From: Micavibrio aeruginosavorus
Lineage (GTDB): Bacteria; Pseudomonadota; Alphaproteobacteria; Micavibrionales; Micavibrionaceae
DNA: 64,000 nucleotides
Direction of reading: 5' to 3'
Assembly (NCBI GenBank): GCA_016432265.1
Contig: CP066681.1
Span: 1,576,342 to 1,640,341 of the forward strand
This document shows positions 1 through 64,000 of this stretch, piece after piece. Positions within the stretch are counted from its first letter, which is position 1, and the number at the start of each line of letters is the position of its first letter. The position numbers were made by a program, and so were the translations under genes. The notes beneath the pieces are model-generated. The model was not told where the DNA came from. It saw nothing but the letters and a program-made list of their open reading frames with translations, and did no database searches.

Positions 1-2
1 AC

Positions 3-569
3 CGATTTATTATCGATCCTCTCGATGGCACCACGAACTTTTTGCATGGCATCCCGCATTGGAACATTACAATCGCGATTGAAGAGAACGAGGAAGTTGT
101 CGCCGGCATCGTTTATGATCCGGTACGTGACGAAATGTTCCGCGCCGAGAAGTCGGCAGGCGCCTTTTTGCGCAACAAGCGCCTGCGTATTTCCGGTCGT
201 CGCGATTTTGCGCAATCTCTGATCGCAACAGGCATGATCGCTCCGCAAAAACCCGCACATAAAAATCAACTCGGGCAAGTGGAGGCTATTGCCAGCAAGA
301 CCGGGGACGTGCGCCGCATGGGCGCTGCGGCTCTTGATCTTTCATACGTTGCGGCAGGGCGCCTTGAGGGTTATTGGGAATACAACCTCAAGCCTTGGGA
401 TATCGCGGCCGGGATGTTGATCGTAAAGGAGGCTGGCGGGTTTATCTCTTCAATTCACGCTACCGACAACCCGGTCTATAACGGCAATATTGTTGCCGGT
501 AACGGCAAGATTTTCGATGAATTCAAGAAAACCCTGATCAATGCCTCTGCGGAAAAGGATGCTGCCTAA
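3..569 (+). CDS. suhB: Inositol monophosphatase family protein (SuhB-like), 5' end missing
   Basis: The reading frame is already open at the window edge, so only the C-terminal ~188 residues are present. The family hydrolyses myo-inositol-1-phosphate or similar sugar phosphates in the cytoplasm; SuhB proteins also act in rRNA transcription antitermination. Visible signatures are the metal-binding IDPLDGTTNF motif at the very start and the second family signature LKPWDIAAGMLIVKEAGG near residue 130 of this fragment. The following envelope gene begins inside its last codons (541), so the two are probably co-transcribed and translationally coupled. Family assignment is firm; the physiological substrate is not visible. 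Confidence 0.93.
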   Translation, partial: RFIIDPLDGTTNFLHGIPHWNITIAIEENEEVVAGIVYDPVRDEMFRAEKSAGAFLRNKRLRISGRRDFAQSLIATGMIAPQKPAHKNQLGQVEAIASKTGDVRRMGAAALDLSYVAAGRLEGYWEYNLKPWDIAAGMLIVKEAGGFISSIHATDNPVYNGNIVAGNGKIFDEFKKTLINASAEKDAA

Positions 570-2256
570 AGACAAGCAAATAACGGATAAGGCAAAAGCT
601 GTCGTGCGTTTTTTCGGTTGCTTAATCCGTCCTTGGGGCGTGCTGGCGTCTTTGATGTTGTGCCTGCAGCCGTCTGCGCTGTCCTTCGCCCAGCAAGGCA
701 ATCCTGAAATCTATGTCGATATGAGCGTTCTGCAAGAGTTGGGCGGGAATCCTCAGGGTTTGAAGCCGGTTATCTTGCGCCCACCCGCTTCCGTGACACA
801 GGCATCACCGGCGCCCGCCCGCCTGACCACGCCTGCAACCTCACCGGCTCAGCCCCTTATTCCTGACAGCAGACCGCCGCTTGTTCCCCCTTATCCTGCG
901 GCATCGCCAATCCCCGTTAAGGTCAGCGCCCCCCCCGCACTGCCTGCGGATCAGGTGCGCCCGCCTGTCCCATCGATCTCGTCTGCTGCCCTGGCTCCTC
1001 AGCCAGTCTCGCCGCCAACAGCGACGGAGAAACGGGAGCCGGCTATTCAGCAAGGCAGACCGCCTTCCCCTCCGGCGGCGATTGCCTTCCCCATAAATAC
1101 AAAGATTCGTCAGGAAACATCCGACCCCTCCGTGCCGGCGAATATATCAAGGCCTGTTCCCCTGCGTAGCGGAATAGCTGGAAATCTCAAGGATGTAGTG
1201 CCCTCGCGCCCGGCGCCAGACTTCGATCCGTCAGCTACGCCCACCCCATCCGGGCAAGTTCGCGATCTCACTGAAAGCCCCGGGGAAGCTTCAGACAACA
1301 TCGCCAACCTGCAAAAAGCCCCGGTTGTCCCTGGACATAAGCCGGGGATGCAGACATCTTCTGCCGCCAAAACTGTAGCCAGCAGCAACCGCCCGTCTGA
1401 AACCGGGGGCATCGCGACTGCATACCCTCTAAAGACGCCTCCCGTTCCGCCGAGGCGCCCTGATGTTGAAAAAGTATCGCCGGAAATCATTGCTGCGCTC
1501 ATTGAGCGTGAAAACAAGAAGATGGCTGCTGAAAGGCCGTCCATCGATCTAACCGATCCCCCTCCTCCGCCCGGCCCTCGCGGCAAGAAAAATATGCCTG
1601 CTGTTGCCAAGCCGGATGTGCAGGCCGAGCCGTTGGAGGAGCAATTGGTCAAACTCTCCGATGCCAGCGACCCCCTGCTGGGCAATCTGGTTGAAAAGGA
1701 CAAGGAGTCCCTTGTCGCGACTATCGAGTCGTTGGTGGCTGAGCGAGAAGATGGACAGCCTCTGCCGGGAACGGAGGACAAAAAACTGGTCAGGGAGCAA
1801 GGCAGCAACATTATCGCGGCAGAGCCGATGCAGCGGCCCTATAATGTTTATCGCCCCAAACATGATAAGCCCGCCGAGGTTGCGCTGATCGAGCAAAGAA
1901 TGGAAGCGGAATCCGAAGATAAAAGCAACTCCGGCCGCATAAGCCTGCCGTTTGATGAAGATGCAACCGATCTTGATACGGGAAGCGCCAGCATGATTGA
2001 AGATCGCATTGTTCCCCTGCTGAACGATAACCCTTCATGGAAACTGCAAATCCAGGCTTATGCCAGCCCTGATAAGGACGGCAGCGGCGGCGCGCGCAAA
2101 GAATCTCTGGCGCGGGGGCTGGCGGTTCGCACTTACCTGATGGGCAAGGGCATTGAAGCCTCGCGGCTTGAAGTTCGCGCCTTGGGAACGGAGAGCGACC
2201 ATGAGCCAAGGGACAGGGTTGATCTAATCGTTATCGACCCAACTCAAAAAGGTTAA
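541..2256 (+). CDS. Proline-rich exported protein with C-terminal OmpA-like domain
   Basis: A 571-residue protein. A hydrophobic segment near residues 30-50 ending in SFAQQ looks like a signal peptide. Residues ~60-400 are very rich in Pro, Ala and Ser with little predicted structure, typical of a periplasmic spacer. The last ~100 residues (from about LDTGSASMIEDR) resemble an OmpA/MotB peptidoglycan-associated fold: a helix, a QIQAYASP strand, then AVRTYLMGKGI and a final RVDLIVID strand. The likely role is envelope anchoring, which is inference. ATG 541 overlaps suhB by 29 nt; an in-frame ATG at 559 directly after AAAAGG is an alternative start. No specific name is justified. Confidence 0.8.
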   Translation: MPLRKRMLPKDKQITDKAKAVVRFFGCLIRPWGVLASLMLCLQPSALSFAQQGNPEIYVDMSVLQELGGNPQGLKPVILRPPASVTQASPAPARLTTPATSPAQPLIPDSRPPLVPPYPAASPIPVKVSAPPALPADQVRPPVPSISSAALAPQPVSPPTATEKREPAIQQGRPPSPPAAIAFPINTKIRQETSDPSVPANISRPVPLRSGIAGNLKDVVPSRPAPDFDPSATPTPSGQVRDLTESPGEASDNIANLQKAPVVPGHKPGMQTSSAAKTVASSNRPSETGGIATAYPLKTPPVPPRRPDVEKVSPEIIAALIERENKKMAAERPSIDLTDPPPPPGPRGKKNMPAVAKPDVQAEPLEEQLVKLSDASDPLLGNLVEKDKESLVATIESLVAEREDGQPLPGTEDKKLVREQGSNIIAAEPMQRPYNVYRPKHDKPAEVALIEQRMEAESEDKSNSGRISLPFDEDATDLDTGSASMIEDRIVPLLNDNPSWKLQIQAYASPDKDGSGGARKESLARGLAVRTYLMGKGIEASRLEVRALGTESDHEPRDRVDLIVIDPTQKG

Positions 2257-2420
2257 TTTTCAGAGTTTTCGCACCGCTTTCTATGTGTGGATAAAGGCCT
2301 TGAAATAGCCGGGTTTTATTGACTTGCAACCCTTTTTTATTGAATTTTACCATATAGCTCATTACAGATGTGGTTTCTCCTTTTGTCATATTTACAGGAT
2401 GACGGGGCAAGGTACTTTAG
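2257..2420. other. Intergenic gap before the DsbA-like gene
   Basis: 164 nt with AT-rich tracts and a TTGACT hexamer near 2320 that could be a -35 box. No hairpin terminator stands out and no reading frame looks coding. Confidence 0.3.
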
Positions 2421-3146
2421 ATGAATAAAGGTATTATCGGCCTTTTGGCCGCTGTTGTGGTCGTAATCGTGGGCCTTTATGCCGGATTTGGCATGAAGGA
2501 GACTCAGGAAGCCGTTTCGTCTGTTGATCGCCATCAAACAACAACAGTCTCGGCCGCCGAACCGGCGGCTGGAGAACCTGCGGCAGCAAATGGCAATGCC
2601 GTAGACGCTCCGGCAAAGACCTACATCATGGGCAGCCCTGATGCCCCTGTGAAAATCAAAGAGTTCGCTTCACTGAGCTGTTCGCACTGCGCCCACTTCC
2701 ACAAGGAGACCTTCCCCCAGATCAAGAAAGATTTGATAGATACAGGCAAGGTTCAGTTTGAATTTGTCAATTTCCCGCTGAATGCCCCGGCGATGGATGG
2801 GGCGCTTGTGGCGCTTTGCATGCCGGAAGAACGCTATCACCAGTTTATCTCCTTCCTGTTTGAGCAGCAGGATAAATGGGCGTTTGACCAGAATTCCCGC
2901 CAAATCCTGAAACAGAACGCTAAATTGCTCGGAGCCAGCGAGGATAAGCTGGATGCCTGCCTGAACAACGAAGATATGAAACAAGGGATCGTCAGCAGGA
3001 TGCAAGAAGCGCAGAAAGCGTACAATATCCAGTCGACCCCTTCCTTTGTCATTAATGATAAGGAAACGTTTTCCGGCGCCTTAGAATATCCGGATTTCAA
3101 GAAAAAAGTGGAAGCCCACATGCAGCAGGAAAAGGTTGAACAATAA
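2421..3146 (+). CDS. DsbA-family thiol-disulfide oxidoreductase
   Basis: 241 residues. Residues ~5-24 form a single hydrophobic N-terminal anchor or signal peptide, followed by an Ala/Glu-rich linker to ~60. The thioredoxin_4/DsbA-like domain begins with KIKEFASLSCSHCAHFH: the CSHC pair is the redox centre (CPHC in classical DsbA). TPSFVIND near residue 205 supplies the cis-Pro loop expected opposite it. Predicted to act on thiols in the periplasm, either forming or isomerising disulfides. Proteins of this type directly upstream of smc are common in alphaproteobacteria. Its TAA is followed at once by the smc ATG (3147), implying co-transcription. Direction of the redox reaction cannot be told from sequence. 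Confidence 0.9.
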   Translation: MNKGIIGLLAAVVVVIVGLYAGFGMKETQEAVSSVDRHQTTTVSAAEPAAGEPAAANGNAVDAPAKTYIMGSPDAPVKIKEFASLSCSHCAHFHKETFPQIKKDLIDTGKVQFEFVNFPLNAPAMDGALVALCMPEERYHQFISFLFEQQDKWAFDQNSRQILKQNAKLLGASEDKLDACLNNEDMKQGIVSRMQEAQKAYNIQSTPSFVINDKETFSGALEYPDFKKKVEAHMQQEKVEQ

Positions 3147-6100
3147 ATGATCCAGTTTTCCAAGCTGCGCCTGAACGGTTTTAAATCCTTCGTTGAAAAG
3201 ACGGAGTTGGATATTGGTCAGGGCCTGACCGGGATCGTGGGGCCTAACGGCTGCGGCAAATCGAACCTTGTAGAGGCTCTGCGCTGGAGCATGGGCGAAA
3301 CATCGTCCAAACGCATGCGCGGCGGCTCCGGAAGCATGGAAGACGTGATCTTCAACGGGACGGAAAAGCGCCCGGCCCGCAACTTTGCTGAAGTGACCGT
3401 TGTTCTTGATAACTCCGCGCATAGCGCGCCCGGCCCGTTCAACGAGGCTGAGGAAATTGAAGTTGTTCGCCGTATCGAGCGGGAAAAGGGTTCGGATTAT
3501 AAAATCAACAGCAAGACCGTCCGCGCGCGTGACGTGCAACTGCTGTATGCGGACTTAATGTCAGGCGCGGGGTCGCCATATTTAGTGTCGCAGGGCAAAG
3601 TCACGACGATGATTCAAGCCAAGCCGGTCGATCGTCGTATGATCCTTGAGGAAGCTGCCGGCATAACCGGCCTTTACGCCCGCCGCCATGAGGCCGAATT
3701 ACGCCTGCGCGCCGCCGACAACAACCTCAAGCGCCTTGATGACATCGTCGGCGGTATGGAAGGCCGCTTGCAGGAATTGAAAAAACAGGCGCGGCAAGCT
3801 GCACGCTACCGTAACCTGAGCGCGCAGATCCGCCAGCTTGAAGTCATGATCGGCACGCTTGAATGGCGGCGCGCGTCTGAAAGACTGCACGAGATTAAAA
3901 GCACTTTTGACGAAATCGAGAGCAAGGTCGCCGAACGGATGCTGACCGTCAGCCAGTTAACCCGAACGCAAAACACGCAATCTGCCGATCTGCCTGAACT
4001 GAGGCAGCAGGATGCTGAATTCGGCGCACGGTTGCAGGTGCAAAAGCTGGCGCTGCAGCGTCTCGAAGACGAAGCCTTGCGTATTGAGACAACCGTGCAG
4101 GAAGCGCAACAGCATCTGGAACGCACCAATGCCGACCGCAGCCACGAAGATGAAAGCCTGAGCGAGAACTCTTCCGTTCTGGAACGTCTGGAGGCCGAGG
4201 AATCCACGTTGCGTGCAGGTGAAGAGAACCAGGAACGCGAAATCGCCATACGGGAAACTCGTCGCGATGAGTTGCAAATCGAAGTCGATAGGTTGGAAGC
4301 TGAATTTACCGGTCTGATGCAGGCTGTTGCTTCGGATAAGGCAAAGCGTGAAGGCTTGGAACAGCAAATCGCCACGGATCAAGGCCGGATGGACGCGGTT
4401 AAATCACGTCTGGCGACCGTTCGCCAGACGCTGGAAGCCAAGAAAGCCGATAGCGGTCAGGATGAAGCTATTGCAGCCCTGCGCGGGGAGATTGAAACTC
4501 TGGAAACCCAGACCGAGACCCTGCGCACAGGCATCGAGGCGCTGGAAAACGCGCTGAACGATGCCCGCGCCAGGCGTGAAGATGCGCGCGAGGCCGTGCA
4601 GTTGCGTTCCACCGAAAAATCGCGGGTTGAAGCCGAGGTACGGACTCTCGAGTCTGTGCTTGAAATGTATTCGGAAGATGGTTTCCGCGCCGTTCTGGAA
4701 GATGTACAGGCTGACGAAGGGTTTGAAACCGCACTCTCCCGCGCTCTTGGCGATACCTTGATGGCATCGACCGACGAGGGAGCGCCGATCGTTTGGGCCG
4801 ACAGCGCCGTGGATGTCGGCACCCTGCCCGCCCTGCCTGCAGGTGTCATGGTTCTGGAGCCTCATGTGAAAGCGCCAGCAGCCCTGAAACTGGCTCTGAG
4901 CCAGATCGGCGTTGTTGAGAACGTCGAGCAAGGCCGCGATCTGGCCTGCCAGTTGAGGGTCGGGCAGTCGTTGGTTTCGCGCGATGGCGCATACTGGCGG
5001 TGGGACGGGCTGCGGATCAAGGCCGAGGCCGCTGATCGTCACGCCATCCAGTTGAAGCAAAAGAACCAATTGGCTGATCTGCAAAAACGGTTGCCGGAAG
5101 TCGACCTAGCTCTGGAGAGCGCTCGGGCCGTTCTTGTCGAAGCCGAGGCAGTTCTCTCGACGACGCAGGAGCAACTGAAAGAATCTCGCAGCCAGCAAAA
5201 TCAGGCCGAATATACGTTGCGCGACCGCCGTATCAGTCTTAACCGCTCGGTTGAGGCGCAGGCTTCGCGGCAGGCCGAGCTTTCCCGTCTTGAGGAAGCC
5301 TTGACGATTGCTGAAACCGATATCCGCAATCTTGAGGATGCCATCACTGTTAGCCGGAAGGAACTGGAATCTTTCGACGATGCCACTCTAGCGGCGCGCC
5401 AGCAAAAAGTTGACGACGCGCGAGAAAAACTCACGATGGCGCGTACCCGCCTGCAGGAAGCGATCAGCGATCTTGAGATTATCCGTCAGGACAACAATCG
5501 CCGCAGGGGGCGTCTGCACGCGATCGCCGATGAACGCGTCAATCTCTCCAACCGTTGCGCCCGTTCCCGCGAACGCCTGCGTGAGCTTGACGAGCGTCAG
5601 GAGCAATTGTCTGCCAAAATCGCCGAGCTGATTGAACGTCCCGTGGAAATCCGCAAGGATAGCGAAGGGTTGCTCGGCGTCATTTCAGGAATTGAGTCTG
5701 AGAAGTCAGTGGTGGCTGATAAGTTGGCGGCACTTGAAGCCGAACTGAGCGATACAAATAAAGGCTTGAAGGAGGCGGAAGCCGCCTTGAGCGAAGTGCG
5801 TGAATCCCGCGCCCATGCGATGGCAACGATATCGGAGCGCCAGACCCATCTGGAAGATGTCAAGAGCCATATTCAGGAGCAGTTCAATATGTCGCCGGAA
5901 GAATTATCCGCCGAAGCCGCGCTTGACCCTGAAAACCTGCCCAATCTTGAAGAACTTAAGGCCCAGCGTGAAAAAGACGTTCGTTCGCGTGACATGATCG
6001 GGGCCGTGAACCTGAGGGCTGATCAGGAGGCCGAAGAGATGGAAAAAGAGCTTTCTACCATCTTCACCGAACGCGACGACCTGATGCAGGCGATTGCCGA

Positions 6101-6623
6101 GCTGCGTAACGGCATTCAGATGCTGAACAAGGAAGCGCGGGATCGCCTGACCAAAGCGTTTGATGATGTCAACCATCATTTCAAGGATATGTTTACCCGA
6201 TTGTTCAAGGGCGGGCAGGCGCATTTGAAGATGATCGATTCAGATGACCCTCTGGAAGCCGGGCTTGAGATTTTCGCCCAGCCGCCTGGCAAAGCCCTGC
6301 AATCCCTCTCCCTCCTCTCCGGTGGTGAGCAGACACTGACAGCCGTGGCCCTGATTTTTGCGATGTTCCTGACCAACCCCGCACCTATTTGCGTGCTGGA
6401 TGAGGTTGACGCACCGCTTGACGATGCAAACGTTGACCGTTTTTGCGACGTGTTGCAGGAATTTGCAGCACGCGGCGAAACACGCTTCCTTGTCATTACC
6501 CACCACCGTCTGACAATGGCCCGTATGGATCGCCTGTACGGCGTGACCATGACCGAACGCGGTGTCTCGCAGTTGGTGTCCGTAGATATGAACCAGCAGC
6601 TAGATTTCCTTGAAGCTGCATAA
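3147..6623 (+). CDS. smc: Chromosome segregation protein SMC
   Basis: 1158 residues, normal length for bacterial SMC. The N-terminal ATPase half has Walker A GPNGCGKSN (~residue 32) and an SPYLVSQGKV Q-loop region. Two long heptad-rich coiled coils flank a hinge at about residues 500-640. The C-terminal half has the ABC signature LLSGGEQTLTAVAL (~1055) and Walker B ICVLDEVDAPLDD (~1080). The protein dimerises at the hinge and organises and compacts origin-proximal DNA together with ScpA/ScpB, which are not in this window. Several long antisense frames lie over the coiled coils and are composition artefacts. Start ATG 3147 follows the DsbA-like stop without a gap. Confidence 0.97.
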   Translation: MIQFSKLRLNGFKSFVEKTELDIGQGLTGIVGPNGCGKSNLVEALRWSMGETSSKRMRGGSGSMEDVIFNGTEKRPARNFAEVTVVLDNSAHSAPGPFNEAEEIEVVRRIEREKGSDYKINSKTVRARDVQLLYADLMSGAGSPYLVSQGKVTTMIQAKPVDRRMILEEAAGITGLYARRHEAELRLRAADNNLKRLDDIVGGMEGRLQELKKQARQAARYRNLSAQIRQLEVMIGTLEWRRASERLHEIKSTFDEIESKVAERMLTVSQLTRTQNTQSADLPELRQQDAEFGARLQVQKLALQRLEDEALRIETTVQEAQQHLERTNADRSHEDESLSENSSVLERLEAEESTLRAGEENQEREIAIRETRRDELQIEVDRLEAEFTGLMQAVASDKAKREGLEQQIATDQGRMDAVKSRLATVRQTLEAKKADSGQDEAIAALRGEIETLETQTETLRTGIEALENALNDARARREDAREAVQLRSTEKSRVEAEVRTLESVLEMYSEDGFRAVLEDVQADEGFETALSRALGDTLMASTDEGAPIVWADSAVDVGTLPALPAGVMVLEPHVKAPAALKLALSQIGVVENVEQGRDLACQLRVGQSLVSRDGAYWRWDGLRIKAEAADRHAIQLKQKNQLADLQKRLPEVDLALESARAVLVEAEAVLSTTQEQLKESRSQQNQAEYTLRDRRISLNRSVEAQASRQAELSRLEEALTIAETDIRNLEDAITVSRKELESFDDATLAARQQKVDDAREKLTMARTRLQEAISDLEIIRQDNNRRRGRLHAIADERVNLSNRCARSRERLRELDERQEQLSAKIAELIERPVEIRKDSEGLLGVISGIESEKSVVADKLAALEAELSDTNKGLKEAEAALSEVRESRAHAMATISERQTHLEDVKSHIQEQFNMSPEELSAEAALDPENLPNLEELKAQREKDVRSRDMIGAVNLRADQEAEEMEKELSTIFTERDDLMQAIAELRNGIQMLNKEARDRLTKAFDDVNHHFKDMFTRLFKGGQAHLKMIDSDDPLEAGLEIFAQPPGKALQSLSLLSGGEQTLTAVALIFAMFLTNPAPICVLDEVDAPLDDANVDRFCDVLQEFAARGETRFLVITHHRLTMARMDRLYGVTMTERGVSQLVSVDMNQQLDFLEAA

Positions 6624-6684
6624 AGTAGAAACCCCTCAGTTCAGAGTTTTTTTCTTGATGCTGCGGGTCGTCCAGCTTTGCTTG

Positions 6685-6876
6685 TTAATACCGCAAACCT
6701 GCCATAGCCAAGACCTGTTTCACTTGGGTGATATCTTGCGTGCGGTTGCCGCGCATATAGTCTAATGCCATGTCACTTAATTGTGCGCTGTAAAGGGTGC
6801 TGTAGCGCGACATGGCATCAAACAGAAAGGGGGAACCGAATTGAATGACGGCCAACGCCTTCAGGCATTCCTTGGT
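6685..6876 (-). pseudogene. Open 63-codon remnant, no ATG start
   Basis: Between smc and atpI the minus strand keeps an open frame from a TAA at 6877-6879 to a TAA at 6685-6687. Its composition is protein-like, ending DITQVKQVLAMAGLRY, with an amphipathic stretch around SRYSTLYSAQLSDMALDYM. There is no ATG before the internal Met; a TTG at ~6855 could start it. The rest of this 337-nt gap shows no other gene. I read it as the decayed C-terminus of a lost gene, or possibly a short live gene with a non-ATG start. Family not recognised. Confidence 0.35.
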
Positions 6877-6987
6877 TTATGTGCGAGATAGTAGAAGGCT
6901 CCAGAAAAATATGTCAAATAATCGCCTATTTACTTAGGTTTTGCTTTTGTGATCAATTAGATGGCTTGCAAAATCACGGAGAATGCG

Positions 6988-7335
6988 ATGCCCAACGACC
7001 TCAACGATCTGGAAGCCAAAATCGCGCAGTTCAAATCAGGCAAGGCCTCCGTGGTCAAGCGGGAATCTGACAAACTAAAGGACGCCGAGAACGTCAATAA
7101 CGGAATACGGGCCGGGGCTGAGCTAGTGGTTACTATCGGTGCGGGCGTACTGATCGGTTACGGGCTGGATTCATGGCTGGGAACGAAACCGGTCTTCCTT
7201 ATTATTTTTCTTTTGGCAGGTGTTTTTGCCGGTTTTTTCAATATCTACAGAATAACACAAAATATTGGGTCTTCCGTGGGTTATGCCTCCTTGCAAAAGA
7301 CGGAAAAAGACGCTAAAAAGGCGCCGGAAAAATAG
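6988..7335 (+). CDS. atpI: F0F1 ATP synthase subunit I (AtpI)
   Basis: 115 residues from ATG 6988. This start is preferred over the in-frame ATG at 6961 because GGAG lies six bases before it, while 6961 has no visible ribosome site. Two hydrophobic helices at residues ~45-62 and ~70-90 follow a charged N-terminal segment; the glycine-rich GAGVLIGYGLDSWLGTKP is typical of AtpI. The protein is a membrane accessory factor implicated in c-ring assembly and Mg2+ handling. It opens the F0 cluster atpI-atpB-atpE-atpF'-atpF; alphaproteobacteria usually carry F1 genes elsewhere, and none are here. Confidence 0.9.
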   Translation: MPNDLNDLEAKIAQFKSGKASVVKRESDKLKDAENVNNGIRAGAELVVTIGAGVLIGYGLDSWLGTKPVFLIIFLLAGVFAGFFNIYRITQNIGSSVGYASLQKTEKDAKKAPEK

Positions 7336-7369
7336 ATGGCCAAGTGCCGGAAACAAGGATTTTCAAAAC

Positions 7370-8116
7370 GTGGCAGACCCAATTCACCAGTTTGAAATTA
7401 AAACCCTGATTCCTTTGGAAGTAGCAGGCATAGACATCGCGTTTACGAACTCCTCTTTGTGGATGATGATCGGCGTCGTTCTTTCAACCCTGACCCTCTC
7501 ATTGGCCACCCGCCGCAAGGCTCTGGTACCGGGACGGCTGCAGGTCATATCGGAGATGTTGTACGAATTTGTCGCCAACATGATCCGCGAGAATATCGGT
7601 TCCGCCGGACGGCAGTATTTTCCGCTGATCTTTACCCTGTTTATGGTTGTCCTGATGGGGAACCTTTTGGGAATGATCCCCTATTCCTTCACCTATACCA
7701 GCCACATTATCGTGACGCTGGCGCTGGCGATGCTTATTTTCTTCACCGTACTGGTGATTGGCGTCATAAGGCACGGCCCGGCATTTTTCAGCTTTCTTGT
7801 GCCGCCGGGTGTGCCGGTCTGGCTGTTCCCGCTGATTATTCCGATTGAGCTGGTGTCGTTTCTGGCGCGTCCGGTTACCCTATCGGTTCGTTTGTTTGCC
7901 AACATGATGGCCGGACACCTTATGCTGAAGGTTTTTGCCGGGTTCAGCGTCAGCATGCTGGGCCTAGGGGCTGCTGGCTTTTTTGCGGGCCTTGTCCCTA
8001 TGTTTTTCAACGTGATTCTGATCGGCTTTGAATTCCTGATCGCCCTGCTTCACGCTTATGTTTTTACCGTTCTTTCATGCATCTACCTGAAAGATACGGT
8101 GGAACTTCACCACTAA
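7370..8116 (+). CDS. atpB: ATP synthase F0 subunit a
   Basis: 248 residues from GTG 7370, with AAGGA 10 nt upstream; this matches the usual alphaproteobacterial length. The upstream in-frame ATG 7265 would add a basic, non-conserved extension inside atpI. The protein is the proton-channel stator subunit. It carries five to six hydrophobic helices, the family region SVRLFANMMAGH with the essential arginine facing the c-ring, and LIALLHAYVFTVLSCIYL near the C-terminus. The interval from atpI is short and lacks a terminator, so one operon is likely. Confidence 0.95.
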   Translation: MADPIHQFEIKTLIPLEVAGIDIAFTNSSLWMMIGVVLSTLTLSLATRRKALVPGRLQVISEMLYEFVANMIRENIGSAGRQYFPLIFTLFMVVLMGNLLGMIPYSFTYTSHIIVTLALAMLIFFTVLVIGVIRHGPAFFSFLVPPGVPVWLFPLIIPIELVSFLARPVTLSVRLFANMMAGHLMLKVFAGFSVSMLGLGAAGFFAGLVPMFFNVILIGFEFLIALLHAYVFTVLSCIYLKDTVELHH

Positions 8117-8149
8117 CCACTTGTCTACTAGTAAAAGGAAAGAAAACAA

Positions 8150-8374
8150 ATGGAACTCGAAGCTGCAAAACTGATCGCCGCCGCTATCGCCCTGATGCCG
8201 ATTATCGGTGTTGGTATTGGTCTGGGCCTGATCTTCTCCTCCTACAACGAGGCTGTTGGTCGTAACCCGGGCGCTCTTGAGCTGCTGGACAAGAAATTCT
8301 TCCTGACCTTTGCCCTGACCGAGGCTCTCGCGATTTTCGCGCTGGTTATCTCTCTCGTCATTCTGTTCGGTTAA
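8150..8374 (+). CDS. atpE: ATP synthase F0 subunit c
   Basis: 74 residues forming two membrane helices joined by the polar loop YNEAVGRNPGA. The proton-carrying carboxylate is Glu58 in FALTEALAIF. The first helix is glycine-rich (GVGIGLGLIF). Multiple copies form the rotating c-ring in the inner membrane. A ribosome site (AAAAGGAAAG) precedes ATG 8150. Position between atpB and the two b-type subunits is standard. Confidence 0.97.
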   Translation: MELEAAKLIAAAIALMPIIGVGIGLGLIFSSYNEAVGRNPGALELLDKKFFLTFALTEALAIFALVISLVILFG

Positions 8375-8405
8375 TCCGGGCAGGTAACGGAAAGAAGGTA
8401 GAGTG

Positions 8406-9038
8406 ATGATGGATCGACTGAACAAACTGGCCGCCTATACGTTCTGCGCTTTCGCGTTTGGCGTTCAGGCTGCATTTGCCGGCGATCCGCATCACGCCGA
8501 CACCGCTACTCACGGAGCCGAACATGCCGAGGGTAGCGCCGGCCTGCCGCAATTCAATCCTGAGCACTTCCCGACGCAGATTTTCTGGCTCGCCGTCACA
8601 TTCCTCGTAATGTATGCCATTTTCTCAAGCCGTATATTGCCCGATATTTCCGGTATTCTTGAGAACCGCCGTATGCACATCGATAACGATCTTGAAACCG
8701 CCGACCGTTTGCGCAAGGAGGCCGACGATGTCCAGGCCACTTATGAAGCACAGCTCGGCAATGCCCGTTCAGAGGCAAAAAAAATGGTGAATGATATTCA
8801 TTCATCCACAAAAGCCAAGGCCGAAGCCCACCTGCAATCCCTTCGCGAGAAAGCCGAAAAGGACATGCATACGCTGGAAATTCGCTTGCAATCTGCAAAA
8901 GATGAAGCGATGGAGCAAATGGGCACCATCGCCGCAGAAGTTGCCAGCGAGGCCGCCGCCAAGATTATGGGCGCGCCTGCCGATCTGGCACAAGCCAAGA
9001 ATGTCGTACAATTAATCAGTAAACGGGAGGCTGCATAA
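8406..9038 (+). CDS. ATP synthase F0 subunit b' (AtpF2/AtpG type)
   Basis: 210 residues from ATG 8406 (GTG 8403 and ATG 8409 are adjacent alternatives; GAAGG lies just upstream). Residues 1-23 look like a hydrophobic leader, then a His-rich stretch, then a membrane helix around FPTQIFWLAVTFLVMYAIF, then a long Ala/Glu/Lys-rich helix that would dimerise with b as the peripheral stalk. The paired b/b' arrangement is characteristic of alphaproteobacteria and phototrophs. It ends two nucleotides before atpF. Confidence 0.92.
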   Translation: MMDRLNKLAAYTFCAFAFGVQAAFAGDPHHADTATHGAEHAEGSAGLPQFNPEHFPTQIFWLAVTFLVMYAIFSSRILPDISGILENRRMHIDNDLETADRLRKEADDVQATYEAQLGNARSEAKKMVNDIHSSTKAKAEAHLQSLREKAEKDMHTLEIRLQSAKDEAMEQMGTIAAEVASEAAAKIMGAPADLAQAKNVVQLISKREAA

Positions 9039-9040
9039 TC

Positions 9041-9532
9041 ATGGAACTCCTGACTGAAGCTACCAACTGGGTTCTGATTTCATTTGCGATTTTTGCTCTC
9101 GGGTTTTTAAAGTTTGGCCGCGGCGCATTGCTGGGCAAACTTGACCGCCGCATCGAAGAAATCCGCAAGGAAATCGAAACAGCCGAGTCGCTGCGTATCG
9201 AAGCACAGGAGTTGCTTGCCCAGTACCAGCGCAAGCAGCGCGATGCAGCCCGTGAAGCGGAAACCATTATCGCTACAGCGCAAAAACATGCAGCGGAGAT
9301 ACAGAAGCAGGCAGAGGCCGACCTGAATGAATTGATGTCACGCAAGGAATCCCAGCTTAAGGATCGTCTGCAACGCATGGAGGAAAAGGCTGTGCAAGAG
9401 ATCAAGTCTTACGCTGCCGAGTTGTCGGTCAAGGCCACAGCCGAAATCATCGCGAAGCAAATGGATCAGGCTACCAATGACCGGCTGGTTGACCAATCGG
9501 TGAAATCTATAGCCGCACAACTTAGACAATAG
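9041..9532 (+). CDS. atpF: ATP synthase F0 subunit b
   Basis: 163 residues. A single N-terminal membrane helix (ATNWVLISFAIFALGFLKF) is followed by a long charged helix rich in Glu, Lys and Gln that forms the second strand of the peripheral stalk and contacts subunit delta. Length is standard. GGAGGCTGCATAATC precedes the ATG and overlaps the end of the b' gene, which suggests translational coupling. It is the last gene of the F0 cluster. Confidence 0.95.
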   Translation: MELLTEATNWVLISFAIFALGFLKFGRGALLGKLDRRIEEIRKEIETAESLRIEAQELLAQYQRKQRDAAREAETIIATAQKHAAEIQKQAEADLNELMSRKESQLKDRLQRMEEKAVQEIKSYAAELSVKATAEIIAKQMDQATNDRLVDQSVKSIAAQLRQ

Positions 9533-9569
9533 CGCCTTAAGAGCGTTTATAGCCGGCTACCAGTATGAT

Positions 9570-9595
9570 AGCCTCCCCATGGGAGGCTGTTTTGC
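9570..9595 (+). promoter_or_regulatory. Perfect 8-bp hairpin overlapping the nadD ribosome site
   Basis: AGCCTCCC (9570-9577) pairs with GGGAGGCT (9581-9588) over a three-base loop, and GTTTTG follows. It could end F0 transcription. Equally, its 3' arm contains GGGAGG, five bases before a TTG codon at 9592, so it could hide the nadD Shine-Dalgarno. The sequence supports the hairpin; the role is inference. Confidence 0.5.
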
Positions 9596-10218
9596 TAAAG
9601 ACCCCGATACATGTTCTTCAGGCTTCACTCTGGCATCAAAGCCGGGTAGGATTGCTGGGCGGCTCGTTCAATCCCCCGCATCGGGGACATATTCATATCA
9701 GCCGATGGGCCTTGCGCATGTTGCATCTGGATGCCGTCTGGTGGATGGTCACGCCAGGAAACCCGTTGAAAGATCCCGCCACCTACAAGCCCTTGCCGGA
9801 ACGTTTGCAAATGGCTCAGGATTGCCTCACTGATGACCCACGGTTGCTGGCCACGGATATAGAGCGCGCGCTGGGGACAGCGCGCAGCTATGATAGCCTG
9901 CAAGCCCTTACCAGACATTTCCCGCAAACGTCTTTTGCCTTCCTGCTGGGTATGGATAGCGCTTTAAGCTTCCACCGGTGGTACAGATGGCGAGACATTC
10001 CGCATCTGGTTCCGCTGGCCGTTTTTGGGCGCCCTCCTGCTGTGCAGATTGTCAAATCATGCCCTTTACGCCGCAGTCAGCAATATAAGCATGACATGCT
10101 GAGCCAGGCAGAATTCGTTGATCTGGCTCCTTCCCGCTGCTATTGGCTGCATGGGGGCCCGCTTGAGGATGTTTCTTCAACAAAAATAAGAAAATCATTT
10201 GAAAACAACGCATTATGA
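9592..10218 (+). CDS. nadD: Nicotinate-nucleotide adenylyltransferase
   Basis: NadD makes nicotinic acid adenine dinucleotide from NaMN and ATP in cytoplasmic NAD synthesis. GLLGGSFNPPHRGH is the nucleotidyltransferase HxGH-type signature, and the C-terminal SSTKIRKSF is the ISSTxIR motif. I prefer TTG 9592 (208 residues) because GGGAGG sits five bases upstream; ATG 9565 is in frame but has no ribosome site and would put the hairpin inside the coding region. The usual alphaproteobacterial neighbour rsfS lies downstream, here separated by two hairpins. Confidence 0.9.
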   Translation: MLKTPIHVLQASLWHQSRVGLLGGSFNPPHRGHIHISRWALRMLHLDAVWWMVTPGNPLKDPATYKPLPERLQMAQDCLTDDPRLLATDIERALGTARSYDSLQALTRHFPQTSFAFLLGMDSALSFHRWYRWRDIPHLVPLAVFGRPPAVQIVKSCPLRRSQQYKHDMLSQAEFVDLAPSRCYWLHGGPLEDVSSTKIRKSFENNAL

Positions 10219-10292
10219 TACTTGCGTCAGATTTATGAGTCTGGCTCTTGCGCTGCATGATTGCATAGGCAAGGCAAACAGGGGTAAAATAA

Positions 10293-10320
10293 AGTATGAG
10301 AGATGGTTCATACTTTTTTC
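10293..10320 (+). terminator. Rho-independent terminator after nadD
   Basis: AGTATGA (10293-10299) pairs with TCATACT (10308-10314) and is followed by six T residues. It lies 75 nt after the nadD stop. Confidence 0.6.
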
Positions 10321-10345
10321 ATGACAGCAAAGGAGGCGCCTGATA

Positions 10346-10456
10346 TTGAGACTTGGGCTTTTCGCCTTGTTGTCGGGAATGGTTGCAGTATCGCTGTCCT
10401 CAGACGGAAGCGCCACGATGCTTGAACATCGCGGCGCTTTTTATTATGGTATTTAA
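10346..10456 (+). CDS. Possible 36-codon leader peptide ORF
   Basis: TTG 10346 is preceded by AAAGGAGG with a nine-base gap. It opens a 36-codon frame beginning MRLGLFALLSGMVAVS, a short basic-hydrophobic stretch like an export signal, and ending at TAA 10454-10456. The frame runs through the strong terminator at 10409-10445, so its translation could affect that hairpin. It may be an attenuator leader, a tiny exported peptide or chance. No homologue recognised. Confidence 0.3.
   Translation: MRLGLFALLSGMVAVSLSSDGSATMLEHRGAFYYGI
10409..10445 (+). terminator. Rho-independent terminator or attenuator before rsfS
   Basis: AGCGCC-A-CGATG pairs with CATCG-C-GGCGCT over a six-base loop (10409-10438) and a T-rich tract follows directly. 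It stands about 40 nt before the proposed rsfS start and lies inside the small 10346 frame. Confidence 0.65.
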
Positions 10457-10485
10457 TATCATCCACAGCAGAGGAGGCTAAGGCC

Positions 10486-10863
10486 ATTTTAAACATCGTT
10501 GGAACGCAGGCGGACAGAAGTCCGGAAACGCTGAAATCCCTTATTGAACAATCGCTGGACGCTGACAAGGCAGAGCAGATTGAAACCATAGACCTGAAAG
10601 GTCAGACGGATATAGCCGACTATATGATTGTGGCCTCTGGCACCTCAACGCGTCATGTGGGCGCATTGGCAGAAAAAATCCAGGAACGGCTGAAAGCCCG
10701 GGGTTATGGCGATGTGCGGGCCGAAGGGCTGGCGGATTGCAACTGGGTTGTTGTCGATGCCGGCGATGTCGTCGTGCATATTTTCCGTCCAGAAGTACGC
10801 GAATATTACAATATCGAAAAAATGTGGCGTAACGGTCCGGGCTCACAGACCAAGATACACTAA
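10486..10863 (+). CDS. rsfS: Ribosomal silencing factor RsfS, apparent ATT start
   Basis: RsfS (DUF143/Iojap) binds L14 on the 50S subunit and blocks subunit joining in starvation. The core is clear: IDLKGQTDIADYMIVASG, then HVGALAEKI, then GDVVVHIFRPEVREYYNIEKMW at the C-terminus. Conserved sequence begins well before the first ATG (10624), yet from the upstream in-frame TGA (10423) to 10624 there is no ATG, GTG or TTG in frame. ATT 10486 has GAGGAGG eight bases upstream and gives 125 residues, a normal length. A CTG at 10531 is the other candidate. Heads the run rsfS-rlmH-envC-ctpA-deacetylase-rppH. Confidence 0.88.
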   Translation: MLNIVGTQADRSPETLKSLIEQSLDADKAEQIETIDLKGQTDIADYMIVASGTSTRHVGALAEKIQERLKARGYGDVRAEGLADCNWVVVDAGDVVVHIFRPEVREYYNIEKMWRNGPGSQTKIH

Positions 10864-10921
10864 ACCCCTGTGGTGATACCGCCCTTTCCTGTATAACCGC
10901 CTTTAAGGATGGTTATATCTG

Positions 10922-11362
10922 ATGCTGCGTATTGAAATCATTGCCGCCGGACGCCTGAAAAAAGGGCCTTTTGCCGATTTGAGGGATGAATATCTCAAGC
11001 GCATGGTATGGCCGGTTTCCATTACCGAGATCGAAGGTAAAAATGCTTCGGAAGAGCATGACCGCTTGCTGGAAAAAATAAGGGCAGGCAGCGTTTTGAT
11101 AGCGCTCGACGAACGCGGCAAAGTTCTGGGCAGCCGCGATTTTGCCGCCCGGCTCTCAAGTTTCTCCGAACAAGGGATCACCGATATCCAGTTCATGATT
11201 GGCGGCGCCGACGGCCTTAATGACAAGATACGTCAACGAGCGCGTTTTCTGTTGGCATTTGGCCCGCAGACATGGCCACACATGATGGTTCGCGTTATGC
11301 TGCTGGAACAACTTTATCGTGCCCAGCAGATTACCGCTGGACACCCCTACCACCGGGATTAG
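10922..11362 (+). CDS. rlmH: 23S rRNA pseudouridine-1915 N3-methyltransferase RlmH
   Basis: 146 residues, slightly shorter than the ~155 usual. RlmH is a small SPOUT enzyme that methylates pseudouridine 1915 of 23S rRNA in assembled 70S ribosomes, using SAM. Visible family features are the glycine-rich FMIGGADGL segment of the trefoil knot, MMVRVMLLEQLYRAQQI, and the C-terminal HPYHR(D) tail that contacts substrate. The usual partner rsfS lies upstream with a ~58-nt gap. The envC start lies 12 nt after its stop. Confidence 0.95.
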   Translation: MLRIEIIAAGRLKKGPFADLRDEYLKRMVWPVSITEIEGKNASEEHDRLLEKIRAGSVLIALDERGKVLGSRDFAARLSSFSEQGITDIQFMIGGADGLNDKIRQRARFLLAFGPQTWPHMMVRVMLLEQLYRAQQITAGHPYHRD

Positions 11363-11373
11363 CCTTGTTAACC

Positions 11374-12579
11374 ATGCGCGCCGTTATTTGCCTGCTTGCT
11401 TTGCTGTTTTTATGTTGGCCGACACCGTTTTCCACAACGGTTGCCGCCTCAGAAATCAAGGGCAGCCAAAAATCTCTTGAGGAAATCAAGAGCTTATTGG
11501 CGACGGAGCAGAAGAAGAAAGACGATCTCGCGCAAGAGCAGAAAGAGGCCGAAAAACAGGTTAAATCCACCAAATCTGAGATTGCCCGCCTGACAGCCAA
11601 CATCCGTAAGAATGAAAGCAGCCTCAAGGCGCTGGAAGAGCGCATGGCTATGCTGGAGACAGAACGCACGCAATTGAGCCAGAGGATGGAGAAAGACCAT
11701 GGGGCTATAGCGCGCACAGTGCTTGCGCTGGAGAGGCTGCGCCGCATGCCGCCAGAACTGATGATCGTCAAACCAGGTGCGCCACTGGAAACGGCGCAAA
11801 CTGCCATGCTTCTAAAACGCGTTCTGCCTGCCTTGCAGCATCGCGCCGACCTTCTGGGGCGTGACCTTGAAAGCCTGAAATTGATACAAGAGCAACTCGA
11901 AGCGGACAAAAAAGAAGTGTCAGCAACACGCTCACAACTTGCTGAACAAAAAGCCAAGCTTGACAAGCTGGCAGCTGAGCGGGAAAAGGCCTTTAAGGCT
12001 GCAAACAAAGCTTATAAATCTAGCGCCGCCCGGGCCGAACGGCTGGCCGCAGAAGCCGCATCATTAGGCGAACTGATGAAAAAGCTCGATGAGGATAACC
12101 GCCAGAAAACCTTCGACAGGAATGAAGAGTCCCGGACAAAACAGGCAAAGAGCGTCCCGTCAAGCCCGCATAAAAAATCAGGCGCGTTGGCAAAAGGCGG
12201 GATATGGCCAGTAAACGGAAAAATCCTCTCCCGCTTTGGAGAAAGGGATGAAATGGGTGCTGAAACTCAAGGATTAAAAATTGCTTCGTCCCCAGGGTCT
12301 ATTGTCGTAACTCCATTTGAAGGCACCGTTAAATATGCCGGAATTTTTCGGAATTATGGCCAATTGGTTATCGTTGAACACAATAGTGGCTACCACAGCC
12401 TATTGGCCGGCATGACACGAGCCAATGTCGGAATCGGGCAGGATTTAAAAGCCGGCGACCCCGTGGGATATATGCCAACCTCATCTTCCCAGGATACCCC
12501 TTCAACGCTATATTATGAACTCCGCTATAACAGCGAACCAATTGACCCCTCTTACCTTTTTGCTGATATAAAAACCTGA
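11374..12579 (+). CDS. EnvC-like murein hydrolase activator
   Basis: 401 residues from ATG 11374 (the longer frame from 11272 lies inside rlmH). A signal peptide at residues 1-27 (ICLLALLFLCWP core) precedes a long periplasmic coiled coil to ~260 and a LytM/M23 domain from about WPVNGKILSRFG. The M23 zinc ligands are not conserved: the usual HxxxD is ETQGLKI and the usual HxH strand is LYYELR. That fits EnvC, a non-catalytic activator of amidases in septal peptidoglycan splitting, rather than an active endopeptidase. Adjacent to ctpA as in many alphaproteobacteria. Confidence 0.88.
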   Translation: MRAVICLLALLFLCWPTPFSTTVAASEIKGSQKSLEEIKSLLATEQKKKDDLAQEQKEAEKQVKSTKSEIARLTANIRKNESSLKALEERMAMLETERTQLSQRMEKDHGAIARTVLALERLRRMPPELMIVKPGAPLETAQTAMLLKRVLPALQHRADLLGRDLESLKLIQEQLEADKKEVSATRSQLAEQKAKLDKLAAEREKAFKAANKAYKSSAARAERLAAEAASLGELMKKLDEDNRQKTFDRNEESRTKQAKSVPSSPHKKSGALAKGGIWPVNGKILSRFGERDEMGAETQGLKIASSPGSIVVTPFEGTVKYAGIFRNYGQLVIVEHNSGYHSLLAGMTRANVGIGQDLKAGDPVGYMPTSSSQDTPSTLYYELRYNSEPIDPSYLFADIKT

Positions 12580-12593
12580 AGGACTGCCTGACC

Positions 12594-14075
12594 ATGCTGT
12601 ATCGCTCTACTGTTTCCCGTTTGCTCCTGATGGCTGTGTGTTTGGGAGGGTTTTATCTTAGCTCGGGGATTTCTTACGCGCAGGACGGAAACAATGAGCG
12701 CATGGCAGGAGAGTCTGCGCAAGATACATCTGTCAGCAGCGCCAGTAACACCTACCAGCAACTCAACTTGTTCGGCGATGTTTTTGAGCGTGTGCGCGAC
12801 AAATACGTCGATGAGGTATCAGACGAGAAGCTGATCCAATATGCCATCAACGGCATGCTGATGAATCTGGACCCTCACTCCTCTTATATGGATGAAAAGG
12901 AGTTTGGAGACATGCAAGTGCAAACCCGGGGCGAGTTTGGCGGCCTGGGCATCGAGGTGACCATGGAAAGTGGCCTGGTCAAGGTTGTCTCCCCGATCTT
13001 TGATACACCTGCGTATAGAGCCGGAGTGCAGGCCGGAGACTTCATCACTCACCTTGACGACGAGGCGATTGTAGGCCTGACATTAAACGAAGCCGTTGAC
13101 AAAATGCGCGGTAAGGTCGGCACACCGATCAAGTTGACTATCCGCCGTGAAGAGGTGGCTGAGGCTATAGAAATTACTCTGGTGCGCGATATCATCAAGA
13201 TTGAATCAGTCAAATTCGAGTTGATCGGCAACGATATCGGCTATATCAGGATTACCACATTCAATCAAAATACGGACACAGGCGTTAAAAAAGCCTTTGC
13301 GGAATTTTCTTCCAACAAAGACGCCAAACTGCGCGGGATCATTCTGGATCTGCGAAACAACCCCGGCGGCCTTCTGGATCAGGCGATCGCTGTCTCCGAT
13401 TTGTTCCTTGATAAGGGGGAGATCGTATCGACCCGTGGACGCCACGCGCAAGACACCGAACGCGACAATTCAACACCGGGGGACATTACGAACGGCTTGC
13501 CTATTGTAGTTCTGATTAATAGCGGGTCGGCCTCAGCCTCGGAAATCGTATCCGGCGCATTGCAAGACCACCGCCGTGCAATTGTCGTGGGCACGCAGTC
13601 CTTTGGCAAAGGCTCGGTTCAGACCGTTATTCCCTTGCAAGGTCATGGCGCGATGCGGTTGACCACGGCCCGTTACTATACGCCCTCGGGCCGCTCTATT
13701 CAGGCCAAGGGTATCGAGCCCGACATCGTTATCGAGCAAGCCAAAATCGAGACGATCAAGTCGGAGCGCCTTTCCGAGGCTGATCTGCGCGGCGCGCTTG
13801 ATAATAAAAAACCTGACAAGGCTGCAACGGAATCTATAGTTGAAACTGTGAAAAATGCCGAAGATTCAGCCAAGCCAGACGACAAAAAGGATATGAAGAA
13901 ACTCACCAACCTTCAGGAAGACTATCAACTGGCGCGCGCTGTCGATTTAGTCAGGGGCGTGGCTTTATATGGCGCATCATTTAAGCCGGCAACAGAGTCT
14001 ACCCCCGCAGAAAGCGCCCCGGAGGTCACACCGGTTCCCGAAGGTGAACCCCCTTCTGCGCCGAAGGCTGAATAA
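12594..14075 (+). CDS. ctpA: Carboxy-terminal processing protease CtpA (S41)
   Basis: 493 residues with an N-terminal signal peptide (LLLMAVCLGGFYLSSGISYA). Residues ~95-185 form a PDZ domain (GGLGIEVTMESG). The S41 protease core follows with LDLRNNPGGLL and the catalytic serine in NSGSASASEIVSGALQDH; the partner lysine is in QSFGKGSVQT. A Lys/Asp-rich and Pro/Glu-rich tail after ~390 is poorly conserved. The enzyme trims C-termini of periplasmic substrates. It lies between envC and the deacetylase gene with gaps of 14 and 2 nt. A divergent paralogue is at 51124. Confidence 0.95.
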   Translation: MLYRSTVSRLLLMAVCLGGFYLSSGISYAQDGNNERMAGESAQDTSVSSASNTYQQLNLFGDVFERVRDKYVDEVSDEKLIQYAINGMLMNLDPHSSYMDEKEFGDMQVQTRGEFGGLGIEVTMESGLVKVVSPIFDTPAYRAGVQAGDFITHLDDEAIVGLTLNEAVDKMRGKVGTPIKLTIRREEVAEAIEITLVRDIIKIESVKFELIGNDIGYIRITTFNQNTDTGVKKAFAEFSSNKDAKLRGIILDLRNNPGGLLDQAIAVSDLFLDKGEIVSTRGRHAQDTERDNSTPGDITNGLPIVVLINSGSASASEIVSGALQDHRRAIVVGTQSFGKGSVQTVIPLQGHGAMRLTTARYYTPSGRSIQAKGIEPDIVIEQAKIETIKSERLSEADLRGALDNKKPDKAATESIVETVKNAEDSAKPDDKKDMKKLTNLQEDYQLARAVDLVRGVALYGASFKPATESTPAESAPEVTPVPEGEPPSAPKAE

Positions 14076-14077
14076 GC

Positions 14078-15253
14078 ATGTCCGCCAATGCGACTACTAC
14101 GCCCCGCTTCTCAGCCAAGGCCTTCGCTGCCGGGATTCTCGTTGTGCTGGGTGCCTATGCGGGGCTATTTACCTGGGTTACGCAAGCCGGGCCAGAAGTA
14201 CGCGCAAGGCGCGCAGCAGAAATACCTTCACGCACAGTTCTGATTGAACGCGCCTTGCCGCTAATGAACGGCAAGGTGTCTATAAAGACTGAATCGTACG
14301 GCCCTTTCTTGCCGCAGGAACCTCATATCCCGGAAACGGCAACCGAAACACAAACAGAACAGGCTCCTGTCAATGAAACATCACACGATGTGGGGGAACC
14401 TGCCCCTGAGAACCCGGATCAGACCCTGTTGAAAGATATCCGGAAATATTCCCATGGCATGTACATTGCCCCTGTCGAAGGACTGTATGAAGAAACCGAG
14501 CATGGCCGCCTGCCCGTTCTGCGCGAAGACGGGTTGAGCGCTTTCAAGGCCTATCGAAAACCATTTACCATTCCAGATGGAAAATCAGTTATCTCTATAG
14601 CCGTCAACGACATGGGGCTGTCGGCCAGGATCACTGAATCTGCAATCAAATCACTGCCGGAAGCGGTTACGCTGATTGTGTCCCCCTATGCTGATGGCCC
14701 GGATACGTGGACGAATGAAGCCCGCACAAGCGGGCATGAAGTTTGGCTTAGCCTGCCGATGGAAACGGCGAATTATCCCGAAACCGATACCGGGCCTCAT
14801 ACATTGCTGGTGGGTGCCCCCGAGCGCGAAAACCAGCAAAAGCTGGAATGGGTAATGGGGAGGGTCGTTGGCTATGCCGGGCTTGTTGCCCCCTATCAAC
14901 CTAAGTTTATGGAGTCGCAAAATGACGTGCGTCCTATACTCGGCAGCATTTACAAGCGCGGCATTGGCTTTATCGGCGGCTCAAAAGCCCCGGGTTCGAC
15001 GCCTGAGACTATGGCGTTAAGCATGAATGCTCCCTACTCAAGCATAGATGTGTGGATTGATAAGCCGGGAAACACGCCAGAAATAATTCAGGCATCGCTG
15101 CAACAGCTCGAAGCCCTCGCTAAAGAAAATGGTTATGCCGTCGGGGTTGTTTCCCCAGGCTCTGTCAGTTTCCGTGAATTGCAAACATGGATGGAGTCCT
15201 TAAAGGACAAGAATATCGTTCTGGCCCCTCTATCAGCCCAAACAGGATTTTGA
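14078..15253 (+). CDS. Divergent polysaccharide deacetylase family protein (YibQ/DUF610)
   Basis: 391 residues with one N-terminal hydrophobic segment (FAAGILVVLGAYAGLFTWV) and an acidic Thr/Glu-rich linker to ~125. The catalytic-fold region shows SIAVNDMGLSARITESAI (equivalent to the VIDDLG metal motif, here with Asn-Asp), LPEAVTLIVSPYADG, HEVWLSLPMET and the late VGVVSPGS. The family is related to NodB deacetylases but with altered metal sites, so activity is uncertain. It nearly always sits downstream of ctpA/envC, implying a cell-wall role. The gap to ctpA is 2 nt. Confidence 0.88.
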   Translation: MSANATTTPRFSAKAFAAGILVVLGAYAGLFTWVTQAGPEVRARRAAEIPSRTVLIERALPLMNGKVSIKTESYGPFLPQEPHIPETATETQTEQAPVNETSHDVGEPAPENPDQTLLKDIRKYSHGMYIAPVEGLYEETEHGRLPVLREDGLSAFKAYRKPFTIPDGKSVISIAVNDMGLSARITESAIKSLPEAVTLIVSPYADGPDTWTNEARTSGHEVWLSLPMETANYPETDTGPHTLLVGAPERENQQKLEWVMGRVVGYAGLVAPYQPKFMESQNDVRPILGSIYKRGIGFIGGSKAPGSTPETMALSMNAPYSSIDVWIDKPGNTPEIIQASLQQLEALAKENGYAVGVVSPGSVSFRELQTWMESLKDKNIVLAPLSAQTGF

Positions 15254-15260
15254 GCAAGAC

Positions 15261-15743
15261 ATGAGCACGGAGAAACACAGCCATCTGCCTTTCCGCCCTT
15301 GCGTTGGCATAACATTGTTCAACACTTCTGGAAAAGTTTTTGTGGGAGAACGTATAGATACGCCGGGAGCATGGCAAATGCCGCAAGGCGGCATTGACCC
15401 CGGTGAAACGGTTGAACAGGCTGCCATGCGGGAATTGCGTGAGGAAGTGGGCTCTGACAAAGCAGATATTTTACTGATTCATAACAAGACTCTACGCTAC
15501 CGCTTGCCGCCGCGACTGATAGAAAAGCTATGGGACGGCAAATACGGGGGGCAGGAACAGACATGGCTGGCGGCGCGCTTCAATGGAACAGATAGCGACA
15601 TCAATATCGCAGCCCATACGCCGCCTGAATTCCGCGCATGGCAATGGGTGGCCCTGCCCGATGTGCTCAGTCTGATCGTACCTTTCAAACGCGACACCTA
15701 CCGAGAAGTTATTAAAGCCTTCCGGCACCTGGCCCATTCCTGA
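15261..15743 (+). CDS. rppH: RNA pyrophosphohydrolase RppH (Nudix)
   Basis: 160 residues, typical length. RppH removes pyrophosphate from 5'-triphosphorylated RNA and so triggers RNase E-dependent decay. The Nudix box GGIDPGETVEQAAMRELREE begins about residue 41 and contains the metal-binding REEVG tail. The upstream RPCVGITLFN and W-Q-MPQGG elements and the terminal FKRDTYREVIKAF match the RppH/YgdP subfamily. It is the last gene of the operon and faces tolB across a bidirectional terminator. Confidence 0.95.
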   Translation: MSTEKHSHLPFRPCVGITLFNTSGKVFVGERIDTPGAWQMPQGGIDPGETVEQAAMRELREEVGSDKADILLIHNKTLRYRLPPRLIEKLWDGKYGGQEQTWLAARFNGTDSDINIAAHTPPEFRAWQWVALPDVLSLIVPFKRDTYREVIKAFRHLAHS

Positions 15744-15816
15744 AAATAATAGAGTCGTTTGAATTAAGAAAGGCAGTAGTGCCGGGTCTTTGATTCAAGA
15801 GACTTATGGGCTAATC

Positions 15817-15852
15817 AATAAAAAACCCTCTCTGCGGAGAGGGTTTTTTATT
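15817..15852. terminator. Bidirectional terminator between rppH and tolB
   Basis: AAAAAACCCTCTC and GAGAGGGTTTTTT form a perfect stem with a four-base TGCG loop. T-tracts flank it on both strands, so it can end rppH transcription rightward and tolB transcription leftward. Confidence 0.9.
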
Positions 15853-15870
15853 GGAACAGATCAAATCTGC

Positions 15871-17187
15871 CTATGGATTCACTGGCGACCATGCCGGGTC
15901 GGATCCATCCGCCGGGGTTTGCATCAGACGCTCATTATAGCCAGTCAGGTCTATCGTATAGACCTTGGCGGTGCGTGTGCCACCGCTAGGCGATTCCTTG
16001 AAGTAAGCCAGCACGCGACCATTAGGCGACCATGTCGGGCCTTCCACGTGATAGGCTGATGTAATCAGACGCTCTCCCGAACCATCGGGGCGGATCACAC
16101 CGATATAGAATTTGCCCTGATACATGCGGGTAAAGGCGATCAAATCTCCGCGCGGCGACCATACGGGGTTGCCGTAGCGGCCTTGCCCGAAAGTAATACG
16201 TTGCGGATTGGAACCGTCGGCGCCCATCACATAAATCTGCTGCGTGCCGCCACGGTCGGATTCAAAGGCTATCTGACGTCCGTCCGGAGCATAACTCGGG
16301 CTGGTGTCGATGGAGGGGTGATTTGTCAGTTTTGTAACTTTGCGCGACCTCAGATCCATCGTAAAGATATCGGAATTTCCATCTTTGGCCATGGACATGA
16401 TGACCTTGCTGCCATCAGGAGAGAACCGCGGAGCAAACGTCATTCCCTGGAAATCTCCCAGAACCTCCTGACGGCCCGTATCAATGTTGTAGATATAAAC
16501 CCGCGGCGTATCGTTGTAATACGCCATATATGTGATCATCTGAGAGTTGGGCGAGAATCGCGGTGTCAGAACCAGATACTTCCCGTCGGTCAGGTATTTA
16601 TGGTTATATCCGTCCTGATCCATGATAGCCAGGCGTTTGACGCGGGCGTTCGAAGGGCCAGTTTCCGAGATATAAACAATACGGGTGTCGAAGTAACCGT
16701 TTTCACCAGTAATCCTTTTGTAAATTTCATCCGAGATGATGTGCGCGATGCGACGCCAGTTTTGCGGCGTTGTCGTATAAGCCATGCCAATCATCTGGGC
16801 CTGACCGAAAACATCCCATAAGCGGAATTCAACCCGGGTGCGGCCATCGGCCGAACGTGTAACATGCCCGGTGACCAGAGCCTGACCGTTCACGGCGCGC
16901 CATTCAGCAAAGCGCGGGCCATCCTTGACCAGCGATTCAGGAGTCTGGATGAAACTGCGAGGATTGAGAGGCTTAAACAGGCCTGTGCGCTCAAGATTGG
17001 CCTCGATTACGCGTGGCATGTCGGTCGCCACGATCTGGTCTGCCCCAGCGTCGGCATAAAACGGGCTGATCGCAATCGGAAGAGGTTCCATATTCGCGCT
17101 GCCGATAGCAACGGTCAACTCAGCTTTGGCGCTGGAGATATTAACCAGCATCGCAAGTCCGAAAAGGGCAAGCCACAGGTGTTTCAT
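15871..17187 (-). CDS. tolB: Tol-Pal system protein TolB
   Basis: 438 residues with a signal peptide ([19 protein letters not shown]). The N-terminal alpha/beta domain is followed by a six-bladed beta-propeller, seen as repeated PD40 units: [55 protein letters not shown] and a final DPAWSPV. The periplasmic protein links TolA and Pal and helps constrict the outer membrane at division. It is the last gene of the ruvCAB-ybgC-tolQRAB strand; pal is not seen next to it here. Confidence 0.97.
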
Positions 17188-17202
17188 TCTTTCATCTCTT
17201 TC

Positions 17203-18096
17203 TTACAGCATTGAACTCGGGTCAAACCGGAAGACCATGGTCTTCCACAAATTGTATTTTTCTGGCGGCAGATCCAGCGGCGTACAGTATGGATGGCGCA
17301 GAGCCCTAAGGGCGCTGTCTGCCGCTGCGCGGAAGTAAGTGTCTGTGGAATAACGCATCTGGTCAAGTACCTGTGCATCGTGCACTGTGCGATCCTGATT
17401 GACAAATATCCTTATGTCAACGACCAGATTTTCCGCATATTTGGCCCCCGCCAGAACGTTCCAGCAATAGCCAAGCTGCTTTTGCAGACGAGCCTGGATT
17501 TCGTTGGCGGCCAGACGATCTGAGAGGCTAGCCATCGGAGACGGCGTTTCTCCCGCCATGGGAGCCTCTACCTTCTGCGCTCCGGCTACCGGCTTGGTTT
17601 CCTCAAGATTTTTAAGCAACGAGCTAAAAGCTTCCTTTTGTTCCTGCTGGATCACGGGTTTCTTCTCAGGAGGCTTTGGAGTTTCTCTGGGCTTCTCTTC
17701 AGCTTTCTTATCCGGGTCGGCAACATCGTCCGCCATAGGCTCAGGCGGTTTGGGTTTTTCCACAGGTTTAGGCTTTTCCAGCACCGGCTTTTGCGGAGCT
17801 TCTGCCGTATTGGTGGGTGGCTTGGGTTTGGGCTTCTCCTCCGGTTTTTCTTCCGGCTTGGGTTTTTCAACGTCAGCCCGCGCAGGGGCGCGGTCAGTTG
17901 TCGATAAATCGTCAACCGTTGCAATTTCAATCGGCACGGACTCAGGAAGAGCGTCAATATCAGGCCTGATATATGGCAGCCCCATCATGCAGACCGCCAG
18001 AATGACCGCATGGAAAACCAACGAGGTCGCAAGGGGCGTTTTCATCGTCCCTTGCACATCGATCACAGGTTCCTCATTCAGTACGGCGGCGATCAT
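17203..18096 (-). CDS. tolA: TolA-like energy-transducing protein
   Basis: 297 residues. One N-terminal membrane helix (TSLVFHAVILAVCMMGLPYI) is followed by a long Lys/Pro/Glu-rich domain (many KPKPPE repeats, ~75-165) and a small C-terminal domain containing QKQLGYCWNVLAGA and YFRAAADSALRAL. TolA spans the periplasm, coupling TolQR proton motive force to TolB/Pal. An in-frame ATG at 18045 is an alternative start placing the helix nearer the N-terminus. A long antisense frame over the repeats is an artefact of the Pro/Lys composition. Confidence 0.93.
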   Translation of the reverse strand: MIAAVLNEEPVIDVQGTMKTPLATSLVFHAVILAVCMMGLPYIRPDIDALPESVPIEIATVDDLSTTDRAPARADVEKPKPEEKPEEKPKPKPPTNTAEAPQKPVLEKPKPVEKPKPPEPMADDVADPDKKAEEKPRETPKPPEKKPVIQQEQKEAFSSLLKNLEETKPVAGAQKVEAPMAGETPSPMASLSDRLAANEIQARLQKQLGYCWNVLAGAKYAENLVVDIRIFVNQDRTVHDAQVLDQMRYSTDTYFRAAADSALRALRHPYCTPLDLPPEKYNLWKTMVFRFDPSSML

Positions 18097-18117
18097 ACCC
18101 CAAAGTCTCCGGGGCCA

Positions 18118-18579
18118 TTATGGCTGTTTTTTGGATGATGAATTCGACAATAAGGCAACCTTCCGGAAACCTGCCTTATTCAGTCCTCCCAGAACGTCCA
18201 TAACCTCGCCGTAGGACAAAGCCTGATCGGCGCGGATGTAAATACGGCGTTCGGGGTCGTTATTGGTCATGGCAGTGAGAAGTTCGATCAAGCGCTCACG
18301 CTCAACACGCGTTTCGCCGACGAAAAGCTGCTTTTCCTTGGTAACTGTAATTTCCAGCGCCTTGTTGTCTTCATCCTTCAGGGCGCGCGCCTCCGCCTTG
18401 GGCATATCGACCGGCACCCCCGTAGTCAGCAGCGGTGCTGTGACCATGAACACGATCAGCAACACCAACATCACATCGACCATGGGCGTGACATTAATTT
18501 CAGCCATCGGCCTGTGCGCACGGCTGCGCCCCCCCGCCTGTCCGATCCGTCCGGATTTTCCCTGAATCCCCGCTCCCAT
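18118..18579 (-). CDS. tolR: TolR (ExbD family) proton channel subunit
   Basis: 153 residues. One membrane helix, INVTPMVDVMLVLLIVFMV, contains the conserved channel aspartate. The periplasmic domain includes YIRADQALSYGEVMDVLGGL and a C-terminal AGFRKVALLS. The N-terminus is basic (RSRAHRPMAE). TolR works with TolQ to energise TolA at the division site. It starts 2 nt after the tolQ stop. Confidence 0.96.
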   Translation of the reverse strand: MGAGIQGKSGRIGQAGGRSRAHRPMAEINVTPMVDVMLVLLIVFMVTAPLLTTGVPVDMPKAEARALKDEDNKALEITVTKEKQLFVGETRVERERLIELLTAMTNNDPERRIYIRADQALSYGEVMDVLGGLNKAGFRKVALLSNSSSKKQP

Positions 18580-18581
18580 GC

Positions 18582-19349
18582 TCAGGCCACCTTCTTGCTG
18601 CGGATGTCCTGCGCGTCGAGATGGCGCGAAAGAATGGCCGAAAAATCGCTGGTAAAAGCATCGAGCCTGTCGGCGTAGCGTGCCAATCCGGTCGTAAAAA
18701 TATTGTAAGCCAGCACAGCCGGAATAGCGGCCACAAGGCCTACGGCCGTGGCGAACAGGGCTTCGGCGATGCCCGGCGCCACCACTACCAGGCTGGTGTT
18801 CTGGCTGTGCGCAATCGCGCTAAAACTGTTCATAATCCCCCATACGGTGCCAAACAGGCCGATAAAGGTAGCCGTCGAGCCGATGGAGGCAAGAAACGTC
18901 ATGCCGCGTTCCAGTGTTACCATTTCTCGGTTGATAGTCACTGCCATCGCCCGCTCGACGCGCTGTTTCAGGCTGGCCTGTACGGTTTCGGTGGAGGGAA
19001 GTCCTCCCGCCACACCATTTTGCCATTCTTCCATGCCAGCGGCAAAGGTCTTGATCAGCGGATCCTGTTTCCCCTTTTTAACGCGCTGGTATAGCTTATC
19101 CAGCGGCTCGCCCGACCAAAACGAGTCCTCGAACTTATTGGCACGACTGTTCAGGGTCTTCAACGTGCGGCGTTTTTCGAAAATGATGGCCCAACTCCAG
19201 ACTGAGGCAAAAATCAAAACCAGCATCACGGCCTTGACGACGAGATCGGCCTGCATGAATAACCCAATCATGCTTAAGTCGTGGGCGGCAACGCTGCCGG
19301 CCATTTCGGCGGCGTCCACGGCGCGGCTGGTCAAATCGGTGTCATTCAT
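18582..19349 (-). CDS. tolQ: TolQ (MotA/TolQ/ExbB) proton channel subunit
   Basis: 255 residues with three membrane helices: one near residues 28-52 (ADLVVKAVMLVLIFASVWSW), and two near 155-180 and 195-225 (STATFIGLFGTVWGIMNSF and FATAVGLVAAIPAVLAYN). These two carry the small-residue packing typical of TolQ/ExbB. It forms a pentamer around the TolR helices in the inner membrane. It lies 1 nt after ybgC, in the usual order. Confidence 0.96.
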   Translation of the reverse strand: MNDTDLTSRAVDAAEMAGSVAAHDLSMIGLFMQADLVVKAVMLVLIFASVWSWAIIFEKRRTLKTLNSRANKFEDSFWSGEPLDKLYQRVKKGKQDPLIKTFAAGMEEWQNGVAGGLPSTETVQASLKQRVERAMAVTINREMVTLERGMTFLASIGSTATFIGLFGTVWGIMNSFSAIAHSQNTSLVVVAPGIAEALFATAVGLVAAIPAVLAYNIFTTGLARYADRLDAFTSDFSAILSRHLDAQDIRSKKVA

Positions 19350-19350
19350 T

Positions 19351-19755
19351 TTATTTGCTCTCCATCATCGCAGTTCTTAACCCGTCAGGCAGGCGCACAG
19401 GCTTGCCGGAACAATCCACGCATACCAGAATCACGTTCGCACAGAACACCAGTTGATTGTGGCGGAATAACGACTGTTTCATTGTGAAACTGGCGTTTTT
19501 CGCTTCTGTTACGCTGGTCTCCAGACGCAACATATCATCCAGATAAGCTGGCGTCAGGTAATCGGCCTCTACGCGACGAACGACAAATATAATCCCGTGC
19601 GAGTCCATTAATGATTTATTCTCAAACCCGCAGTGGCGCAAGTACTCCGTACGCCCACGCTCTGCGAATTTCAGGTAGTTCGCGTAGAAAACGATGCCTC
19701 CCGCGTCAGTATCCTCGTAATAAATGCGAATATCAATTTTGTGCGCTGCTGTCAT
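19351..19755 (-). CDS. ybgC: Tol-associated acyl-CoA thioesterase YbgC
   Basis: 134 residues with a hot-dog fold. The N-terminal [19 protein letters not shown] carries the catalytic aspartate of 4HBT-type thioesterases. [17 protein letters not shown] and the core strands follow. The family hydrolyses short-chain acyl-CoA and is linked with phospholipid metabolism at the Tol-Pal complex. It overlaps the ruvB stop by 4 nt, so the ruv and tol genes probably form one transcript. Confidence 0.95.
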
Positions 19756-20804
19756 GCTTCTGCCGCATCCTCCAGAAAATCGCTCTGGAAAGGCCGGGAA
19801 GGTTTAAGGCCTAGATAAACAAACCCTTTGGCGGATAGCACTCGACCCCGTGGCGTACGCTGCACAAGGCCTTGCTGCATGAGATAAGGTTCGATCACAT
19901 CTTCAATCACATCGCGCTGGTCGGAGAGGAAGGCCGCCAGAGTCTCTACGCCTACCGGGCCTCCGCCATAAGTCTCAGCGATGCACTTCAGGTAACGGCG
20001 ATCCATGCCGTCCAGTCCCTGTGCATCAACATCCAGCCGCTGGAGCGCGGCATCCGCCGCCTTTGCGTCAATCGTTACCGCCTTGGAAACCTCTGAAAAG
20101 TCGCGTACCCGGCGCGTAAGACGTCCGGCAATGCGCGGCGTACCGCGGGAACGCTTGGCGATTTCCATCGCCCCATCTGCGGTCAGCGGCATCCTCAAGA
20201 GGCTCGCCGCCCGGCTGACGATTTGTGTCAGTTCAAAAGGATCGTAAAATTCAAGGCGCAAGGGAATGCCAAAGCGATCACGAAGCGGATTGGTTAGCAA
20301 GCCGCTTCTGGTCGTGGCGCCGATCAAGGTAAATGGCGGCAGGTCAATTTGCACCGAACGTGCGGCAGGGCCCTCTCCGATAATCAGGTCAAGCTTGCGA
20401 TCTTCCATCGCCGGATAGAGGATTTCCTCAACAGCCGGATTCAAACGGTGAATTTCATCGATAAACAAAACGTCCTGAGGCTGCAGATTGGTCAGAATGG
20501 CCGCAAGATCACCCGCCTTGGCCAATATAGGCCCTGACGTGGCACGGAAACCTACCCCCAATTCACGAGCAATAATCTGCGCCAGGGTTGTTTTCCCCAA
20601 ACCTGGCGGTCCAAAAAGCAAAACGTGATCCATAGCATCGCCACGCTTCCTGGCCGCCTCAATAAAAATACGGAGATTCTCACGCAACGATGGCTGACCG
20701 ATGAAATCATCCAGACGAACCGGACGCAGGGCACAATCATCGCCTGCCTCATCCGGCAGCGTTTCGCGATCAAGGTCGGGATTTCTAATCGCCGTATCGC
20801 TCAT
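19752..20804 (-). CDS. ruvB: Holliday junction helicase RuvB
   Basis: 350 residues. An AAA+ motor with Walker [17 protein letters not shown] (~residue 64), Walker [11 protein letters not shown], sensor [11 protein letters not shown] with the arginine finger region LRDRFG, and a C-terminal winged-helix ([12 protein letters not shown] ... [15 protein letters not shown]). Hexamers drive branch migration with RuvA. It overlaps ruvA by 4 nt and ybgC by 4 nt. Confidence 0.98.
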
Positions 20805-21418
20805 GATCCCAATTCCTTCAGCGCGAGTTTAAGAATTTCAGAAAGATTGTCATTCGCCTTGCCCCTTACCTGCAACACAGCCGAATAGGCATCGGCGCGG
20901 CCATAGCCCAGATTGACAAGAGCGGATACAGCATCGCTTTCAACATCGGCAGGGGAAAATTGCCCTATGGTTTTTGTCGGCGCCTGACCTTGCGGTTTCG
21001 ATGATGGCGCCAGATCGATTTTGGCGGCCTTGTCTTTCAGCTCTGTCACGATGCGCGTGGCCAGTTTCGGGCCGACGCCATCGGCTTGCCGCACGAAAGC
21101 GGCATCGCCCGCCGCGATGGCAAATCCCAGGCGGTCTACAGGGCAAGCAGAAAGAATGGCCATCCCGACTTTTGCCCCCACCCCTTGAACGCTGGTTAGC
21201 AGACGGAACCACTCCTGCTCTGCCTTATCCATGAATCCGTACAAGTGAATATGATCCTCACGCACATGTGTATCGATCAGCAGCGATAAAGGCTCTCCCT
21301 TTTGCACACGGGATAACGTTCGCCCACTGGCAAACACCTGATACCCAACACCATTGACATCAAGAATAAGATAATCCTGCCCGGCACTATCCATTATGCC
21401 TGAAAGTTTCGCAATCAT
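20801..21418 (-). CDS. ruvA: Holliday junction RuvA subunit
   Basis: 205 residues. The N-terminal OB fold ([20 protein letters not shown]) is followed by two helix-hairpin-helix motifs ([17 protein letters not shown] and [17 protein letters not shown]), a flexible linker, and a C-terminal domain III ([18 protein letters not shown]) that contacts RuvB. It binds four-way junction DNA. Overlaps ruvC by 4 nt. Confidence 0.97.
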
Positions 21419-21924
21419 CGCGCGGCCCCCGACATAATGCCGCCCATCAGCTTGCGCGACGCCGCATGGTGTGCGTGTGTAATGGCAACAGCCAGCGCAT
21501 CGGCCTGATCTTCGCCGATCTTCCCGGCTGCAGGCAGCAAGGTCTTAATCATCATTCCCATCTGGTCTTTGGTTGCATGCCCTGTCCCGGTCAGGGATTT
21601 TTTGATCAAATTGGCCGGATATTCCTCAACTTCGATGCCTCCGCGGGCGATTGCCACAATTGCTGCCCCGCGCGCAGCCCCCAGCTTTAGCGCAGATGCC
21701 GCATTATTATTAACAAAGGTCTCCTCTATTGCCGCCACATCAGGTCGCCATTGATCAAACACATTGCCTAGCCCCTGATCAATAGTCGCCAACCTCGCAT
21801 AAAGAGGGAGCCCGCCCTCGGTTTTAACAAGGCCGCAAGCCACATAGGTCAGACGGTTTCCTTCCGACTCGATGATACCCCAACCTGTTTTCTGCAATCC
21901 GGGATCGATGCCAAGAATGCGCAT
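21415..21924 (-). CDS. ruvC: Holliday junction resolvase RuvC
   Basis: 169 residues, standard length. The RNase H-like fold carries the acidic catalytic residues in MRILGIDPGLQKTGWG (Asp7), VAAIEETFVNNNAASALKL (Glu), and the C-terminal EDQADALAVAITHAHH (two Asp). It cuts symmetrically at four-way junctions delivered by RuvAB. yebC ends 14 nt upstream, so yebC-ruvC-ruvA-ruvB may be transcribed together. Confidence 0.97.
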   Translation of the reverse strand: MRILGIDPGLQKTGWGIIESEGNRLTYVACGLVKTEGGLPLYARLATIDQGLGNVFDQWRPDVAAIEETFVNNNAASALKLGAARGAAIVAIARGGIEVEEYPANLIKKSLTGTGHATKDQMGMMIKTLLPAAGKIGEDQADALAVAITHAHHAASRKLMGGIMSGAAR

Positions 21925-21938
21925 GGCGTTGTCTTTCG

Positions 21939-22691
21939 TTAGGATGCCAGCAGACGCTCCATCACGTCTTCGCTAACCTCGAAATTGGTGGTAACGGTCT
22001 GGACGTCGTCGTTATCTTCCAGCACGTCAATAAGTTTCATAACAAGCTTGGCTTGTTCTTCATCCAAGGACGTCATGACATTCGGCTTCCAGACAAATGA
22101 TGATTTCTCCGGTTCACCGAATTTTTCCTCCAACGCGGACAAAACCGTGCCGAGTTGATCTGTGGCCGTCTGGATAATATGGGAGTCTTCATCACTTTCA
22201 CAATCGTCCGCGCCCGATTCTACAGCCGCCTCAAACATGGCGTCCGAAGAAGCGACATCGCGCTTGTATTTTATTTCGCCCACACGATCGAACATGAAGC
22301 GGACAGAGTTTGTCTCGCCAAGATTGCCTCCATATTTGCTGAAGCTCGAACGAACATCGCCAGCAGTACGGTTGCGGTTGTTGGTCAGCGCGTCGACAAT
22401 GATGGCCACCCCGCCCGGGCCATACCCCTCATAACTCACTTCTTCATAATTGTCGTCAGCATTGGCCCCTGTAGCGACATCGATCGCTTTTTTGATACGA
22501 TCATTGGGCATGGATTCCTCACGCGCCCACAAGACCGCCGCCCGCAAACGGGGATTTCCTGAGGGATCGGGCCCGCCTAGTTTGGCCGCTACGGTAATTT
22601 CGCGGCCAATTTTACTGAAAATTTTTGCCCGCTTGGCATCTTGACGTCCTTTGCGGTGCATGATGTTTTTAAACTGGGAATGGCCTGCCAT
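21939..22691 (-). CDS. yebC: YebC/PmpR-family transcription or translation factor
   Basis: 250 residues from ATG 22691 ([18 protein letters not shown] is the invariant family start; a 13-residue upstream extension is in frame but not conserved). Further family blocks are [35 protein letters not shown], and a C-terminal [12 protein letters not shown]. YebC proteins were annotated as DNA-binding regulators; recent work links the family to relief of ribosome stalling. Adjacent to ruvC, as in many proteobacteria. Confidence 0.95.
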
Positions 22692-22954
22692 TTTATGAAA
22701 ATCCAAATAGAGAGAACATAACGGAAACACAGACCTCTAAAATGACGGATTTGCTAGGAAAAATCAATCCCCACCCCTCTTTTGAGCATAGCTCATCCAC
22801 CACTCTGGAGGAGGTAAAAAAAACCTGCTATATTATTGATAAATTTGCGTTTTACGGAATCTACGTTAATCAATCTTCAATTCTTTATTCCATAGAATTA
22901 AAGATGCTCCAATACTAGTATATACAATCCTCAAAGGGATCAGAATCGCCTGTC

Positions 22955-23587
22955 ATGGCCTATCAGATGCATAAAATCAGTGTCCTGGTTGTAGAGGACA
23001 ACTTGCCGATGCTTGAGATAACGAAATCGTTATTGCTGACTTTTGGCGTTGGTCATGTGATTACCGCCCAGAATGGCGAAATCGGCTATAAGCGTTTCTG
23101 CGAAACCAATCCTGATATCGTGATCGCCGATTGGATGATGCGTCCGGTTGACGGCATTTCCCTGACTCGGATGATCCGCACCGATCACAGAAGCCCCAAC
23201 CCTTATGTCCCGGTTATCCTGATGACAGGATTCAGTGAAAAACGCCGTGTGTTCCAGGCCCGCGACGCAGGTGTAACCGAATTTCTCGTAAAGCCTTTTA
23301 ATGCTCGCGACCTGTATAAGCGTCTGGTTCAAGTCATAGAACGCCCCCGCCAGTTCGTGAAAGCCGAGGATTTTTTTGGGCCTGACCGCCGCCGCCGCAG
23401 CCGCGGGCCTTATGACGGCCCCATGCGTCGTGAAACCGACTTTTCCAACCCCTTGTCTCGCGAAGCTCTGATGGCCCAGCAGGAAGAAGCGCAAAAGAAC
23501 CTTGCCCGCATCCGTGAACAATCCGGATTAAAGAAGGGCGACAAGTTTGAACTGAACATCAACCCCAACGATATCGATATGGTCTGA
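22955..23587 (+). CDS. Response regulator with receiver domain and basic C-terminal extension
   Basis: 210 residues. Residues ~7-130 form a CheY-like receiver with the acidic pocket VVEDN, phosphoacceptor Asp59 in DIVIADWMMRP, the Thr in ILMTGFSE and Lys113 in FLVKPFN. After 130 the extension contains an Arg-rich DRRRRSRGPY stretch and no recognised output domain. The gene 23590 starts 2 nt later, so the two are almost certainly co-expressed. No cognate kinase is adjacent. An in-frame ATG five codons later is an alternative start. Confidence 0.88.
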   Translation: MAYQMHKISVLVVEDNLPMLEITKSLLLTFGVGHVITAQNGEIGYKRFCETNPDIVIADWMMRPVDGISLTRMIRTDHRSPNPYVPVILMTGFSEKRRVFQARDAGVTEFLVKPFNARDLYKRLVQVIERPRQFVKAEDFFGPDRRRRSRGPYDGPMRRETDFSNPLSREALMAQQEEAQKNLARIREQSGLKKGDKFELNINPNDIDMV

Positions 23588-23589
23588 CC

Positions 23590-24165
23590 ATGGAAGCTGA
23601 ACAGGACAAATACCCTCAGCATTTCAATCAGGCCCCTCGCCGCCGGGCCGAGATTATCAAACCCCCGAATACGCTTAAGGCAAAGGTCGGATCAGGGGGT
23701 ATAAGCGAAGCCATTCTGAACAAGGCGCAGGCGCTGTTGGAGAACAACATCGTCGACTTCATGCCTCTTGCGGAAATGTACTTACAGAACCTGATGCGAG
23801 CGATAGAAACGGCGCAGACGAACAGCGACAAACTGGATACTGAAACCCTGATCGCCGGAATGATCTATCCAGCCGTCCAGTTGAAGGCCAACGGCGGCAT
23901 GTTCCACTATCCGCTTGTGACAACGATGGCTGACCGCCTGATACAGTACCTTGAAGTCATTGTCGAAGCCGACATGGATGCGCTGGAGATCGTTTTGGCT
24001 TTCCATACGACCATACGTGCCGTCATCATGGGGCGCATCATCGGGACGGGGGGACGTCACGGACAAGAATTACTGGCGGCGCTGAATGATGCCTGTATGC
24101 GCTACTTCGAGCGTTACCCCTACAATCACAGCTCTTACAGGCTGGACTATACCGAAGAATTTTAA
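23590..24165 (+). CDS. Conserved hypothetical protein paired with the response regulator
   Basis: 191 residues, not recognised as a named family. It is predicted soluble and mainly helical after a basic proline-containing N-terminus (PRRRAEIIKPPNTLKAKVG). The middle (NNIVDFMPLAEMYLQNLMRAIETA) and an AGMIYPAVQLKANGGMFHYPLV stretch look well structured. The 2-nt spacing from the receiver gene suggests it acts with it, perhaps as binding partner or output; that is inference. Its stop lies 9 nt from the convergent lipase-like gene. Confidence 0.75.
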   Translation: MEAEQDKYPQHFNQAPRRRAEIIKPPNTLKAKVGSGGISEAILNKAQALLENNIVDFMPLAEMYLQNLMRAIETAQTNSDKLDTETLIAGMIYPAVQLKANGGMFHYPLVTTMADRLIQYLEVIVEADMDALEIVLAFHTTIRAVIMGRIIGTGGRHGQELLAALNDACMRYFERYPYNHSSYRLDYTEEF

Positions 24166-24174
24166 TTCCAGATA

Positions 24175-24942
24175 TCAAACTTGCGGGATAGCCAGAGTGA
24201 GCCCGCGATTGAGCGCAGGCAGCACCAAGGAAGCTACCGGTGTGGGTGCAACATTACTCAGCCCCGCTGCCGCGCGACTAAAATTCCGCTCCAGAGAAGA
24301 TAGCTTGTGCGGGCGCCCCTCGGTTTCAATACTGACAGTGCGCCCAGTCAATTTCCCCAGCCAGGAAACAGGATCCCATTTTGAATTGACAGACAGGACG
24401 CGTTCGAGAACGCGACTCTCGGTAATATCGGCCTTGTTCTCTCCGAATTCTCGCATGATTTGGCGCGGCAGCGCTTTTAGATCGCGTTCGAACAAGCCGG
24501 GGCCGTTGAAAGAATAGATTTTTGGGGAGTCCAGCATCAGACCAACCGCTTTTGACAAGTAACCACCCATCGAGTGGCCGACATACTCAACATCTGCAGG
24601 ATCAATGTTATGCTGGATCATAGCTTCCTTTGCGAATTTATAAGCATCCTTCAACTGTTCCGGCGCCCCTCCGAGCATCAGCCTGGCCACATCGTCCAGA
24701 TCGCGCAAGCCATCCATGCCACGAAAAGCGATGACATATTGATCCTTGCCGTTGAGGGTGCGTTTGTAGAGAGCGCCATAAAATCCGCCCCTCTGCGTCT
24801 CCGGAACATCTTGCGAGGACATTACCCGATGCCACCCGCCTGCCAGCATTTTTCGTGGTGAATTTTCATAAACATCGCCTGCGATCGCGAAACGCTCGCG
24901 CACGGATCCAACTTCAAAAACACTCAAAGACGCCGCGCTCAA
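24175..24942 (-). CDS. Lipase-like alpha/beta hydrolase
   Basis: 255 residues. A class 3 lipase-type core is visible: QYVIAFRGMDGLRDLDDVA (strand with the oxyanion-side residues), then VEYVGHSMGGYLSKAVGL with the nucleophile serine in GHSMGG, then KIYSFNGPG. No signal peptide is evident. Substrate unknown; such genes occur as intracellular lipases and also as secreted effectors. The intergenic stretch upstream (24943-25042) is strongly AT-rich, unlike its neighbours. Stands alone between the receiver pair and ymdB. Confidence 0.75.
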   Translation of the reverse strand: MSAASLSVFEVGSVRERFAIAGDVYENSPRKMLAGGWHRVMSSQDVPETQRGGFYGALYKRTLNGKDQYVIAFRGMDGLRDLDDVARLMLGGAPEQLKDAYKFAKEAMIQHNIDPADVEYVGHSMGGYLSKAVGLMLDSPKIYSFNGPGLFERDLKALPRQIMREFGENKADITESRVLERVLSVNSKWDPVSWLGKLTGRTVSIETEGRPHKLSSLERNFSRAAAGLSNVAPTPVASLVLPALNRGLTLAIPQV

Positions 24943-25042
24943 CCCCCAGCCTCCATCGCCAATAATGTAATATTATTACAAAGAGACTACATTATAAGAC
25001 ATAAAAAGTCAATATTATTAGAAATTAAGGATCCCGGACTCC

Positions 25043-25858
25043 CTAAAAATCCGGCATCTCGTTCTGCAGACGCGGCCCCATCCGAACACGGCCAATTTTC
25101 AGCGCCCTTCCTGATTTGTCATCAGTTTCAATCAGGCACCCGCACAAAGTTGCCTCTCCCTCTGCGGGGCTAAGGCGATCCATAGAGATTTTCTTCACAA
25201 AGCGCTGGATTGGAACATCTTTTTTCATACCGATGACGCTGTCGTAATCTCCGGTCATGCCTGCATCGCTCATAAAGGCCGCACCGCCGTTCAGAATATG
25301 ATTATCTGCCGTCGGGATATGCGTATGCGTGCCAACAATCGCCGAGACATAGCCATCAAGGTAATGGCCGAATGCCATTTTCTCGCTGGAAGCCTCACCA
25401 TGAAAATCAACGAAAATCGCCTGCACCGCGACGCCAAGCGGATGAGCCTTTACCAGCGACATTGTCATTTCAAACGGATCGTCCAGCGGATCCATGAACA
25501 ATCGAGCCATCGCGTTCACGACAAGTATCTTACGCCCGTCTTGCAATGTATGAAGATAACTCCCTTTGCCCGGCAAGGTTTTAGGATAGTTGACCGGACG
25601 GATCAAACGCGGATCGCGGTCTATGTAAGTCATAATTTCCTTGTTGTCCCACGCGTGATTGCCAAGCGTGATGCAATCGGCTCCCGAGGCGTAGAAACCC
25701 TTGCAGATATCAGATGAAATGCCGATGCCATGTGATGAATTTTCGCCATTCACAACCACAACATCAGCCTTCAGGCCCTGGCGCAACCCAGGTAGGTATT
25801 TATCAATCGCATCGCGGCCCGAGCGCCCGACGACATCGCCTACAAAAAGTATCCTCAT
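25043..25858 (-). CDS. YmdB-family metallophosphoesterase
   Basis: 271 residues, typical for the TIGR00282/YmdB family. Metal-binding motifs are visible: MRILFVGDVVGRSGRDAI at the N-terminus, VVNGENSSHGIG, LGNHAWDNKE, VDFHGEASSE, and VGTHTHIPTADN. The family hydrolyses 2',3'-cyclic nucleotides and in Bacillus links to biofilm and motility control. It overlaps the ygfA-type gene by 4 nt, a common arrangement in alphaproteobacteria. Confidence 0.93.
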   Translation of the reverse strand: MRILFVGDVVGRSGRDAIDKYLPGLRQGLKADVVVVNGENSSHGIGISSDICKGFYASGADCITLGNHAWDNKEIMTYIDRDPRLIRPVNYPKTLPGKGSYLHTLQDGRKILVVNAMARLFMDPLDDPFEMTMSLVKAHPLGVAVQAIFVDFHGEASSEKMAFGHYLDGYVSAIVGTHTHIPTADNHILNGGAAFMSDAGMTGDYDSVIGMKKDVPIQRFVKKISMDRLSPAEGEATLCGCLIETDDKSGRALKIGRVRMGPRLQNEMPDF

Positions 25859-26424
25859 GTGTGCCTCTGTACTCTGTTAGGCGTAATAACCCAGTCCATT
25901 TTCTGGTCGTGCGGTTCACTGGGCAGGTTGAATAACACGGCTTGGGTCGAGTAGCCAATTGCGACCGCCTGTACCGGTTTTCGAGCGCGCAATGCGGCCA
26001 GAGTTGCATCGTAATAACCACCGCCATAACCCAAACGGTGACCTTGCCTGTCGAAAGCCAGCATGGGAACGACAACAATATCCGGTTCCACCCAGACGCT
26101 ATCCCGATTGATTTCCGGCTGCATGATGCCAAAAGGCCCCGCTATCAACGGGATGGACTCGTCCCAGCGGACAAAACGCAATTCTTTACTGTCTTTCTGC
26201 ATCACCGGCAATGCGCAGGAAACCCGGTTCCTTAACAAAGCCTCGATGAGCGGCCCTGTGTCAAACTCCTTGCCTTTTGGCCAATACAAAGCGACGACCT
26301 GCCCGGCCTGCGGACATAAACACTCAAAGAACTCAGACACGACCAGATCGACGTCCTCAGAAAACGGGTCGATAGAATTTCTGAATCTTATGGCTTCTTC
26401 TCTTAGCGTTTGCTTGCTGCTCAT
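25855..26424 (-). CDS. 5-formyltetrahydrofolate cyclo-ligase
   Basis: 189 residues. The enzyme converts 5-formyl-THF to 5,10-methenyl-THF using ATP. The C-terminal MLAFDRQGHRLGYGGGYYDATLA contains the family ATP/folate motif. The N-terminal RFRNSIDPFSE and the ALYWPKGKEFDT segment also fit. It lies downstream of 6S RNA on the same strand: the classic ssrS-ygfA linkage of proteobacteria. Confidence 0.94.
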   Translation of the reverse strand: MSSKQTLREEAIRFRNSIDPFSEDVDLVVSEFFECLCPQAGQVVALYWPKGKEFDTGPLIEALLRNRVSCALPVMQKDSKELRFVRWDESIPLIAGPFGIMQPEINRDSVWVEPDIVVVPMLAFDRQGHRLGYGGGYYDATLAALRARKPVQAVAIGYSTQAVLFNLPSEPHDQKMDWVITPNRVQRHT

Positions 26425-26459
26425 GAAGGGAGACTATAGGGAAGTTATTTAAAAAGAGA

Positions 26460-26633
26460 AAGGTGGGGCCGCCACGCGAGCCGTGTACATGCAAGCTTAT
26501 CCGCTACTGGCCAAACAACCAGGTGGGCGCCGTATGTTCCAGACCACGGCCCGGACAGGGACAGCTCCCGAAGCAAGAAAGCATAGGCCCGAGGGATGAA
26601 GGTGTATTCACGCGAACCGTAGCGAAGCCCCAG
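26460..26633 (-). ncRNA. ssrS: 6S RNA
   Basis: This non-coding stretch lies between zapA and the 5-formyl-THF cyclo-ligase gene, the conserved location of ssrS. On the minus strand a TATAAT box (26638-26643) places the start near 26632. The 5' end TGGGGC can pair with GCCCCA at 26464-26469 to close a long rod, and the centre (GGTTCGCGTGAATACACC to CTATGCTTTC) could form the open bubble mimicking a melted promoter. A T-rich tract follows. 6S RNA binds sigma-70 RNA polymerase and dampens transcription in stationary phase. Ends are approximate. Confidence 0.88.
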
Positions 26634-26690
26634 TTGCATTATAGCAATAACAGGGGGTTACTTAGCAATAAATATTAAGAGCACTATGAA

Positions 26691-27053
26691 TTATATTTTC
26701 TGCAAACGCTCGGCCACAGTGTCGATCCGGCTGGCCAGTTGCTCTATGGCGGCAAGGATTTCCAACTCTTCCTCTTCGGAAACACGTTGTTCGACCTCAA
26801 TTTCCTCCTGCGCTACTTTAGGCGCACGGTTGCGCAATTCAGCCACCATATCGCGCAGTTCATAAATCTCGTCGGCCAGCACCAGTGCCGTCAGCACCAG
26901 TAAATGCGGTTCGTTGGAAGCAGCGCCTGCCGCTGCGATTTCGCGCAAACGCGCATCAACATATTTGCCAAGTTCAGCAACACGGCGCTCTTGCCCGGCA
27001 TCGCAAGCGATGCTGTAGGCTTTACCATGTATGTTCAAATTCACGTCAGCCAT
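26691..27053 (-). CDS. zapA: Cell division protein ZapA
   Basis: 120 residues. The N-terminal beta-alpha unit ADVNLNIHGKAYSIACDAGQ and VAELGKYVDARLREIA are typical of ZapA, followed by a long coiled coil (EEIEVEQRVSEEEELEILAA). ZapA cross-links FtsZ filaments at the division ring. Upstream by 3 nt is a small coiled-coil gene, downstream is 6S RNA, the standard alphaproteobacterial order. Confidence 0.93.
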   Translation of the reverse strand: MADVNLNIHGKAYSIACDAGQERRVAELGKYVDARLREIAAAGAASNEPHLLVLTALVLADEIYELRDMVAELRNRAPKVAQEEIEVEQRVSEEEELEILAAIEQLASRIDTVAERLQKI

Positions 27054-27056
27054 GGA

Positions 27057-27308
27057 TCATGCCTCACGCAGGATTTGCTCGACTCTTTCAATGGCGACAT
27101 CGAGCTTGCGCGCCAGAGCAGCCGGATCGTTTACATACTTTCCACGCTGCGCGTTTGCTGCCAACGGCTGGGCGAACAAATCTGCCTGCTGCGTGCCGAC
27201 TGATTTTCTGGATAGGGAGCGATTTTTTTCCTGCGCGACAATAGCGGCGGCTTCAAGCTTGCTGACGGCGCCATTGAGGCGGGATACGGCTTGCAAAATA
27301 GCTGACAC
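27057..27308 (-). CDS. Small coiled-coil protein upstream of zapA (DUF4164-like)
   Basis: 83 residues from GTG 27308, chosen because AAGGGGAG lies six bases upstream; the longer frame begins at 27338. Most of the chain is heptad-like: ILQAVSRLNGAVSKLEAAAI at the N-terminus and LARKLDVAIERVEQILREA at the end. Proteins of this size and position before zapA are usual in alphaproteobacteria and presumed division-related. Not recognised more precisely. Confidence 0.72.
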   Translation of the reverse strand: MSAILQAVSRLNGAVSKLEAAAIVAQEKNRSLSRKSVGTQQADLFAQPLAANAQRGKYVNDPAALARKLDVAIERVEQILREA

Positions 27309-27539
27309 AGAAACTCCCCTTCCCGAAGAAGTTATCAAAGACGTTTATAGTTACGCATGAGAATAACAGTGGATAGCAACCCTCCCCCATCAGGTCAAGG
27401 CCTCGCCGTCATATTCTTGGGGAAAAGTCACAGATAACTTTGTTAATCCTGACTTTTCATACCGATTGACGTTTTAACCCTAAAGCGGCATTTTGGGGTG
27501 TATTTTTCGCAGCATATCAATGTGTGATCCGGAGACGCC
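27309..27539. promoter_or_regulatory. Divergent promoter region between the zapA cluster and tkt
   Basis: About 230 nt separate two divergent transcription units, so both promoters should lie here. CCGGAG precedes the tkt ATG. I see no convincing operator and no reading frame that looks coding. Confidence 0.4.
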
Positions 27540-29567
27540 ATGAAATTCAAGTTCAAACCTGCCCACGCCGATGAAACCCCTGCTCCTGCTCTGGCGCTGG
27601 ATTTGAAACAAATGGCCAACGCCATTCGCGCCCTTTCCATGGACGCCGTCGAGAAGGCCAAATCCGGTCACCCCGGCATGCCGATGGGCATGGCCGATGT
27701 CGCAACTGTGCTTTTTACCAAGTTTCTAAAATTCAGCCCGGAGAACCCGACCTGGGCCGACCGCGACCGCTTCATTCTTTCGGCGGGTCATGGCTCCATG
27801 CTTTTGTATTCACTTCTCTGGCTGACTGGGTACAATAAAATTTCACTCGATGAAATTAAGAATTTCCGCCAGTTGCACAGCCTGACCCCCGGACACCCGG
27901 AGGTTATGCAAGATGCCGGAATTGAAACAACCACAGGCCCGCTGGGGCAGGGCATTTCCAACGCCGTTGGCTTTGCTCTGGCCGAACGCATATTGAATGC
28001 GCGATTTGGCTCCGATCTGGTCGACCATCATACTTATGTGATCGCAAGCGACGGTGATTTGATGGAAGGCATAAGCCACGAATCCTGCGCCTTAGCGGGT
28101 CACCTCAAACTCAATCGCCTGATCGCGCTTTATGATGACAACGGCATATGCATCGACGGCCCGACATCCTTGTCTTATTCCGATGACGTCAAATTGCGTT
28201 TTGAAGCCTATGGGTGGGATGTACAAACGGTTGACGGTCATGACTTTGCCGCCATCGAAAACGCTATTGCACGCGCACACTTGGCGGATAAGCCCAGCAT
28301 CATCTGCTGCAAGACCACAATAGGTTTTGGCGCTCCTACCAAGGCCGGCACGGCAGGTTGCCATGGTTCTCCGCTTGGCGATGAGGAAATCAAGGGTGCC
28401 CGCGAACAGTTGAGCTGGCCCCACGAACCCTTCTTTATCCCGACAGAAATCCTGATGATGTGGCGTCAGGTTGGGCAAAACAGCGCTAGGGAAATGGCGG
28501 ACTGGGTCGCCCGCCTTGAGCAAAATCGCTACAAGGCCGATTTTCTGAAAGTGCTGGCAGGCGATGTCTCGACGGATATTCAAGAACCGCTGCGTCAACT
28601 AAAAGACAAATACCTTAAAGACCGCCCCAAACTGGCCACCCGCCAAACTTCAGGCGATGTGCTTGAAAAAATCATTCCGGCTTTACCGCATTTAATCGGT
28701 GGGTCTTCCGACCTGACGCCTTCCAATAACACGCAGGTAAAAGGCCCCTCAGTCATCGGCGCCGGCAAATATGAGGGTCAGTATATTCACTATGGCGTAC
28801 GAGAGCACGGCATGGCGGCAACCATGAACGGCATGGCGCTGCATGGCGGAGTCATTCCTTACGGCGGCACATTCATGCAATTTACTGACTATTGCCGGCC
28901 ATCCATTCGCCTGTCGGCTTTGATGAAACAGCGTGTCGTGTACGTTATGACTCATGACTCAATCGGTCTGGGCGAAGACGGCCCCACGCACCAGCCGGTT
29001 GAACATCTGGCGGCGTTACGGGCCATTCCAAACCTTCTAACGCTGCGTCCGGCAGATGGCGTAGAAACAGCCGAGTGCTGGGAAATTGCCTTGACACAGA
29101 AAACACGCCCCTCAGTGCTGGCATTGACACGTCAAGGGCTGCCAACCGTGCGTACCGACGATGCGCATGAAAACCTCAGCGCCAAGGGTGCCTACATCCT
29201 CAAGGAAGCCGGCAACGGCCAGCCGAAGGTGGTTGTCATGGCCAGCGGTTCAGAAGTGGAAATTGCCCTGGGCGCGCGCGATATGCTCGAAGACGCTAAA
29301 ATCCCGACGCGCGTTGTATCCGTGCCGTCAATTGAACTGTTTGCCGAGCAGGACTCAGCTTATCAGGAGCGCATTATGGGCGATCGTCAACTGTTACGCG
29401 TTGCTGTAGAAGCTGCCGTGCGCCAGAGCTGGGATCGCTGGCTTGGGTTTGATGGCATTTTCATCGGCATGAGCACATTCGGTGAATCAGCGCCGATCAA
29501 AGATCTCTATAGCCATTTCAAAATCACGAAAGAGGCCGTTGCCGAAGCGGTAAAAGCACGCATATAG
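27540..29567 (+). CDS. tkt: Transketolase
   Basis: 675 residues. Transfers two-carbon units in the pentose phosphate pathway using thiamine diphosphate. Visible: the N-terminal SGHPGMPMGMADVATVLF, the substrate/ThDP residues in GPLGQGISNAVG, the ThDP-Mg motif ASDGDLMEGISHE to ALYDDN, GLGEDGPTHQPVEHL (pyrimidine-binding domain), and the C-terminal domain from ~540. Full length with all expected blocks. Stands alone; the neighbouring gap, a fba in this 8-kb stretch suggest a loose carbon-metabolism neighbourhood. Confidence 0.97.
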   Translation: MKFKFKPAHADETPAPALALDLKQMANAIRALSMDAVEKAKSGHPGMPMGMADVATVLFTKFLKFSPENPTWADRDRFILSAGHGSMLLYSLLWLTGYNKISLDEIKNFRQLHSLTPGHPEVMQDAGIETTTGPLGQGISNAVGFALAERILNARFGSDLVDHHTYVIASDGDLMEGISHESCALAGHLKLNRLIALYDDNGICIDGPTSLSYSDDVKLRFEAYGWDVQTVDGHDFAAIENAIARAHLADKPSIICCKTTIGFGAPTKAGTAGCHGSPLGDEEIKGAREQLSWPHEPFFIPTEILMMWRQVGQNSAREMADWVARLEQNRYKADFLKVLAGDVSTDIQEPLRQLKDKYLKDRPKLATRQTSGDVLEKIIPALPHLIGGSSDLTPSNNTQVKGPSVIGAGKYEGQYIHYGVREHGMAATMNGMALHGGVIPYGGTFMQFTDYCRPSIRLSALMKQRVVYVMTHDSIGLGEDGPTHQPVEHLAALRAIPNLLTLRPADGVETAECWEIALTQKTRPSVLALTRQGLPTVRTDDAHENLSAKGAYILKEAGNGQPKVVVMASGSEVEIALGARDMLEDAKIPTRVVSVPSIELFAEQDSAYQERIMGDRQLLRVAVEAAVRQSWDRWLGFDGIFIGMSTFGESAPIKDLYSHFKITKEAVAEAVKARI

Positions 29568-29576
29568 CGCTAACTT

Positions 29577-30260
29577 TCAAGTTTTTACCATTCTGAAAAG
29601 AATCATGTATTGAGTCATGAAATCCAGTAACTCCATTGGATTATGAAGGTATTTGTCATCGCTGGCATCGTACGGTAAAAATCCGTCGCAGACCATGCGT
29701 CGCACAGATACATTAAATCCGTTGGATTGGAAGGCCTTCGCAATATCCTGCAACGAATATGTCTGCGGCTGCACCGGCGAAAATTCAGCCACGGTCTTCC
29801 TCCAGCGCTCCCACAGCGGGTTTTCGGCATACTCGCCTATGGCCAGATAGTAAACGCCGCCCTTCCTCAGCACAGCACTCATCTCCCTGGCATGCGCGCT
29901 TAAATCAGGCAGCAAATACACCACCTCGTGAGAGAATGCGAGATCAAAGGTGCCTTTTTCATTCGCCAACGTTTTGCTGTGCGCATAACGGCAAGGCGTA
30001 GCGCCCTTGTTCTGATTAGCATAAGCCACGGATTCTTCCGCTATATCAACACCCAAGGCTTCCTTATATGGAAGAGTCTGATACAAAACCTTCAGGAAGC
30101 CGCCGCGGTTGCAGCCAAAATCCAGCACGCGCTTATCCGAGATGTCCTTTTCCAATACATAGGAAATCAGTGAATGCCATGCAGGCTCATGCCCTTCGGC
30201 CATGCTTTTCTCGCCCTCAAGACTGTCCCAGGTATCCACATTTTCGGCATGTTGATTCAT
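29577..30260 (-). CDS. SAM-dependent methyltransferase
   Basis: 227 residues of a class I Rossmann methyltransferase. SAM motif I is KRVLDFGCNRGGFLKVL, motif II LGVDIAEESVAYA, motif IV FDLAFSHEVVYLLPDL, and ALRKGG-like VLRKGGVYYLAIG follows. The C-terminal third is variable. Substrate unknown. The gene lies 13 nt downstream of the SDR-like gene on the same strand, so both are probably expressed together. Confidence 0.85.
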   Translation of the reverse strand: MNQHAENVDTWDSLEGEKSMAEGHEPAWHSLISYVLEKDISDKRVLDFGCNRGGFLKVLYQTLPYKEALGVDIAEESVAYANQNKGATPCRYAHSKTLANEKGTFDLAFSHEVVYLLPDLSAHAREMSAVLRKGGVYYLAIGEYAENPLWERWRKTVAEFSPVQPQTYSLQDIAKAFQSNGFNVSVRRMVCDGFLPYDASDDKYLHNPMELLDFMTQYMILFRMVKT

Positions 30261-30273
30261 ATTCGTTCCTTTT

Positions 30274-31497
30274 CTAAAATTCCTGCCCTCTGGGGGCCAT
30301 AGAGATGCGTTTATAGACCCCGCCCTTCATAGGGCTTGGCAGCGCGCCGTAAGTTGTGCCAGGCGTCAGGATGTGGTCAGGGAGGATGCTCCCATTATCA
30401 ATTCCAGCGCCCCCGTCGCTATCAATAGTGATGGCGGCCAGCAATCTCTGCCGCAATTCTTGCGGGGAAAATCCGCCATACAGCGTTGCTTTTACTTCAT
30501 CAGGCATGCCATCATTCGGATTGGCTCCCTCTGGTGTCCGCAACAAGGCGTTTGTAATCCATGCGACATCATGCGCGCTTAACTGCGGAATGGGGGCAGT
30601 ACCCCGAAGAATATCATCACTGAGTGGAAATCCATCTGCAATAGACTCCTGCAGCACGGTCTTCATGGCCTGCGGATCGCGATAGGTATCGCAGGCCGTA
30701 GTAATCCCGGGATTGATCTGAAATACAGACACAGGTTTACCCGTAGAGATGTTGGATTCAAGATAGAATGTCCGCCACGCCAGTTCGTTCATAAACTTAT
30801 CGGCAGCATCCGCCAGCAAACCATAGCTGGCGCGGTTCGCCGCCAGCGCCGACAAAGAGACTATGCGCAAATTATCCTGCCCTCGGTTCATCAGAAGATC
30901 GTACCCCATGGCAGCCATATTATAGATGAAACGCAAACGGCGACTGGCAGCACGCTCAACCTCCTCGACGGCCTCTTTATGCATAGGCTTGAAAGGCTCG
31001 CCGCTGTTCTGGGCAAATGATTGATATAGCGCCATAGCGACATCGCTGATCGGCCGCTCTGCCGCCATTCCTGCCAATTCACGATACATTGATTGCAGTA
31101 TCTCAGGATCCCCCAGATCACCCTGAATAACCCGTACATCGGGGTTATTAACCAGTTGCCTTGTCAGATCCGGGTCACTGCGCGTGTGCAGAAGGACGCG
31201 GCATCCATCCTTTACAAGATTTTGCAATATGGCCGCCGTGTTATTCATCAGGTATCTATGTCCGGCAAGCGGCGTTTCCCAAAAAGCGTGCGTCAACTCA
31301 TTGCCATGCTTCGCTTGGTCATAAAGAGTGAATGAGGCTCCGGTTAAAATATATACCGGAGCCGCATGTTTCGCCTGGCGATCAACCCGGAACTGTGGCG
31401 CAGCATCAAGCCCGGCTTTCGTCAGGAATATCGCAACTTCCTGCTGGAAATCCCGGCGCAGCGTTTCAATGATAGTTTTTTGCAAAGGTGATACCAT
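30274..31497 (-). CDS. SDR-like protein with altered active site
   Basis: 407 residues. A short-chain dehydrogenase core can be read: CRVLLHTRSDPDL as beta2/alpha, VIQGDLGDPE (the D-L element before beta4), IVSLSALAANRASYGLL (catalytic-Ser strand), DAADKFMNELAWR where SDRs have YxxxK, and VFQINPGITT. The Tyr position appears to be Asp while the Lys is retained, so classical oxidoreductase chemistry is doubtful. The N-terminal ~90 and C-terminal ~110 residues match nothing I recognise. A Fur-box-like palindrome lies ~60 nt upstream. Function unknown. Confidence 0.6.
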   Translation of the reverse strand: MVSPLQKTIIETLRRDFQQEVAIFLTKAGLDAAPQFRVDRQAKHAAPVYILTGASFTLYDQAKHGNELTHAFWETPLAGHRYLMNNTAAILQNLVKDGCRVLLHTRSDPDLTRQLVNNPDVRVIQGDLGDPEILQSMYRELAGMAAERPISDVAMALYQSFAQNSGEPFKPMHKEAVEEVERAASRRLRFIYNMAAMGYDLLMNRGQDNLRIVSLSALAANRASYGLLADAADKFMNELAWRTFYLESNISTGKPVSVFQINPGITTACDTYRDPQAMKTVLQESIADGFPLSDDILRGTAPIPQLSAHDVAWITNALLRTPEGANPNDGMPDEVKATLYGGFSPQELRQRLLAAITIDSDGGAGIDNGSILPDHILTPGTTYGALPSPMKGGVYKRISMAPRGQEF

Positions 31498-31558
31498 AGC
31501 GATCCCTCAAGATCAGGTGTTACTGCTGCGGCCTTTTTTAACCACTCACCAATCAGAA

Positions 31559-31573
31559 TGCAAATCATTCTCA
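31559..31573. promoter_or_regulatory. Putative Fur-box palindrome
   Basis: TGCAAATCATTCTCA fits the 7-1-7 Fur consensus TGATAATNATTATCA at 11 of 14 defined positions by my count. It lies between the SDR-like gene (minus) and gap (plus), ~62 nt from the SDR-like start and ~190 nt from gap, so it more likely controls the former. Confidence 0.45.
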
Positions 31574-31683
31574 TTTACATCCTTGGTTTTTAGCGCAACT
31601 ATTTTCGATACCAACCGTTCCTATTTAGAGAGGGATAAGTTCGAAATCATCAGTATCAGCATTCATATTTTCATGCTTCTTCA

Positions 31684-31711
31684 TTGACACAGCACGGCAG
31701 GCGAGTATGTT
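31684..31711 (+). promoter_or_regulatory. Likely sigma-70 promoter for gap
   Basis: TTGACA (31684-31689) and TATGTT (31706-31711) are separated by 16 bases, about 50 nt before the gap ATG. Confidence 0.5.
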
Positions 31712-31763
31712 CATAACAAATTTGCATATGTTTTCATAAATCCGTCAGTTCGGGAGTTACCTC

Positions 31764-32771
31764 ATGACAACACGCGTAGCCATCAGTGGTTTTGGCCGTA
31801 TCGGACGCCTTGTCCTCCGTGCCCTGTATGAATCGGGCCGTAAAGATATCCAGATCGTTGCGATCAACGATCTGGCAGATCTGCCAACCAACGCACACCT
31901 GTTGAAGTACGACTCGGTTCATGGCCGCTTCCCGTTCGATGTTTCCGCAGAAGGCGATACGCTGATCGTCAACGGCGACCGTATCAAATGTCTGCAAATC
32001 AAGGATCCAGCGCAATTACCATGGAAAGATATAGGCGTTGATATTGCATTCGAGTGCTCGGGCATTTTTACCAAACGTGAGGACGCGCAGAAGCATATCA
32101 ACGCCGGCGCGAAAAAAGTTCTGATCTCTGCTCCCGCCACGGACGAGGACATCACAGTCGTGTACGGCGTGAACTCCGACAAGCTGACAGCCGAGCACAA
32201 GATTGTTTCAAACGCTTCCTGCACCACGAATTGCCTCGCACCCGTTGCCGCCGTGCTGCATAACGGCATCGGTATCCAGAACGGCTTTATGACCACGATC
32301 CACAGCTATACCGGCGACCAGAAAATCGTGGATACCAACCACAAGGATCTTCACCGCGCCCGTGCGGCCGCCCTGAATATTATCCCGACATCCACAGGCG
32401 CTGCGAAAGCCGTCGGTAAAGTGCTGCCAGAGCTGAAAGGCAAACTGGATGGCGTGGCTACGCGTGTCCCGACGCCGAACGTATCGCTTGTCGATTTTAA
32501 ATTTACCGCCAAACGCCCGACCACTGTCGAGGAAGTGAACGAACTGATCAAAAAAGCAGCCAACAGCAATGAATTGAAGGGCATTTTGGGTTATTATACT
32601 GAAGAACTGGTATCAGGCGATTTCAATCACGACCCACACTCCTCCGTCTTTGCAATCAATGAAACTAAAGTTATCGATGGCACGCTGGTGCGCGTCATGA
32701 GCTGGTATGACAACGAATGGGGCTTCTCCAATCGTATGTTGGACACGGCTGTAAAGATGGCTTCGCTATAA
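31764..32771 (+). CDS. gap: Glyceraldehyde-3-phosphate dehydrogenase (type I)
   Basis: 335 residues. The N-terminal Rossmann motif GFGRIGR and AINDL (Asp36, NAD preference) are followed by the catalytic motif [12 protein letters not shown] with Cys153. The expected His lies in [10 protein letters not shown], and [13 protein letters not shown] closes the fold. It oxidises glyceraldehyde-3-phosphate with NAD and phosphate in glycolysis, reversibly. Followed by a strong terminator. Single-gene unit. Confidence 0.98.
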
Positions 32772-32792
32772 TAATCGCTCCATTATTCACGG

Positions 32793-32818
32793 AAACGGCG
32801 CCTAAGGCGCCGTTTTTA
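32793..32818 (+). terminator. Rho-independent terminator after gap
   Basis: AACGGCGCC and GGCGCCGTT form a nine-pair stem over a TAA loop, followed by T residues, 22 nt after the gap stop. Also positioned to stop the facing 32826 gene on the other strand. Confidence 0.92.
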
Positions 32819-32825
32819 TACTTAA

Positions 32826-33347
32826 TCACGGAATAAGCCGGTTGCCGGGGTAATGGCAGCTGTCGGGCCCTATCCAGTCAAGGCAAACAGTCGTCAGATA
32901 CCGGCTCTCAACCTCATCAAGGGCGCGGGCACTGGGCTTTTTAAATGGCGTCCCCATTTTGTAGATTGGCACGCCTGTGTTAACGGAGAAAAACCTTTGC
33001 AATAAGCCTTGCGGGGCCGCCATAACCGAAAGCTTTGCAAATTCACGCAAGTCCTCAAGCGGACGTTGCCATTTCAGGCCACCGTTTTCTGCGGGCTCAC
33101 GAAAGGCCAAACCGACATCCCGACAGGCCTGTTTGCAGGCATCGGAGAGTTTCTCTACATCGCCGTTCTGGTGTAATTGATGAGCCAGGGTTTGGAAGGC
33201 TGCCGGATGCTCGTTGGCAAGGCGCTGAAAATCCTGAAAAATTCGCCGCGCCACTTGATAGTTCCCGAAACGACCATCGCTTAGTTCAGCCTGAACATAT
33301 CCGCCATATATTTCATGCATATCAATCCCTGCCCTTATTTGTTTCAT
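32826..33347 (-). CDS. Hypothetical protein
   Basis: 173 residues, soluble, not recognised. It has a helical middle (VARRIFQDFQRLANEHPAAF, LSDACKQACRDVGLAF) and a C-terminal CLDWIGPDSCHYPGNRLIP with two cysteines. ATG 33320 (MHEIYGGYVQ) is an in-frame alternative start with AGGG upstream. No signal peptide or membrane segment. It stands alone, convergent with gap and divergent from the winged-helix gene. Confidence 0.55.
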   Translation of the reverse strand: MKQIRAGIDMHEIYGGYVQAELSDGRFGNYQVARRIFQDFQRLANEHPAAFQTLAHQLHQNGDVEKLSDACKQACRDVGLAFREPAENGGLKWQRPLEDLREFAKLSVMAAPQGLLQRFFSVNTGVPIYKMGTPFKKPSARALDEVESRYLTTVCLDWIGPDSCHYPGNRLIP

Positions 33348-33508
33348 AAATTGGCTATCCGCTTTCTAGCCCAGCCGTCCATCCGTCGTCAAACTTATTA
33401 AAACGTTTAATTTCAATACTTTAAATATATAATCTGGCTGGATCATCAAGGTTATGTTATATATTTTGACCTATAATAAAGACTGTAATTTAAAATTTAT
33501 TATTGAAT

Positions 33509-34060
33509 ATGAAGACCTTACCGAAAGATCTGACTGAGAGCAAAGCCACCAAGATCGGCCATGTGATCGATCATCTGGTTGATGCGCTGGGTGGCGAGTC
33601 CGGCTGCACGGTAAGGCGCGCGGTTATTCTGGCTGATATTGACGAGTTTCCCGGTACAACCCAGACCGAGATTATTAACCGCCTTAAGGTGGATAAATCC
33701 ACCTTAAACAGGGACATAGAGTGGCTTTACGACTACGGCTGCATTCGACGCAACCCTGGCTTTGATGGTCGCGAGGTGCGCCTGCAAATTGAAGGTTATG
33801 CCAAGAAAAACCTAGATTTTGCACTGGATTATTTTGATTTTTCACATAAGAGCTTGAAAAATTTCCTTATTCAGTTTATAAACCTGTTCGGTGAGCACAA
33901 GCCGACCCTGCGCGATGTGAAACTGATTGCAACGGCAGCGGACAGAAAAGGCAGTTCACGACAAGATCTTCTAAAGGATCTGTATGGGGGTTCGATTACC
34001 ACGGAAAACCGGGCGATCAATAACCTTCTGGACATGGGAATTTTGGTGAAGGATAACTGA
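33509..34060 (+). CDS. Winged-helix (MarR-like) regulator
   Basis: 183 residues from ATG 33509 (TTG 33503 in frame). Residues ~35-100 read as a MarR-type winged helix: FPGTTQTEIINRLKVDKSTL (HTH) then DIEWLYDYGCIRRNPGFDGR and a REVRLQ wing. The C-terminus has a second HTH-like segment (SSRQDLLKDLYGG then NRAINNLLDMGILVKD). A single protein may thus bear two DNA-binding units. It ends exactly one base before the ATG of the Gly/Ala-rich peptide gene. The upstream region is AT-rich without an obvious ribosome site. Targets unknown. Confidence 0.65.
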   Translation: MKTLPKDLTESKATKIGHVIDHLVDALGGESGCTVRRAVILADIDEFPGTTQTEIINRLKVDKSTLNRDIEWLYDYGCIRRNPGFDGREVRLQIEGYAKKNLDFALDYFDFSHKSLKNFLIQFINLFGEHKPTLRDVKLIATAADRKGSSRQDLLKDLYGGSITTENRAINNLLDMGILVKDN

Positions 34061-34276
34061 ATGGCATTCGGATTTGGCGGCGGCGGCGAAGGCGGAAGCA
34101 CTGGCGGTAACGCCATCAGTGTCAGTGCCGCTGTATCGGCCTGCATCGCTGCCATCAGCTTCGGCGCCAGCGCTGCTCCGGCAGCAACATTGGCCCCGGC
34201 CTCCAGTTGCGATGCAGGCCCGGTCTTCCAAGGAACCGAAGTTACAGTAGCGCCGCCTGTAGGCCCTTCCATCTGA
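34061..34276 (+). CDS. Small Gly/Ala-rich peptide
   Basis: 71 residues. It begins MAFGFGGGGEGGSTGG, followed by a hydrophobic Ala/Ser-rich middle with two cysteines (residues ~28 and ~50) and a polar Pro-rich tail. It starts directly after the regulator stop (TGA then ATG), so translation is coupled. A terminator follows within 25 nt, so the two genes form a compact bicistron. It may be a membrane-active or secreted peptide; no family recognised. A short GC-rich frame could also be noncoding, but the tight junction argues for a gene. Confidence 0.5.
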   Translation: MAFGFGGGGEGGSTGGNAISVSAAVSACIAAISFGASAAPAATLAPASSCDAGPVFQGTEVTVAPPVGPSI

Positions 34277-34302
34277 AATCTCAATCTTGTTTAAGATCAG
34301 GC

Positions 34303-34327
34303 CACTGTTATAGTGGCCTTTATTATT
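34303..34327 (+). terminator. Rho-independent terminator after the small peptide gene
   Basis: GGCCACT pairs with AGTGGCC over a GTTAT loop, followed by TTTATTATTTT. It closes the regulator/peptide bicistron just before fba. Confidence 0.8.
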
Positions 34328-34349
34328 TTCTAGCGCTGGAGACATGGCA

Positions 34350-35441
34350 ATGACACACCCTTCGTTGAAACCCGGAGTTGTTACGGGCAAGGACTACCTG
34401 ACACTGGTCAAAGCCTGTAAGGACGGGAAATATGCCCTGCCTGCCGTCAATGTCGTCAGCACGAATTCACTCAACGCCGTGATGGAAGCTGCCGCCAAGA
34501 ATAAATCCGATGTAATCATTCAGCTATCAAACGGCGGCGCTGAATTCTATGCGGGCAAAGGGATGCCCGATAGCTTTCAGGCCAAAGTGCTGGGCGCCAT
34601 ATCCGCCGCCAGACACGTGCACCTGCTGGCTGAGCATTATGGGATTTGTGTCGTGCTGCATACAGACCATGCCAATAAAAAACTGATCCCGTGGGTTGAA
34701 GCGATGCTCGATCACGGTGAAGCGCATTACCGGGAAGCCGGGAAACCTCTCTTCTCTTCCCACATGATCGACCTTTCGGAGGAAGACATAGATTTCAATC
34801 TTTCCGAATGTGCGCGCTTGCTGAAACGCATGGCCAAAATCGATATGAGCATCGAAATCGAACTCGGCTGCACGGGCGGCGAGGAAGACGGCGTTGGTTC
34901 CGATGATGTCGATAACGCCAAGCTCTATACCCAGCCGGAAGATGTGCTCAAAGCGTATGACTTGCTGATGCCCTTGGGACATTTCTCCGTGGCGGCCTCA
35001 TTCGGCAACGTTCATGGCGTTTACAAGCCGGGAAATGTCAAGCTGCGCCCCGAAATATTGAAAAATTCGCAAGACCTTGTGCAAAAAACGCACAAGACGG
35101 CCCCTAACCCGCTTGATCTCGTATTCCATGGCGGCTCCGGATCTGAGAAGGACAAGATTACAGAGTCTCTCGGCTACGGCGTCTTCAAGATGAATATCGA
35201 CACCGACACCCAATTTGCGTTCTCTGAGCCCGTCGGGAAATTCGTTGAAGCCAACCCGAAAGCGTTTAAATACCAGATCGATCCCGAAGACGGCACGCCA
35301 TACAAGAAACTCTACGATCCACGAAAGTGGCTGCGCCTTGCGGAAGAAGGTGTAGTGATGCGCCTGAACGAAGCCTTTGCCGATTTACGTTCCTCGGGCA
35401 AGACGCTGGCGGATGCCAGCAAGATTGCGAAAGTGGCTTGA
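34350..35441 (+). CDS. fba: Class II fructose-bisphosphate aldolase
   Basis: 363 residues from ATG 34350, preferred over ATG 34344 because GGAG is eight bases upstream of the former and only two from the latter. Zinc-dependent class II aldolase: HTDHAN carries metal/catalytic residues, SSHMIDLSEED follows, then EIELGCTGGEEDGV, and VFHGGSGS (phosphate binding). The length and the eubacterial long-form blocks match the E. coli FbaA type. It interconverts fructose-1,6-bisphosphate with triose phosphates. It is followed by a small membrane-protein gene after 16 nt. Confidence 0.97.
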   Translation: MTHPSLKPGVVTGKDYLTLVKACKDGKYALPAVNVVSTNSLNAVMEAAAKNKSDVIIQLSNGGAEFYAGKGMPDSFQAKVLGAISAARHVHLLAEHYGICVVLHTDHANKKLIPWVEAMLDHGEAHYREAGKPLFSSHMIDLSEEDIDFNLSECARLLKRMAKIDMSIEIELGCTGGEEDGVGSDDVDNAKLYTQPEDVLKAYDLLMPLGHFSVAASFGNVHGVYKPGNVKLRPEILKNSQDLVQKTHKTAPNPLDLVFHGGSGSEKDKITESLGYGVFKMNIDTDTQFAFSEPVGKFVEANPKAFKYQIDPEDGTPYKKLYDPRKWLRLAEEGVVMRLNEAFADLRSSGKTLADASKIAKVA

Positions 35442-35457
35442 GCCCAGAGGTTTTCTC

Positions 35458-35667
35458 ATGGTTGCGCCATCCCCGAACGAGAGAAAGTCCGACAATAGCC
35501 TGACAGCAACCATTGTCTATTTTATTATTGGGGCCTTCTTTGGGGTTTATTTTGCAGGAAAGTTTTTTCCTTTTAACACATCACCAATAATCTTCGGCCT
35601 GACTGTTCTAACAGGAGCTCTTCTGGGAATAGTCGTGCGTAAAGGCGTTTTTGAATTTTTTAGATAG
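35458..35667 (+). CDS. Small membrane protein between fba and the SPFH gene
   Basis: 69 residues from ATG 35458, with AGAGG seven bases upstream; the longer frame from 35377 overlaps fba and is not credible. Two hydrophobic helices (TATIVYFIIGAFFGVYFAG and SPIIFGLTVLTGALLGIVV) are joined by a short polar turn. No family recognised. The position implies co-expression with fba or with the following SPFH/NfeD pair. Confidence 0.6.
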   Translation: MVAPSPNERKSDNSLTATIVYFIIGAFFGVYFAGKFFPFNTSPIIFGLTVLTGALLGIVVRKGVFEFFR

Positions 35668-35680
35668 GAAGGAAAATATC

Positions 35681-36595
35681 ATGGATACCGCGATTATCGT
35701 TCTGGCCCTGGTGGCCATTGTACTGATCTTCAAAGGCGTGAAAGCCGTCCCGCAGGGGATGGAATACACGGTCGAGCGTTTTGGCCGTTATACGATGACC
35801 CTGAAACCGGGTTTGAACTTCATCGTGCCGGTCATCGATTCAATCGGCGCAAAAATGAATATGATGGAAACGGTTCTTGATGTCCCCTCGCAGGAAGTGA
35901 TCACCAAGGATAACGCCCTTGTTCAAGTTGATGGCGTTGTCTTTTACCAGGTCATGCACGCCGCGAAAGCCGCTTACGAAGTCCGTAATCTGGAACTGGC
36001 GATCTTGAACCTGACCATGACCAACCTGCGGACAGTGATGGGGTCTATGGATCTCGATGAACTGCTTTCCGAACGTGACCAGATCAACGCCAAGCTGCTG
36101 GGTATCGTCGACGAAGCTACTGCGCCTTGGGGTATCAAAGTCACGCGCATCGAAATCAAGGACATCAGCCCTCCCCGGGATTTGGTAGACTCAATGGCGC
36201 GCCAGATGAAGGCAGAACGGGAAAAACGCGCTGTTATTCTTGAAGCGCAAGGTTTGAGGGAAGCCGCCATCCTGAAAGCCGAAGGCGAAAAGCAGGCCGC
36301 CGTTCTGGAAGCGGAAGGCCGCAAAGAAGCAGCGTTCAGAGATGCTGAAGCGCGTGAGCGCGCCGCCGAGGCCGAAGCCAATGCTACGACGATGGTTTCA
36401 ACCGCGATTGCCAATGGCAACACACAGGCTGTGAATTACTTCGTAGCGCAAAAATATGTCGAGGCTCTCGGCAAATTCGCCCAATCGCCCAACCAGAAAG
36501 TCATCTTCATGCCGCTTGATTCCAGCAGCGTGATGGGTTCGATTGGGGGCATCACTGAACTGGTGCACGATGCACTGGGCAAAGTGGCGAAGTAA
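35681..36595 (+). CDS. SPFH/stomatin-family membrane protein (QmcA-like)
   Basis: 304 residues from ATG 35681 (AGGAAGGAA upstream). One N-terminal membrane helix (IIVLALVAIVLIF) precedes the SPFH/band-7 domain: PQGMEYTVERFGRYTMTLKPG and LDVPSQEVITKDNALVQVD. A long Ala/Glu/Arg coiled coil (residues ~190-260) and a terminal VIFMPLDSSSVMGSIGG follow. Such proteins form oligomeric membrane microdomain scaffolds. The adjacent NfeD gene is its usual partner. Confidence 0.93.
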   Translation: MDTAIIVLALVAIVLIFKGVKAVPQGMEYTVERFGRYTMTLKPGLNFIVPVIDSIGAKMNMMETVLDVPSQEVITKDNALVQVDGVVFYQVMHAAKAAYEVRNLELAILNLTMTNLRTVMGSMDLDELLSERDQINAKLLGIVDEATAPWGIKVTRIEIKDISPPRDLVDSMARQMKAEREKRAVILEAQGLREAAILKAEGEKQAAVLEAEGRKEAAFRDAEARERAAEAEANATTMVSTAIANGNTQAVNYFVAQKYVEALGKFAQSPNQKVIFMPLDSSSVMGSIGGITELVHDALGKVAK

Positions 36596-36625
36596 TGTGA
36601 AGCAGGACAGAAAGGACATCTGAAC

Positions 36626-37075
36626 ATGGCTGAATTTTTCTCTGACATGACATTCTGGCACTGGTTCATTCTCGGCGGGCTGTTCATGATCGCCGAAGTG
36701 ATGATTCCGGGCGCTTTCTTCCTGTGGCCCGGAATTGCTGCGCTGGTAGTGGGGCTGATTCATCTAGCCGCCCCTGAACTGACATGGGCGATCGCGGTTA
36801 CAATCTGGTCAGTCTTGTCGCTGGTGACGATTGCCGGCTGGCTGGCTTACCGCCGCAAAAACCCCGGTGTACGCGCCGATAACGGCCTGAATGAACGTGG
36901 CTCACAGTATATCGGTCGGGTTTACGTCCTGACCAAGCCGCTGGAAAATGGCAAGGGCGAGATCAAGGCCGGAGACACTGTATGGCTGGTCAGCGGTACA
37001 GAAGCCCTGCCTGCGGGAACAAACGTCAAGGTGACGGGAGCCGATGGCAGCTTGCTCAAGGTCGAAAAAGCCTAG
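36626..37075 (+). CDS. NfeD-family membrane protein
   Basis: 149 residues. Two to three hydrophobic helices at the N-terminus (WHWFILGGLFMIAEVMIPG with the conserved family Glu-Pro-Gly pattern, LWPGIAALVVGLI, AIAVTIWSVLSLVTIAGWL). The C-terminal OB-fold domain (residues ~85-149) includes GRVYVLTKPLENGKGEIKAG and VKVTGADGSLLKVE. NfeD-type proteins pair with SPFH proteins to organise membrane domains. It lies 30 nt after the SPFH gene. Confidence 0.93.
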   Translation: MAEFFSDMTFWHWFILGGLFMIAEVMIPGAFFLWPGIAALVVGLIHLAAPELTWAIAVTIWSVLSLVTIAGWLAYRRKNPGVRADNGLNERGSQYIGRVYVLTKPLENGKGEIKAGDTVWLVSGTEALPAGTNVKVTGADGSLLKVEKA

Positions 37076-37188
37076 CGATTACATGAGATTAGCCAAAAGC
37101 GCGCTTTTTTGGCCAAAATTTGAGAAAAAGCTTGAAATCTCTGTGCTTTAGCGATAAAAAACCCGTCTGATTTATAGGAGTTTGGGCA

Positions 37189-37455
37189 ATGAAAGCCGCA
37201 AAAGAAAAAGACCACCCCGATTACCACACGATCAAAGTCGTGATGACGGATGGCACCGAATACGAAACCCGTAGCTGCTGGGGCAAGGAAGGCGATGTTA
37301 TGCGTCTGGATATTGACCCGAAAAACCACCCGGCATGGCAGGGCGGCACCCAAAAAGTGGTCGAGAAACAGCAACTGAAAAAATTCGAAGGCCGTTTCGG
37401 CACCTTCTTGTCTGCGGGCGTCTCCGATGACAAGAAAGAAAGTGAGAAGAAATAA
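37189..37455 (+). CDS. rpmE: 50S ribosomal protein L31
   Basis: 88 residues. [41 protein letters not shown] and GGTQKV match L31. Only one cysteine is visible near the N-terminus and none of the CxxC pairs of the zinc-binding form, so this is a zinc-independent type. The C-terminal Lys/Glu-rich tail is longer than usual. GGAG sits eight bases before the ATG. It is followed by two terminators. Confidence 0.94.
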
Positions 37456-37480
37456 TTTTCTTCTTTATGCAGAATCTTAA

Positions 37481-37505
37481 AAACGCCCCGTAAAGGGGCG
37501 TTTTT
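37481..37505 (+). terminator. Terminator after rpmE
   Basis: ACGCCCC and GGGGCGT form a stem over a GTAAA loop, followed by TTTTTC. Confidence 0.9.
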
Positions 37506-37540
37506 CTTGTCTTTTCAGCCCCACCTGAAGCTAAAAATAA

Positions 37541-37566
37541 AGAGCGCCCCATAACGGGGCGTCTCA
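37541..37566 (-). terminator. Terminator for the small minus-strand gene 37589
   Basis: AGCGCCCC and GGGGCGTC pair over ATAAC; on the minus strand the stem is followed by TTTATTTTTA. It faces the rpmE terminator. Confidence 0.75.
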
Positions 37567-37588
37567 TTTATTAGTTTGATCCAACAGC

Positions 37589-37801
37589 CTAGCAAACAGG
37601 CTTAGGAGGCAAGTGTGCCGTGCCTGTTGGCGCAGGTTGCTGATGAACAGTGGGAGCCTCACCCGTGCTTGCAGCCAAGGCAGCCTCCTTATCAGCGATC
37701 GCCTTCAATATAGCAGGGGCCGTCTTCTCACCCTGATCCTCGCGCAACTCCCACAGTTCCTTCAGCGACAAGCTTACAATCGGTCTGACTTCAAAATCCA
37801 T
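37589..37801 (-). CDS. Small hypothetical protein
   Basis: 70 residues from ATG 37801, chosen because AAGGAGAG lies eight bases upstream; the longer frame from 37885 is not supported. The N-terminal half reads as helical (LSLKELWELREDQGEK, APAILKAIADKEAAL), the C-terminal third is Pro/Thr-rich and ends in Cys. No signal peptide. Followed on its strand by a good terminator, so it is probably a free-standing gene. Family not recognised. Confidence 0.6.
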   Translation of the reverse strand: MDFEVRPIVSLSLKELWELREDQGEKTAPAILKAIADKEAALAASTGEAPTVHQQPAPTGTAHLPPKPVC

Positions 37802-37907
37802 TTTAACTCTCCTTGGATAACTATAAAAAGAAGCTGGCCCGCTTTTATGCCTGCGGGCCAGCCCTGTCAAACTTTGATTTCGCATGTGCGAAATACAAAA
37901 ACCGAAC

Positions 37908-40565
37908 TTAGGCGGCTTCCAGTTGCCTCAAGGCTTGCGCCAGTTTCTGCAGGGTTTGTGTCCACTCCGCCTTGCGGGCCTTATTTTCTTCTATAATCTC
38001 CTCTGGTGCATTCGCCACAAACTTTTGATCGGCCAGTTTCTGGTCAACCTTACCAATGTCAGAGGTCAGTTTGTCTATTTCCTTCTTCAGGCGCGCACGC
38101 TCCTTGTCGAGATCAATGATATCGGCAATCGGCAGGGCCAGCGTGGCTTCACCCAGAACAGTCTGGACTGAACCCTTCGGCAGGGCACCGGAAACCAGTT
38201 CAACCGTTTCCAGACGCGCCAGACGCCTGATGAGATCGTCATAGGTCTTCAGGCGAGCTTGTGTTACCGGGGCGGCATCTTTCACCAGCAGGCGAATTTT
38301 GGCCGCTGCGGGCACGTTCATATCGGCGCGCACGCTGCGGATATCGGTAATCAAACGGCAAAGCCAGCCGATTTCCTCAGCCGCCGCCTGATGGCGATAG
38401 CTGGCCGGGTAATGCGGCCATTCCGCCTTCAGCAACATAGCGCCCGCAGATCGCTCCGCCGTCTGGCGATATAGCGTTTCCGTGATGTAGGGCATATATG
38501 GGTTCAGCATGATCAAAACCTGATCGAGAACCCACGCGGTGGCTTTGCGAGTTTCATCGGCCAGAGCGGCGTCGCCGCCGCCTTGCAGGATCGGTTTGGT
38601 GAATTCCAGATACCAGTCGCAGAACGTACCCCAGACAAACTGGTAAACCGCCCCCGCCCCCTCGTTAAATTTGTATTCGGCCATGGCCTTATCGATGGCC
38701 TGTTGCAGGCCTGCGACTTCACCCACGATCCAGCGGTTAAGCATGCCCTGGACGCTTGCCGGATTGAAAGAAGGATCCAGTTTGCAGTTGTTCATCTCGC
38801 AATAGCGAGCGGCGTTCCAGAGTTTGGTGCCGAAGTTACGGTAGCCTTCGACACGATCTTCCGAAAGCTTCACATCCCTTCCCTGTGCCGCCATCGCGGT
38901 CAGGGTAAAACGCAACGCATCAGCGCCGAACTCACCGATCATATCGAGCGGATCCATGACGTTCCCCTTGGATTTGGACATCTTCTGTCCCTTTGCGTCT
39001 CGCACGAGCGCATGGATATATACTTTGCGGAAGGGAACATCGCCCATGAAATGCATACCCATCATCATCATCCGGGCGACCCAGAAGAAGATGATGTCAA
39101 AACCGGTGATCAGAACATCGCCGGGGTAATACTTTTGCAGTTCCGGCGTCTTGTCCGGCCAACCAAGCGTGGAGAACGGCCATAACGCGGATGAAAACCA
39201 TGTATCAAGAACATCTTCATCACGCTTCAGAACAACATCGCTGCCGAATTGCTTGCGGGCGTCGGCGTATGCTTCTTCCTCCGTTTCCTCAACGAAGAGG
39301 GAGCCTTCCGGGCCATACCATGCCGGAATCTGGTGCCCCCACCAGAGCTGGCGCGAGATACACCAGGGCTGAATATTCTCCATCCAGTGGAAATAGGTGT
39401 TTTCCCACTGGCGCGGAACGAATTCAGTCTTGCCGGTTTTAACCGCCTCAATCGTGGGAGCGGCCAGCGTCTTGGCATCGCAATACCATTGATCGGTCAG
39501 ATACGGTTCGATCACAACATCGGAACGGTCGCCATGCGGCACCTGGTGCGTATGCGGCTCTACTTTCTCGAGCAACTCCTGCGCCTCCAGCTCGGCCAAT
39601 ATTTTCTTGCGCGCGTCAAAGCGCTCAAGCCCGATATATTCATCCGGTGCGTTGGCGTTGATATGGGCGTTATGGTCGAAGATATTGATCTGTTCCAGCT
39701 TGTGGCGCTTGCCGACTTCAAAATCGTTGAAATCGTGCGCAGGTGTCACTTTCATCGCGCCGGTGCCGAATTCCTTGTCAACATAGGAATCAGCAAGAAT
39801 TGGAATCGGGCGGCCTACAACCGGCAGGATGGCGAATTTACCCACCAGATCAGCATATCGCTCGTCTTCCGGATTCACGATGATCGCGGTATCGCCCAGC
39901 ATGGTTTCAGGGCGAGTCGTCGCAATCGTGATAAACCGCTCCGTCGATCCCTCAATCGGGTAACGGATGTAATACATGCTGCCTTTGATTTCCTTCTGTA
40001 TGACTTCAAGATCGGAAATGGCGGTATGAAATTTGGGATCCCAGTTCACAAGGCGCTTGTCACGATATATCAGGCCCTCCTTGTATAGCCGCACAAATGC
40101 CTTGCGAACAGCACGATTCAGACCTTCATCCATGGTAAAGCGTTCGCGCGTCCAGTCTGGCGTCGTGCCAAGACGACGTAGCTGGCTGACAATAGTGCCG
40201 CCGGATTGCTCTTTCCACTCCCAAACCTTCTCAAGGAATTTCTCACGCCCCAGATCGCGGCGGCTGATGCCTTGTGCAGCCAATTGCCGCTCCACCACCA
40301 TCTGCGTGGCTATGCCTGCATGATCGGTGCCGGGCTGCCAGAGCGTATCCTTGCCGTTCATGCGGTTATAACGGACAAGGATATCATGCAACGTATTGTT
40401 CAGCGCGTGCCCCATATGCAGGCTGCCCGTGACGTTGGGCGGCGGCATCATGACCGTAAAGGCCTGCGTGTTGCGCAAAGGATCGCAAGCAAAAGCGCCA
40501 GATTCCTCCCATTCCTTGTAAAGGGATTGTTCAACGGCCTGAGGGTCAAAAGTTTTATCGAGCAT
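37908..40565 (-). CDS. valS: Valyl-tRNA synthetase
   Basis: 885 residues from ATG 40565 (MLDKTFDPQAVEQSLYKEWE is the conserved start; the 28-residue extension to 40649 is not). Class I synthetase: HIGH equivalent GSLHMGHALN, the editing (CP1) domain from ~200-400, KMSKS motif GQKMSKSKGNVMDPLD, anticodon-binding domain (FVWGTFCDWYLEF), and a C-terminal coiled-coil arm (LDKERARLKKEIDKLTSDIG). Charges tRNA-Val. popZ lies 100 nt upstream on the same strand. Confidence 0.97.
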   Translation of the reverse strand: MLDKTFDPQAVEQSLYKEWEESGAFACDPLRNTQAFTVMMPPPNVTGSLHMGHALNNTLHDILVRYNRMNGKDTLWQPGTDHAGIATQMVVERQLAAQGISRRDLGREKFLEKVWEWKEQSGGTIVSQLRRLGTTPDWTRERFTMDEGLNRAVRKAFVRLYKEGLIYRDKRLVNWDPKFHTAISDLEVIQKEIKGSMYYIRYPIEGSTERFITIATTRPETMLGDTAIIVNPEDERYADLVGKFAILPVVGRPIPILADSYVDKEFGTGAMKVTPAHDFNDFEVGKRHKLEQINIFDHNAHINANAPDEYIGLERFDARKKILAELEAQELLEKVEPHTHQVPHGDRSDVVIEPYLTDQWYCDAKTLAAPTIEAVKTGKTEFVPRQWENTYFHWMENIQPWCISRQLWWGHQIPAWYGPEGSLFVEETEEEAYADARKQFGSDVVLKRDEDVLDTWFSSALWPFSTLGWPDKTPELQKYYPGDVLITGFDIIFFWVARMMMMGMHFMGDVPFRKVYIHALVRDAKGQKMSKSKGNVMDPLDMIGEFGADALRFTLTAMAAQGRDVKLSEDRVEGYRNFGTKLWNAARYCEMNNCKLDPSFNPASVQGMLNRWIVGEVAGLQQAIDKAMAEYKFNEGAGAVYQFVWGTFCDWYLEFTKPILQGGGDAALADETRKATAWVLDQVLIMLNPYMPYITETLYRQTAERSAGAMLLKAEWPHYPASYRHQAAAEEIGWLCRLITDIRSVRADMNVPAAAKIRLLVKDAAPVTQARLKTYDDLIRRLARLETVELVSGALPKGSVQTVLGEATLALPIADIIDLDKERARLKKEIDKLTSDIGKVDQKLADQKFVANAPEEIIEENKARKAEWTQTLQKLAQALRQLEAA

Positions 40566-40666
40566 GGCGATCTGATGTCTGGTTACTGGATGATTGGAAT
40601 AAAAGCAGCAAAGGTCTGCAAATGCAAGGAATCCCTTGTCTTTCAGCATGCCTGAATTAGCAGGAA

Positions 40667-41215
40667 TTAATCTTCGGATTGTGCCTGACGGGCCAGACGC
40701 TGCAGCTCTTTTGCCACCAGCTTTTCAATGAGCGGCGGCAGATTTTGATCAAGCCAGTCGCGCAGCATCGGACGCATCAAATCACGCACAATGTCCTCCA
40801 GGGTAATCCCTGCCAGATGCGATTGGCGCTCAACCGGCGTACGGCTGGCCAAGCGGGCAAACCCCTGCAAGGCCGCGTGCGCGGCGTTATCGGTGAGGAT
40901 GGAATCGCCAGTATCCTCAGGCTCTGGCTCAGGTTCCGGCGCGCGCGGCGGAGGGGGGGGTGGAAGATCTTCCTCCTCATTGTCTTCATGATCGCGCAAA
41001 TCGACAACAATATTATCGCGCGGATCGTCATGAATGACTTCTGTTAGCTCAAGAACATCGGATTTCACCGGCTCAGGTTCCGGCGCGCGTACAGGAGGTT
41101 CGGGAGCTGGAGCAGGTTTTGCCGCAGACTCTTCATCGTCATCCGCAATAATCTGGCGAATGGACGCGAGAATTTCCTCGATGGATGGTTCCTGATCTGA
41201 AGACTTATCCGGCAT
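40667..41215 (-). CDS. popZ: PopZ-like pole-organizing protein (DUF2497)
   Basis: 182 residues. The N-terminal EPSIEEILASIRQIIADDDE is the family signature helix. A Pro/Glu/Asp-rich disordered linker follows (~35-105), then the C-terminal oligomerisation region LEDIVRDLMRPMLRDWLDQN, LPPLIEKLVAKELQRL. In Caulobacter PopZ forms the polar scaffold that anchors ParB/parS and recruits cell-cycle factors. Location between valS and tolC is common in alphaproteobacteria. Interspecies linker variation is large, so function beyond scaffolding is inferred. Confidence 0.88.
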   Translation of the reverse strand: MPDKSSDQEPSIEEILASIRQIIADDDEESAAKPAPAPEPPVRAPEPEPVKSDVLELTEVIHDDPRDNIVVDLRDHEDNEEEDLPPPPPPRAPEPEPEPEDTGDSILTDNAAHAALQGFARLASRTPVERQSHLAGITLEDIVRDLMRPMLRDWLDQNLPPLIEKLVAKELQRLARQAQSED

Positions 41216-41300
41216 GAATCACGAAAAGATATTGAATCAACGCATTAACGGAATCAGTTTCCACTATTGCTAACCACTTGTCAAAGCCGGATTTTCAAGG

Positions 41301-43031
41301 TTAATCAACTCTATCCACACCCAAGCCCAGCATTTTCCAGTCGGCAGCCGCCATATCGCGCAGCGGGTTATAGGATACTTCTGGAAAACCCAGTACTTCC
41401 GGGGTCAGAATACCGAGCGACTGGGCCAGCGCAAAAGAGGCGACTACCTCGTCCCGCTCGGCGGAAACCAAAGCCACCTGAGCGTCCAGATATTCCTGAT
41501 CGGCATCGAGCGCATCAAGGATGGTACGGGTGCCCAGTTCAGCTTCCTGACGGACACCTTCCTGCGCAACACGGCTGGCCTCGACCTGAGAGCGCCGCGA
41601 CAATATTTCCGCCTTCGCTGCCATCAGGTTTTCCCAGTTGGAGATAACATCCTGCCTGGCAGCGCGCCGGCTTTCGATGATTTCAATATAACGCTGGTTG
41701 GCAACATATTTGGCCTGACGCACCTGTGAACGGGTATACCCTCCCTCGTACAAGGGAATGGTGGCGACAAGACTTAAGGATGTAGTTGCGCTGTCATCCT
41801 GGTCGCCGGGTTGGGGATTCCAGGTTTTATCCCAGCTTGCAGAAAGACCCAGCTCGGGAAGCAGCTCACCAAAAACCTTGCCTATATCCTTTTCGGCAGA
41901 CTGATGCAGATATTCGCTGGCGACAACACCGGGGCTGTTTTTCTCCGCCAAGGCGATGGCATCATCCAGGGTTTCCGGGAATCTGAATTCAATCTTCGCC
42001 TGCGTCAGCCCGTCAGCAGCCCCCCCCACGACTTGTTCGTAGGTGGCCAGACTGCTCTTGAGGTTGGCGACCGCGCTGATGCGGGTGGCCTCGGCCAGCG
42101 CCAGACGGGCTTCTGACTGCGCCACATCGGTGCGCGTCACTTCCCCGACTTCAAAACGGTTGCGCGAAGCCTCAAGCTGCTTGCTCACCACTTCAATATT
42201 ATTCTCGCTCAGGTTGACCAACGCCTTATTCAGGACAACGTCCATATAAGCCGTGGCCGCCGACAGCAAGAGCTGCTGCTCCGTTGCGTTCAACACAGCC
42301 CCCTGCGCAAGAATAAGATCCCGGGCGCTGCCGATGCCGGAAATCGTGCGCCCACCGCGATAAAGCGGCTGCGTCAGCGATAGTTCGAGGTTGCGCGAGG
42401 TCGTGCCATCACCCGAAGAGGAATCAGAGTCGATCTCGGCAGAGGTCACCGTGCCCGCAATATCGGATTGCGGCATCCAGCCAGACTGCGCCTGAGGCAG
42501 CGCCTCAGCCGTGGCCTTCATCTCCGCGCGGGCGGCCCGCAGTGTCGGGTTGTTTATGTAGGCCGTCCGTAAAGCGTCCAGCAAAGGCTGCGATGATGAT
42601 TCAAGAGCAGCCTGAGACATTCCCCTCTCAGAGGACTCTGCCGTTGGCGCGTTTCCGATCAAATCATCGCCGTCCTTGGCGCGAGATCCGCGCTTGATCT
42701 CTTTTTCAGGCAAAGGAGCCGCGACCTCTTCCTGCGGCAACCCGGCAGCCTGGGCCGCCGCCTGCTCGGCTGACGATTTCTTTGATTCCTCAGGAACGGG
42801 TTGAGGCGCAGGCGTGGCGGCAATAACATCCTCACCGCCGCTGCCCTCCTCCACGGCCTTCTGTGTTGTCATTGGCGCGGAAGGATCAAGCGGATCCGCA
42901 ACCTCGGAAGGCGGAAAAGGATTGGCCTGCGCAGCCAGCAATTCTTCAGCGTTCCGGGCATAGGCGGCAGGGGCCAGGAAAAGCGCTGCCGTCAGCAGCA
43001 GGCATGTTTTCAAGCGGGGAGTCATCATCAT
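41301..43031 (-). CDS. TolC-family outer membrane efflux channel protein
   Basis: 576 residues from ATG 43031 (the longer frame to 43166 lies inside the PIMT-like gene). Signal peptide LKTCLLLTAALFLAPAAYA. An unusual ~130-residue Ala/Pro/Glu-rich region precedes the first OEP domain, then LLDALRTAYINNPTLRAARA, QSGWMPQ, and the second half with VLNKALVNLSENNIEVVSKQ, NRFEVGEVTRTDVAQSEARL and a late GTRTILDALDADQEYLDAQV. The repeats form the trimeric beta-barrel and periplasmic tunnel of type I secretion or RND efflux systems. No inner-membrane partner genes are in the window. Confidence 0.9.
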   Translation of the reverse strand: MMMTPRLKTCLLLTAALFLAPAAYARNAEELLAAQANPFPPSEVADPLDPSAPMTTQKAVEEGSGGEDVIAATPAPQPVPEESKKSSAEQAAAQAAGLPQEEVAAPLPEKEIKRGSRAKDGDDLIGNAPTAESSERGMSQAALESSSQPLLDALRTAYINNPTLRAARAEMKATAEALPQAQSGWMPQSDIAGTVTSAEIDSDSSSGDGTTSRNLELSLTQPLYRGGRTISGIGSARDLILAQGAVLNATEQQLLLSAATAYMDVVLNKALVNLSENNIEVVSKQLEASRNRFEVGEVTRTDVAQSEARLALAEATRISAVANLKSSLATYEQVVGGAADGLTQAKIEFRFPETLDDAIALAEKNSPGVVASEYLHQSAEKDIGKVFGELLPELGLSASWDKTWNPQPGDQDDSATTSLSLVATIPLYEGGYTRSQVRQAKYVANQRYIEIIESRRAARQDVISNWENLMAAKAEILSRRSQVEASRVAQEGVRQEAELGTRTILDALDADQEYLDAQVALVSAERDEVVASFALAQSLGILTPEVLGFPEVSYNPLRDMAAADWKMLGLGVDRVD

Positions 43032-43065
43032 CGCGTCACCGGATAAAAGTCGGAAGGAAAAAACT

Positions 43066-43731
43066 CTAGAAGCGGAACTGACGGCGAGGCGCCATGCCGT
43101 CGACCCACGGGGCGACAGCGTCAAACTGCGATTTATGCGAATAACACCCCTGCTCATCGCACTCAATCACGGTAATCGTGCCGACAGGCGCATCAGGCCG
43201 CTGCAAAACGCATACAAGCCGCCCACCAGGGGAAAGCTGCGACAATAGCGCAGGCGGAATTTCCGCGACCGCGCCATGCAGGATAATTACCGAATATGGC
43301 GCATGCGCCGGACAGCCGTCAGCACTGTCGCCCTCAAGAGCCACAACGTTGTTGCATTCCAGTTGGCTCCAGATACGCCGGGTTTCCTCGCTGTAGCGGA
43401 CGCGCCCTTCCAGAGCCACCACCGTCATAACCTGCGGCGAAAGGATGGCCGCGCCATAGCCGGTTACATCCCCAATGCTCAGCACTATATCGTCTGGCTT
43501 CAGATTCGCGATCTCGATCAGGCGAGCATGCGTCATCGGGCTAAGCAGATAGGCGCCAGGCGCCAGCACGATATCCTTGTCGTTATAAGCAATCGTCTGA
43601 CGATCACGCGGAACGAACAATTCTCGCGGTACGTTGGCAAAGGCCTCAAGCACCGATGATTTGACGACCCCATTCGTCTGAATCTGGCAGTCAACCATGG
43701 CTCGGCGCGCAGCAACAGCAGAAGATAACAT
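43066..43731 (-). CDS. Protein-L-isoaspartate methyltransferase-like protein
   Basis: 221 residues from ATG 43731 (ATG 43737 adjacent). N-terminal AAVARRAMVDCQIQTNGV-type region and RELFVPRD match PIMT family. The SAM motif I, normally VLEIGTGSGY, reads VLSIGDVTGYGAAIL here and the substrate loop is LLSPMTHARLIE. So SAM binding or repair activity may be altered. Genes of this subfamily commonly precede tolC in alphaproteobacteria. It ends 35 nt before the TolC-type start on the same strand. Confidence 0.8.
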   Translation of the reverse strand: MLSSAVAARRAMVDCQIQTNGVVKSSVLEAFANVPRELFVPRDRQTIAYNDKDIVLAPGAYLLSPMTHARLIEIANLKPDDIVLSIGDVTGYGAAILSPQVMTVVALEGRVRYSEETRRIWSQLECNNVVALEGDSADGCPAHAPYSVIILHGAVAEIPPALLSQLSPGGRLVCVLQRPDAPVGTITVIECDEQGCYSHKSQFDAVAPWVDGMAPRRQFRF

Positions 43732-43922
43732 AATCACAATTCCTTGGGTGCTTGTGGATAAACTGAACAGTTCACTGATTTTATATCAGAATCTTGCGAA
43801 TCAGGCCAGCACTTATCCACATGACATATGTCGGAACGGTTTTCCGACAAGGGGCTGGATTTAGGGCGGGAACCGTGCTATCCCTTCCCCACTTCTGCCG
43901 GATATATCCATATTTCCTGTGT

Positions 43923-43996
43923 GGCGCGGTGGCCGAGTGGCTAGGCAGAGGACTGCAAATCCTTGTACGCCGGTTCGATTCCGGCCCGTGCCTCCA
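43923..43996 (+). tRNA. tRNA-Cys (anticodon GCA)
   Basis: Acceptor GGCGCGG pairs with CCGTGCC (one G-U), the anticodon loop is CTGCAAA (GCA), the T-arm GCCGGTTCGATTCCGGC is intact, and CCA is encoded at 43994-43996. Confidence 0.95.
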
Positions 43997-44191
43997 CCCC
44001 CTCTTTCATTCTTGCCAGCCCGGTTTAAACCCTGCAACAACGGGTACAACATAAGAAAATCATGGCTTTTGAGGTTGTTCGGAGAGTTTTTTAAAGTTTC
44101 AGGCAAAGCTAGAAGCTTTCCCCTTGATTTCCCCGTTTATCTTGGCTAGTTTGTCGCCCGATCCTACACGGGACATCCGTTTTCAGAGTTT

Positions 44192-44266
44192 TGGGGCGTC
44201 GCCAAGCGGTAAGGCAGCGGTTTTTGGTACCGCCATTCGTTGGTTCGAATCCAGCCGCCCCAGCCA
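44192..44266 (+). tRNA. tRNA-Gln (anticodon TTG)
   Basis: Acceptor TGGGGCG pairs with CGCCCCA; anticodon loop TTTTGGT (TTG); T-arm GGTTCGAATCC; CCA encoded at 44264-44266. Its last 13 bases plus CTA recur at 49705 and 50889, suggesting it is an integration target. Confidence 0.94.
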
Positions 44267-44276
44267 TCTATTGAAG
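44254..44276 (+). repeat. Candidate attachment site copy A (tRNA-Gln 3' end)
   Basis: GCCGCCCCAGCCATCTA, from the tRNA-Gln 3' end into its flank. The same core recurs at 49705-49721 (identical) and 50889-50905 (one change). The bases after it (TTGAAG, then TTTTCGAAG and AAGGAAAACCGCAGCTTT further on) match those after copy C at 50889. Confidence 0.6.
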
Positions 44277-44465
44277 TCACCTGCATTTTCGAAGTCAGAT
44301 AGCGGCGGACGCAAGGAAAACCGCAGCTTTCGGCCATCCATCTCCAAGTTCGAAAAAACGAAACCCATCAATGCGCGTTTTACGTCAGTTTTCGAACTTT
44401 TGAAAATCTCAGGGGCTTTGGACATTTGTTAATAGTTTCGTTTATGAGAAGGTCTGTCAGCTTGT

Positions 44466-44701
44466 CTAGTTGATGATTGCCTTGCCTGTGTTTCCATCAA
44501 CAGCATTGAGATAGCCCAACGGAGCCATGCCGCACCATTCACCATTGCGGATTTTGAAATGGCCGCTGCGTTTTACGTTGTCGCAAAGTTGATCATCCGT
44601 GTATGACTGCGATCGGATAGACCATATTCCTTAGCAACCTGGATCAGGGGTTTTGACCATACAAGGCCATAGAGAGCTTTTCGGTTAAGATTTTCCGTCA
44701 T
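44466..44701 (-). pseudogene. Decayed recombinase and HTH remnant beside tRNA-Gln
   Basis: Two overlapping minus-strand frames read as remnants. One starts at ATG 44701 with TAGGAG upstream, keeps 42 codons including ALYGLVWSKPLIQVAKEYGL, a helix-turn-helix type seen in mobile-element proteins, and stops at 44573. A second frame from ~44630 to TAG 44466 contains DNVKRSGHFKIRNGEWCG then APLGYLNAVD, resembling the region of serine recombinases after the catalytic domain. Neither is complete. I read the locus as a mutated integrase fragment; family similarity is from memory. Confidence 0.45.
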
Positions 44702-44725
44702 AAAAATACTCCTAACTTTATGCTT

Positions 44726-45814
44726 TTATTGAATCTCCCACTTAATATCGAGATCCTTTAGCGCCTTCAAATAACTCTCAAGATCAATCATATCCATACA
44801 AGGAGCGGCACCGGTTTTTACGATTTCGCCGCACGCCAGACGCTGTGCCAGCAATATGGATGGAATGCACGGAATGTTGGGACCATGGCCTGATCCGGTC
44901 AGTATATAAAACGTCAATACCTTTTGCTTGCCGTTTGCATCCTGACCTTTCATTTCCATGTGGAAAGCGCTGCGATTAGAACCAAAAGCGTCAAAGAGCG
45001 GCGCAATCTTGTAAAGAGCTGACGCTAATGACCGAAGACTTTTAATAAGTCCGATCCTCACGAACCAGGACATTGCCCATAACCCCATATGCAACAATGG
45101 CACTTCCAGTCCTGCACGAAAGCGAATGGTTTTTAGATCAGGATACCGCGAGGGAAACACGCCAAGATCCGGAATATCGCAGTTTCCGAGCAGGCGCCAG
45201 CCAAGTTCCGGATATTGGTGCGCTGTCAGGCTTTGCCAACCGTAAACAATTTGGATTTTTCCATCTATCTTTGTTGTAAAAGGTTTTCCGGCATACCCCA
45301 GAATTGCTGCAGTCGTCGCCAATCCTGCATTTGTGCGTTGGGCTGTGGCAATACCGTAATCAATGGACTCCAGATGCTGAAATTCACTCTTATACTTGTC
45401 GATAATTGCTGCCGTCAGGCAAGGAACGGAACTTGCGCCGCTCACCACCAGAATGCCGGCTTCTTTCGCTGCGCTATCCAGTCTTGTGATATTGGCGACG
45501 AATTCCCGGCCATCAGCCAGATCGATGTAATGGCATTTATTCCTTATGCAGGCTTCGGCTACATCATAACCGCGTTCCTGAAACGGGCCGGATGTATGGA
45601 TGACAATATCGGGCTTTATGTTTTTTAGACTTTCATCCAGATTCTTTTCGATATCCAGGGCCGTCCATTCAGCTTTTAGATTTTCAGCCAAGGCTTTCGC
45701 TTTTTCTTCGGAGCGGCCAGCTATGATGACTGTGATGTCGGCTTCCTGCGCAAGACGGCGGGCAATGAAGCTGCCGAAATTGCCATACCCGCCAATGATC
45801 AGAACCCGCGCCAT
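44726..45814 (-). CDS. Saccharopine dehydrogenase-like NAD(P)-binding protein
   Basis: 362 residues. The N-terminal Rossmann motif is VLIIGGYGNFGSFIARRL, followed by VIIAGRSEEKAKALAENL and HTSGPFQERGYDVAEACI, then HYIDLADGREFV. This matches the saccharopine dehydrogenase-like domain often found fused or adjacent to DUF4166. The C-terminal half has a hydrophobic patch (LLHMGLWAMSWFVRI). It shares one base (TAATG) with the upstream DUF393-DUF4166 gene, consistent with a two-part protein split across genes. Substrate unknown; amine or lipid reductase roles are guesses. Confidence 0.78.
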   Translation of the reverse strand: MARVLIIGGYGNFGSFIARRLAQEADITVIIAGRSEEKAKALAENLKAEWTALDIEKNLDESLKNIKPDIVIHTSGPFQERGYDVAEACIRNKCHYIDLADGREFVANITRLDSAAKEAGILVVSGASSVPCLTAAIIDKYKSEFQHLESIDYGIATAQRTNAGLATTAAILGYAGKPFTTKIDGKIQIVYGWQSLTAHQYPELGWRLLGNCDIPDLGVFPSRYPDLKTIRFRAGLEVPLLHMGLWAMSWFVRIGLIKSLRSLASALYKIAPLFDAFGSNRSAFHMEMKGQDANGKQKVLTFYILTGSGHGPNIPCIPSILLAQRLACGEIVKTGAAPCMDMIDLESYLKALKDLDIKWEIQ

Positions 45815-46821
45815 TATGCTTCCTGTGTCATTCTGAAGCGGCCCTTATATTCGTAAATCTTTCCCCACCATGGATGTGTGATATGCGTCATCATATCGAA
45901 GATTTCATCGTCTACAGGGATTTCTTCGGCGTAACCTTCGCCCATTAACAGCGTCAACGGCACTGGAATGAAATGTCCAAAGGCACGCATAGCATAACCG
46001 CGGTGCTGCAGGATGACCTTATGGCCATCCCACAGATAGAGCATTTTCCAGCCCAGCCCGTAGCGCATGACTTCGATAACCTCATTGTCTGTGATTTGCA
46101 ACATTCGTGACCGGAAAGCATATGGCTTGGCATCTTTGAAATGAAACATCCGGTTTAAATGGAAAGCTTTTGAATCTCTATCGCTCTGGAAACGCACGGT
46201 GACAGGCACATTCGCTTCATTATGGGCAGGCACTTGCCCCATGAGTTTCACAAGTGGGGCAAGCCATATCAAAGGCGGCTTGCACATTACATCCAGCGTT
46301 CCCTCGACAATGGTTAAGTCATCCGTATAAGGACGGTTGGCGTAATGCTTCTTGATAACAGGAGGCAGGCTGTTCCAGAATTCCCCGAAAATGCTTTTGA
46401 ACGTGGGCTCATCTTTTTTATTCAAGTTGTCTATTCTACCAACCTTACGCAGGCGAAGCAGAAGATTTCGTGTGCCGCGGAGCCACGGATAAAAAATCTT
46501 CGACTGAGCATTCGTCCAGAACATAATTTTATTAAACCAGTTAAGGACACCTTTGGTATCTCCATAACGGGCCATAAATCTGAGTGCGTCTTTGCCATGA
46601 TAAAAGCGGTCTTCGCAATAAATAACCATGCCTTCGTCCAGACCAAGCTCGCGCCAGTTGATTTCTTCAATCAGCGGATCATCTTTTGTCTCGCGGGCAT
46701 TAATCAGATGAAGAGAACCGTGCTGTTGTTTAATCCGAAAGGCATGGGCCGCCATGCTGCACATCGGGCATTCACCGTCATAGACAAACCAGACGCCTTG
46801 TTTTTCAGCCAGATTGCTCAT
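45814..46821 (-). CDS. DUF393-DUF4166 fusion protein
   Basis: 335 residues of two joined domains. Residues ~8-120 are DUF393: WFVYDGECPMCSMAAHAFR with a CPMC thioredoxin-like pair, LHLINARETKDD and a YHGKDALRFMARYG tail. From ~140 the DUF4166 part begins (FGEFWNSLPPVIKKHY, IVEGTLDVMCKPPLIWLAP) and ends GRFRMT. DUF4166 is usually attached to saccharopine dehydrogenase-like domains; here that domain is the next gene. Overlaps DUF2269 gene by 4 nt. Role unknown; redox activity is suggested by the CxxC. Confidence 0.75.
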   Translation of the reverse strand: MSNLAEKQGVWFVYDGECPMCSMAAHAFRIKQQHGSLHLINARETKDDPLIEEINWRELGLDEGMVIYCEDRFYHGKDALRFMARYGDTKGVLNWFNKIMFWTNAQSKIFYPWLRGTRNLLLRLRKVGRIDNLNKKDEPTFKSIFGEFWNSLPPVIKKHYANRPYTDDLTIVEGTLDVMCKPPLIWLAPLVKLMGQVPAHNEANVPVTVRFQSDRDSKAFHLNRMFHFKDAKPYAFRSRMLQITDNEVIEVMRYGLGWKMLYLWDGHKVILQHRGYAMRAFGHFIPVPLTLLMGEGYAEEIPVDDEIFDMMTHITHPWWGKIYEYKGRFRMTQEA

Positions 46822-47285
46822 ACCGGTTTAAACACCATTAAAAAGAACACGATGACCAGGCCGATAAAGGCAGGCCAGCCGAGAATAAACCATGTGCGGA
46901 ATAATGTGTGATAACGGGCGGGCAAGGGCTCGCTGGTCTGGATACTTTGTGCCAGCATATTTTTAAGCTGAATCTGTATCCAGACGACCGGCAGCCAGCA
47001 GGCTCCGGCAACCGTATATATAATGTAAGTCGCAACAAGCCATAAATCTGTCCAGCCATGCCCGCCCTGCGATATGAGCCAAAAGCCGGTGAGAGGCTGG
47101 ATGAAAACCGCCGGAGCCGTGAACAGGTAATCCGCCAGCACCGTATTGCGCGCGGCAAAGAATTTTGCCTGAAGGTTATCCGTAAAATGCGAGACCAGCA
47201 TAAAAAAGGCTATGCCAAGCCCGGTGCCGAACAAAATTGTAGAGCTGATAATGTGAAGAGTTCTAACGATAAAATACCAGTCCAT
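46818..47285 (-). CDS. DUF2269-type integral membrane protein
   Basis: 155 residues with four hydrophobic helices (FIVRTLHIISSTILFGTGL, TAPAVFIQPLTGFWLIS, TYIIYTVAGACWLPVVWI, WFILGWPAFIGLVIVFFLMV) and the family-like H in LHIISS. The N-terminus starts directly in the membrane. It overlaps the DUF393-DUF4166 gene by 4 nt and lies 1 nt after 47287, so the four genes form one operon. Function unknown. Confidence 0.75.
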   Translation of the reverse strand: MDWYFIVRTLHIISSTILFGTGLGIAFFMLVSHFTDNLQAKFFAARNTVLADYLFTAPAVFIQPLTGFWLISQGGHGWTDLWLVATYIIYTVAGACWLPVVWIQIQLKNMLAQSIQTSEPLPARYHTLFRTWFILGWPAFIGLVIVFFLMVFKPV

Positions 47286-47286
47286 G

Positions 47287-48105
47287 TTAGCTTCCTTCCG
47301 GAACTAGTTTCTTCTTCAACCTGATCAATTTAGGAGATGCGATACCAAGAAGCATTGCGGCAAACATATAAAGTAATGGAGTTCCTATTGTAAAACCAAG
47401 AACGAACAAGGCGAGACAGTAAAAAAGGGCATAGCCAAGAATTATAATTCCACCTGAAGTTTTCAGTAAAATTCTGTGCAGCTTCTTGTGTAGGCTGAAG
47501 CGTTTGAAAAACAGCCAATGAAGAATGAAAGGAACAATGGATAAAACTGTAACAAACGCTAATGGTATTATATGGTTGGCTATAATGAACAACGGACTGA
47601 AAACGATGCTCCATGCTGATGCAGAAAAACCTTTACCCTGTTTATCCTTTCGCATTTCTGGATAGTCAAAGCTGTAGCTGTAAGCACGTTTCTGCTTCTC
47701 ATCTTCCAGATACTTTTGATAAAGCCCCGCTTCGTCACCTTTAAGATCCAGATTTTGGGCTTTGGAATTCCAGTCAATCGATTCATGGTTCAGTTTCATC
47801 CCCGTCGCGAAGGGAGAAACGATTCCATACAGAAAGGCCCAGCAAAATCTTACGTCGGGACAAAATACAGCGATATGTTCAGAAGTTGGGGTGTAAGCCA
47901 GAAGGGCGCTGCTTTTGCTCCTGATCTGAAAGCTCACAGGATCGGAGGTAAAAATTCCATCACCGTACAGCTTCTCCAGGATTAATGAATTTCCGTTCGG
48001 ATCGCTGATCGTACCTTCTTTAATTAAATAAGGTCTGTGAGCATAAGCAGGAGAAGCAATAAGGAAAATAAGAGCAAATAACAGAACGGATCTCATATGA
48101 ATCAC
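47287..48105 (-). CDS. Hypothetical membrane protein with signal peptide
   Basis: 272 residues. Signal peptide SVLLFALIFLIASPAYAH is followed by a periplasmic domain (YLIKEGTISDPNGNSLIL, SVSFQIRSK region) to ~150. Three to four C-terminal helices then follow (FIIANHIIPLAFVTVLSIVP, GGIIILGYALFYCLALFVLG, LLYMFAAMLLGIA) and a basic tail RLKKKLVPEG. First gene of the minus-strand operon with DUF2269, DUF393-DUF4166 and the dehydrogenase-like protein. Not recognised. Confidence 0.6.
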   Translation of the reverse strand: MIHMRSVLLFALIFLIASPAYAHRPYLIKEGTISDPNGNSLILEKLYGDGIFTSDPVSFQIRSKSSALLAYTPTSEHIAVFCPDVRFCWAFLYGIVSPFATGMKLNHESIDWNSKAQNLDLKGDEAGLYQKYLEDEKQKRAYSYSFDYPEMRKDKQGKGFSASAWSIVFSPLFIIANHIIPLAFVTVLSIVPFILHWLFFKRFSLHKKLHRILLKTSGGIIILGYALFYCLALFVLGFTIGTPLLYMFAAMLLGIASPKLIRLKKKLVPEGS

Positions 48106-48393
48106 CAGACAATCAGAATAATTATCCTACTCTAGGCTCAGTCTGATGTTTCTGAAATCCCTGTTCCTTAAAATTACCGTCTGCTATCGTAATACGACAA
48201 GTGCCTGACCAAGAAGGATATTTTGGGCGCGGTATTACCGTTAATCCTGCATATAGCCTCAAAATGGCCTTCTGGAGCTGAATTTTCCCTGAAAAGTCGC
48301 TGTTAAACAGGGGAACGGGGGAAGAATCGAACCAGGCTGGTCATATTTCTGCTTTATAGCTTTTGAATACCCTTGTTTTCAATTAGTTAATAT

Positions 48394-48502
48394 TTTTGCG
48401 GTGATTAAGCAGTCTTATTCACCGCATGGTTAGCGGCGAATAGGCTTGCTTTATGCGGCAAATAAAGACTATAATCACCGCAAGTTATGCGGTGATTATA
48501 TG
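48394..48502. promoter_or_regulatory. Six operator-like boxes upstream of the Fic gene
   Basis: A motif close to TGCGGTGATTA occurs six times in 109 nt: forward at 48396, 48432 (GCGGCGAATA), 48454 (GCGGCAAATA), 48489; inverted at 48416 and 48473. The last overlaps the proposed Fic ATG (48500). Two of them (48471-48499) make a 10-bp hairpin-capable palindrome. The wHTH of the Fic protein is the obvious candidate to bind them. The 290 nt before this show nothing I can identify. Confidence 0.65.
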
Positions 48503-49621
48503 TGGATTCATGAACATAAAAACTGGCCGGATTTTACCTGGAACCAAGATGCCCTGACTCCGCTGCTGGTGAATGTCCGGCACAGGCAGGGCCGGTTGCT
48601 CGGTCGTATGGAAGGTCTGGGCTTTCAGCTGAAACAGGAAGCCAGTCTGGATGTCCTGACCACCGAAGTCCTGACGTCCTCCGCCATCGAGGGCGAGATC
48701 CTTGCAGCCGACGAGGTGCGCTCCTCCATTGCAAGACGGCTTGGTCTTGATGTTGGCGGTCTCGTGCCGGCCGGACGTGATGTCGAGGGTATCGTCGAGA
48801 TGATGCTGGACGCGACGCAGAATTTTAAAAAACCCCTCACCAAAGAGAGGCTCTTTGACTGGCATGCGGCCCTCTTCCCGACAGGACGCAGTGGCATGCA
48901 TAAAATTACAGTCGGTGCCTGGCGCACGGAAGATGCCGGCCCCATGCAGGTTGTCTCCGGCCCTGTCGGTCGTGAAAAAATGCATTTCGAGGCGCCGCAT
49001 GCACCGCGGCTGGATGAGGAGATGTCCCGTTTCCTCGGCTGGCTGGAGAGCCATCAGCAGGCCGATCCGGTCATCAGGGCCGGCATTGCGCACCTGTGGT
49101 TTGTCACCATCCACCCGTTCGAGGACGGCAACGGGCGCATTGCCCGTGCCATTGCCGACATGATGCTGGCGCGCGCGGACAAGGCGGCAGAGCGCTTTTA
49201 TTCCATGTCGGCACAGATCGAGGCCGAACGGAAGGAATACTATACGCAGCTCGAGCAGCAGCAGCGTGCGGATATTGATATCACGCCGTGGCTGGCCTGG
49301 TTCCTTGGGTGCTTGGATCGGGCAATTGGGGGTGCGGATGAAACACTGGGGGCTGTCCTGTACCGGGCTTCATTCTGGCAGATCGTGAACAGGACACCCG
49401 TCATTGAACGCCAGCGGCTAGTACTTGAAAGAATGCTGATGGACTTCAAAGGCCACATGAATACCTCGAAATACACGAAACTGGCGAAGTGTTCGGACGA
49501 CACGGCGCAGAGGGATATGCGTGAGCTTGCTGACAGGGGGATTCTGATCCGCAATCCGGGCGGTGGCCGGAGCACCAGCTATCGCTTGGCAACAGCCGAT
49601 GAATTGCAGGGCAAAGGTTAA
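48500..49621 (+). CDS. Fic-family AMPylase-type protein with C-terminal winged helix
   Basis: 373 residues from ATG 48500 (frame opens at 48446). The N-terminal DUF4172-type part starts WIHEHKNWPDFTWNQ. An inhibitory-helix-like motif TSSAIEGEIL (S-x-x-E-G) sits near residue 60. The Fic core is HPFEDGNGRIAR with the catalytic His. The C-terminus (~310-365) is a winged helix: TSKYTKLAKCSDDTAQRDMR, ELADRGILIRNPGGGRSTSY. Such proteins AMPylate targets or act as self-regulated transcription factors. Six putative operators precede it. Confidence 0.85.
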   Translation: MWIHEHKNWPDFTWNQDALTPLLVNVRHRQGRLLGRMEGLGFQLKQEASLDVLTTEVLTSSAIEGEILAADEVRSSIARRLGLDVGGLVPAGRDVEGIVEMMLDATQNFKKPLTKERLFDWHAALFPTGRSGMHKITVGAWRTEDAGPMQVVSGPVGREKMHFEAPHAPRLDEEMSRFLGWLESHQQADPVIRAGIAHLWFVTIHPFEDGNGRIARAIADMMLARADKAAERFYSMSAQIEAERKEYYTQLEQQQRADIDITPWLAWFLGCLDRAIGGADETLGAVLYRASFWQIVNRTPVIERQRLVLERMLMDFKGHMNTSKYTKLAKCSDDTAQRDMRELADRGILIRNPGGGRSTSYRLATADELQGKG

Positions 49622-49693
49622 ATTTTCCGGGGGATTCGAACCGGGCTTGCCGTAATCATGGATATCATATGGACAAACGGGCTAAGGTCATGA

Positions 49694-49721
49694 ACCATCT
49701 ATGTGCCGCCCCAGCCATCTA
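49694..49721 (+). repeat. Candidate attachment site copy B
   Basis: ACCATCTATGTGCCGCCCCAGCCATCTA. The first 24 bases are identical to copy C (50878-50901) and the GCCGCCCCAGCCATCTA part is identical to the tRNA-Gln 3' end (copy A). Confidence 0.55.
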
Positions 49722-49760
49722 CATAGCCATCCGCCACATTATGAGAGAAATAGGCCTGTG

Positions 49761-49785
49761 AGGCCCGCAATCCGCGGCCTTTTTG
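49761..49785 (+). terminator. Likely terminator downstream of the Fic gene
   Basis: AGGCC-C-GC pairs with GC-G-GCCT over AATCC, followed by TTTTTG. It lies 140 nt after the Fic stop, just beyond attachment copy B. Confidence 0.5.
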
Positions 49786-49853
49786 CGCGGGCTGCCCTTT
49801 TGGCCAAACCCTGCTCGGAGAATTTAGCGGGCCCCGCCCCGATCCCTGATAAA

Positions 49854-50717
49854 TCAGGGATTCGGTGCGAGAACGCGCAGGGCGGCCGGGCGCGAGGACG
49901 AACGATGGCTGCCCTTATCGTTCCAGCCGTCGTCGACGCCTGTAAAGTCAGCGCTATACACGCCGTCGCGGAAGTTCGGGTACTCGGTGGACGTAAGCTG
50001 CCAACGTGCGTTGCCGGAGCCGCGTCTTGTAACAATCTTCTCGCCGCCCTGCTTTGCAATCGCGGCATTGATGTCATCAACGCGGGAATACAGGTTGTTT
50101 CCAACCATCACATCGCGGCAGTGTATTTTACGGCCACGAACAAGTTCTTTTGTTCCTATCGCCAGCCCTGTTATAACAGCCTGACCGGATGTTTTCGCTT
50201 TTTCCCATGCGGCGCGGACTTCGCCGGCCCATGCTTTTTCGTAAGTGACGTCCGGGGCGTTTTGAGGGCGGTCTGAGATTTTCATGCCCGTAAGCGCCTG
50301 ACCGTTAAAATGGATACCGTGACTTGCGTCGATGCTGCTGACGCTCCTCGTGTCTTCGTTCCATACGCCAAGGCCGCGGGCAAAAAGACCGGCTGTGGAT
50401 TTTGGCGAAACCAGAAACTCAGCTTTCGCTTCATCGGGAAGGTCTGTCAGGTATTGGCTGATTTTATTCAGTTGCACCAAACCTACATTGATGACGGCGT
50501 TGGCCGGACTGAAGGCGGCGGCGGTCGGGGTGGAGACAATGACACCCGGTTCGTTTGTCTGCTCTTTTGCCGGCTCCCGGAATTGCACGGAACGCCCGTT
50601 CAAACCCTCAATGATAAGCCCCGCGTCTGCTGGCAAAGCCGATAGACTGATGACGATCTGCCCGTTCCCATCACTGGAAACGACACCTTCAAATTCCTGC
50701 TTCACCGCCTCCGCCAT
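49854..50717 (-). CDS. Unrecognised protein, sole cargo gene of the second att interval
   Basis: 287 residues, not recognised. The first half is Ala/Val-rich with an INVGLVQLNKISQYLTDLPD stretch; the second half includes KAWAGEVRAAWEKAKTSG, CRDVMVGNNLY and a C-terminus with QLTSTEYPN, DGVYSADFTG and SSSRPAALRV. The ending weakly recalls the last strands of C-type-lectin/DUF1566-like folds. No signal peptide. No reverse transcriptase or template repeat was seen nearby. Hairpin ATCCCTGA/TCAGGGAT overlaps its stop. It lies alone between attachment copies B and C. Confidence 0.5.
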   Translation of the reverse strand: MAEAVKQEFEGVVSSDGNGQIVISLSALPADAGLIIEGLNGRSVQFREPAKEQTNEPGVIVSTPTAAAFSPANAVINVGLVQLNKISQYLTDLPDEAKAEFLVSPKSTAGLFARGLGVWNEDTRSVSSIDASHGIHFNGQALTGMKISDRPQNAPDVTYEKAWAGEVRAAWEKAKTSGQAVITGLAIGTKELVRGRKIHCRDVMVGNNLYSRVDDINAAIAKQGGEKIVTRRGSGNARWQLTSTEYPNFRDGVYSADFTGVDDGWNDKGSHRSSSRPAALRVLAPNP

Positions 50718-51123
50718 GATTATATCCTTTCAAAACGCTCTAAATGGGCAAAATGCCCTTGTTTTTGGGTGCTGGAGGATTTATACAGCATTATTATGGA
50801 ATTAACAAAACATTATATTGCATATTTTATCGGGTCGGAGGCGCGTATAGGGATAAAATCTTCTTGCGCCATCCTCGACCATCTATGTGCCGCCCCAGCC
50901 ACCTATTGAAGCCGGCGGTATTTTCGAAGCCGGGCGGCGGTCTTGCCAAGGAAAACCGCAGCTTTTTGCTACCGCCGTTCCCAGAACTTTTCTTAAGCTT
51001 AGCCCCTCCAGCCCCTATAAAGTAACAAATAGCCTATCGCCAAACTTGACAGCGGCAACCCGCAGGGTGTTTCCTGTCAGAACAATTAAAAAATAACCAA
51101 ACAAAAACAGGGACATTAAGATT
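50718..51123. other. Intergenic region holding attachment copy C
   Basis: No credible gene. The left part (50760-50860) is AT-rich; 50878-50990 contains the tRNA-Gln 3'-end duplicate and its degenerate flank; the rest leads into the CtpA-type gene with GGGACATTAAGATT before its ATG. Confidence 0.5.
50878..50911 (+). repeat. Candidate attachment site copy C
   Basis: ACCATCTATGTGCCGCCCCAGCCACCTATTGAAG: left half identical to copy B, right half (ATTGAAG and beyond, to ~50975) similar to the flank after the tRNA-Gln gene. It is the outer boundary of the proposed tandem island. Confidence 0.55.
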
Positions 51124-52731
51124 ATGCTGCCGTCTTTCAAGGCTACCCAGAAATTTCTTGCTGCAACGGCCTTGGCCGGGCTGGGCCTGATCGCCTACGC
51201 CGCACAACCTCCAGCCGCCGCGGGAACGGTCAAACCCGCCACCGTATCTGCGGAAGACGAATATAAAGGGTGGCTGAACAAGTACGGCTCGATGAGCTTG
51301 CCCTCCGTCAATTACAACGCAACTCTGAATACGGATAAATTTAAAAAAGGCCTTGCCTATGTTCTGGAGAACTCAGTTCGCTCTGGCCTGAATGAAGCCG
51401 ATCTGCGAAAAGCCGCGCGTGCCGGGATGAACAGCTTTGTCGAGAACGTGCAGAAAAAACAAAGCAAGCTCCCCGTCAACGCAGAAACGCTTATGACGGC
51501 GGCCTTAAGCGGCATGTTGTCCTATGTCAGCCCTCACGACAACTATATCCCCGCCAGCAAGCAACAGGAATTCCGCGACAGGATGAATGATACGTTTGTG
51601 GGTATTGGCGCAATGCTGGAGCAAGCCGAGGATCTTATCCGCATTGCAAATGTTATTGAAGGATCGCCCGCTGAAAAGGCCGGCGTTAAAGAGGGTGACA
51701 TTATTCACAAAGTCAACGGCACCAGCATCAAAGGCATGCCTATGGAGGAAGCCATCAACCTGATCCGTGGCAAACCCGGCACTACGGTAAGCATCGAATT
51801 TCAACGCAATCAGGCGCCCCTGACACTGGAAATCTCGCGGGCGCAAATCAAACAATCCTCAGCCGCGCATAGCTTGCTGGACGGCGGGGTGGGATATGTT
51901 CACCTGCGCAGCTTCACAGAAACAGCCAGCATGGATATTCGTCATGCCATAGCCAAACTTAAAGCTGAGGCGCTGATCACCCCTGGAATCAAGGCCGCTG
52001 GCGGCCTGAAAGGGCTCATTCTGGATTTGCGCGGCAACCCCGGCGGATTGCTGGCTGAAGCGCGTTCAATAGCCGATGATTTTTTGAATGTAAGCGGCCT
52101 TGTTACGTCTTCCCAAGGCAGAAACCCTGACTACGGCGAACGCCTGACGGCTGTCGACGGTGATATCGTCAATGGATTGCCTGTTGTCGTTCTTGTCAAC
52201 GAAGGATCCGCTTCCGCATCGGAGGTCGTTGCAGGAGCTCTGCAAGATCATGAGCGCGTCACCGTGATGGGAGCCGATACATTCGGCAAGGGTACTGTGC
52301 AGGAAATCAGATCGGATGTCTTTGGCGATGGTTCGCTTATGAAACTGACGATTGCCATGTATAAGCGCCCATCAGGCACCAGCCCTCAATTTGTAGGAAT
52401 CCGCCCCGATATACGCGTCGATCCACGCAATGACGACTATGAGAAGGCCCGTGAGGAATTGACCTTTGAAAGGAAACTTCCGCGCTCTATCCCCAATCCG
52501 CGCGGGATGGAAGCAGAACAAAACCGTATCAAAGCCGTGTGTAGCCCCACCAATGAAGGTTTGAACGCCACTGCCCAGCCAAACTCAAATACGCCTTTGT
52601 ATTATAAAGCGGGCCCGCTGAAGGGGAGAATGGATGCGTATGTGGGCTGTGCACGCGATTTCCTGCTGCAGAAAGCAAATCCGGGTTATCAGTCTACACT
52701 CACACAAACTGCGCCCACGGCCAAGCCATAG
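51124..52731 (+). CDS. S41-family C-terminal processing protease, second CtpA paralogue
   Basis: 535 residues. Signal peptide (LAATALAGLGLIAYAAQ). A ~100-residue N-terminal region precedes a PDZ domain (GIGAMLEQAEDLIRIANVIE, KAGVKEGDIIHKVNG). The S41 core has LDLRGNPGGLLAEA, serine in NEGSASASEVVAGALQDHE, lysine in DTFGKGTVQEI, and PSGTSPQFVGIRPDI. A C-terminal tail with three cysteines follows. The core is as intact as in the 12594 gene, so activity is likely, but substrate specificity may differ. Located just outside attachment copy C and ends in a strong terminator. Confidence 0.93.
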   Translation: MLPSFKATQKFLAATALAGLGLIAYAAQPPAAAGTVKPATVSAEDEYKGWLNKYGSMSLPSVNYNATLNTDKFKKGLAYVLENSVRSGLNEADLRKAARAGMNSFVENVQKKQSKLPVNAETLMTAALSGMLSYVSPHDNYIPASKQQEFRDRMNDTFVGIGAMLEQAEDLIRIANVIEGSPAEKAGVKEGDIIHKVNGTSIKGMPMEEAINLIRGKPGTTVSIEFQRNQAPLTLEISRAQIKQSSAAHSLLDGGVGYVHLRSFTETASMDIRHAIAKLKAEALITPGIKAAGGLKGLILDLRGNPGGLLAEARSIADDFLNVSGLVTSSQGRNPDYGERLTAVDGDIVNGLPVVVLVNEGSASASEVVAGALQDHERVTVMGADTFGKGTVQEIRSDVFGDGSLMKLTIAMYKRPSGTSPQFVGIRPDIRVDPRNDDYEKAREELTFERKLPRSIPNPRGMEAEQNRIKAVCSPTNEGLNATAQPNSNTPLYYKAGPLKGRMDAYVGCARDFLLQKANPGYQSTLTQTAPTAKP

Positions 52732-52769
52732 ACGCTCTTGACTAGCGCCACGGGCAGACGCCTTATGCA

Positions 52770-52805
52770 AACCCCCATAGATCAAGTCTATGGGGGTTGA
52801 TTTTG
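52770..52805 (+). terminator. Rho-independent terminator after the second ctpA-like gene
   Basis: AACCCCCATAGA pairs with TCTATGGGGGTT over a five-base loop (52770-52798), followed by GATTTT, 38 nt after the stop. Confidence 0.85.
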
Positions 52806-52881
52806 GTGCGCAAAAATGCATTTTTGCTGCCGGCAATGATTGACAAATCAGACCCGATTCATTAGTGATAACACCCGTTGT

Positions 52882-52956
52882 TCCTCGATAGCTCAGCGGT
52901 AGAGCAATCGACTGTTAATCGATTGGTCGCAGGTTCGAATCCTGCTCGAGGAGCCA
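52882..52956 (+). tRNA. tRNA-Asn (anticodon GTT)
   Basis: Acceptor TCCTCGA pairs with TCGAGGA; anticodon loop CTGTTAA (GTT); T-arm CAGGTTCGAATCCTG; CCA at 52954-52956. An integrase gene follows 178 nt later, the usual position for a tRNA-targeting element. I see no second copy of its 3' end. Confidence 0.95.
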
Positions 52957-53080
52957 CTTCCCCGTCCAGAGACGTTCAACTACGTCCGGGCAAACTCAAA
53001 GAATCTCTGCATTTACAACGTTATATGCCCCACTCTTTATCCAAGATGGTTTGAAGGCATTTAGCCCCATTTTAAGATTT

Positions 53081-53136
53081 TGGGGGCATAATTATACGAA
53101 TGTGCCCCCACGTGAAAAAGGATATGCCCCCACATG
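53081..53136. promoter_or_regulatory. Repeated TATGCCCCCA boxes over the integrase start
   Basis: TGGGGGCATA (53081-53090, inverted), TGTGCCCCCACGTG (53101-53114) and TATGCCCCCACATG (53123-53136) repeat a TRTGCCCCCA core with about 20-nt spacing. The last contains the integrase ATG. A fourth, weaker copy (TATGCCCCA) lies near 53024. These may be autoregulatory or recombinase arm-type sites. Confidence 0.5.
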
Positions 53137-53865
53137 CTGACTGATAAAGCTTGTCGGGCAGCCATACCCGAATCAAAGCCTAAGAAAATTTTTGACTCCC
53201 AGGGTCTTTATCTTGAGGTTCTGCCCGCTGGCGGCAAATACTGGCGCTTAAAATACCGCTACAGGGGCAAGGAAAAGCGTTTGGCTCTTGGGGTCTATCC
53301 CAACATATCTCTGGCAGAAGCCCGACAGCGGCGTGATAAGGCAAAACGGCAGCTAGAAGAAGGAATCGACCCCTCTTTCTCAAAAAAGGAAGAAAAGCGC
53401 CTATCCAAGGAGAGCGGGAAGAATACTTTTGAATGTATAGCCAGAGAGTGGCATGACAACAGCATTGAAGGGTGGGACAGCCGTTACGCAGTCACCGTTA
53501 TGAAAAGACTTGAATCGGATGTTTTTCCGAGTATTGGCCATATGCCCATCAATAGCATCCGGGCACCTGAATTGCTGGAGATCGTCCGCAAGATTGAAAA
53601 AAGAAAAGCTTATGAAATAGCCCACCGCGCCATCCAAACTTGTAATCAGGTATTCCGGTATGCCGTGATCACAGGTCGCACCGATAGAAACCCGGCATTA
53701 GATTTCCGGGGAGTACTTAAAACTACAAAAACAAAACATTTCGCAGCAATAGATAGCAGCGACCTTCCTGATTTTCTGGCGGCTCTGGAACAGAATGATG
53801 CGCGGCTCTATGTAGCTCGACTAACCCATCGAAACCCCTGTTCGCAATGTATATCGCACTCATGA
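53134..53865 (+). pseudogene. Truncated tyrosine-recombinase integrase (DUF4102 type)
   Basis: 243 codons of a P4-type integrase that is normally ~400. N-terminal DUF4102 arm-binding domain: FDSQGLYLEVLPAGGKYWRL, YRGKEKRLALGVYPNISLAEA. Core-binding domain: AREWHDNSIEGWDSRYAVTV, AHRAIQTCNQVFRYAVITG. The catalytic domain (R..K..HxxR..Y) is absent: after ALEQNDARLY near 53810 the reading changes to an unrelated tail (VARLTHRNPC...) and stops. So it cannot recombine. The deletion junction seems to lie at ~53812-53820, directly beside the AT-rich minus-strand genes. Next to tRNA-Asn. Confidence 0.85.
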
Positions 53866-53873
53866 AATCACCT

Positions 53874-54263
53874 CTATGGATAAAAATTGCCAATAATCAT
53901 AGCGATCACAATATAAAAGACCGCGACTATCGGAATAAGGACTATAAAAAGTAAAAGAATTAGCCATTTTTGCTTACTTGTTTGGAGAGGCAACTTAGAA
54001 GCCAAAAGCAAGCTGGGGCCAAAGAAGTAAAAGAAGATTGCAATATTATTTGCGACTTCAGAGAAAGCAAAAATGGGATGAATAAACTTAGAAAATAACG
54101 ACGATCCATTAACTAACGAAACATCAAGAATGCCAACAAGAAAGGGCATTGCTATTATTAATAAATAAATTTGACGTGACGTTAATTGTTTATCCAAACT
54201 ATTCTCCCCATGTAAACCGACAATATGGTACCCTACAACCCTTGATAGTACAAGAGCGTGCAT
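53874..54263 (-). CDS. Small membrane protein B of the paired module
   Basis: 129 residues with three to four hydrophobic helices (IYLLIIAMPFLVGILD, NIAIFFYFFGPSLLLA, KWLILLLFIVLIPIVAVFYI). It starts inside the last codons of the upstream gene (31-nt overlap), which implies coupled translation. It resembles membrane protein A (54849) in layout and scattered residues: PFL..LD near the first helix, a shared S-F...I.P.F..SE patch, then PS.LL, ending in YP. An immunity-like role is conceivable. AT-rich. Family not recognised. Confidence 0.6.
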   Translation of the reverse strand: MHALVLSRVVGYHIVGLHGENSLDKQLTSRQIYLLIIAMPFLVGILDVSLVNGSSLFSKFIHPIFAFSEVANNIAIFFYFFGPSLLLASKLPLQTSKQKWLILLLFIVLIPIVAVFYIVIAMIIGNFYP

Positions 54264-54817
54264 ATAAGATTTTCGGCGGAACTTAATAATTCATCAGATC
54301 CAACAAAATCTGCTGTAAAGAGACCGCTTGGCTTGTTCAAATCAAGGTCGAGACCAACAGCAGATAAAATTGAAGCTATTACCGAATTTGAGTTAGGACC
54401 AAAAATCTCATACTCAAAATCCGTTACAAGACGACCATCTGGGTCTGTAGCTGGATCATTATCAATGCCGATTAGAGATTCAGCAAATCCAACCATTGCA
54501 TTCCATGTCGCTGCAATAGAGCCATAAATAGGTGAAGCGCTGATAAGCGTATAGTTTCTGCTTGCTACAGTGGCATCATTAATACCATCATAATCTGTGT
54601 CCAAAGTATCTCTGGAATTTGTATTATCAAACTCTACTTCAATGACTATAGAACCACCGAGACCCGGCTCACCCTCAAATGCCGGATTAAAGGGATGGCC
54701 ACTTAGTATTCTTTGACCAGCAAGAGTTTCAGGATCACCATCAGGATCGTAAATTATATAGCTATGAAATTCTATTCCCCAGGCACCGCGATTAGCTATA
54801 AATATAGACGCAGACAT
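54233..54817 (-). CDS. Acidic secreted-type protein 2 of the paired module
   Basis: 194 residues. Begins MSASIFIANRGAWGIEFHSY, and contains YIIYDPDGDPETLAGQRILSG, TLDTDYDGIND and DNDPATDPDGRLV, Asp-rich loops like those of Ca-binding secreted proteins. No classical signal peptide. It has a tandem duplication of its ribosome-site region (54818-54845). It resembles the amino-terminal part of large acidic repeat proteins, which I infer from composition and not a database match. Precedes and overlaps the membrane protein gene 53874 on the minus strand. AT-rich compared with the core chromosome. Confidence 0.6.
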   Translation of the reverse strand: MSASIFIANRGAWGIEFHSYIIYDPDGDPETLAGQRILSGHPFNPAFEGEPGLGGSIVIEVEFDNTNSRDTLDTDYDGINDATVASRNYTLISASPIYGSIAATWNAMVGFAESLIGIDNDPATDPDGRLVTDFEYEIFGPNSNSVIASILSAVGLDLDLNKPSGLFTADFVGSDELLSSAENLICTLLYYQGL

Positions 54818-54845
54818 ACACCCTCCTTAGAACACCCTCCTTAGA
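54818..54845 (-). repeat. Tandem 14-bp repeat duplicating a Shine-Dalgarno
   Basis: ACACCCTCCTTAGA occurs twice back to back; on the minus strand each copy carries TCTAAGGAGGGTGT. The nearer one gives AAGGAGG eight bases before ATG 54817; the other places a second ribosome site between the stop of the upstream membrane gene and the start. Confidence 0.85.
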
Positions 54846-54848
54846 ATT

Positions 54849-55220
54849 TTACGGATAAACATGATACAATGACATTGTAGAAAAAAGAGCCGCTACTAAA
54901 CAAATCGGGAACCACAGAAAAACAAAAGCGCCCAAAATAAAGATTTTGGTACGACTGGAATAAGTAAGAAAATATAAGAGGAGGAAACTAGGAGTCATTA
55001 GATATAAGACCCACAAGCTAGGAATTACGAGGTACATGATCGGCGCATCTGATTCACTAAACAGCGGAGTTATATATTCCTCGAATATGGATTTTTGCTC
55101 CAAAATACTTCTATCGAGCAAAATTATTAGGAAGGGTGCTAATAATGCAAAGAGCATAAGCCGCCAATTTTTTACTGATTTTTTACCAAGAATACTCAAT
55201 CGTTCCCCCATACAAACCAA
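54849..55220 (-). CDS. Small membrane protein A of the paired module
   Basis: 123 residues with three to four helices (RLMLFALLAPFLIILLD, MYLVIPSLWVLYLMTPSFLL, IFILGAFVFLWFPICLVAAL) and a YP ending shared with membrane protein B. Overlaps the upstream lipoprotein gene by 38 nt from ATG 55220; ATG 55211 is the alternative. Both pairs thus show the same soluble-then-membrane order with overlap. Function unknown; an immunity or anchoring role is an inference from layout only. Confidence 0.6.
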   Translation of the reverse strand: MVCMGERLSILGKKSVKNWRLMLFALLAPFLIILLDRSILEQKSIFEEYITPLFSESDAPIMYLVIPSLWVLYLMTPSFLLLYFLTYSSRTKIFILGAFVFLWFPICLVAALFSTMSLYHVYP

Positions 55221-55602
55221 AGTATGCTATGTTGTATGTTGAATCCTTATTTCTATCGAAATTTTGTAACTTTTTACCCCCCTCCGTAAAATTATTAACG
55301 AATCTTTTTGTAGAAGACATAGGGGATTGATATTCATCTCTAGTTATTATCGCCAGAAATGCATCGTCGGGCTTGACCCAAGCCGTCCGCTCTGCCTTTC
55401 CATCCCCATCTACGTCAAAATAAACATTCGACTCTTCGAGGGGCAAAAGTTCTATGCCATCACCATCAAGGTCAACAACAAGAAAAGGCAAGCTAAGATT
55501 ATCGGTTTGAGGCAATTCAGCATTCTGCGCTTTTGTGTCCTTACACGCCGTCAGCGATGCAAGGGCCATGATGGAGGCCGCTATGATTGTTAATGTCTTC
55601 AT
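55183..55602 (-). CDS. Lipoprotein with RTX-associated calcium-loop domain
   Basis: 139 residues. A signal peptide with lipobox (SIMALASLTACKD, cysteine at ~residue 20) precedes PFLVVDLDGDGIELLPLEES, NVYFDVDGDGKAERTAWV and PDDAFLAII. This block is that of C-terminal segments of RTX-type secreted calcium-binding proteins, with DxDxDG loops. The tail after ~95 is unrelated. It may be a free-standing fragment of such a protein. First gene of the four-gene minus-strand run; partner membrane gene overlaps its end. Confidence 0.68.
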   Translation of the reverse strand: MKTLTIIAASIMALASLTACKDTKAQNAELPQTDNLSLPFLVVDLDGDGIELLPLEESNVYFDVDGDGKAERTAWVKPDDAFLAIITRDEYQSPMSSTKRFVNNFTEGGKKLQNFDRNKDSTYNIAYFGLYGGTIEYSW

Positions 55603-56044
55603 TTTATCTTTCCCGATCCCTCATTACAGCGGCTATAACCGTCACACAGCATACAAGCGGGCATTCTTAACCTCAAGTGACCGTTTGCGTTTTCCTGACA
55701 CGTATAACTCTTGATTGCGGTCAAGAAGACTCGCCGATTGAGTAAAAATCAGGCCTCAGTCTGATTGCAATCAATCGTCACAACAGCAGCCCGACAATTT
55801 TAACTATCCTGTTTCGTAGTTGTCGTTGTTGCGGTAGATGATATTCCCCGTAACCCCGGTGCTTTCACCGTTCCTTGTGAACGTCCCGGTCGCGCTGATC
55901 GCGTATTCCCTTCAGGTGGTGATTGGAGAAGCACCCGCATACGTTCCTGATGGTTTATAACTTCGCCAGGCGGCACAAGCATTATTTAGTATGAGAAACA
56001 AAATACCATTGCGTGGTATGGGGAGGGTGTGGGACACTGAAAAT
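55603..56044. other. Gap with a frameshifted remnant
   Basis: No intact gene is evident. The interval holds the upstream region of the lipoprotein gene and the 55804-55950 remnant. A GC-rich stretch leads into the beta-propeller gene, which starts within a longer frame opening at 55991. Confidence 0.4.
55804..55970 (-). pseudogene. Frameshifted fragment of an unrecognised protein
   Basis: On the minus strand YKPSGTYAGASPITT is followed by TGA; in the next frame EYAISATGTFTRNGEST then GVTGNIIYRNNDNYETG run to a TAG at 55804-55806. Reading through a +1/-1 shift near 55915 gives one continuous beta-rich, Thr/Gly/Asn-rich sequence. Likely the C-terminal end of a lost surface-type protein. Confidence 0.35.
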
Positions 56045-57145
56045 ATGAAGCGTTTTCTCAGGATTCTCTCCGTCCTCGTCCTCGCTGTGCTGCTTTCCGG
56101 TATGTCGAAAGTAAGCCCCGAGATCATGGCGCTCAAGAAAAAGGGTGACCGCGTCGTGGCAGGTATCGAACGGCTGATCGAGCAGAACCACAACCCTGCC
56201 GAAGTCGTGGCTCTGGCACAGCATGTGCCGAAACTGGTGGAGACAGGCAGGATGGACGAGGCGAATGAAACGGTCGACGCGGCACTGGCACTGATCGAAC
56301 AAATCGAAGCGCAGGGAGAGGTTGTCGCGCCGGAGCCGCCGGACGACAGCTACGGCCCCGCCGAAATGGTCGAGATAGAGGGCTATGACGGCCATATCAT
56401 GGAGCCATTCCTGACGACCGACGGAAAATATCTTCTCTTTAATAACGAGAATTATCCAGAGGCAGATACAGACTTGCATATCGCCGAACGGACAGGGACG
56501 TTGTCATTCAAATATCTCGGTAAGCTGAAGGGCGCGAATACAAGAGCCTTGGACGGCGCGCCCAGCATGGATAGCGCGGGCAATGTCTATTTCACCACCA
56601 CGCGCGCCTATGGTGATAAGCTGGATACGATTTACACGGGCGTGTTTGACGGCAAGAGGCTGAAGAACGTGCGCGTCGCGCCAGGGCACATTTCGCCGGA
56701 TCGGCTGTGGGATATTAATATGGATGTGAGCATCAGCCCTGACGGCCGCGACATGTATATCTCCCGCGCAACGTTCATGGAGAAAGGGCATGTGCCCATC
56801 AAATCTGATATCATGCTTGCCCATGCGGGGCCATCGGGTTTTGAGATCGACCCGCACGGCACAGAGATCATGAAGAACCAGAACACAGAAGCACTCGAAT
56901 ACGCGCCTGCGATTACGGGGGACGGGTTGACGCTCTTCTATACACGTGCGGCGGAGGGCATGACCGGTCTGCGCATTCTCGTAGCCACGCGGGCCGATAA
57001 AAACGCGGTTTTCGATACGCCGAAGGTCATCCCGACCATCACCGGCTTCGTCGAGGCGCCGACCTTCTCGCCGGACGCCAGCGAATTGTTCTTCCACAAG
57101 AAAAAAGCCGGGAAATTCCGCGTTTTCCGCGTCGCGCGGAAATAA
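56045..57145 (+). CDS. PD40 beta-propeller exported protein
   Basis: 366 residues from ATG 56045 (frame opens at 55991). Signal peptide FLRILSVLVLAVLLSGMS. A helical segment (IMALKKKGDRVVAGIERLI to ~95) precedes a WD40-like propeller with PD40-type blades: HIMEPFLTTDGKYLLF, PSMDSAGNVYFTT, SISPDGRDMYISR, APAITGDGLTLFYT, APTFSPDASELFFHKK. Resembles TolB-like periplasmic or surface propellers; ligand unknown. GC-rich, unlike the segment to its left. Confidence 0.8.
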   Translation: MKRFLRILSVLVLAVLLSGMSKVSPEIMALKKKGDRVVAGIERLIEQNHNPAEVVALAQHVPKLVETGRMDEANETVDAALALIEQIEAQGEVVAPEPPDDSYGPAEMVEIEGYDGHIMEPFLTTDGKYLLFNNENYPEADTDLHIAERTGTLSFKYLGKLKGANTRALDGAPSMDSAGNVYFTTTRAYGDKLDTIYTGVFDGKRLKNVRVAPGHISPDRLWDINMDVSISPDGRDMYISRATFMEKGHVPIKSDIMLAHAGPSGFEIDPHGTEIMKNQNTEALEYAPAITGDGLTLFYTRAAEGMTGLRILVATRADKNAVFDTPKVIPTITGFVEAPTFSPDASELFFHKKKAGKFRVFRVARK

Positions 57146-57196
57146 TTGAGGGGGTGTCCCACTTCCGGCAGAAAGAATAAGGCCGCTATTATACGG

Positions 57197-57673
57197 CTAT
57201 TGTATATAACCGTCGCATTTTCCCAGGATTCGTACCAGCTCATCAAACAAGCTTTCCTCCGATGTTCCTGTCCCATTCTGATTTTGGGAGATAACTCTTT
57301 CGGAGGCCTGTTCAATCCCTTCGATCAGAGCCTTTCTTGTAAACGGCTTGGCCAACGTATAATCTGAGTACAGGCTCGCTAATCCCACATAATCGTCGAT
57401 TGCGTTTTCTACCCCGCCCGTTATAGCCAGGACAGGGATATCATCTCTTACAGCTCTTATCTGCTTTATCAATTTCGTTCCATCCTGACCGGGCATGACA
57501 ATATCGGTAATAATCAGGCCAATATCACCATGCTTGCAGAACTGACGTAAGGCGTCGTCAGCAGAAAAGGCGTGCAGGATTTCATAGTTTCCGTTACTAA
57601 GAGCAACTGAAATCAGTTCGTGAATGAGTTGATCGTCGTCTACAACCAATACGCGCATTTTTACCTTTGACAC
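57197..57673 (-). CDS. Single-domain response regulator
   Basis: 158 residues. Receiver domain with VVDDDQ at the pocket, phosphoacceptor Asp57 in IITDIVMPGQDG, Thr in LAITGGVEN and Lys109 in TLAKPFTR. No output domain; a ~30-residue Glu-containing tail follows. Downstream of the hybrid kinase gene (110-nt gap) on the same strand, so it is a candidate phosphoacceptor of its HPt domain. ATG at codon 6 is an alternative start. Confidence 0.88.
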   Translation of the reverse strand: MSKVKMRVLVVDDDQLIHELISVALSNGNYEILHAFSADDALRQFCKHGDIGLIITDIVMPGQDGTKLIKQIRAVRDDIPVLAITGGVENAIDDYVGLASLYSDYTLAKPFTRKALIEGIEQASERVISQNQNGTGTSEESLFDELVRILGKCDGYIQ

Positions 57674-57784
57674 TAAAAATTTGACCGGCTCTATTCTTTT
57701 TAAAAGTCTATCTTCTCATTTTATATGGAAAATATTGACGTATGATTAAATTTGGCTCCTCAAAACTCTCCCATAATTAGGAAA

Positions 57785-60724
57785 CTATACCCATCTCGAT
57801 TCAAAAAAGCGGGAAATCCCCTCAAGACTGGCTGTAATATCAGCTACAAGGCTCTTTTTCTTATCCATGCTCCCCAAATTTTCTGCTTCGGCGGCCGCGC
57901 ACATCTGCGCCAACCCATTCGCCCCTATTTGAGACGCCGACCCCTTGAGCTTGTGAGATGCCATCTTCCAGTCCTCGTTGGAGGCCCTTCCCTGAATATG
58001 CTCTTCCAAGGTCTGCAAGCTGCTCCTGCCAACGTTCAGAAAGACATCCACCAGCATTTTCTCCTGCTCCATATCCCCATCCGTAAACAGCAAAAGGCGA
58101 GACATATCAACCACGCTGACGGCCTCTTCCTGAACTTGCTCCCCGGCGGCGGCACAAGAACTTTTCTGTTCTGAAGACGTATCGGCAACCCATTGCTTAA
58201 TCACGCTATAGAGCTTCTCAGGAACAACTGGCTTGCTTATGTAATCGTCCATGCCCGCCTTCATGCACATGTCACGATCCTTTTCCATCGCATGCGCCGT
58301 CATCGCAATAATCGGCGTCCTTTTATTGCCGGATTTCAGTTCAAGGCTTCTGATATTCTGCGAAGCTTCAAACCCATCCATCTCCGGCATCTGGCAATCC
58401 ATCAGAATGAGATCGTAAGAGCCCTCTACCTCATTCACACACTGCAAGGCCTGCACACCGTTCTCGGCCTTGTCTATATCCTTGAATCCTATTTTCCTCA
58501 GAAGCTTCTCCGCAAACATTATATTGACCGGATGGTCGTCAACCAGCAGAACCTTTTTCGTCATGAAAATATTTTCCGTTTGTTGCTCCTGCAGGGGCAA
58601 CCGGTTCTTCTTATTAAAGGCAACTTCCTCCGCCGCAGCTTTCAAGGGTAGAACAACAGTGAACGTCGTCCCTTCTCCAACAACGCTTTTGAAAGAAATA
58701 TCCCCCCCCATCATTTCAACCAGATTCTTCGAAATGGCAAGGCCCAGGCCTGTGCCACCAAACTTCCTGCTGGTGGAGGAATCGGCTTGCGAAAATTTCT
58801 GGAACAGTAATCCGTGAGCGTTCTCAGGAATGCCAATGCCGGTATCCGCTATCCGGAAGACCGCTGTCACAAAATCAGGCTGCTTGCCTTTCTCCACAAG
58901 AACCTCAAGTGTTACATGCCCCTTCTCTGTGAACTTTACGGCATTGCCAATCAGGTTAGTTATAATCTGCCCTATTCTTGTGGGATCTCCTATAAGGCTC
59001 GAAGAAGCCATATCAGTGTATTTGAAATTCAAAACTATACGCTTACGGCTGGCGATGGGGGACATAAGGTTAACAACATGCTGCATGCTTTCCCTGAGGT
59101 TAAACGGCATTTCCTCAAGAATAAGCTCCCCGGCTTCTATTTTTGAGAAATCAAGAATATCGTTTAACAGCAACAGGAGAGAATCTCCTGACATCAATAC
59201 CGCATCCACATATTTTTTTTGCTCGTCATCCAGCGGCGTATCCAGCAATAACGATGTCAATCCTATAATGCCGTTCATAGGGGTGCGCAATTCATGACTT
59301 ATATTCGCCAGAAAATCGGATTTGGCCAAATTGGCTTTCTCCGCATCTTTCTTTGATTCCACCAGTTCGCGCGTGCGCGTATTGTACCACTTGGATATTT
59401 GCCCTATTTCATTTGGACTGTTTTCATCCAGATAGACAATTTCCTCACCCGCAGAAGAGTTCGCCCTGAGTTTTCTAATGATGCTATTCAGCGGCGCAAC
59501 CACTATCCTCTGAACCGAAATAAAGAACCCCATAAGGACTATAGCAAGCGCAAAAAGCGTTATGACAGTAATCTTCAGAAACATCTTATCCGCATATCTT
59601 GCGATAACTGTTTCCGGGGTAACAAGCACAACTCTCCAATCCATATGAGGCAGCACAAAGATGCTTGCGTAGGAGGGCTCTCCGAGGATTATATCATTAG
59701 GAATCTTGACATGGTGTGGCTGAATAACTTCGCCGCTATACATAACGCTCTCATTTTTCCGGATGACGAACCTCGCAATTTTTTCTGCCTCCGCAGAATC
59801 TATCTGATAACTGTCCTCATCTACCTTGCGGGAAACATCTGCTATATATGAGTCACTCGTTCCATCATCAACACCTGCCTTTTGAAGCACCGTGTAGGCC
59901 TGCACTTCATGCGCCAGGTCGGCAAAGACGCTGTTCCGCTTCGTCAACGCGTTAATATCGATATACTCTCTTTTTTCAATTTCAGTTTTTCCCTCTTCCC
60001 CCAGTTGCACCATCTTTTGGGAAGGGAAGGAAATGAATTTGTCATTCCTGTCTATAATGAACGCATACCCCCCTATTGTCTTCATACCCTCTTGCAACAG
60101 GTCGGCGATGCCTTCAAGCTTGAGGTCAATTGTTGACACTCCTATGAATTTTTCCTCCTCCTTCATAGCGATAGTGCAGGTGATCATGGGCTGGAAAGAG
60201 TATGGATCCACATACGATCTTGACCAGTAGCACCCGCGGTTACTCATATACCGAGAAGGAACGTACCACTCTTCATGATGATACCCGTTACCCTTAGGGT
60301 CGTTGTAATCATCATAGTATTCAAGAACCCCCTCATTATTCCTGCCCCAAAAGAAACTTCTGCGCTCAACCCCTGAAGAAAACCAATCCGGCTCCGGCCA
60401 TATACCACCGCCGGCAATGACATTTGCAGCCAGATCAAGGTTAATAATTGCCGGAATATGACTTTTGAAGACACTCTCGTCTTTCGGCATTATCAGGCCT
60501 AGTTTGGCAATATTCGTAGCCAATGTCTCCGCTATAATCAGGCGGTTGTTCAAGTGCTTAATGAATCGGTTCCCGGTTAGGGCATGTTCTTCCAGAGCTT
60601 TCTCTTCCAGAAAATTCAGAACGTATTGCCTTTGAATAAAGATAATGGCAAAGCTCAGCATAAAACACGTCAAAACGAACATAAGCGTTAGCTGAATTGA
60701 AATGTTTTTCTTCATAAACATCAA
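57785..60724 (-). CDS. dCache hybrid histidine kinase with receiver and HPt domains
   Basis: 979 residues. Transmembrane helix ~10-32, dCache-type periplasmic sensor ~40-375 (GNGYHHEEWYVPSRYMSNRG, FIGVSTIDLKLEGIADLL), second helix ~385-405, HAMP ~405-460, HisKA with His477 (ISHELRTPMNG), HATPase with N594 (ITNLIGNAVKF), DTGIGIP and GGTGLGL, receiver with Asp776 (LILMDCQMPEMDG), and a C-terminal HPt with His924 (ASHKLKGSA). So it contains a complete phosphorelay in one chain. The ligand is unknown. Neighbours are two receiver-only genes and two degenerate GGDEF/EAL-like genes. Confidence 0.92.
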   Translation of the reverse strand: MMFMKKNISIQLTLMFVLTCFMLSFAIIFIQRQYVLNFLEEKALEEHALTGNRFIKHLNNRLIIAETLATNIAKLGLIMPKDESVFKSHIPAIINLDLAANVIAGGGIWPEPDWFSSGVERRSFFWGRNNEGVLEYYDDYNDPKGNGYHHEEWYVPSRYMSNRGCYWSRSYVDPYSFQPMITCTIAMKEEEKFIGVSTIDLKLEGIADLLQEGMKTIGGYAFIIDRNDKFISFPSQKMVQLGEEGKTEIEKREYIDINALTKRNSVFADLAHEVQAYTVLQKAGVDDGTSDSYIADVSRKVDEDSYQIDSAEAEKIARFVIRKNESVMYSGEVIQPHHVKIPNDIILGEPSYASIFVLPHMDWRVVLVTPETVIARYADKMFLKITVITLFALAIVLMGFFISVQRIVVAPLNSIIRKLRANSSAGEEIVYLDENSPNEIGQISKWYNTRTRELVESKKDAEKANLAKSDFLANISHELRTPMNGIIGLTSLLLDTPLDDEQKKYVDAVLMSGDSLLLLLNDILDFSKIEAGELILEEMPFNLRESMQHVVNLMSPIASRKRIVLNFKYTDMASSSLIGDPTRIGQIITNLIGNAVKFTEKGHVTLEVLVEKGKQPDFVTAVFRIADTGIGIPENAHGLLFQKFSQADSSTSRKFGGTGLGLAISKNLVEMMGGDISFKSVVGEGTTFTVVLPLKAAAEEVAFNKKNRLPLQEQQTENIFMTKKVLLVDDHPVNIMFAEKLLRKIGFKDIDKAENGVQALQCVNEVEGSYDLILMDCQMPEMDGFEASQNIRSLELKSGNKRTPIIAMTAHAMEKDRDMCMKAGMDDYISKPVVPEKLYSVIKQWVADTSSEQKSSCAAAGEQVQEEAVSVVDMSRLLLFTDGDMEQEKMLVDVFLNVGRSSLQTLEEHIQGRASNEDWKMASHKLKGSASQIGANGLAQMCAAAEAENLGSMDKKKSLVADITASLEGISRFFESRWV

Positions 60725-60805
60725 TGAGAGTCCCTTCCAAAACCTGCAAACGGAATACTAATTGCCTATATAGGCCGGCATCCTTGTCACGTCATACGTC
60801 AGTTA

Positions 60806-62254
60806 CTAACCCTGCTTGCTCATCAAAGCTGAAACAATATTTTCGTGCTTGTATTTGTGTATAGCGTCCGGCTTTGCCACGGAATCGTGAACGGCGGGGC
60901 CGCCGATATAATCAAAACCGGCGCAAACGGAAGATGTCGTCAGGCTTAGAGAGGAGACGCCCATAACAAACGTCAGGGGAATCTTATGAGATTTCGCTGT
61001 ATTGCTAAAACCGCCCAGAATACCGATCGCCTGTTTTTCCTCTACATGCTTATCCAATATGACACCTACGCCATCAAGCCCTATAGCCTTCAGTGACTGA
61101 AAATATATGCCTTGCTTCAAAGGCACTTCTGCAAAAAAAAGGCGACTATACTTCTTGATGGCGGGAAGGAACCAATAGGCATCTTTTGCATTCAACTGCT
61201 TCTCCGGCTTCAAGATCAACAACACCAGGAATTGCCTTTGCTGCAAAGGAATACTCTCAAGACACTCCTTATACGATTCATAACTTTCAAAGTTGAATAA
61301 AGTTTCGTAACAAACCGGGCAGACAATCAGAAACTTTCTGCCATCTTCAACCATTAACGCCAACTCGCTCATAACATGCTGAAGAAGCTGAATGTCCGCA
61401 GCAACACGCCCCCCTGAATCCAAGTGGGCATAAACGGATTTATGCCCTTCCAACAAAGTCGCTACACCCCGTGCGTCTTCCGCAAGACACATATACGCAG
61501 TCAGAGCGGCTCGCCTCACATCCCATAACGGCATATAGGAAAATTTGATGTTGGACAGATAGCGCGCCACGTCCTGTTTGGATTGCGGCTTATAGTCATG
61601 AGCCTCGATTTCAACGGCAGCGCCCATAGCCTCATAGTCATCTTCCTGATTCTCTTCAAGTACGGAATTCACAACAGGCTCGGAAGAATCGTCGACATAC
61701 TCCCCCAGGAAATCCGGAAAATCAAATCTGGATAATGTATCGGCAGTTAGCTCACGGACAGCCTTCTTGACCTCAATCTCCCTGAGTTCCTCTTCATCCA
61801 GCAAGAAGAGCCTTCTTCTGACTTCTTCCGCAATAGCATCTGCCTTAGCTTTCCCCTCTTCCAAATTCGCATAAGCAAATATAATGACATATGTGTCATC
61901 AGCATAACGAACGAACAGATCGTTTTTGCCGATATGTTCGATAATTACGTCTTCAACTGTGTCATAAACCACGGCACATAGCCCATCCCACCTTTTCCCC
62001 ATGCGCTTTCTAATTTTCGACAGGCCTATAAGCTGCAACCTACCTGAGGTTAAAATCTCGCTTTTCCTAAATAGCTGATCACAAAGCTCATGAAGAGCCT
62101 TCTTCTTTTCAGGGCTCAGCGATGCCGATCTATAGGAAAATATGTGCGCAGGTGCTGGCGTTTTATTCCTGCCCGGCCACAACAGACGCGCGCGTTCAAG
62201 GTAAGGAAGAATTGAACGCTGGAATTGATCAAAAAAAGCTAACACTATGGACAC
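60806..62254 (-). CDS. Degenerate GGDEF-like plus EAL-like protein
   Basis: 482 residues. Residues ~70-160 resemble a GGDEF fold, but the signature position reads RYADDTYVIIF (116-126) rather than RxGGDEF, so no cyclase activity is expected. An acidic linker (~180-225) leads to an EAL-like region from ~235: FSYMPLWDVRRAALTAYMC, FLIVCPVCYETLF, and GFDYIGGPAVHD at the end. None of the standard EAL catalytic residues is clear. The C-terminal half is paralogous to the 62970 gene. Probably a signal-binding or protein-interaction module rather than an enzyme. Confidence 0.68.
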   Translation of the reverse strand: MSIVLAFFDQFQRSILPYLERARLLWPGRNKTPAPAHIFSYRSASLSPEKKKALHELCDQLFRKSEILTSGRLQLIGLSKIRKRMGKRWDGLCAVVYDTVEDVIIEHIGKNDLFVRYADDTYVIIFAYANLEEGKAKADAIAEEVRRRLFLLDEEELREIEVKKAVRELTADTLSRFDFPDFLGEYVDDSSEPVVNSVLEENQEDDYEAMGAAVEIEAHDYKPQSKQDVARYLSNIKFSYMPLWDVRRAALTAYMCLAEDARGVATLLEGHKSVYAHLDSGGRVAADIQLLQHVMSELALMVEDGRKFLIVCPVCYETLFNFESYESYKECLESIPLQQRQFLVLLILKPEKQLNAKDAYWFLPAIKKYSRLFFAEVPLKQGIYFQSLKAIGLDGVGVILDKHVEEKQAIGILGGFSNTAKSHKIPLTFVMGVSSLSLTTSSVCAGFDYIGGPAVHDSVAKPDAIHKYKHENIVSALMSKQG

Positions 62255-62340
62255 AGCCCTGCAAAAAGAAGCACCGTGAGAAGGTAGGAAAAATCCCCCT
62301 AATCCCCCATCCCAGAAATATACATCTTTTGTTCATGTCC

Positions 62341-62727
62341 TCAGCGCAAAACACCCTTGATGGCGCTCATAAGCTCTTCAGGCTTAAACGGTTTGCTTAA
62401 AACCATGTCGGCCCCGATTTGCTTTGCCAAATTAAGAAAATTCATATTTTGCGTAGCTCCGCCGCCGGACATGGCAATGATCTTAACTTTGGCGTTCTTC
62501 GCCCGAATTTCGGATATTGTTTCCAAGCCTTCCTTATCAGGCATCAGCATATCTGTGATAACTATCTGCGGCGCTTCCTTCCTGAACTGCTCAAGGCCCT
62601 TTACCCCGTTTTCTGCCTCGATGACCGTATAATTCATCTTTTTTAGTATGTTACGGCAGGTCATTCTGATCAACTCGTCGTCATCAATGACAAGAATCTT
62701 GGAAACATGTGTATTCAAAAAAGCCAT
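62341..62727 (-). CDS. Single-domain response regulator
   Basis: 128 residues, pure receiver. VIDDDELIRMTCRN at the pocket, phosphoacceptor Asp59 in IVITDMLMPDKEG, Ser in IIAMSGGG and Lys112 in VLSKPFKPEE. It lies between the two degenerate GGDEF/EAL-like genes on the same strand and could receive phosphate from the 57785 kinase. Confidence 0.9.
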   Translation of the reverse strand: MAFLNTHVSKILVIDDDELIRMTCRNILKKMNYTVIEAENGVKGLEQFRKEAPQIVITDMLMPDKEGLETISEIRAKNAKVKIIAMSGGGATQNMNFLNLAKQIGADMVLSKPFKPEELMSAIKGVLR

Positions 62728-62969
62728 TTTAAACCCTTAACCATAGTTGATCCGGCAATAGCCACGTTTCCAGTAAAGGCTCCTCCTACCCTTACTTTGT
62801 AATTGTAGCTTATAATTGTATTCGATAATTGTATATTCAAAATGTTTATTCTATCTTAGCAAATTAGATAAAATTAATATTTATACACGTTTTATTTTTA
62901 TCCGGCTTCCCTCCTAAGGCTCTGTATTTATGGTAGAAATCTCCTCCTCCACCGATTCCGGGCTGCTAC
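62728..62969. other. AT-rich gap in the signalling cluster
   Basis: 242 nt rich in A and T (62820-62910 especially). No reading frame or clear hairpin. It presumably holds the promoter of the minus-strand receiver gene. Confidence 0.3.
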
Positions 62970-64000
62970 TCAGCCATGCAGGGAACAGGGCACCTGACCC
63001 ATATCAAGCGCACCAAGGGTAACCGCCATAGCCTGCGAGCCTGACACTAAAAGATCGGGGTTTTTGATCATTGCCACGGTCATTTTCCGGGCAGGCCAGC
63101 AGATTTTCTGCGCCGGCCGGATATAGCTGCCTGAAACAAAATTATACCCGGCCTTGATGGCGGCATCAAAGATCATGGAACTGGTCACACCTTTAATATA
63201 ATATTTCATGTCATGCTTCTTCTGGTTTTCCGCATATTTCAGAACCAAGCGGACTTTCTCTTCCTCGTTCATCGACATCTCTGAAATGTCGAAGCCGCAG
63301 GCATACAATTTGGGAAAACTGCGCGTAAAACTGACATGCGATAAAATGCCGGTATCAAAGCTATAAGCCCTGACATAATGACTGAGACGCTCAACCGTAG
63401 CAATCATGCCAGTGGAAACGGCACTGGCCGGAACCCCCCTTATCTCAATGATCAGGTTACGCTTGATTTCCAACGGCAAAGACTTCATGAAGGCCAGGAT
63501 AAACTCGCTAACGTTTTTATCCGTTACCGTTTGCAAACGTAAAGGAACAACAACCAAGGCATTCGCATTTTTGATCTGCAAGGATCTGATCTGCAGACAT
63601 GCCGCGAACAACCCAGCTAAATCCTGACGGGCGATTTCCCCTGTATTATATTGCTGGACAGGAACATGCCCGCGCACCACGGCCAGCGACCCTGACATAA
63701 TCTGGCTGCCATAATCCCAGAACGGGAAATATTGAATTTCTACCTGCGCAATAATTTCTGCCATTTCACGCGTCATCGGAAATTTTCGTCGCTCCACCAG
63801 CATATCTTGCATAACCTGTGACACCCAGAAGTGAACAGCCTCAATCCTGGGGTTTGTCTTCAAACCTTCTTTCAGGATTTTTGCGATCTCTGCATGGTTA
63901 TGCCCGGCCCTTCCTGCATCATCCTTGTCAGCGCAATATCCATCCACTTTTATAATCTCAGCCGGGCCAATTGAATCTTGCTGCGCCAACTGCAGGCTTT
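62970..64000 (-). CDS. EAL-like protein, runs off the window
   Basis: At least 343 residues; the frame continues past position 64000 with no stop or convincing start before the edge (the apparent start at 63989 is TTG inside an open frame). Residues include FPFWDYGSQIMSGSLAVVRG and VVVPLRLQTVTDKNVSEF. The middle and end match the C-terminal half of the 60806 product in layout: a WD motif, a hydrophobic strand V(V/C)PL, an EIRG or LILK strand, and GYNFVSGSYI. Catalytic EAL residues are not evident. Likely a signalling-cluster partner. Confidence 0.65.
   Translation of the reverse strand, partial: SLQLAQQDSIGPAEIIKVDGYCADKDDAGRAGHNHAEIAKILKEGLKTNPRIEAVHFWVSQVMQDMLVERRKFPMTREMAEIIAQVEIQYFPFWDYGSQIMSGSLAVVRGHVPVQQYNTGEIARQDLAGLFAACLQIRSLQIKNANALVVVPLRLQTVTDKNVSEFILAFMKSLPLEIKRNLIIEIRGVPASAVSTGMIATVERLSHYVRAYSFDTGILSHVSFTRSFPKLYACGFDISEMSMNEEEKVRLVLKYAENQKKHDMKYYIKGVTSSMIFDAAIKAGYNFVSGSYIRPAQKICWPARKMTVAMIKNPDLLVSGSQAMAVTLGALDMGQVPCSLHG

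Follow-up and report, generated by a model that had tools for sequence, protein, structure and literature searches.

Single-domain receivers are common, as are degenerate GGDEF-EAL proteins, and for both the output is often not known. Among stand-alone inactive EAL proteins, YdiV/STM1344 and STM1697 are enterobacterial and consist of an EAL domain only, and we know of no receiver or kinase partner for them. The passages on inactive EAL domains in a 2023 review treat the ExLxR motif as determinative for c-di-GMP binding by such domains; there, FimX, a protein with a receiver domain, keeps the motif and binds c-di-GMP, LapD is a receptor that binds c-di-GMP with it, and YdiV and STM1697 neither bind nor cut c-di-GMP and interact with transcription factors (PMC10333796).

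A five-gene cluster and its phosphorelay kinase

The cluster considered here was found in Micavibrio aeruginosavorus, in a window, i.e., the whole stretch of 64,000 nt that was analysed, comprising bases 1576342–1640341 of a single-contig genome of 2.46 Mb. Five minus-strand genes are arranged in the transcription order A452, REC128, B482, HHK979, and REC158, with intergenic gaps of 242, 86, 81, and 111 nt. The open reading frames lie where a first-pass annotation of this DNA had placed them, and its observation as a whole, that of a self-contained phosphorelay beside two degenerate GGDEF/EAL-like paralogues, is confirmed. The features are as follows.

57197–57673, minus strand: REC158, receiver-only response regulator, fifth gene of the cluster (Pfam Response_reg 71 bits, cut-off 30.2; phospho-Asp D57)
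57785–60724, minus strand: HHK979, membrane hybrid histidine kinase of 979 aa, PDC-HisKA-HATPase-REC-HPt (Pfam; NCBIfam BarA/TorS/ArcB-like core, below equivalog cut-offs)
59990–60418, minus strand: PDC/dCache-like periplasmic sensor part of HHK979, residues 103–245 (MCP-like_PDC_1 35.8 bits, cut-off 27; dCache_1 31.2 bits, below its cut-off of 45)
59129–59326, minus strand: HisKA of HHK979, residues 467–532, His 477 by motif position (Pfam 81.5 bits)
58640–58990, minus strand: HATPase_c of HHK979, residues 579–695 (Pfam 104.5 bits)
58199–58552, minus strand: internal receiver of HHK979, residues 725–842, Asp 776 by motif position (Pfam 98.8 bits)
57821–58054, minus strand: HPt of HHK979, residues 891–968, His 924 by motif position (Pfam Hpt 30.9 bits, cut-off 24.6)
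60806–62254, minus strand: B482, degenerate GGDEF-EAL protein of 482 aa (AlphaFold2 model with Foldseek and VIA; profile comparisons)
61730–62059, minus strand: GGDEF-like part of B482, about residues 66–175 (profile comparison; AlphaFold2 strands)
61889–61903, minus strand: ADDTY at the GGDEF site of B482, residues 118–122 (profile alignment with GGEEF)
60851–61579, minus strand: EAL-like part of B482, about residues 226–468 (VIA Z 21.5 over 245 residues, 3.2 Å, to the EAL domain of YkuI)
62341–62727, minus strand: REC128, receiver-only response regulator directly upstream of B482 (Pfam 96.2 bits; phospho-Asp D59; orthologue upstream of B in 13 loci)
62970–64000, minus strand: A452, degenerate EAL-like protein, truncated by the window edge; the full gene (452 aa) occupies window-equivalent 62970–64328 (L002:10970-12328)

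HisKA, HATPase_c, Response_reg, Hpt, and MCP-like_PDC_1 all exceed their Pfam cut-offs in HHK979, and the phosphorylatable residues read from motif positions, DHp His 477, receiver Asp 776, and HPt His 924, form a complete relay set, as in hybrid kinases with a phosphorelay to HPt. The HPt histidine is the one that the first-pass annotation had singled out, and its list of kinase domains stands except for the sensor, which it had called dCache and which passes the cut-off as MCP-like_PDC_1 instead. The two receiver-only proteins that it had placed on either side of the kinase region both exceed the Response_reg cut-off; REC128 and REC158 consist of a receiver only and retain the acidic pair, the phospho-Asp, the Ser/Thr, and the Lys, that is, the make-up of single-domain response regulators.

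The stretch that holds the cluster, between tRNA-Asn (52882) and tRNA-Arg (window-equivalent 65679), is low in GC (mostly 0.39–0.49). At its edge, tRNA-Asn is followed by an integrase gene (53134; the two together span 52882–53865) encoding the Arm and central domains without the catalytic domain. No attachment repeat, that of the tRNA 3′ end, was found, and insertion of the cluster as an island is therefore not demonstrated. Promoter and terminator scans were uninformative (9 promoter and 7 terminator sites; shuffled sequences gave 13.7 and 7.6), and comparison with PHROGs gave nothing useful.

Fold and residue loss in B482 and A452

Domain libraries do not name either paralogue: B482 falls under all Pfam and NCBIfam cut-offs (GGDEF 12.6 bits vs 23.8; no EAL match), A452 has no name in either library over the 342 aa inside the window, and a single-sequence PDB search gave no relevant match. 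The predicted structure of B482 (AlphaFold2, with eight relatives; pLDDT 70, pTM 0.53) has a GGDEF-EAL fold, its EAL part superposing on that of YkuI, and the matches listed from the PDB by Foldseek (best E 1.6e-12) are GGDEF-EAL or EAL structures, 3pjw and 6pwk among them. For A452, a weak fragment model (pLDDT 56.5) matches EAL domains weakly (VIA Z 9.7, Foldseek E 2.4e-6), a match that is not independent of B482 because the alignment behind the model included B-family rows.

The hhalign comparisons took their reference profiles from this genome: its six EAL domains and six of the seven GGDEF domains that exceed the cut-off. The B family matches GGDEF (85%, E 6.3e-6) and, directly, EAL only weakly (17%), so that the link of B to EAL rests on A452, on the profile of the 61-member family described below, and on the predicted fold. 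That profile matches both EAL (97.7%, E 2.3e-12) and GGDEF (94.8%, E 5e-8). The A family matches EAL (91%, E 9.6e-7, 200 columns), and its comparison with GGDEF gives a probability of 0.4%, leaving a GGDEF-like half unsupported on its own. A and B are homologous (99%, E 4.5e-18). The first-pass annotation had seen two paralogues with GGDEF and EAL likeness, both with ADDTY in place of GGDEF; the paralogy holds, and ADDTY aligns with GGEEF in B482 but is absent from A452, which carries an EAL-like domain with at most a vestigial GGDEF-like half.

Residues were counted in a non-redundant set of 61 members, of which the order contributed 36 and the class 25; one outlier had been dropped from the 62 collected. 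At the nine EAL catalytic and metal positions (E, N, E, E, D, D, K, E, Q), B482 retains 0/9 and A452 2/9 (E295, D325), neither having the residues of an EAL phosphodiesterase, in agreement with the earlier claim that the signatures are missing. Throughout the family, the Glu of the EAL motif, the first Asp, the Lys, and the Gln are each retained in 0/61, and the second Asp in 9/61; the first Glu of LEITE is kept in 26/61 and the second in 2/60, and the first Glu of AEGVE in 3/61. The Asn persists in 3/61, with Pro in its place in 47/61, and Gly replaces the Lys in 42/61. Since these replacements are themselves conserved, they argue for a maintained new function rather than decay. The GGDEF site is equally degenerate: B482 has Gly77 and Ser79 in the metal-Asp columns besides ADDTY, A452 has RGGLV at the site and one of the two metal Asp (D39), and Glu stands at the fourth position in 4/60 members.

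The c-di-GMP-binding motif ExLxR was not found in A452 or B482, and across the family its Glu is present in 0/61 and its Arg in 12/61; at the RxxD site of GGDEF, Arg is present in 2/61 and Asp in 45/61. The first-pass annotation had suggested that the c-di-GMP-like domains act as sensors or scaffolds rather than enzymes, an interpretation that is partly supported. The loss of EAL residues, together with the recurrence of REC128, B, and a kinase described below, supports "not enzymes" and makes a scaffold plausible, while the absence of ExLxR from A and B and the near-absence of the RxxD Arg weaken the case for a c-di-GMP sensor.

Recurrence in the order and spread across the class

Among 142 genomes of the order, 24 B-family loci in 19 genomes were examined, one of them remote (G048). 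The B profile matches 25/142 genomes (E<=0.001), several with A-like or EAL-only matches that were left out of the locus count. REC128 was sought by tblastn, as picking the longest open reading frames hid it under antisense frames at some loci. At 13/24 loci, in three families (f1, f3, and f7), the gene immediately preceding B, on the same strand, is an orthologue of REC128 (47–75% identity); these loci are G000, G047, G022, G077, G085, G100, G063, G124, G141, G132-C1, G123, G133, and G131. A hybrid kinase adjoins 12 of these 13 loci, the exception being G131, and the nine neighbouring kinases scanned (eight loci, one flanked by two) are all HisKA-HATPase-REC-HPt proteins with varying sensors (MHYT in six, CHASE in two, Tll0287-like in one). 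The order and strand of REC128 and B are thus constant in 13/13 loci, while the side, strand, and sensor of the kinase vary. REC128 also varies less than B, with mean pairwise identities of 56% and 38% over 12 loci.

Receivers with at least 47% identity, a line chosen after the hits were seen, occur in 14/142 genomes, 13 of which hold the REC128-B module; receivers at E<=1e-24 occur in 21/142. The coincidence of 13/14 such genomes with the 19 that have B loci gives a Fisher p of 4e-13 (4e-9 with all 21 receiver-positive genomes), which is descriptive only because the genomes are related. The module is patchy, being present in 13/142 genomes, and no REC128 adjoins 11/24 B loci (the three tandem copies of G023, the three of G078, and those of G079, G081, G132-C8, G087, and G048). 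No gene for a partner or an output recurs across the loci. What is conserved as a unit is REC128 immediately before B, commonly with a hybrid kinase, and A and REC158 are optional; conservation of the cluster, raised in the first-pass annotation, accordingly applies to this unit and not to all five genes.

Several loci depart from the common arrangement. In G049 (L017:7253-8746), a kinase gene with a HAMP domain breaks off after 43 of the 66 HisKA positions and continues directly as the C-terminal 31 residues of a B-family protein, which suggests the scar of a deletion joining a kinase and a B gene that were once neighbours there. G023 and G078 (L014, L105) have three divergent tandem B paralogues (24–30% identity to B) without a receiver neighbour, near what look by eye like NADH dehydrogenase genes. 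In G123 (L113:6218-7682), a truncated B of 235 aa precedes a transposase of the IS1595 type, whose Pfam match exceeds the cut-off.

Matches to the A family occur in 19/142 genomes of the order. In the tree, 13 A-family rows form one clade (100/100) and the B-family rows of the order, except the remote G048, form another (100/100), making A and B ancient paralogues; the REC128-bearing B loci do not make one clean clade. A and B as a conserved pair were considered and rejected, the tree separating the two and A loci lying away from B elsewhere in the contexts read. In a genome of the same genus (G001, 83% complete), A is present and no B was found; on its contig of only 4.6 kb (L038), the A orthologue (69%) adjoins, by eye, catalase-peroxidase-like and Fur-like genes, with no B module.

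The family extends well beyond the order. The B profile matches 69/385 genomes sampled across Alphaproteobacteria (E<=1e-4) and the A profile 43/385, and some genomes carry several copies. None of the ten class-wide members scanned reaches any Pfam or NCBIfam cut-off, and both long ones scanned have N-terminal PAS domains. The best PDB match of a 27-row family profile (A8) is FimX (4j40; E 6e-11), with both domains aligned. Eight database loci with B relatives belong to alphaproteobacterial metagenome-assembled genomes, three of them Micavibrio sp. Two plasmid matches are Azospirillum proteins annotated as "hypothetical protein" (L172:5965-7257, L173:5968-7257), directly before the hydrogenase maturation genes HyaD, HypC, HybE, and HypA. 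Outside the order, in raw counts, a kinase or receiver gene lies within 1 kb at 9/37 loci and 28/37 have neither; with the 11/24 loci lacking REC128, these counts indicate that members can work without the module. One member with two GGDEF-like halves (G435; L154:7913-11492), for which the tree gives a weak position as sister to the B clade (83/81), has a receiver 43% identical to REC128 directly upstream, and a REC-EAL protein also precedes it; the latter strongly matches the ordinary EAL profile, so that a dead EAL protein shares this cluster with one that is probably live. A phylum-wide search gave 62/398 matches, mostly weak outside the class (E 1e-9 to 1e-5) and probably cross-matching ordinary GGDEF and EAL domains; the protein behind the one match at 4e-14 matches EAL as well. 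The family is termed alphaproteobacterial with that reservation. In a literature search of open-licence papers, no description of the B/A family or of the REC128-B module was found.

Proposed pathway and comparison with known systems

The reading that we prefer, at about even odds of being right, is that of a sensor phosphorelay with a pseudo-enzyme as its dedicated output, phospho-REC128 acting on the c-di-GMP-blind adaptor B. HHK979 would sense a periplasmic cue through its PDC domain and pass phosphate from His477 to Asp776, His924, and Asp59 of REC128, and possibly also to Asp57 of REC158, a path expected from what is known of these families. REC128 would then bind or release B482, a cytoplasmic protein of GGDEF-EAL fold; deprived of catalysis and of the usual contacts to c-di-GMP, B482 may act as a protein adaptor towards some other partner. 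The domain anatomy, the predicted fold of B, the residue losses, and the recurrence of REC128, B, and the kinase are observed; this binding, the independence of c-di-GMP, and the output we infer. A452 would be an ancient relative that adjoins the module here and is no part of it elsewhere. Somewhat more tentatively, B may represent a family, so far undescribed, of pseudo-GGDEF-EAL adaptors blind to c-di-GMP across Alphaproteobacteria, of which the Micavibrio-lineage branch has become bound to a dedicated single-domain receiver and a hybrid kinase, giving a dead-enzyme effector switched by a separate receiver.

B, and A with it, might instead be c-di-GMP receptors like FimX and LapD, binding via altered residues, in which case the module would integrate the phosphorelay with c-di-GMP. 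FimX is the nearest solved relative by family profile, its own receiver domain, described in the review (PMC10333796), parallels the REC128-B gene pair, and the genome has a c-di-GMP system of its own (seven GGDEF and six EAL matches over cut-off); however, the loss of ExLxR, of the EAL-site Gln, and of the RxxD Arg renders this rather doubtful. A new ligand or an altered catalytic activity of B would fit the conserved replacements at active-site columns (Pro, Gly, and His), as in a remade pocket, but B482 keeps none of the canonical EAL residues and nothing points to any ligand, and we regard it as very improbable.

It is also conceivable, though unlikely, that REC128 and the kinase form a pathway of their own, such as a phosphate sink or a switch with its target elsewhere, and that B is merely transcribed along with them while serving a different purpose. 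The many B members without a receiver neighbour, in the order and outside it, would suit such an arrangement, as would the REC128-like receivers (38–44% identity) in genomes and places without B. Against it, the order and strand of REC128 and B recur at every locus of the module while the kinase varies in side, strand, and sensor.

The recurring gene pair provides a concrete, testable link between single-domain receivers and degenerate GGDEF-EAL proteins, and it reveals a family without a name in Pfam or NCBIfam, "hypothetical" in both annotated records. If its members indeed neither make, break, nor bind c-di-GMP, they would represent a large set of second-messenger folds repurposed for protein-protein signalling.

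Compared with described systems, HHK979 shares the HisKA-HATPase-REC-HPt core of the BarA/ArcB/TorS-type hybrid kinases (NCBIfam BarA 433 bits, TorS 398 bits), but differs from them in staying under every equivalog cut-off, in its PDC sensor, and in a cluster without a DNA-binding response regulator. LapD and B482 both have a degenerate GGDEF-EAL pair, the structures 3pjw and 6pwk being those of LapD, but B482 lacks the motif with which LapD binds its ligand. FimX of Pseudomonas and Xanthomonas (REC-PAS-dGGDEF-dEAL) is likewise a single cytoplasmic chain with degenerate GGDEF and EAL halves; the receiver is fused in FimX and encoded by the neighbouring gene for B482, which has neither REC nor PAS in its chain, and PAS recurs in some class-wide members, whereas the ExLxR of FimX is lost from B and A. 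In its proposed way of working, B482 may resemble YdiV/STM1344 and STM1697, with a GGDEF-EAL pair in place of their single EAL domain.
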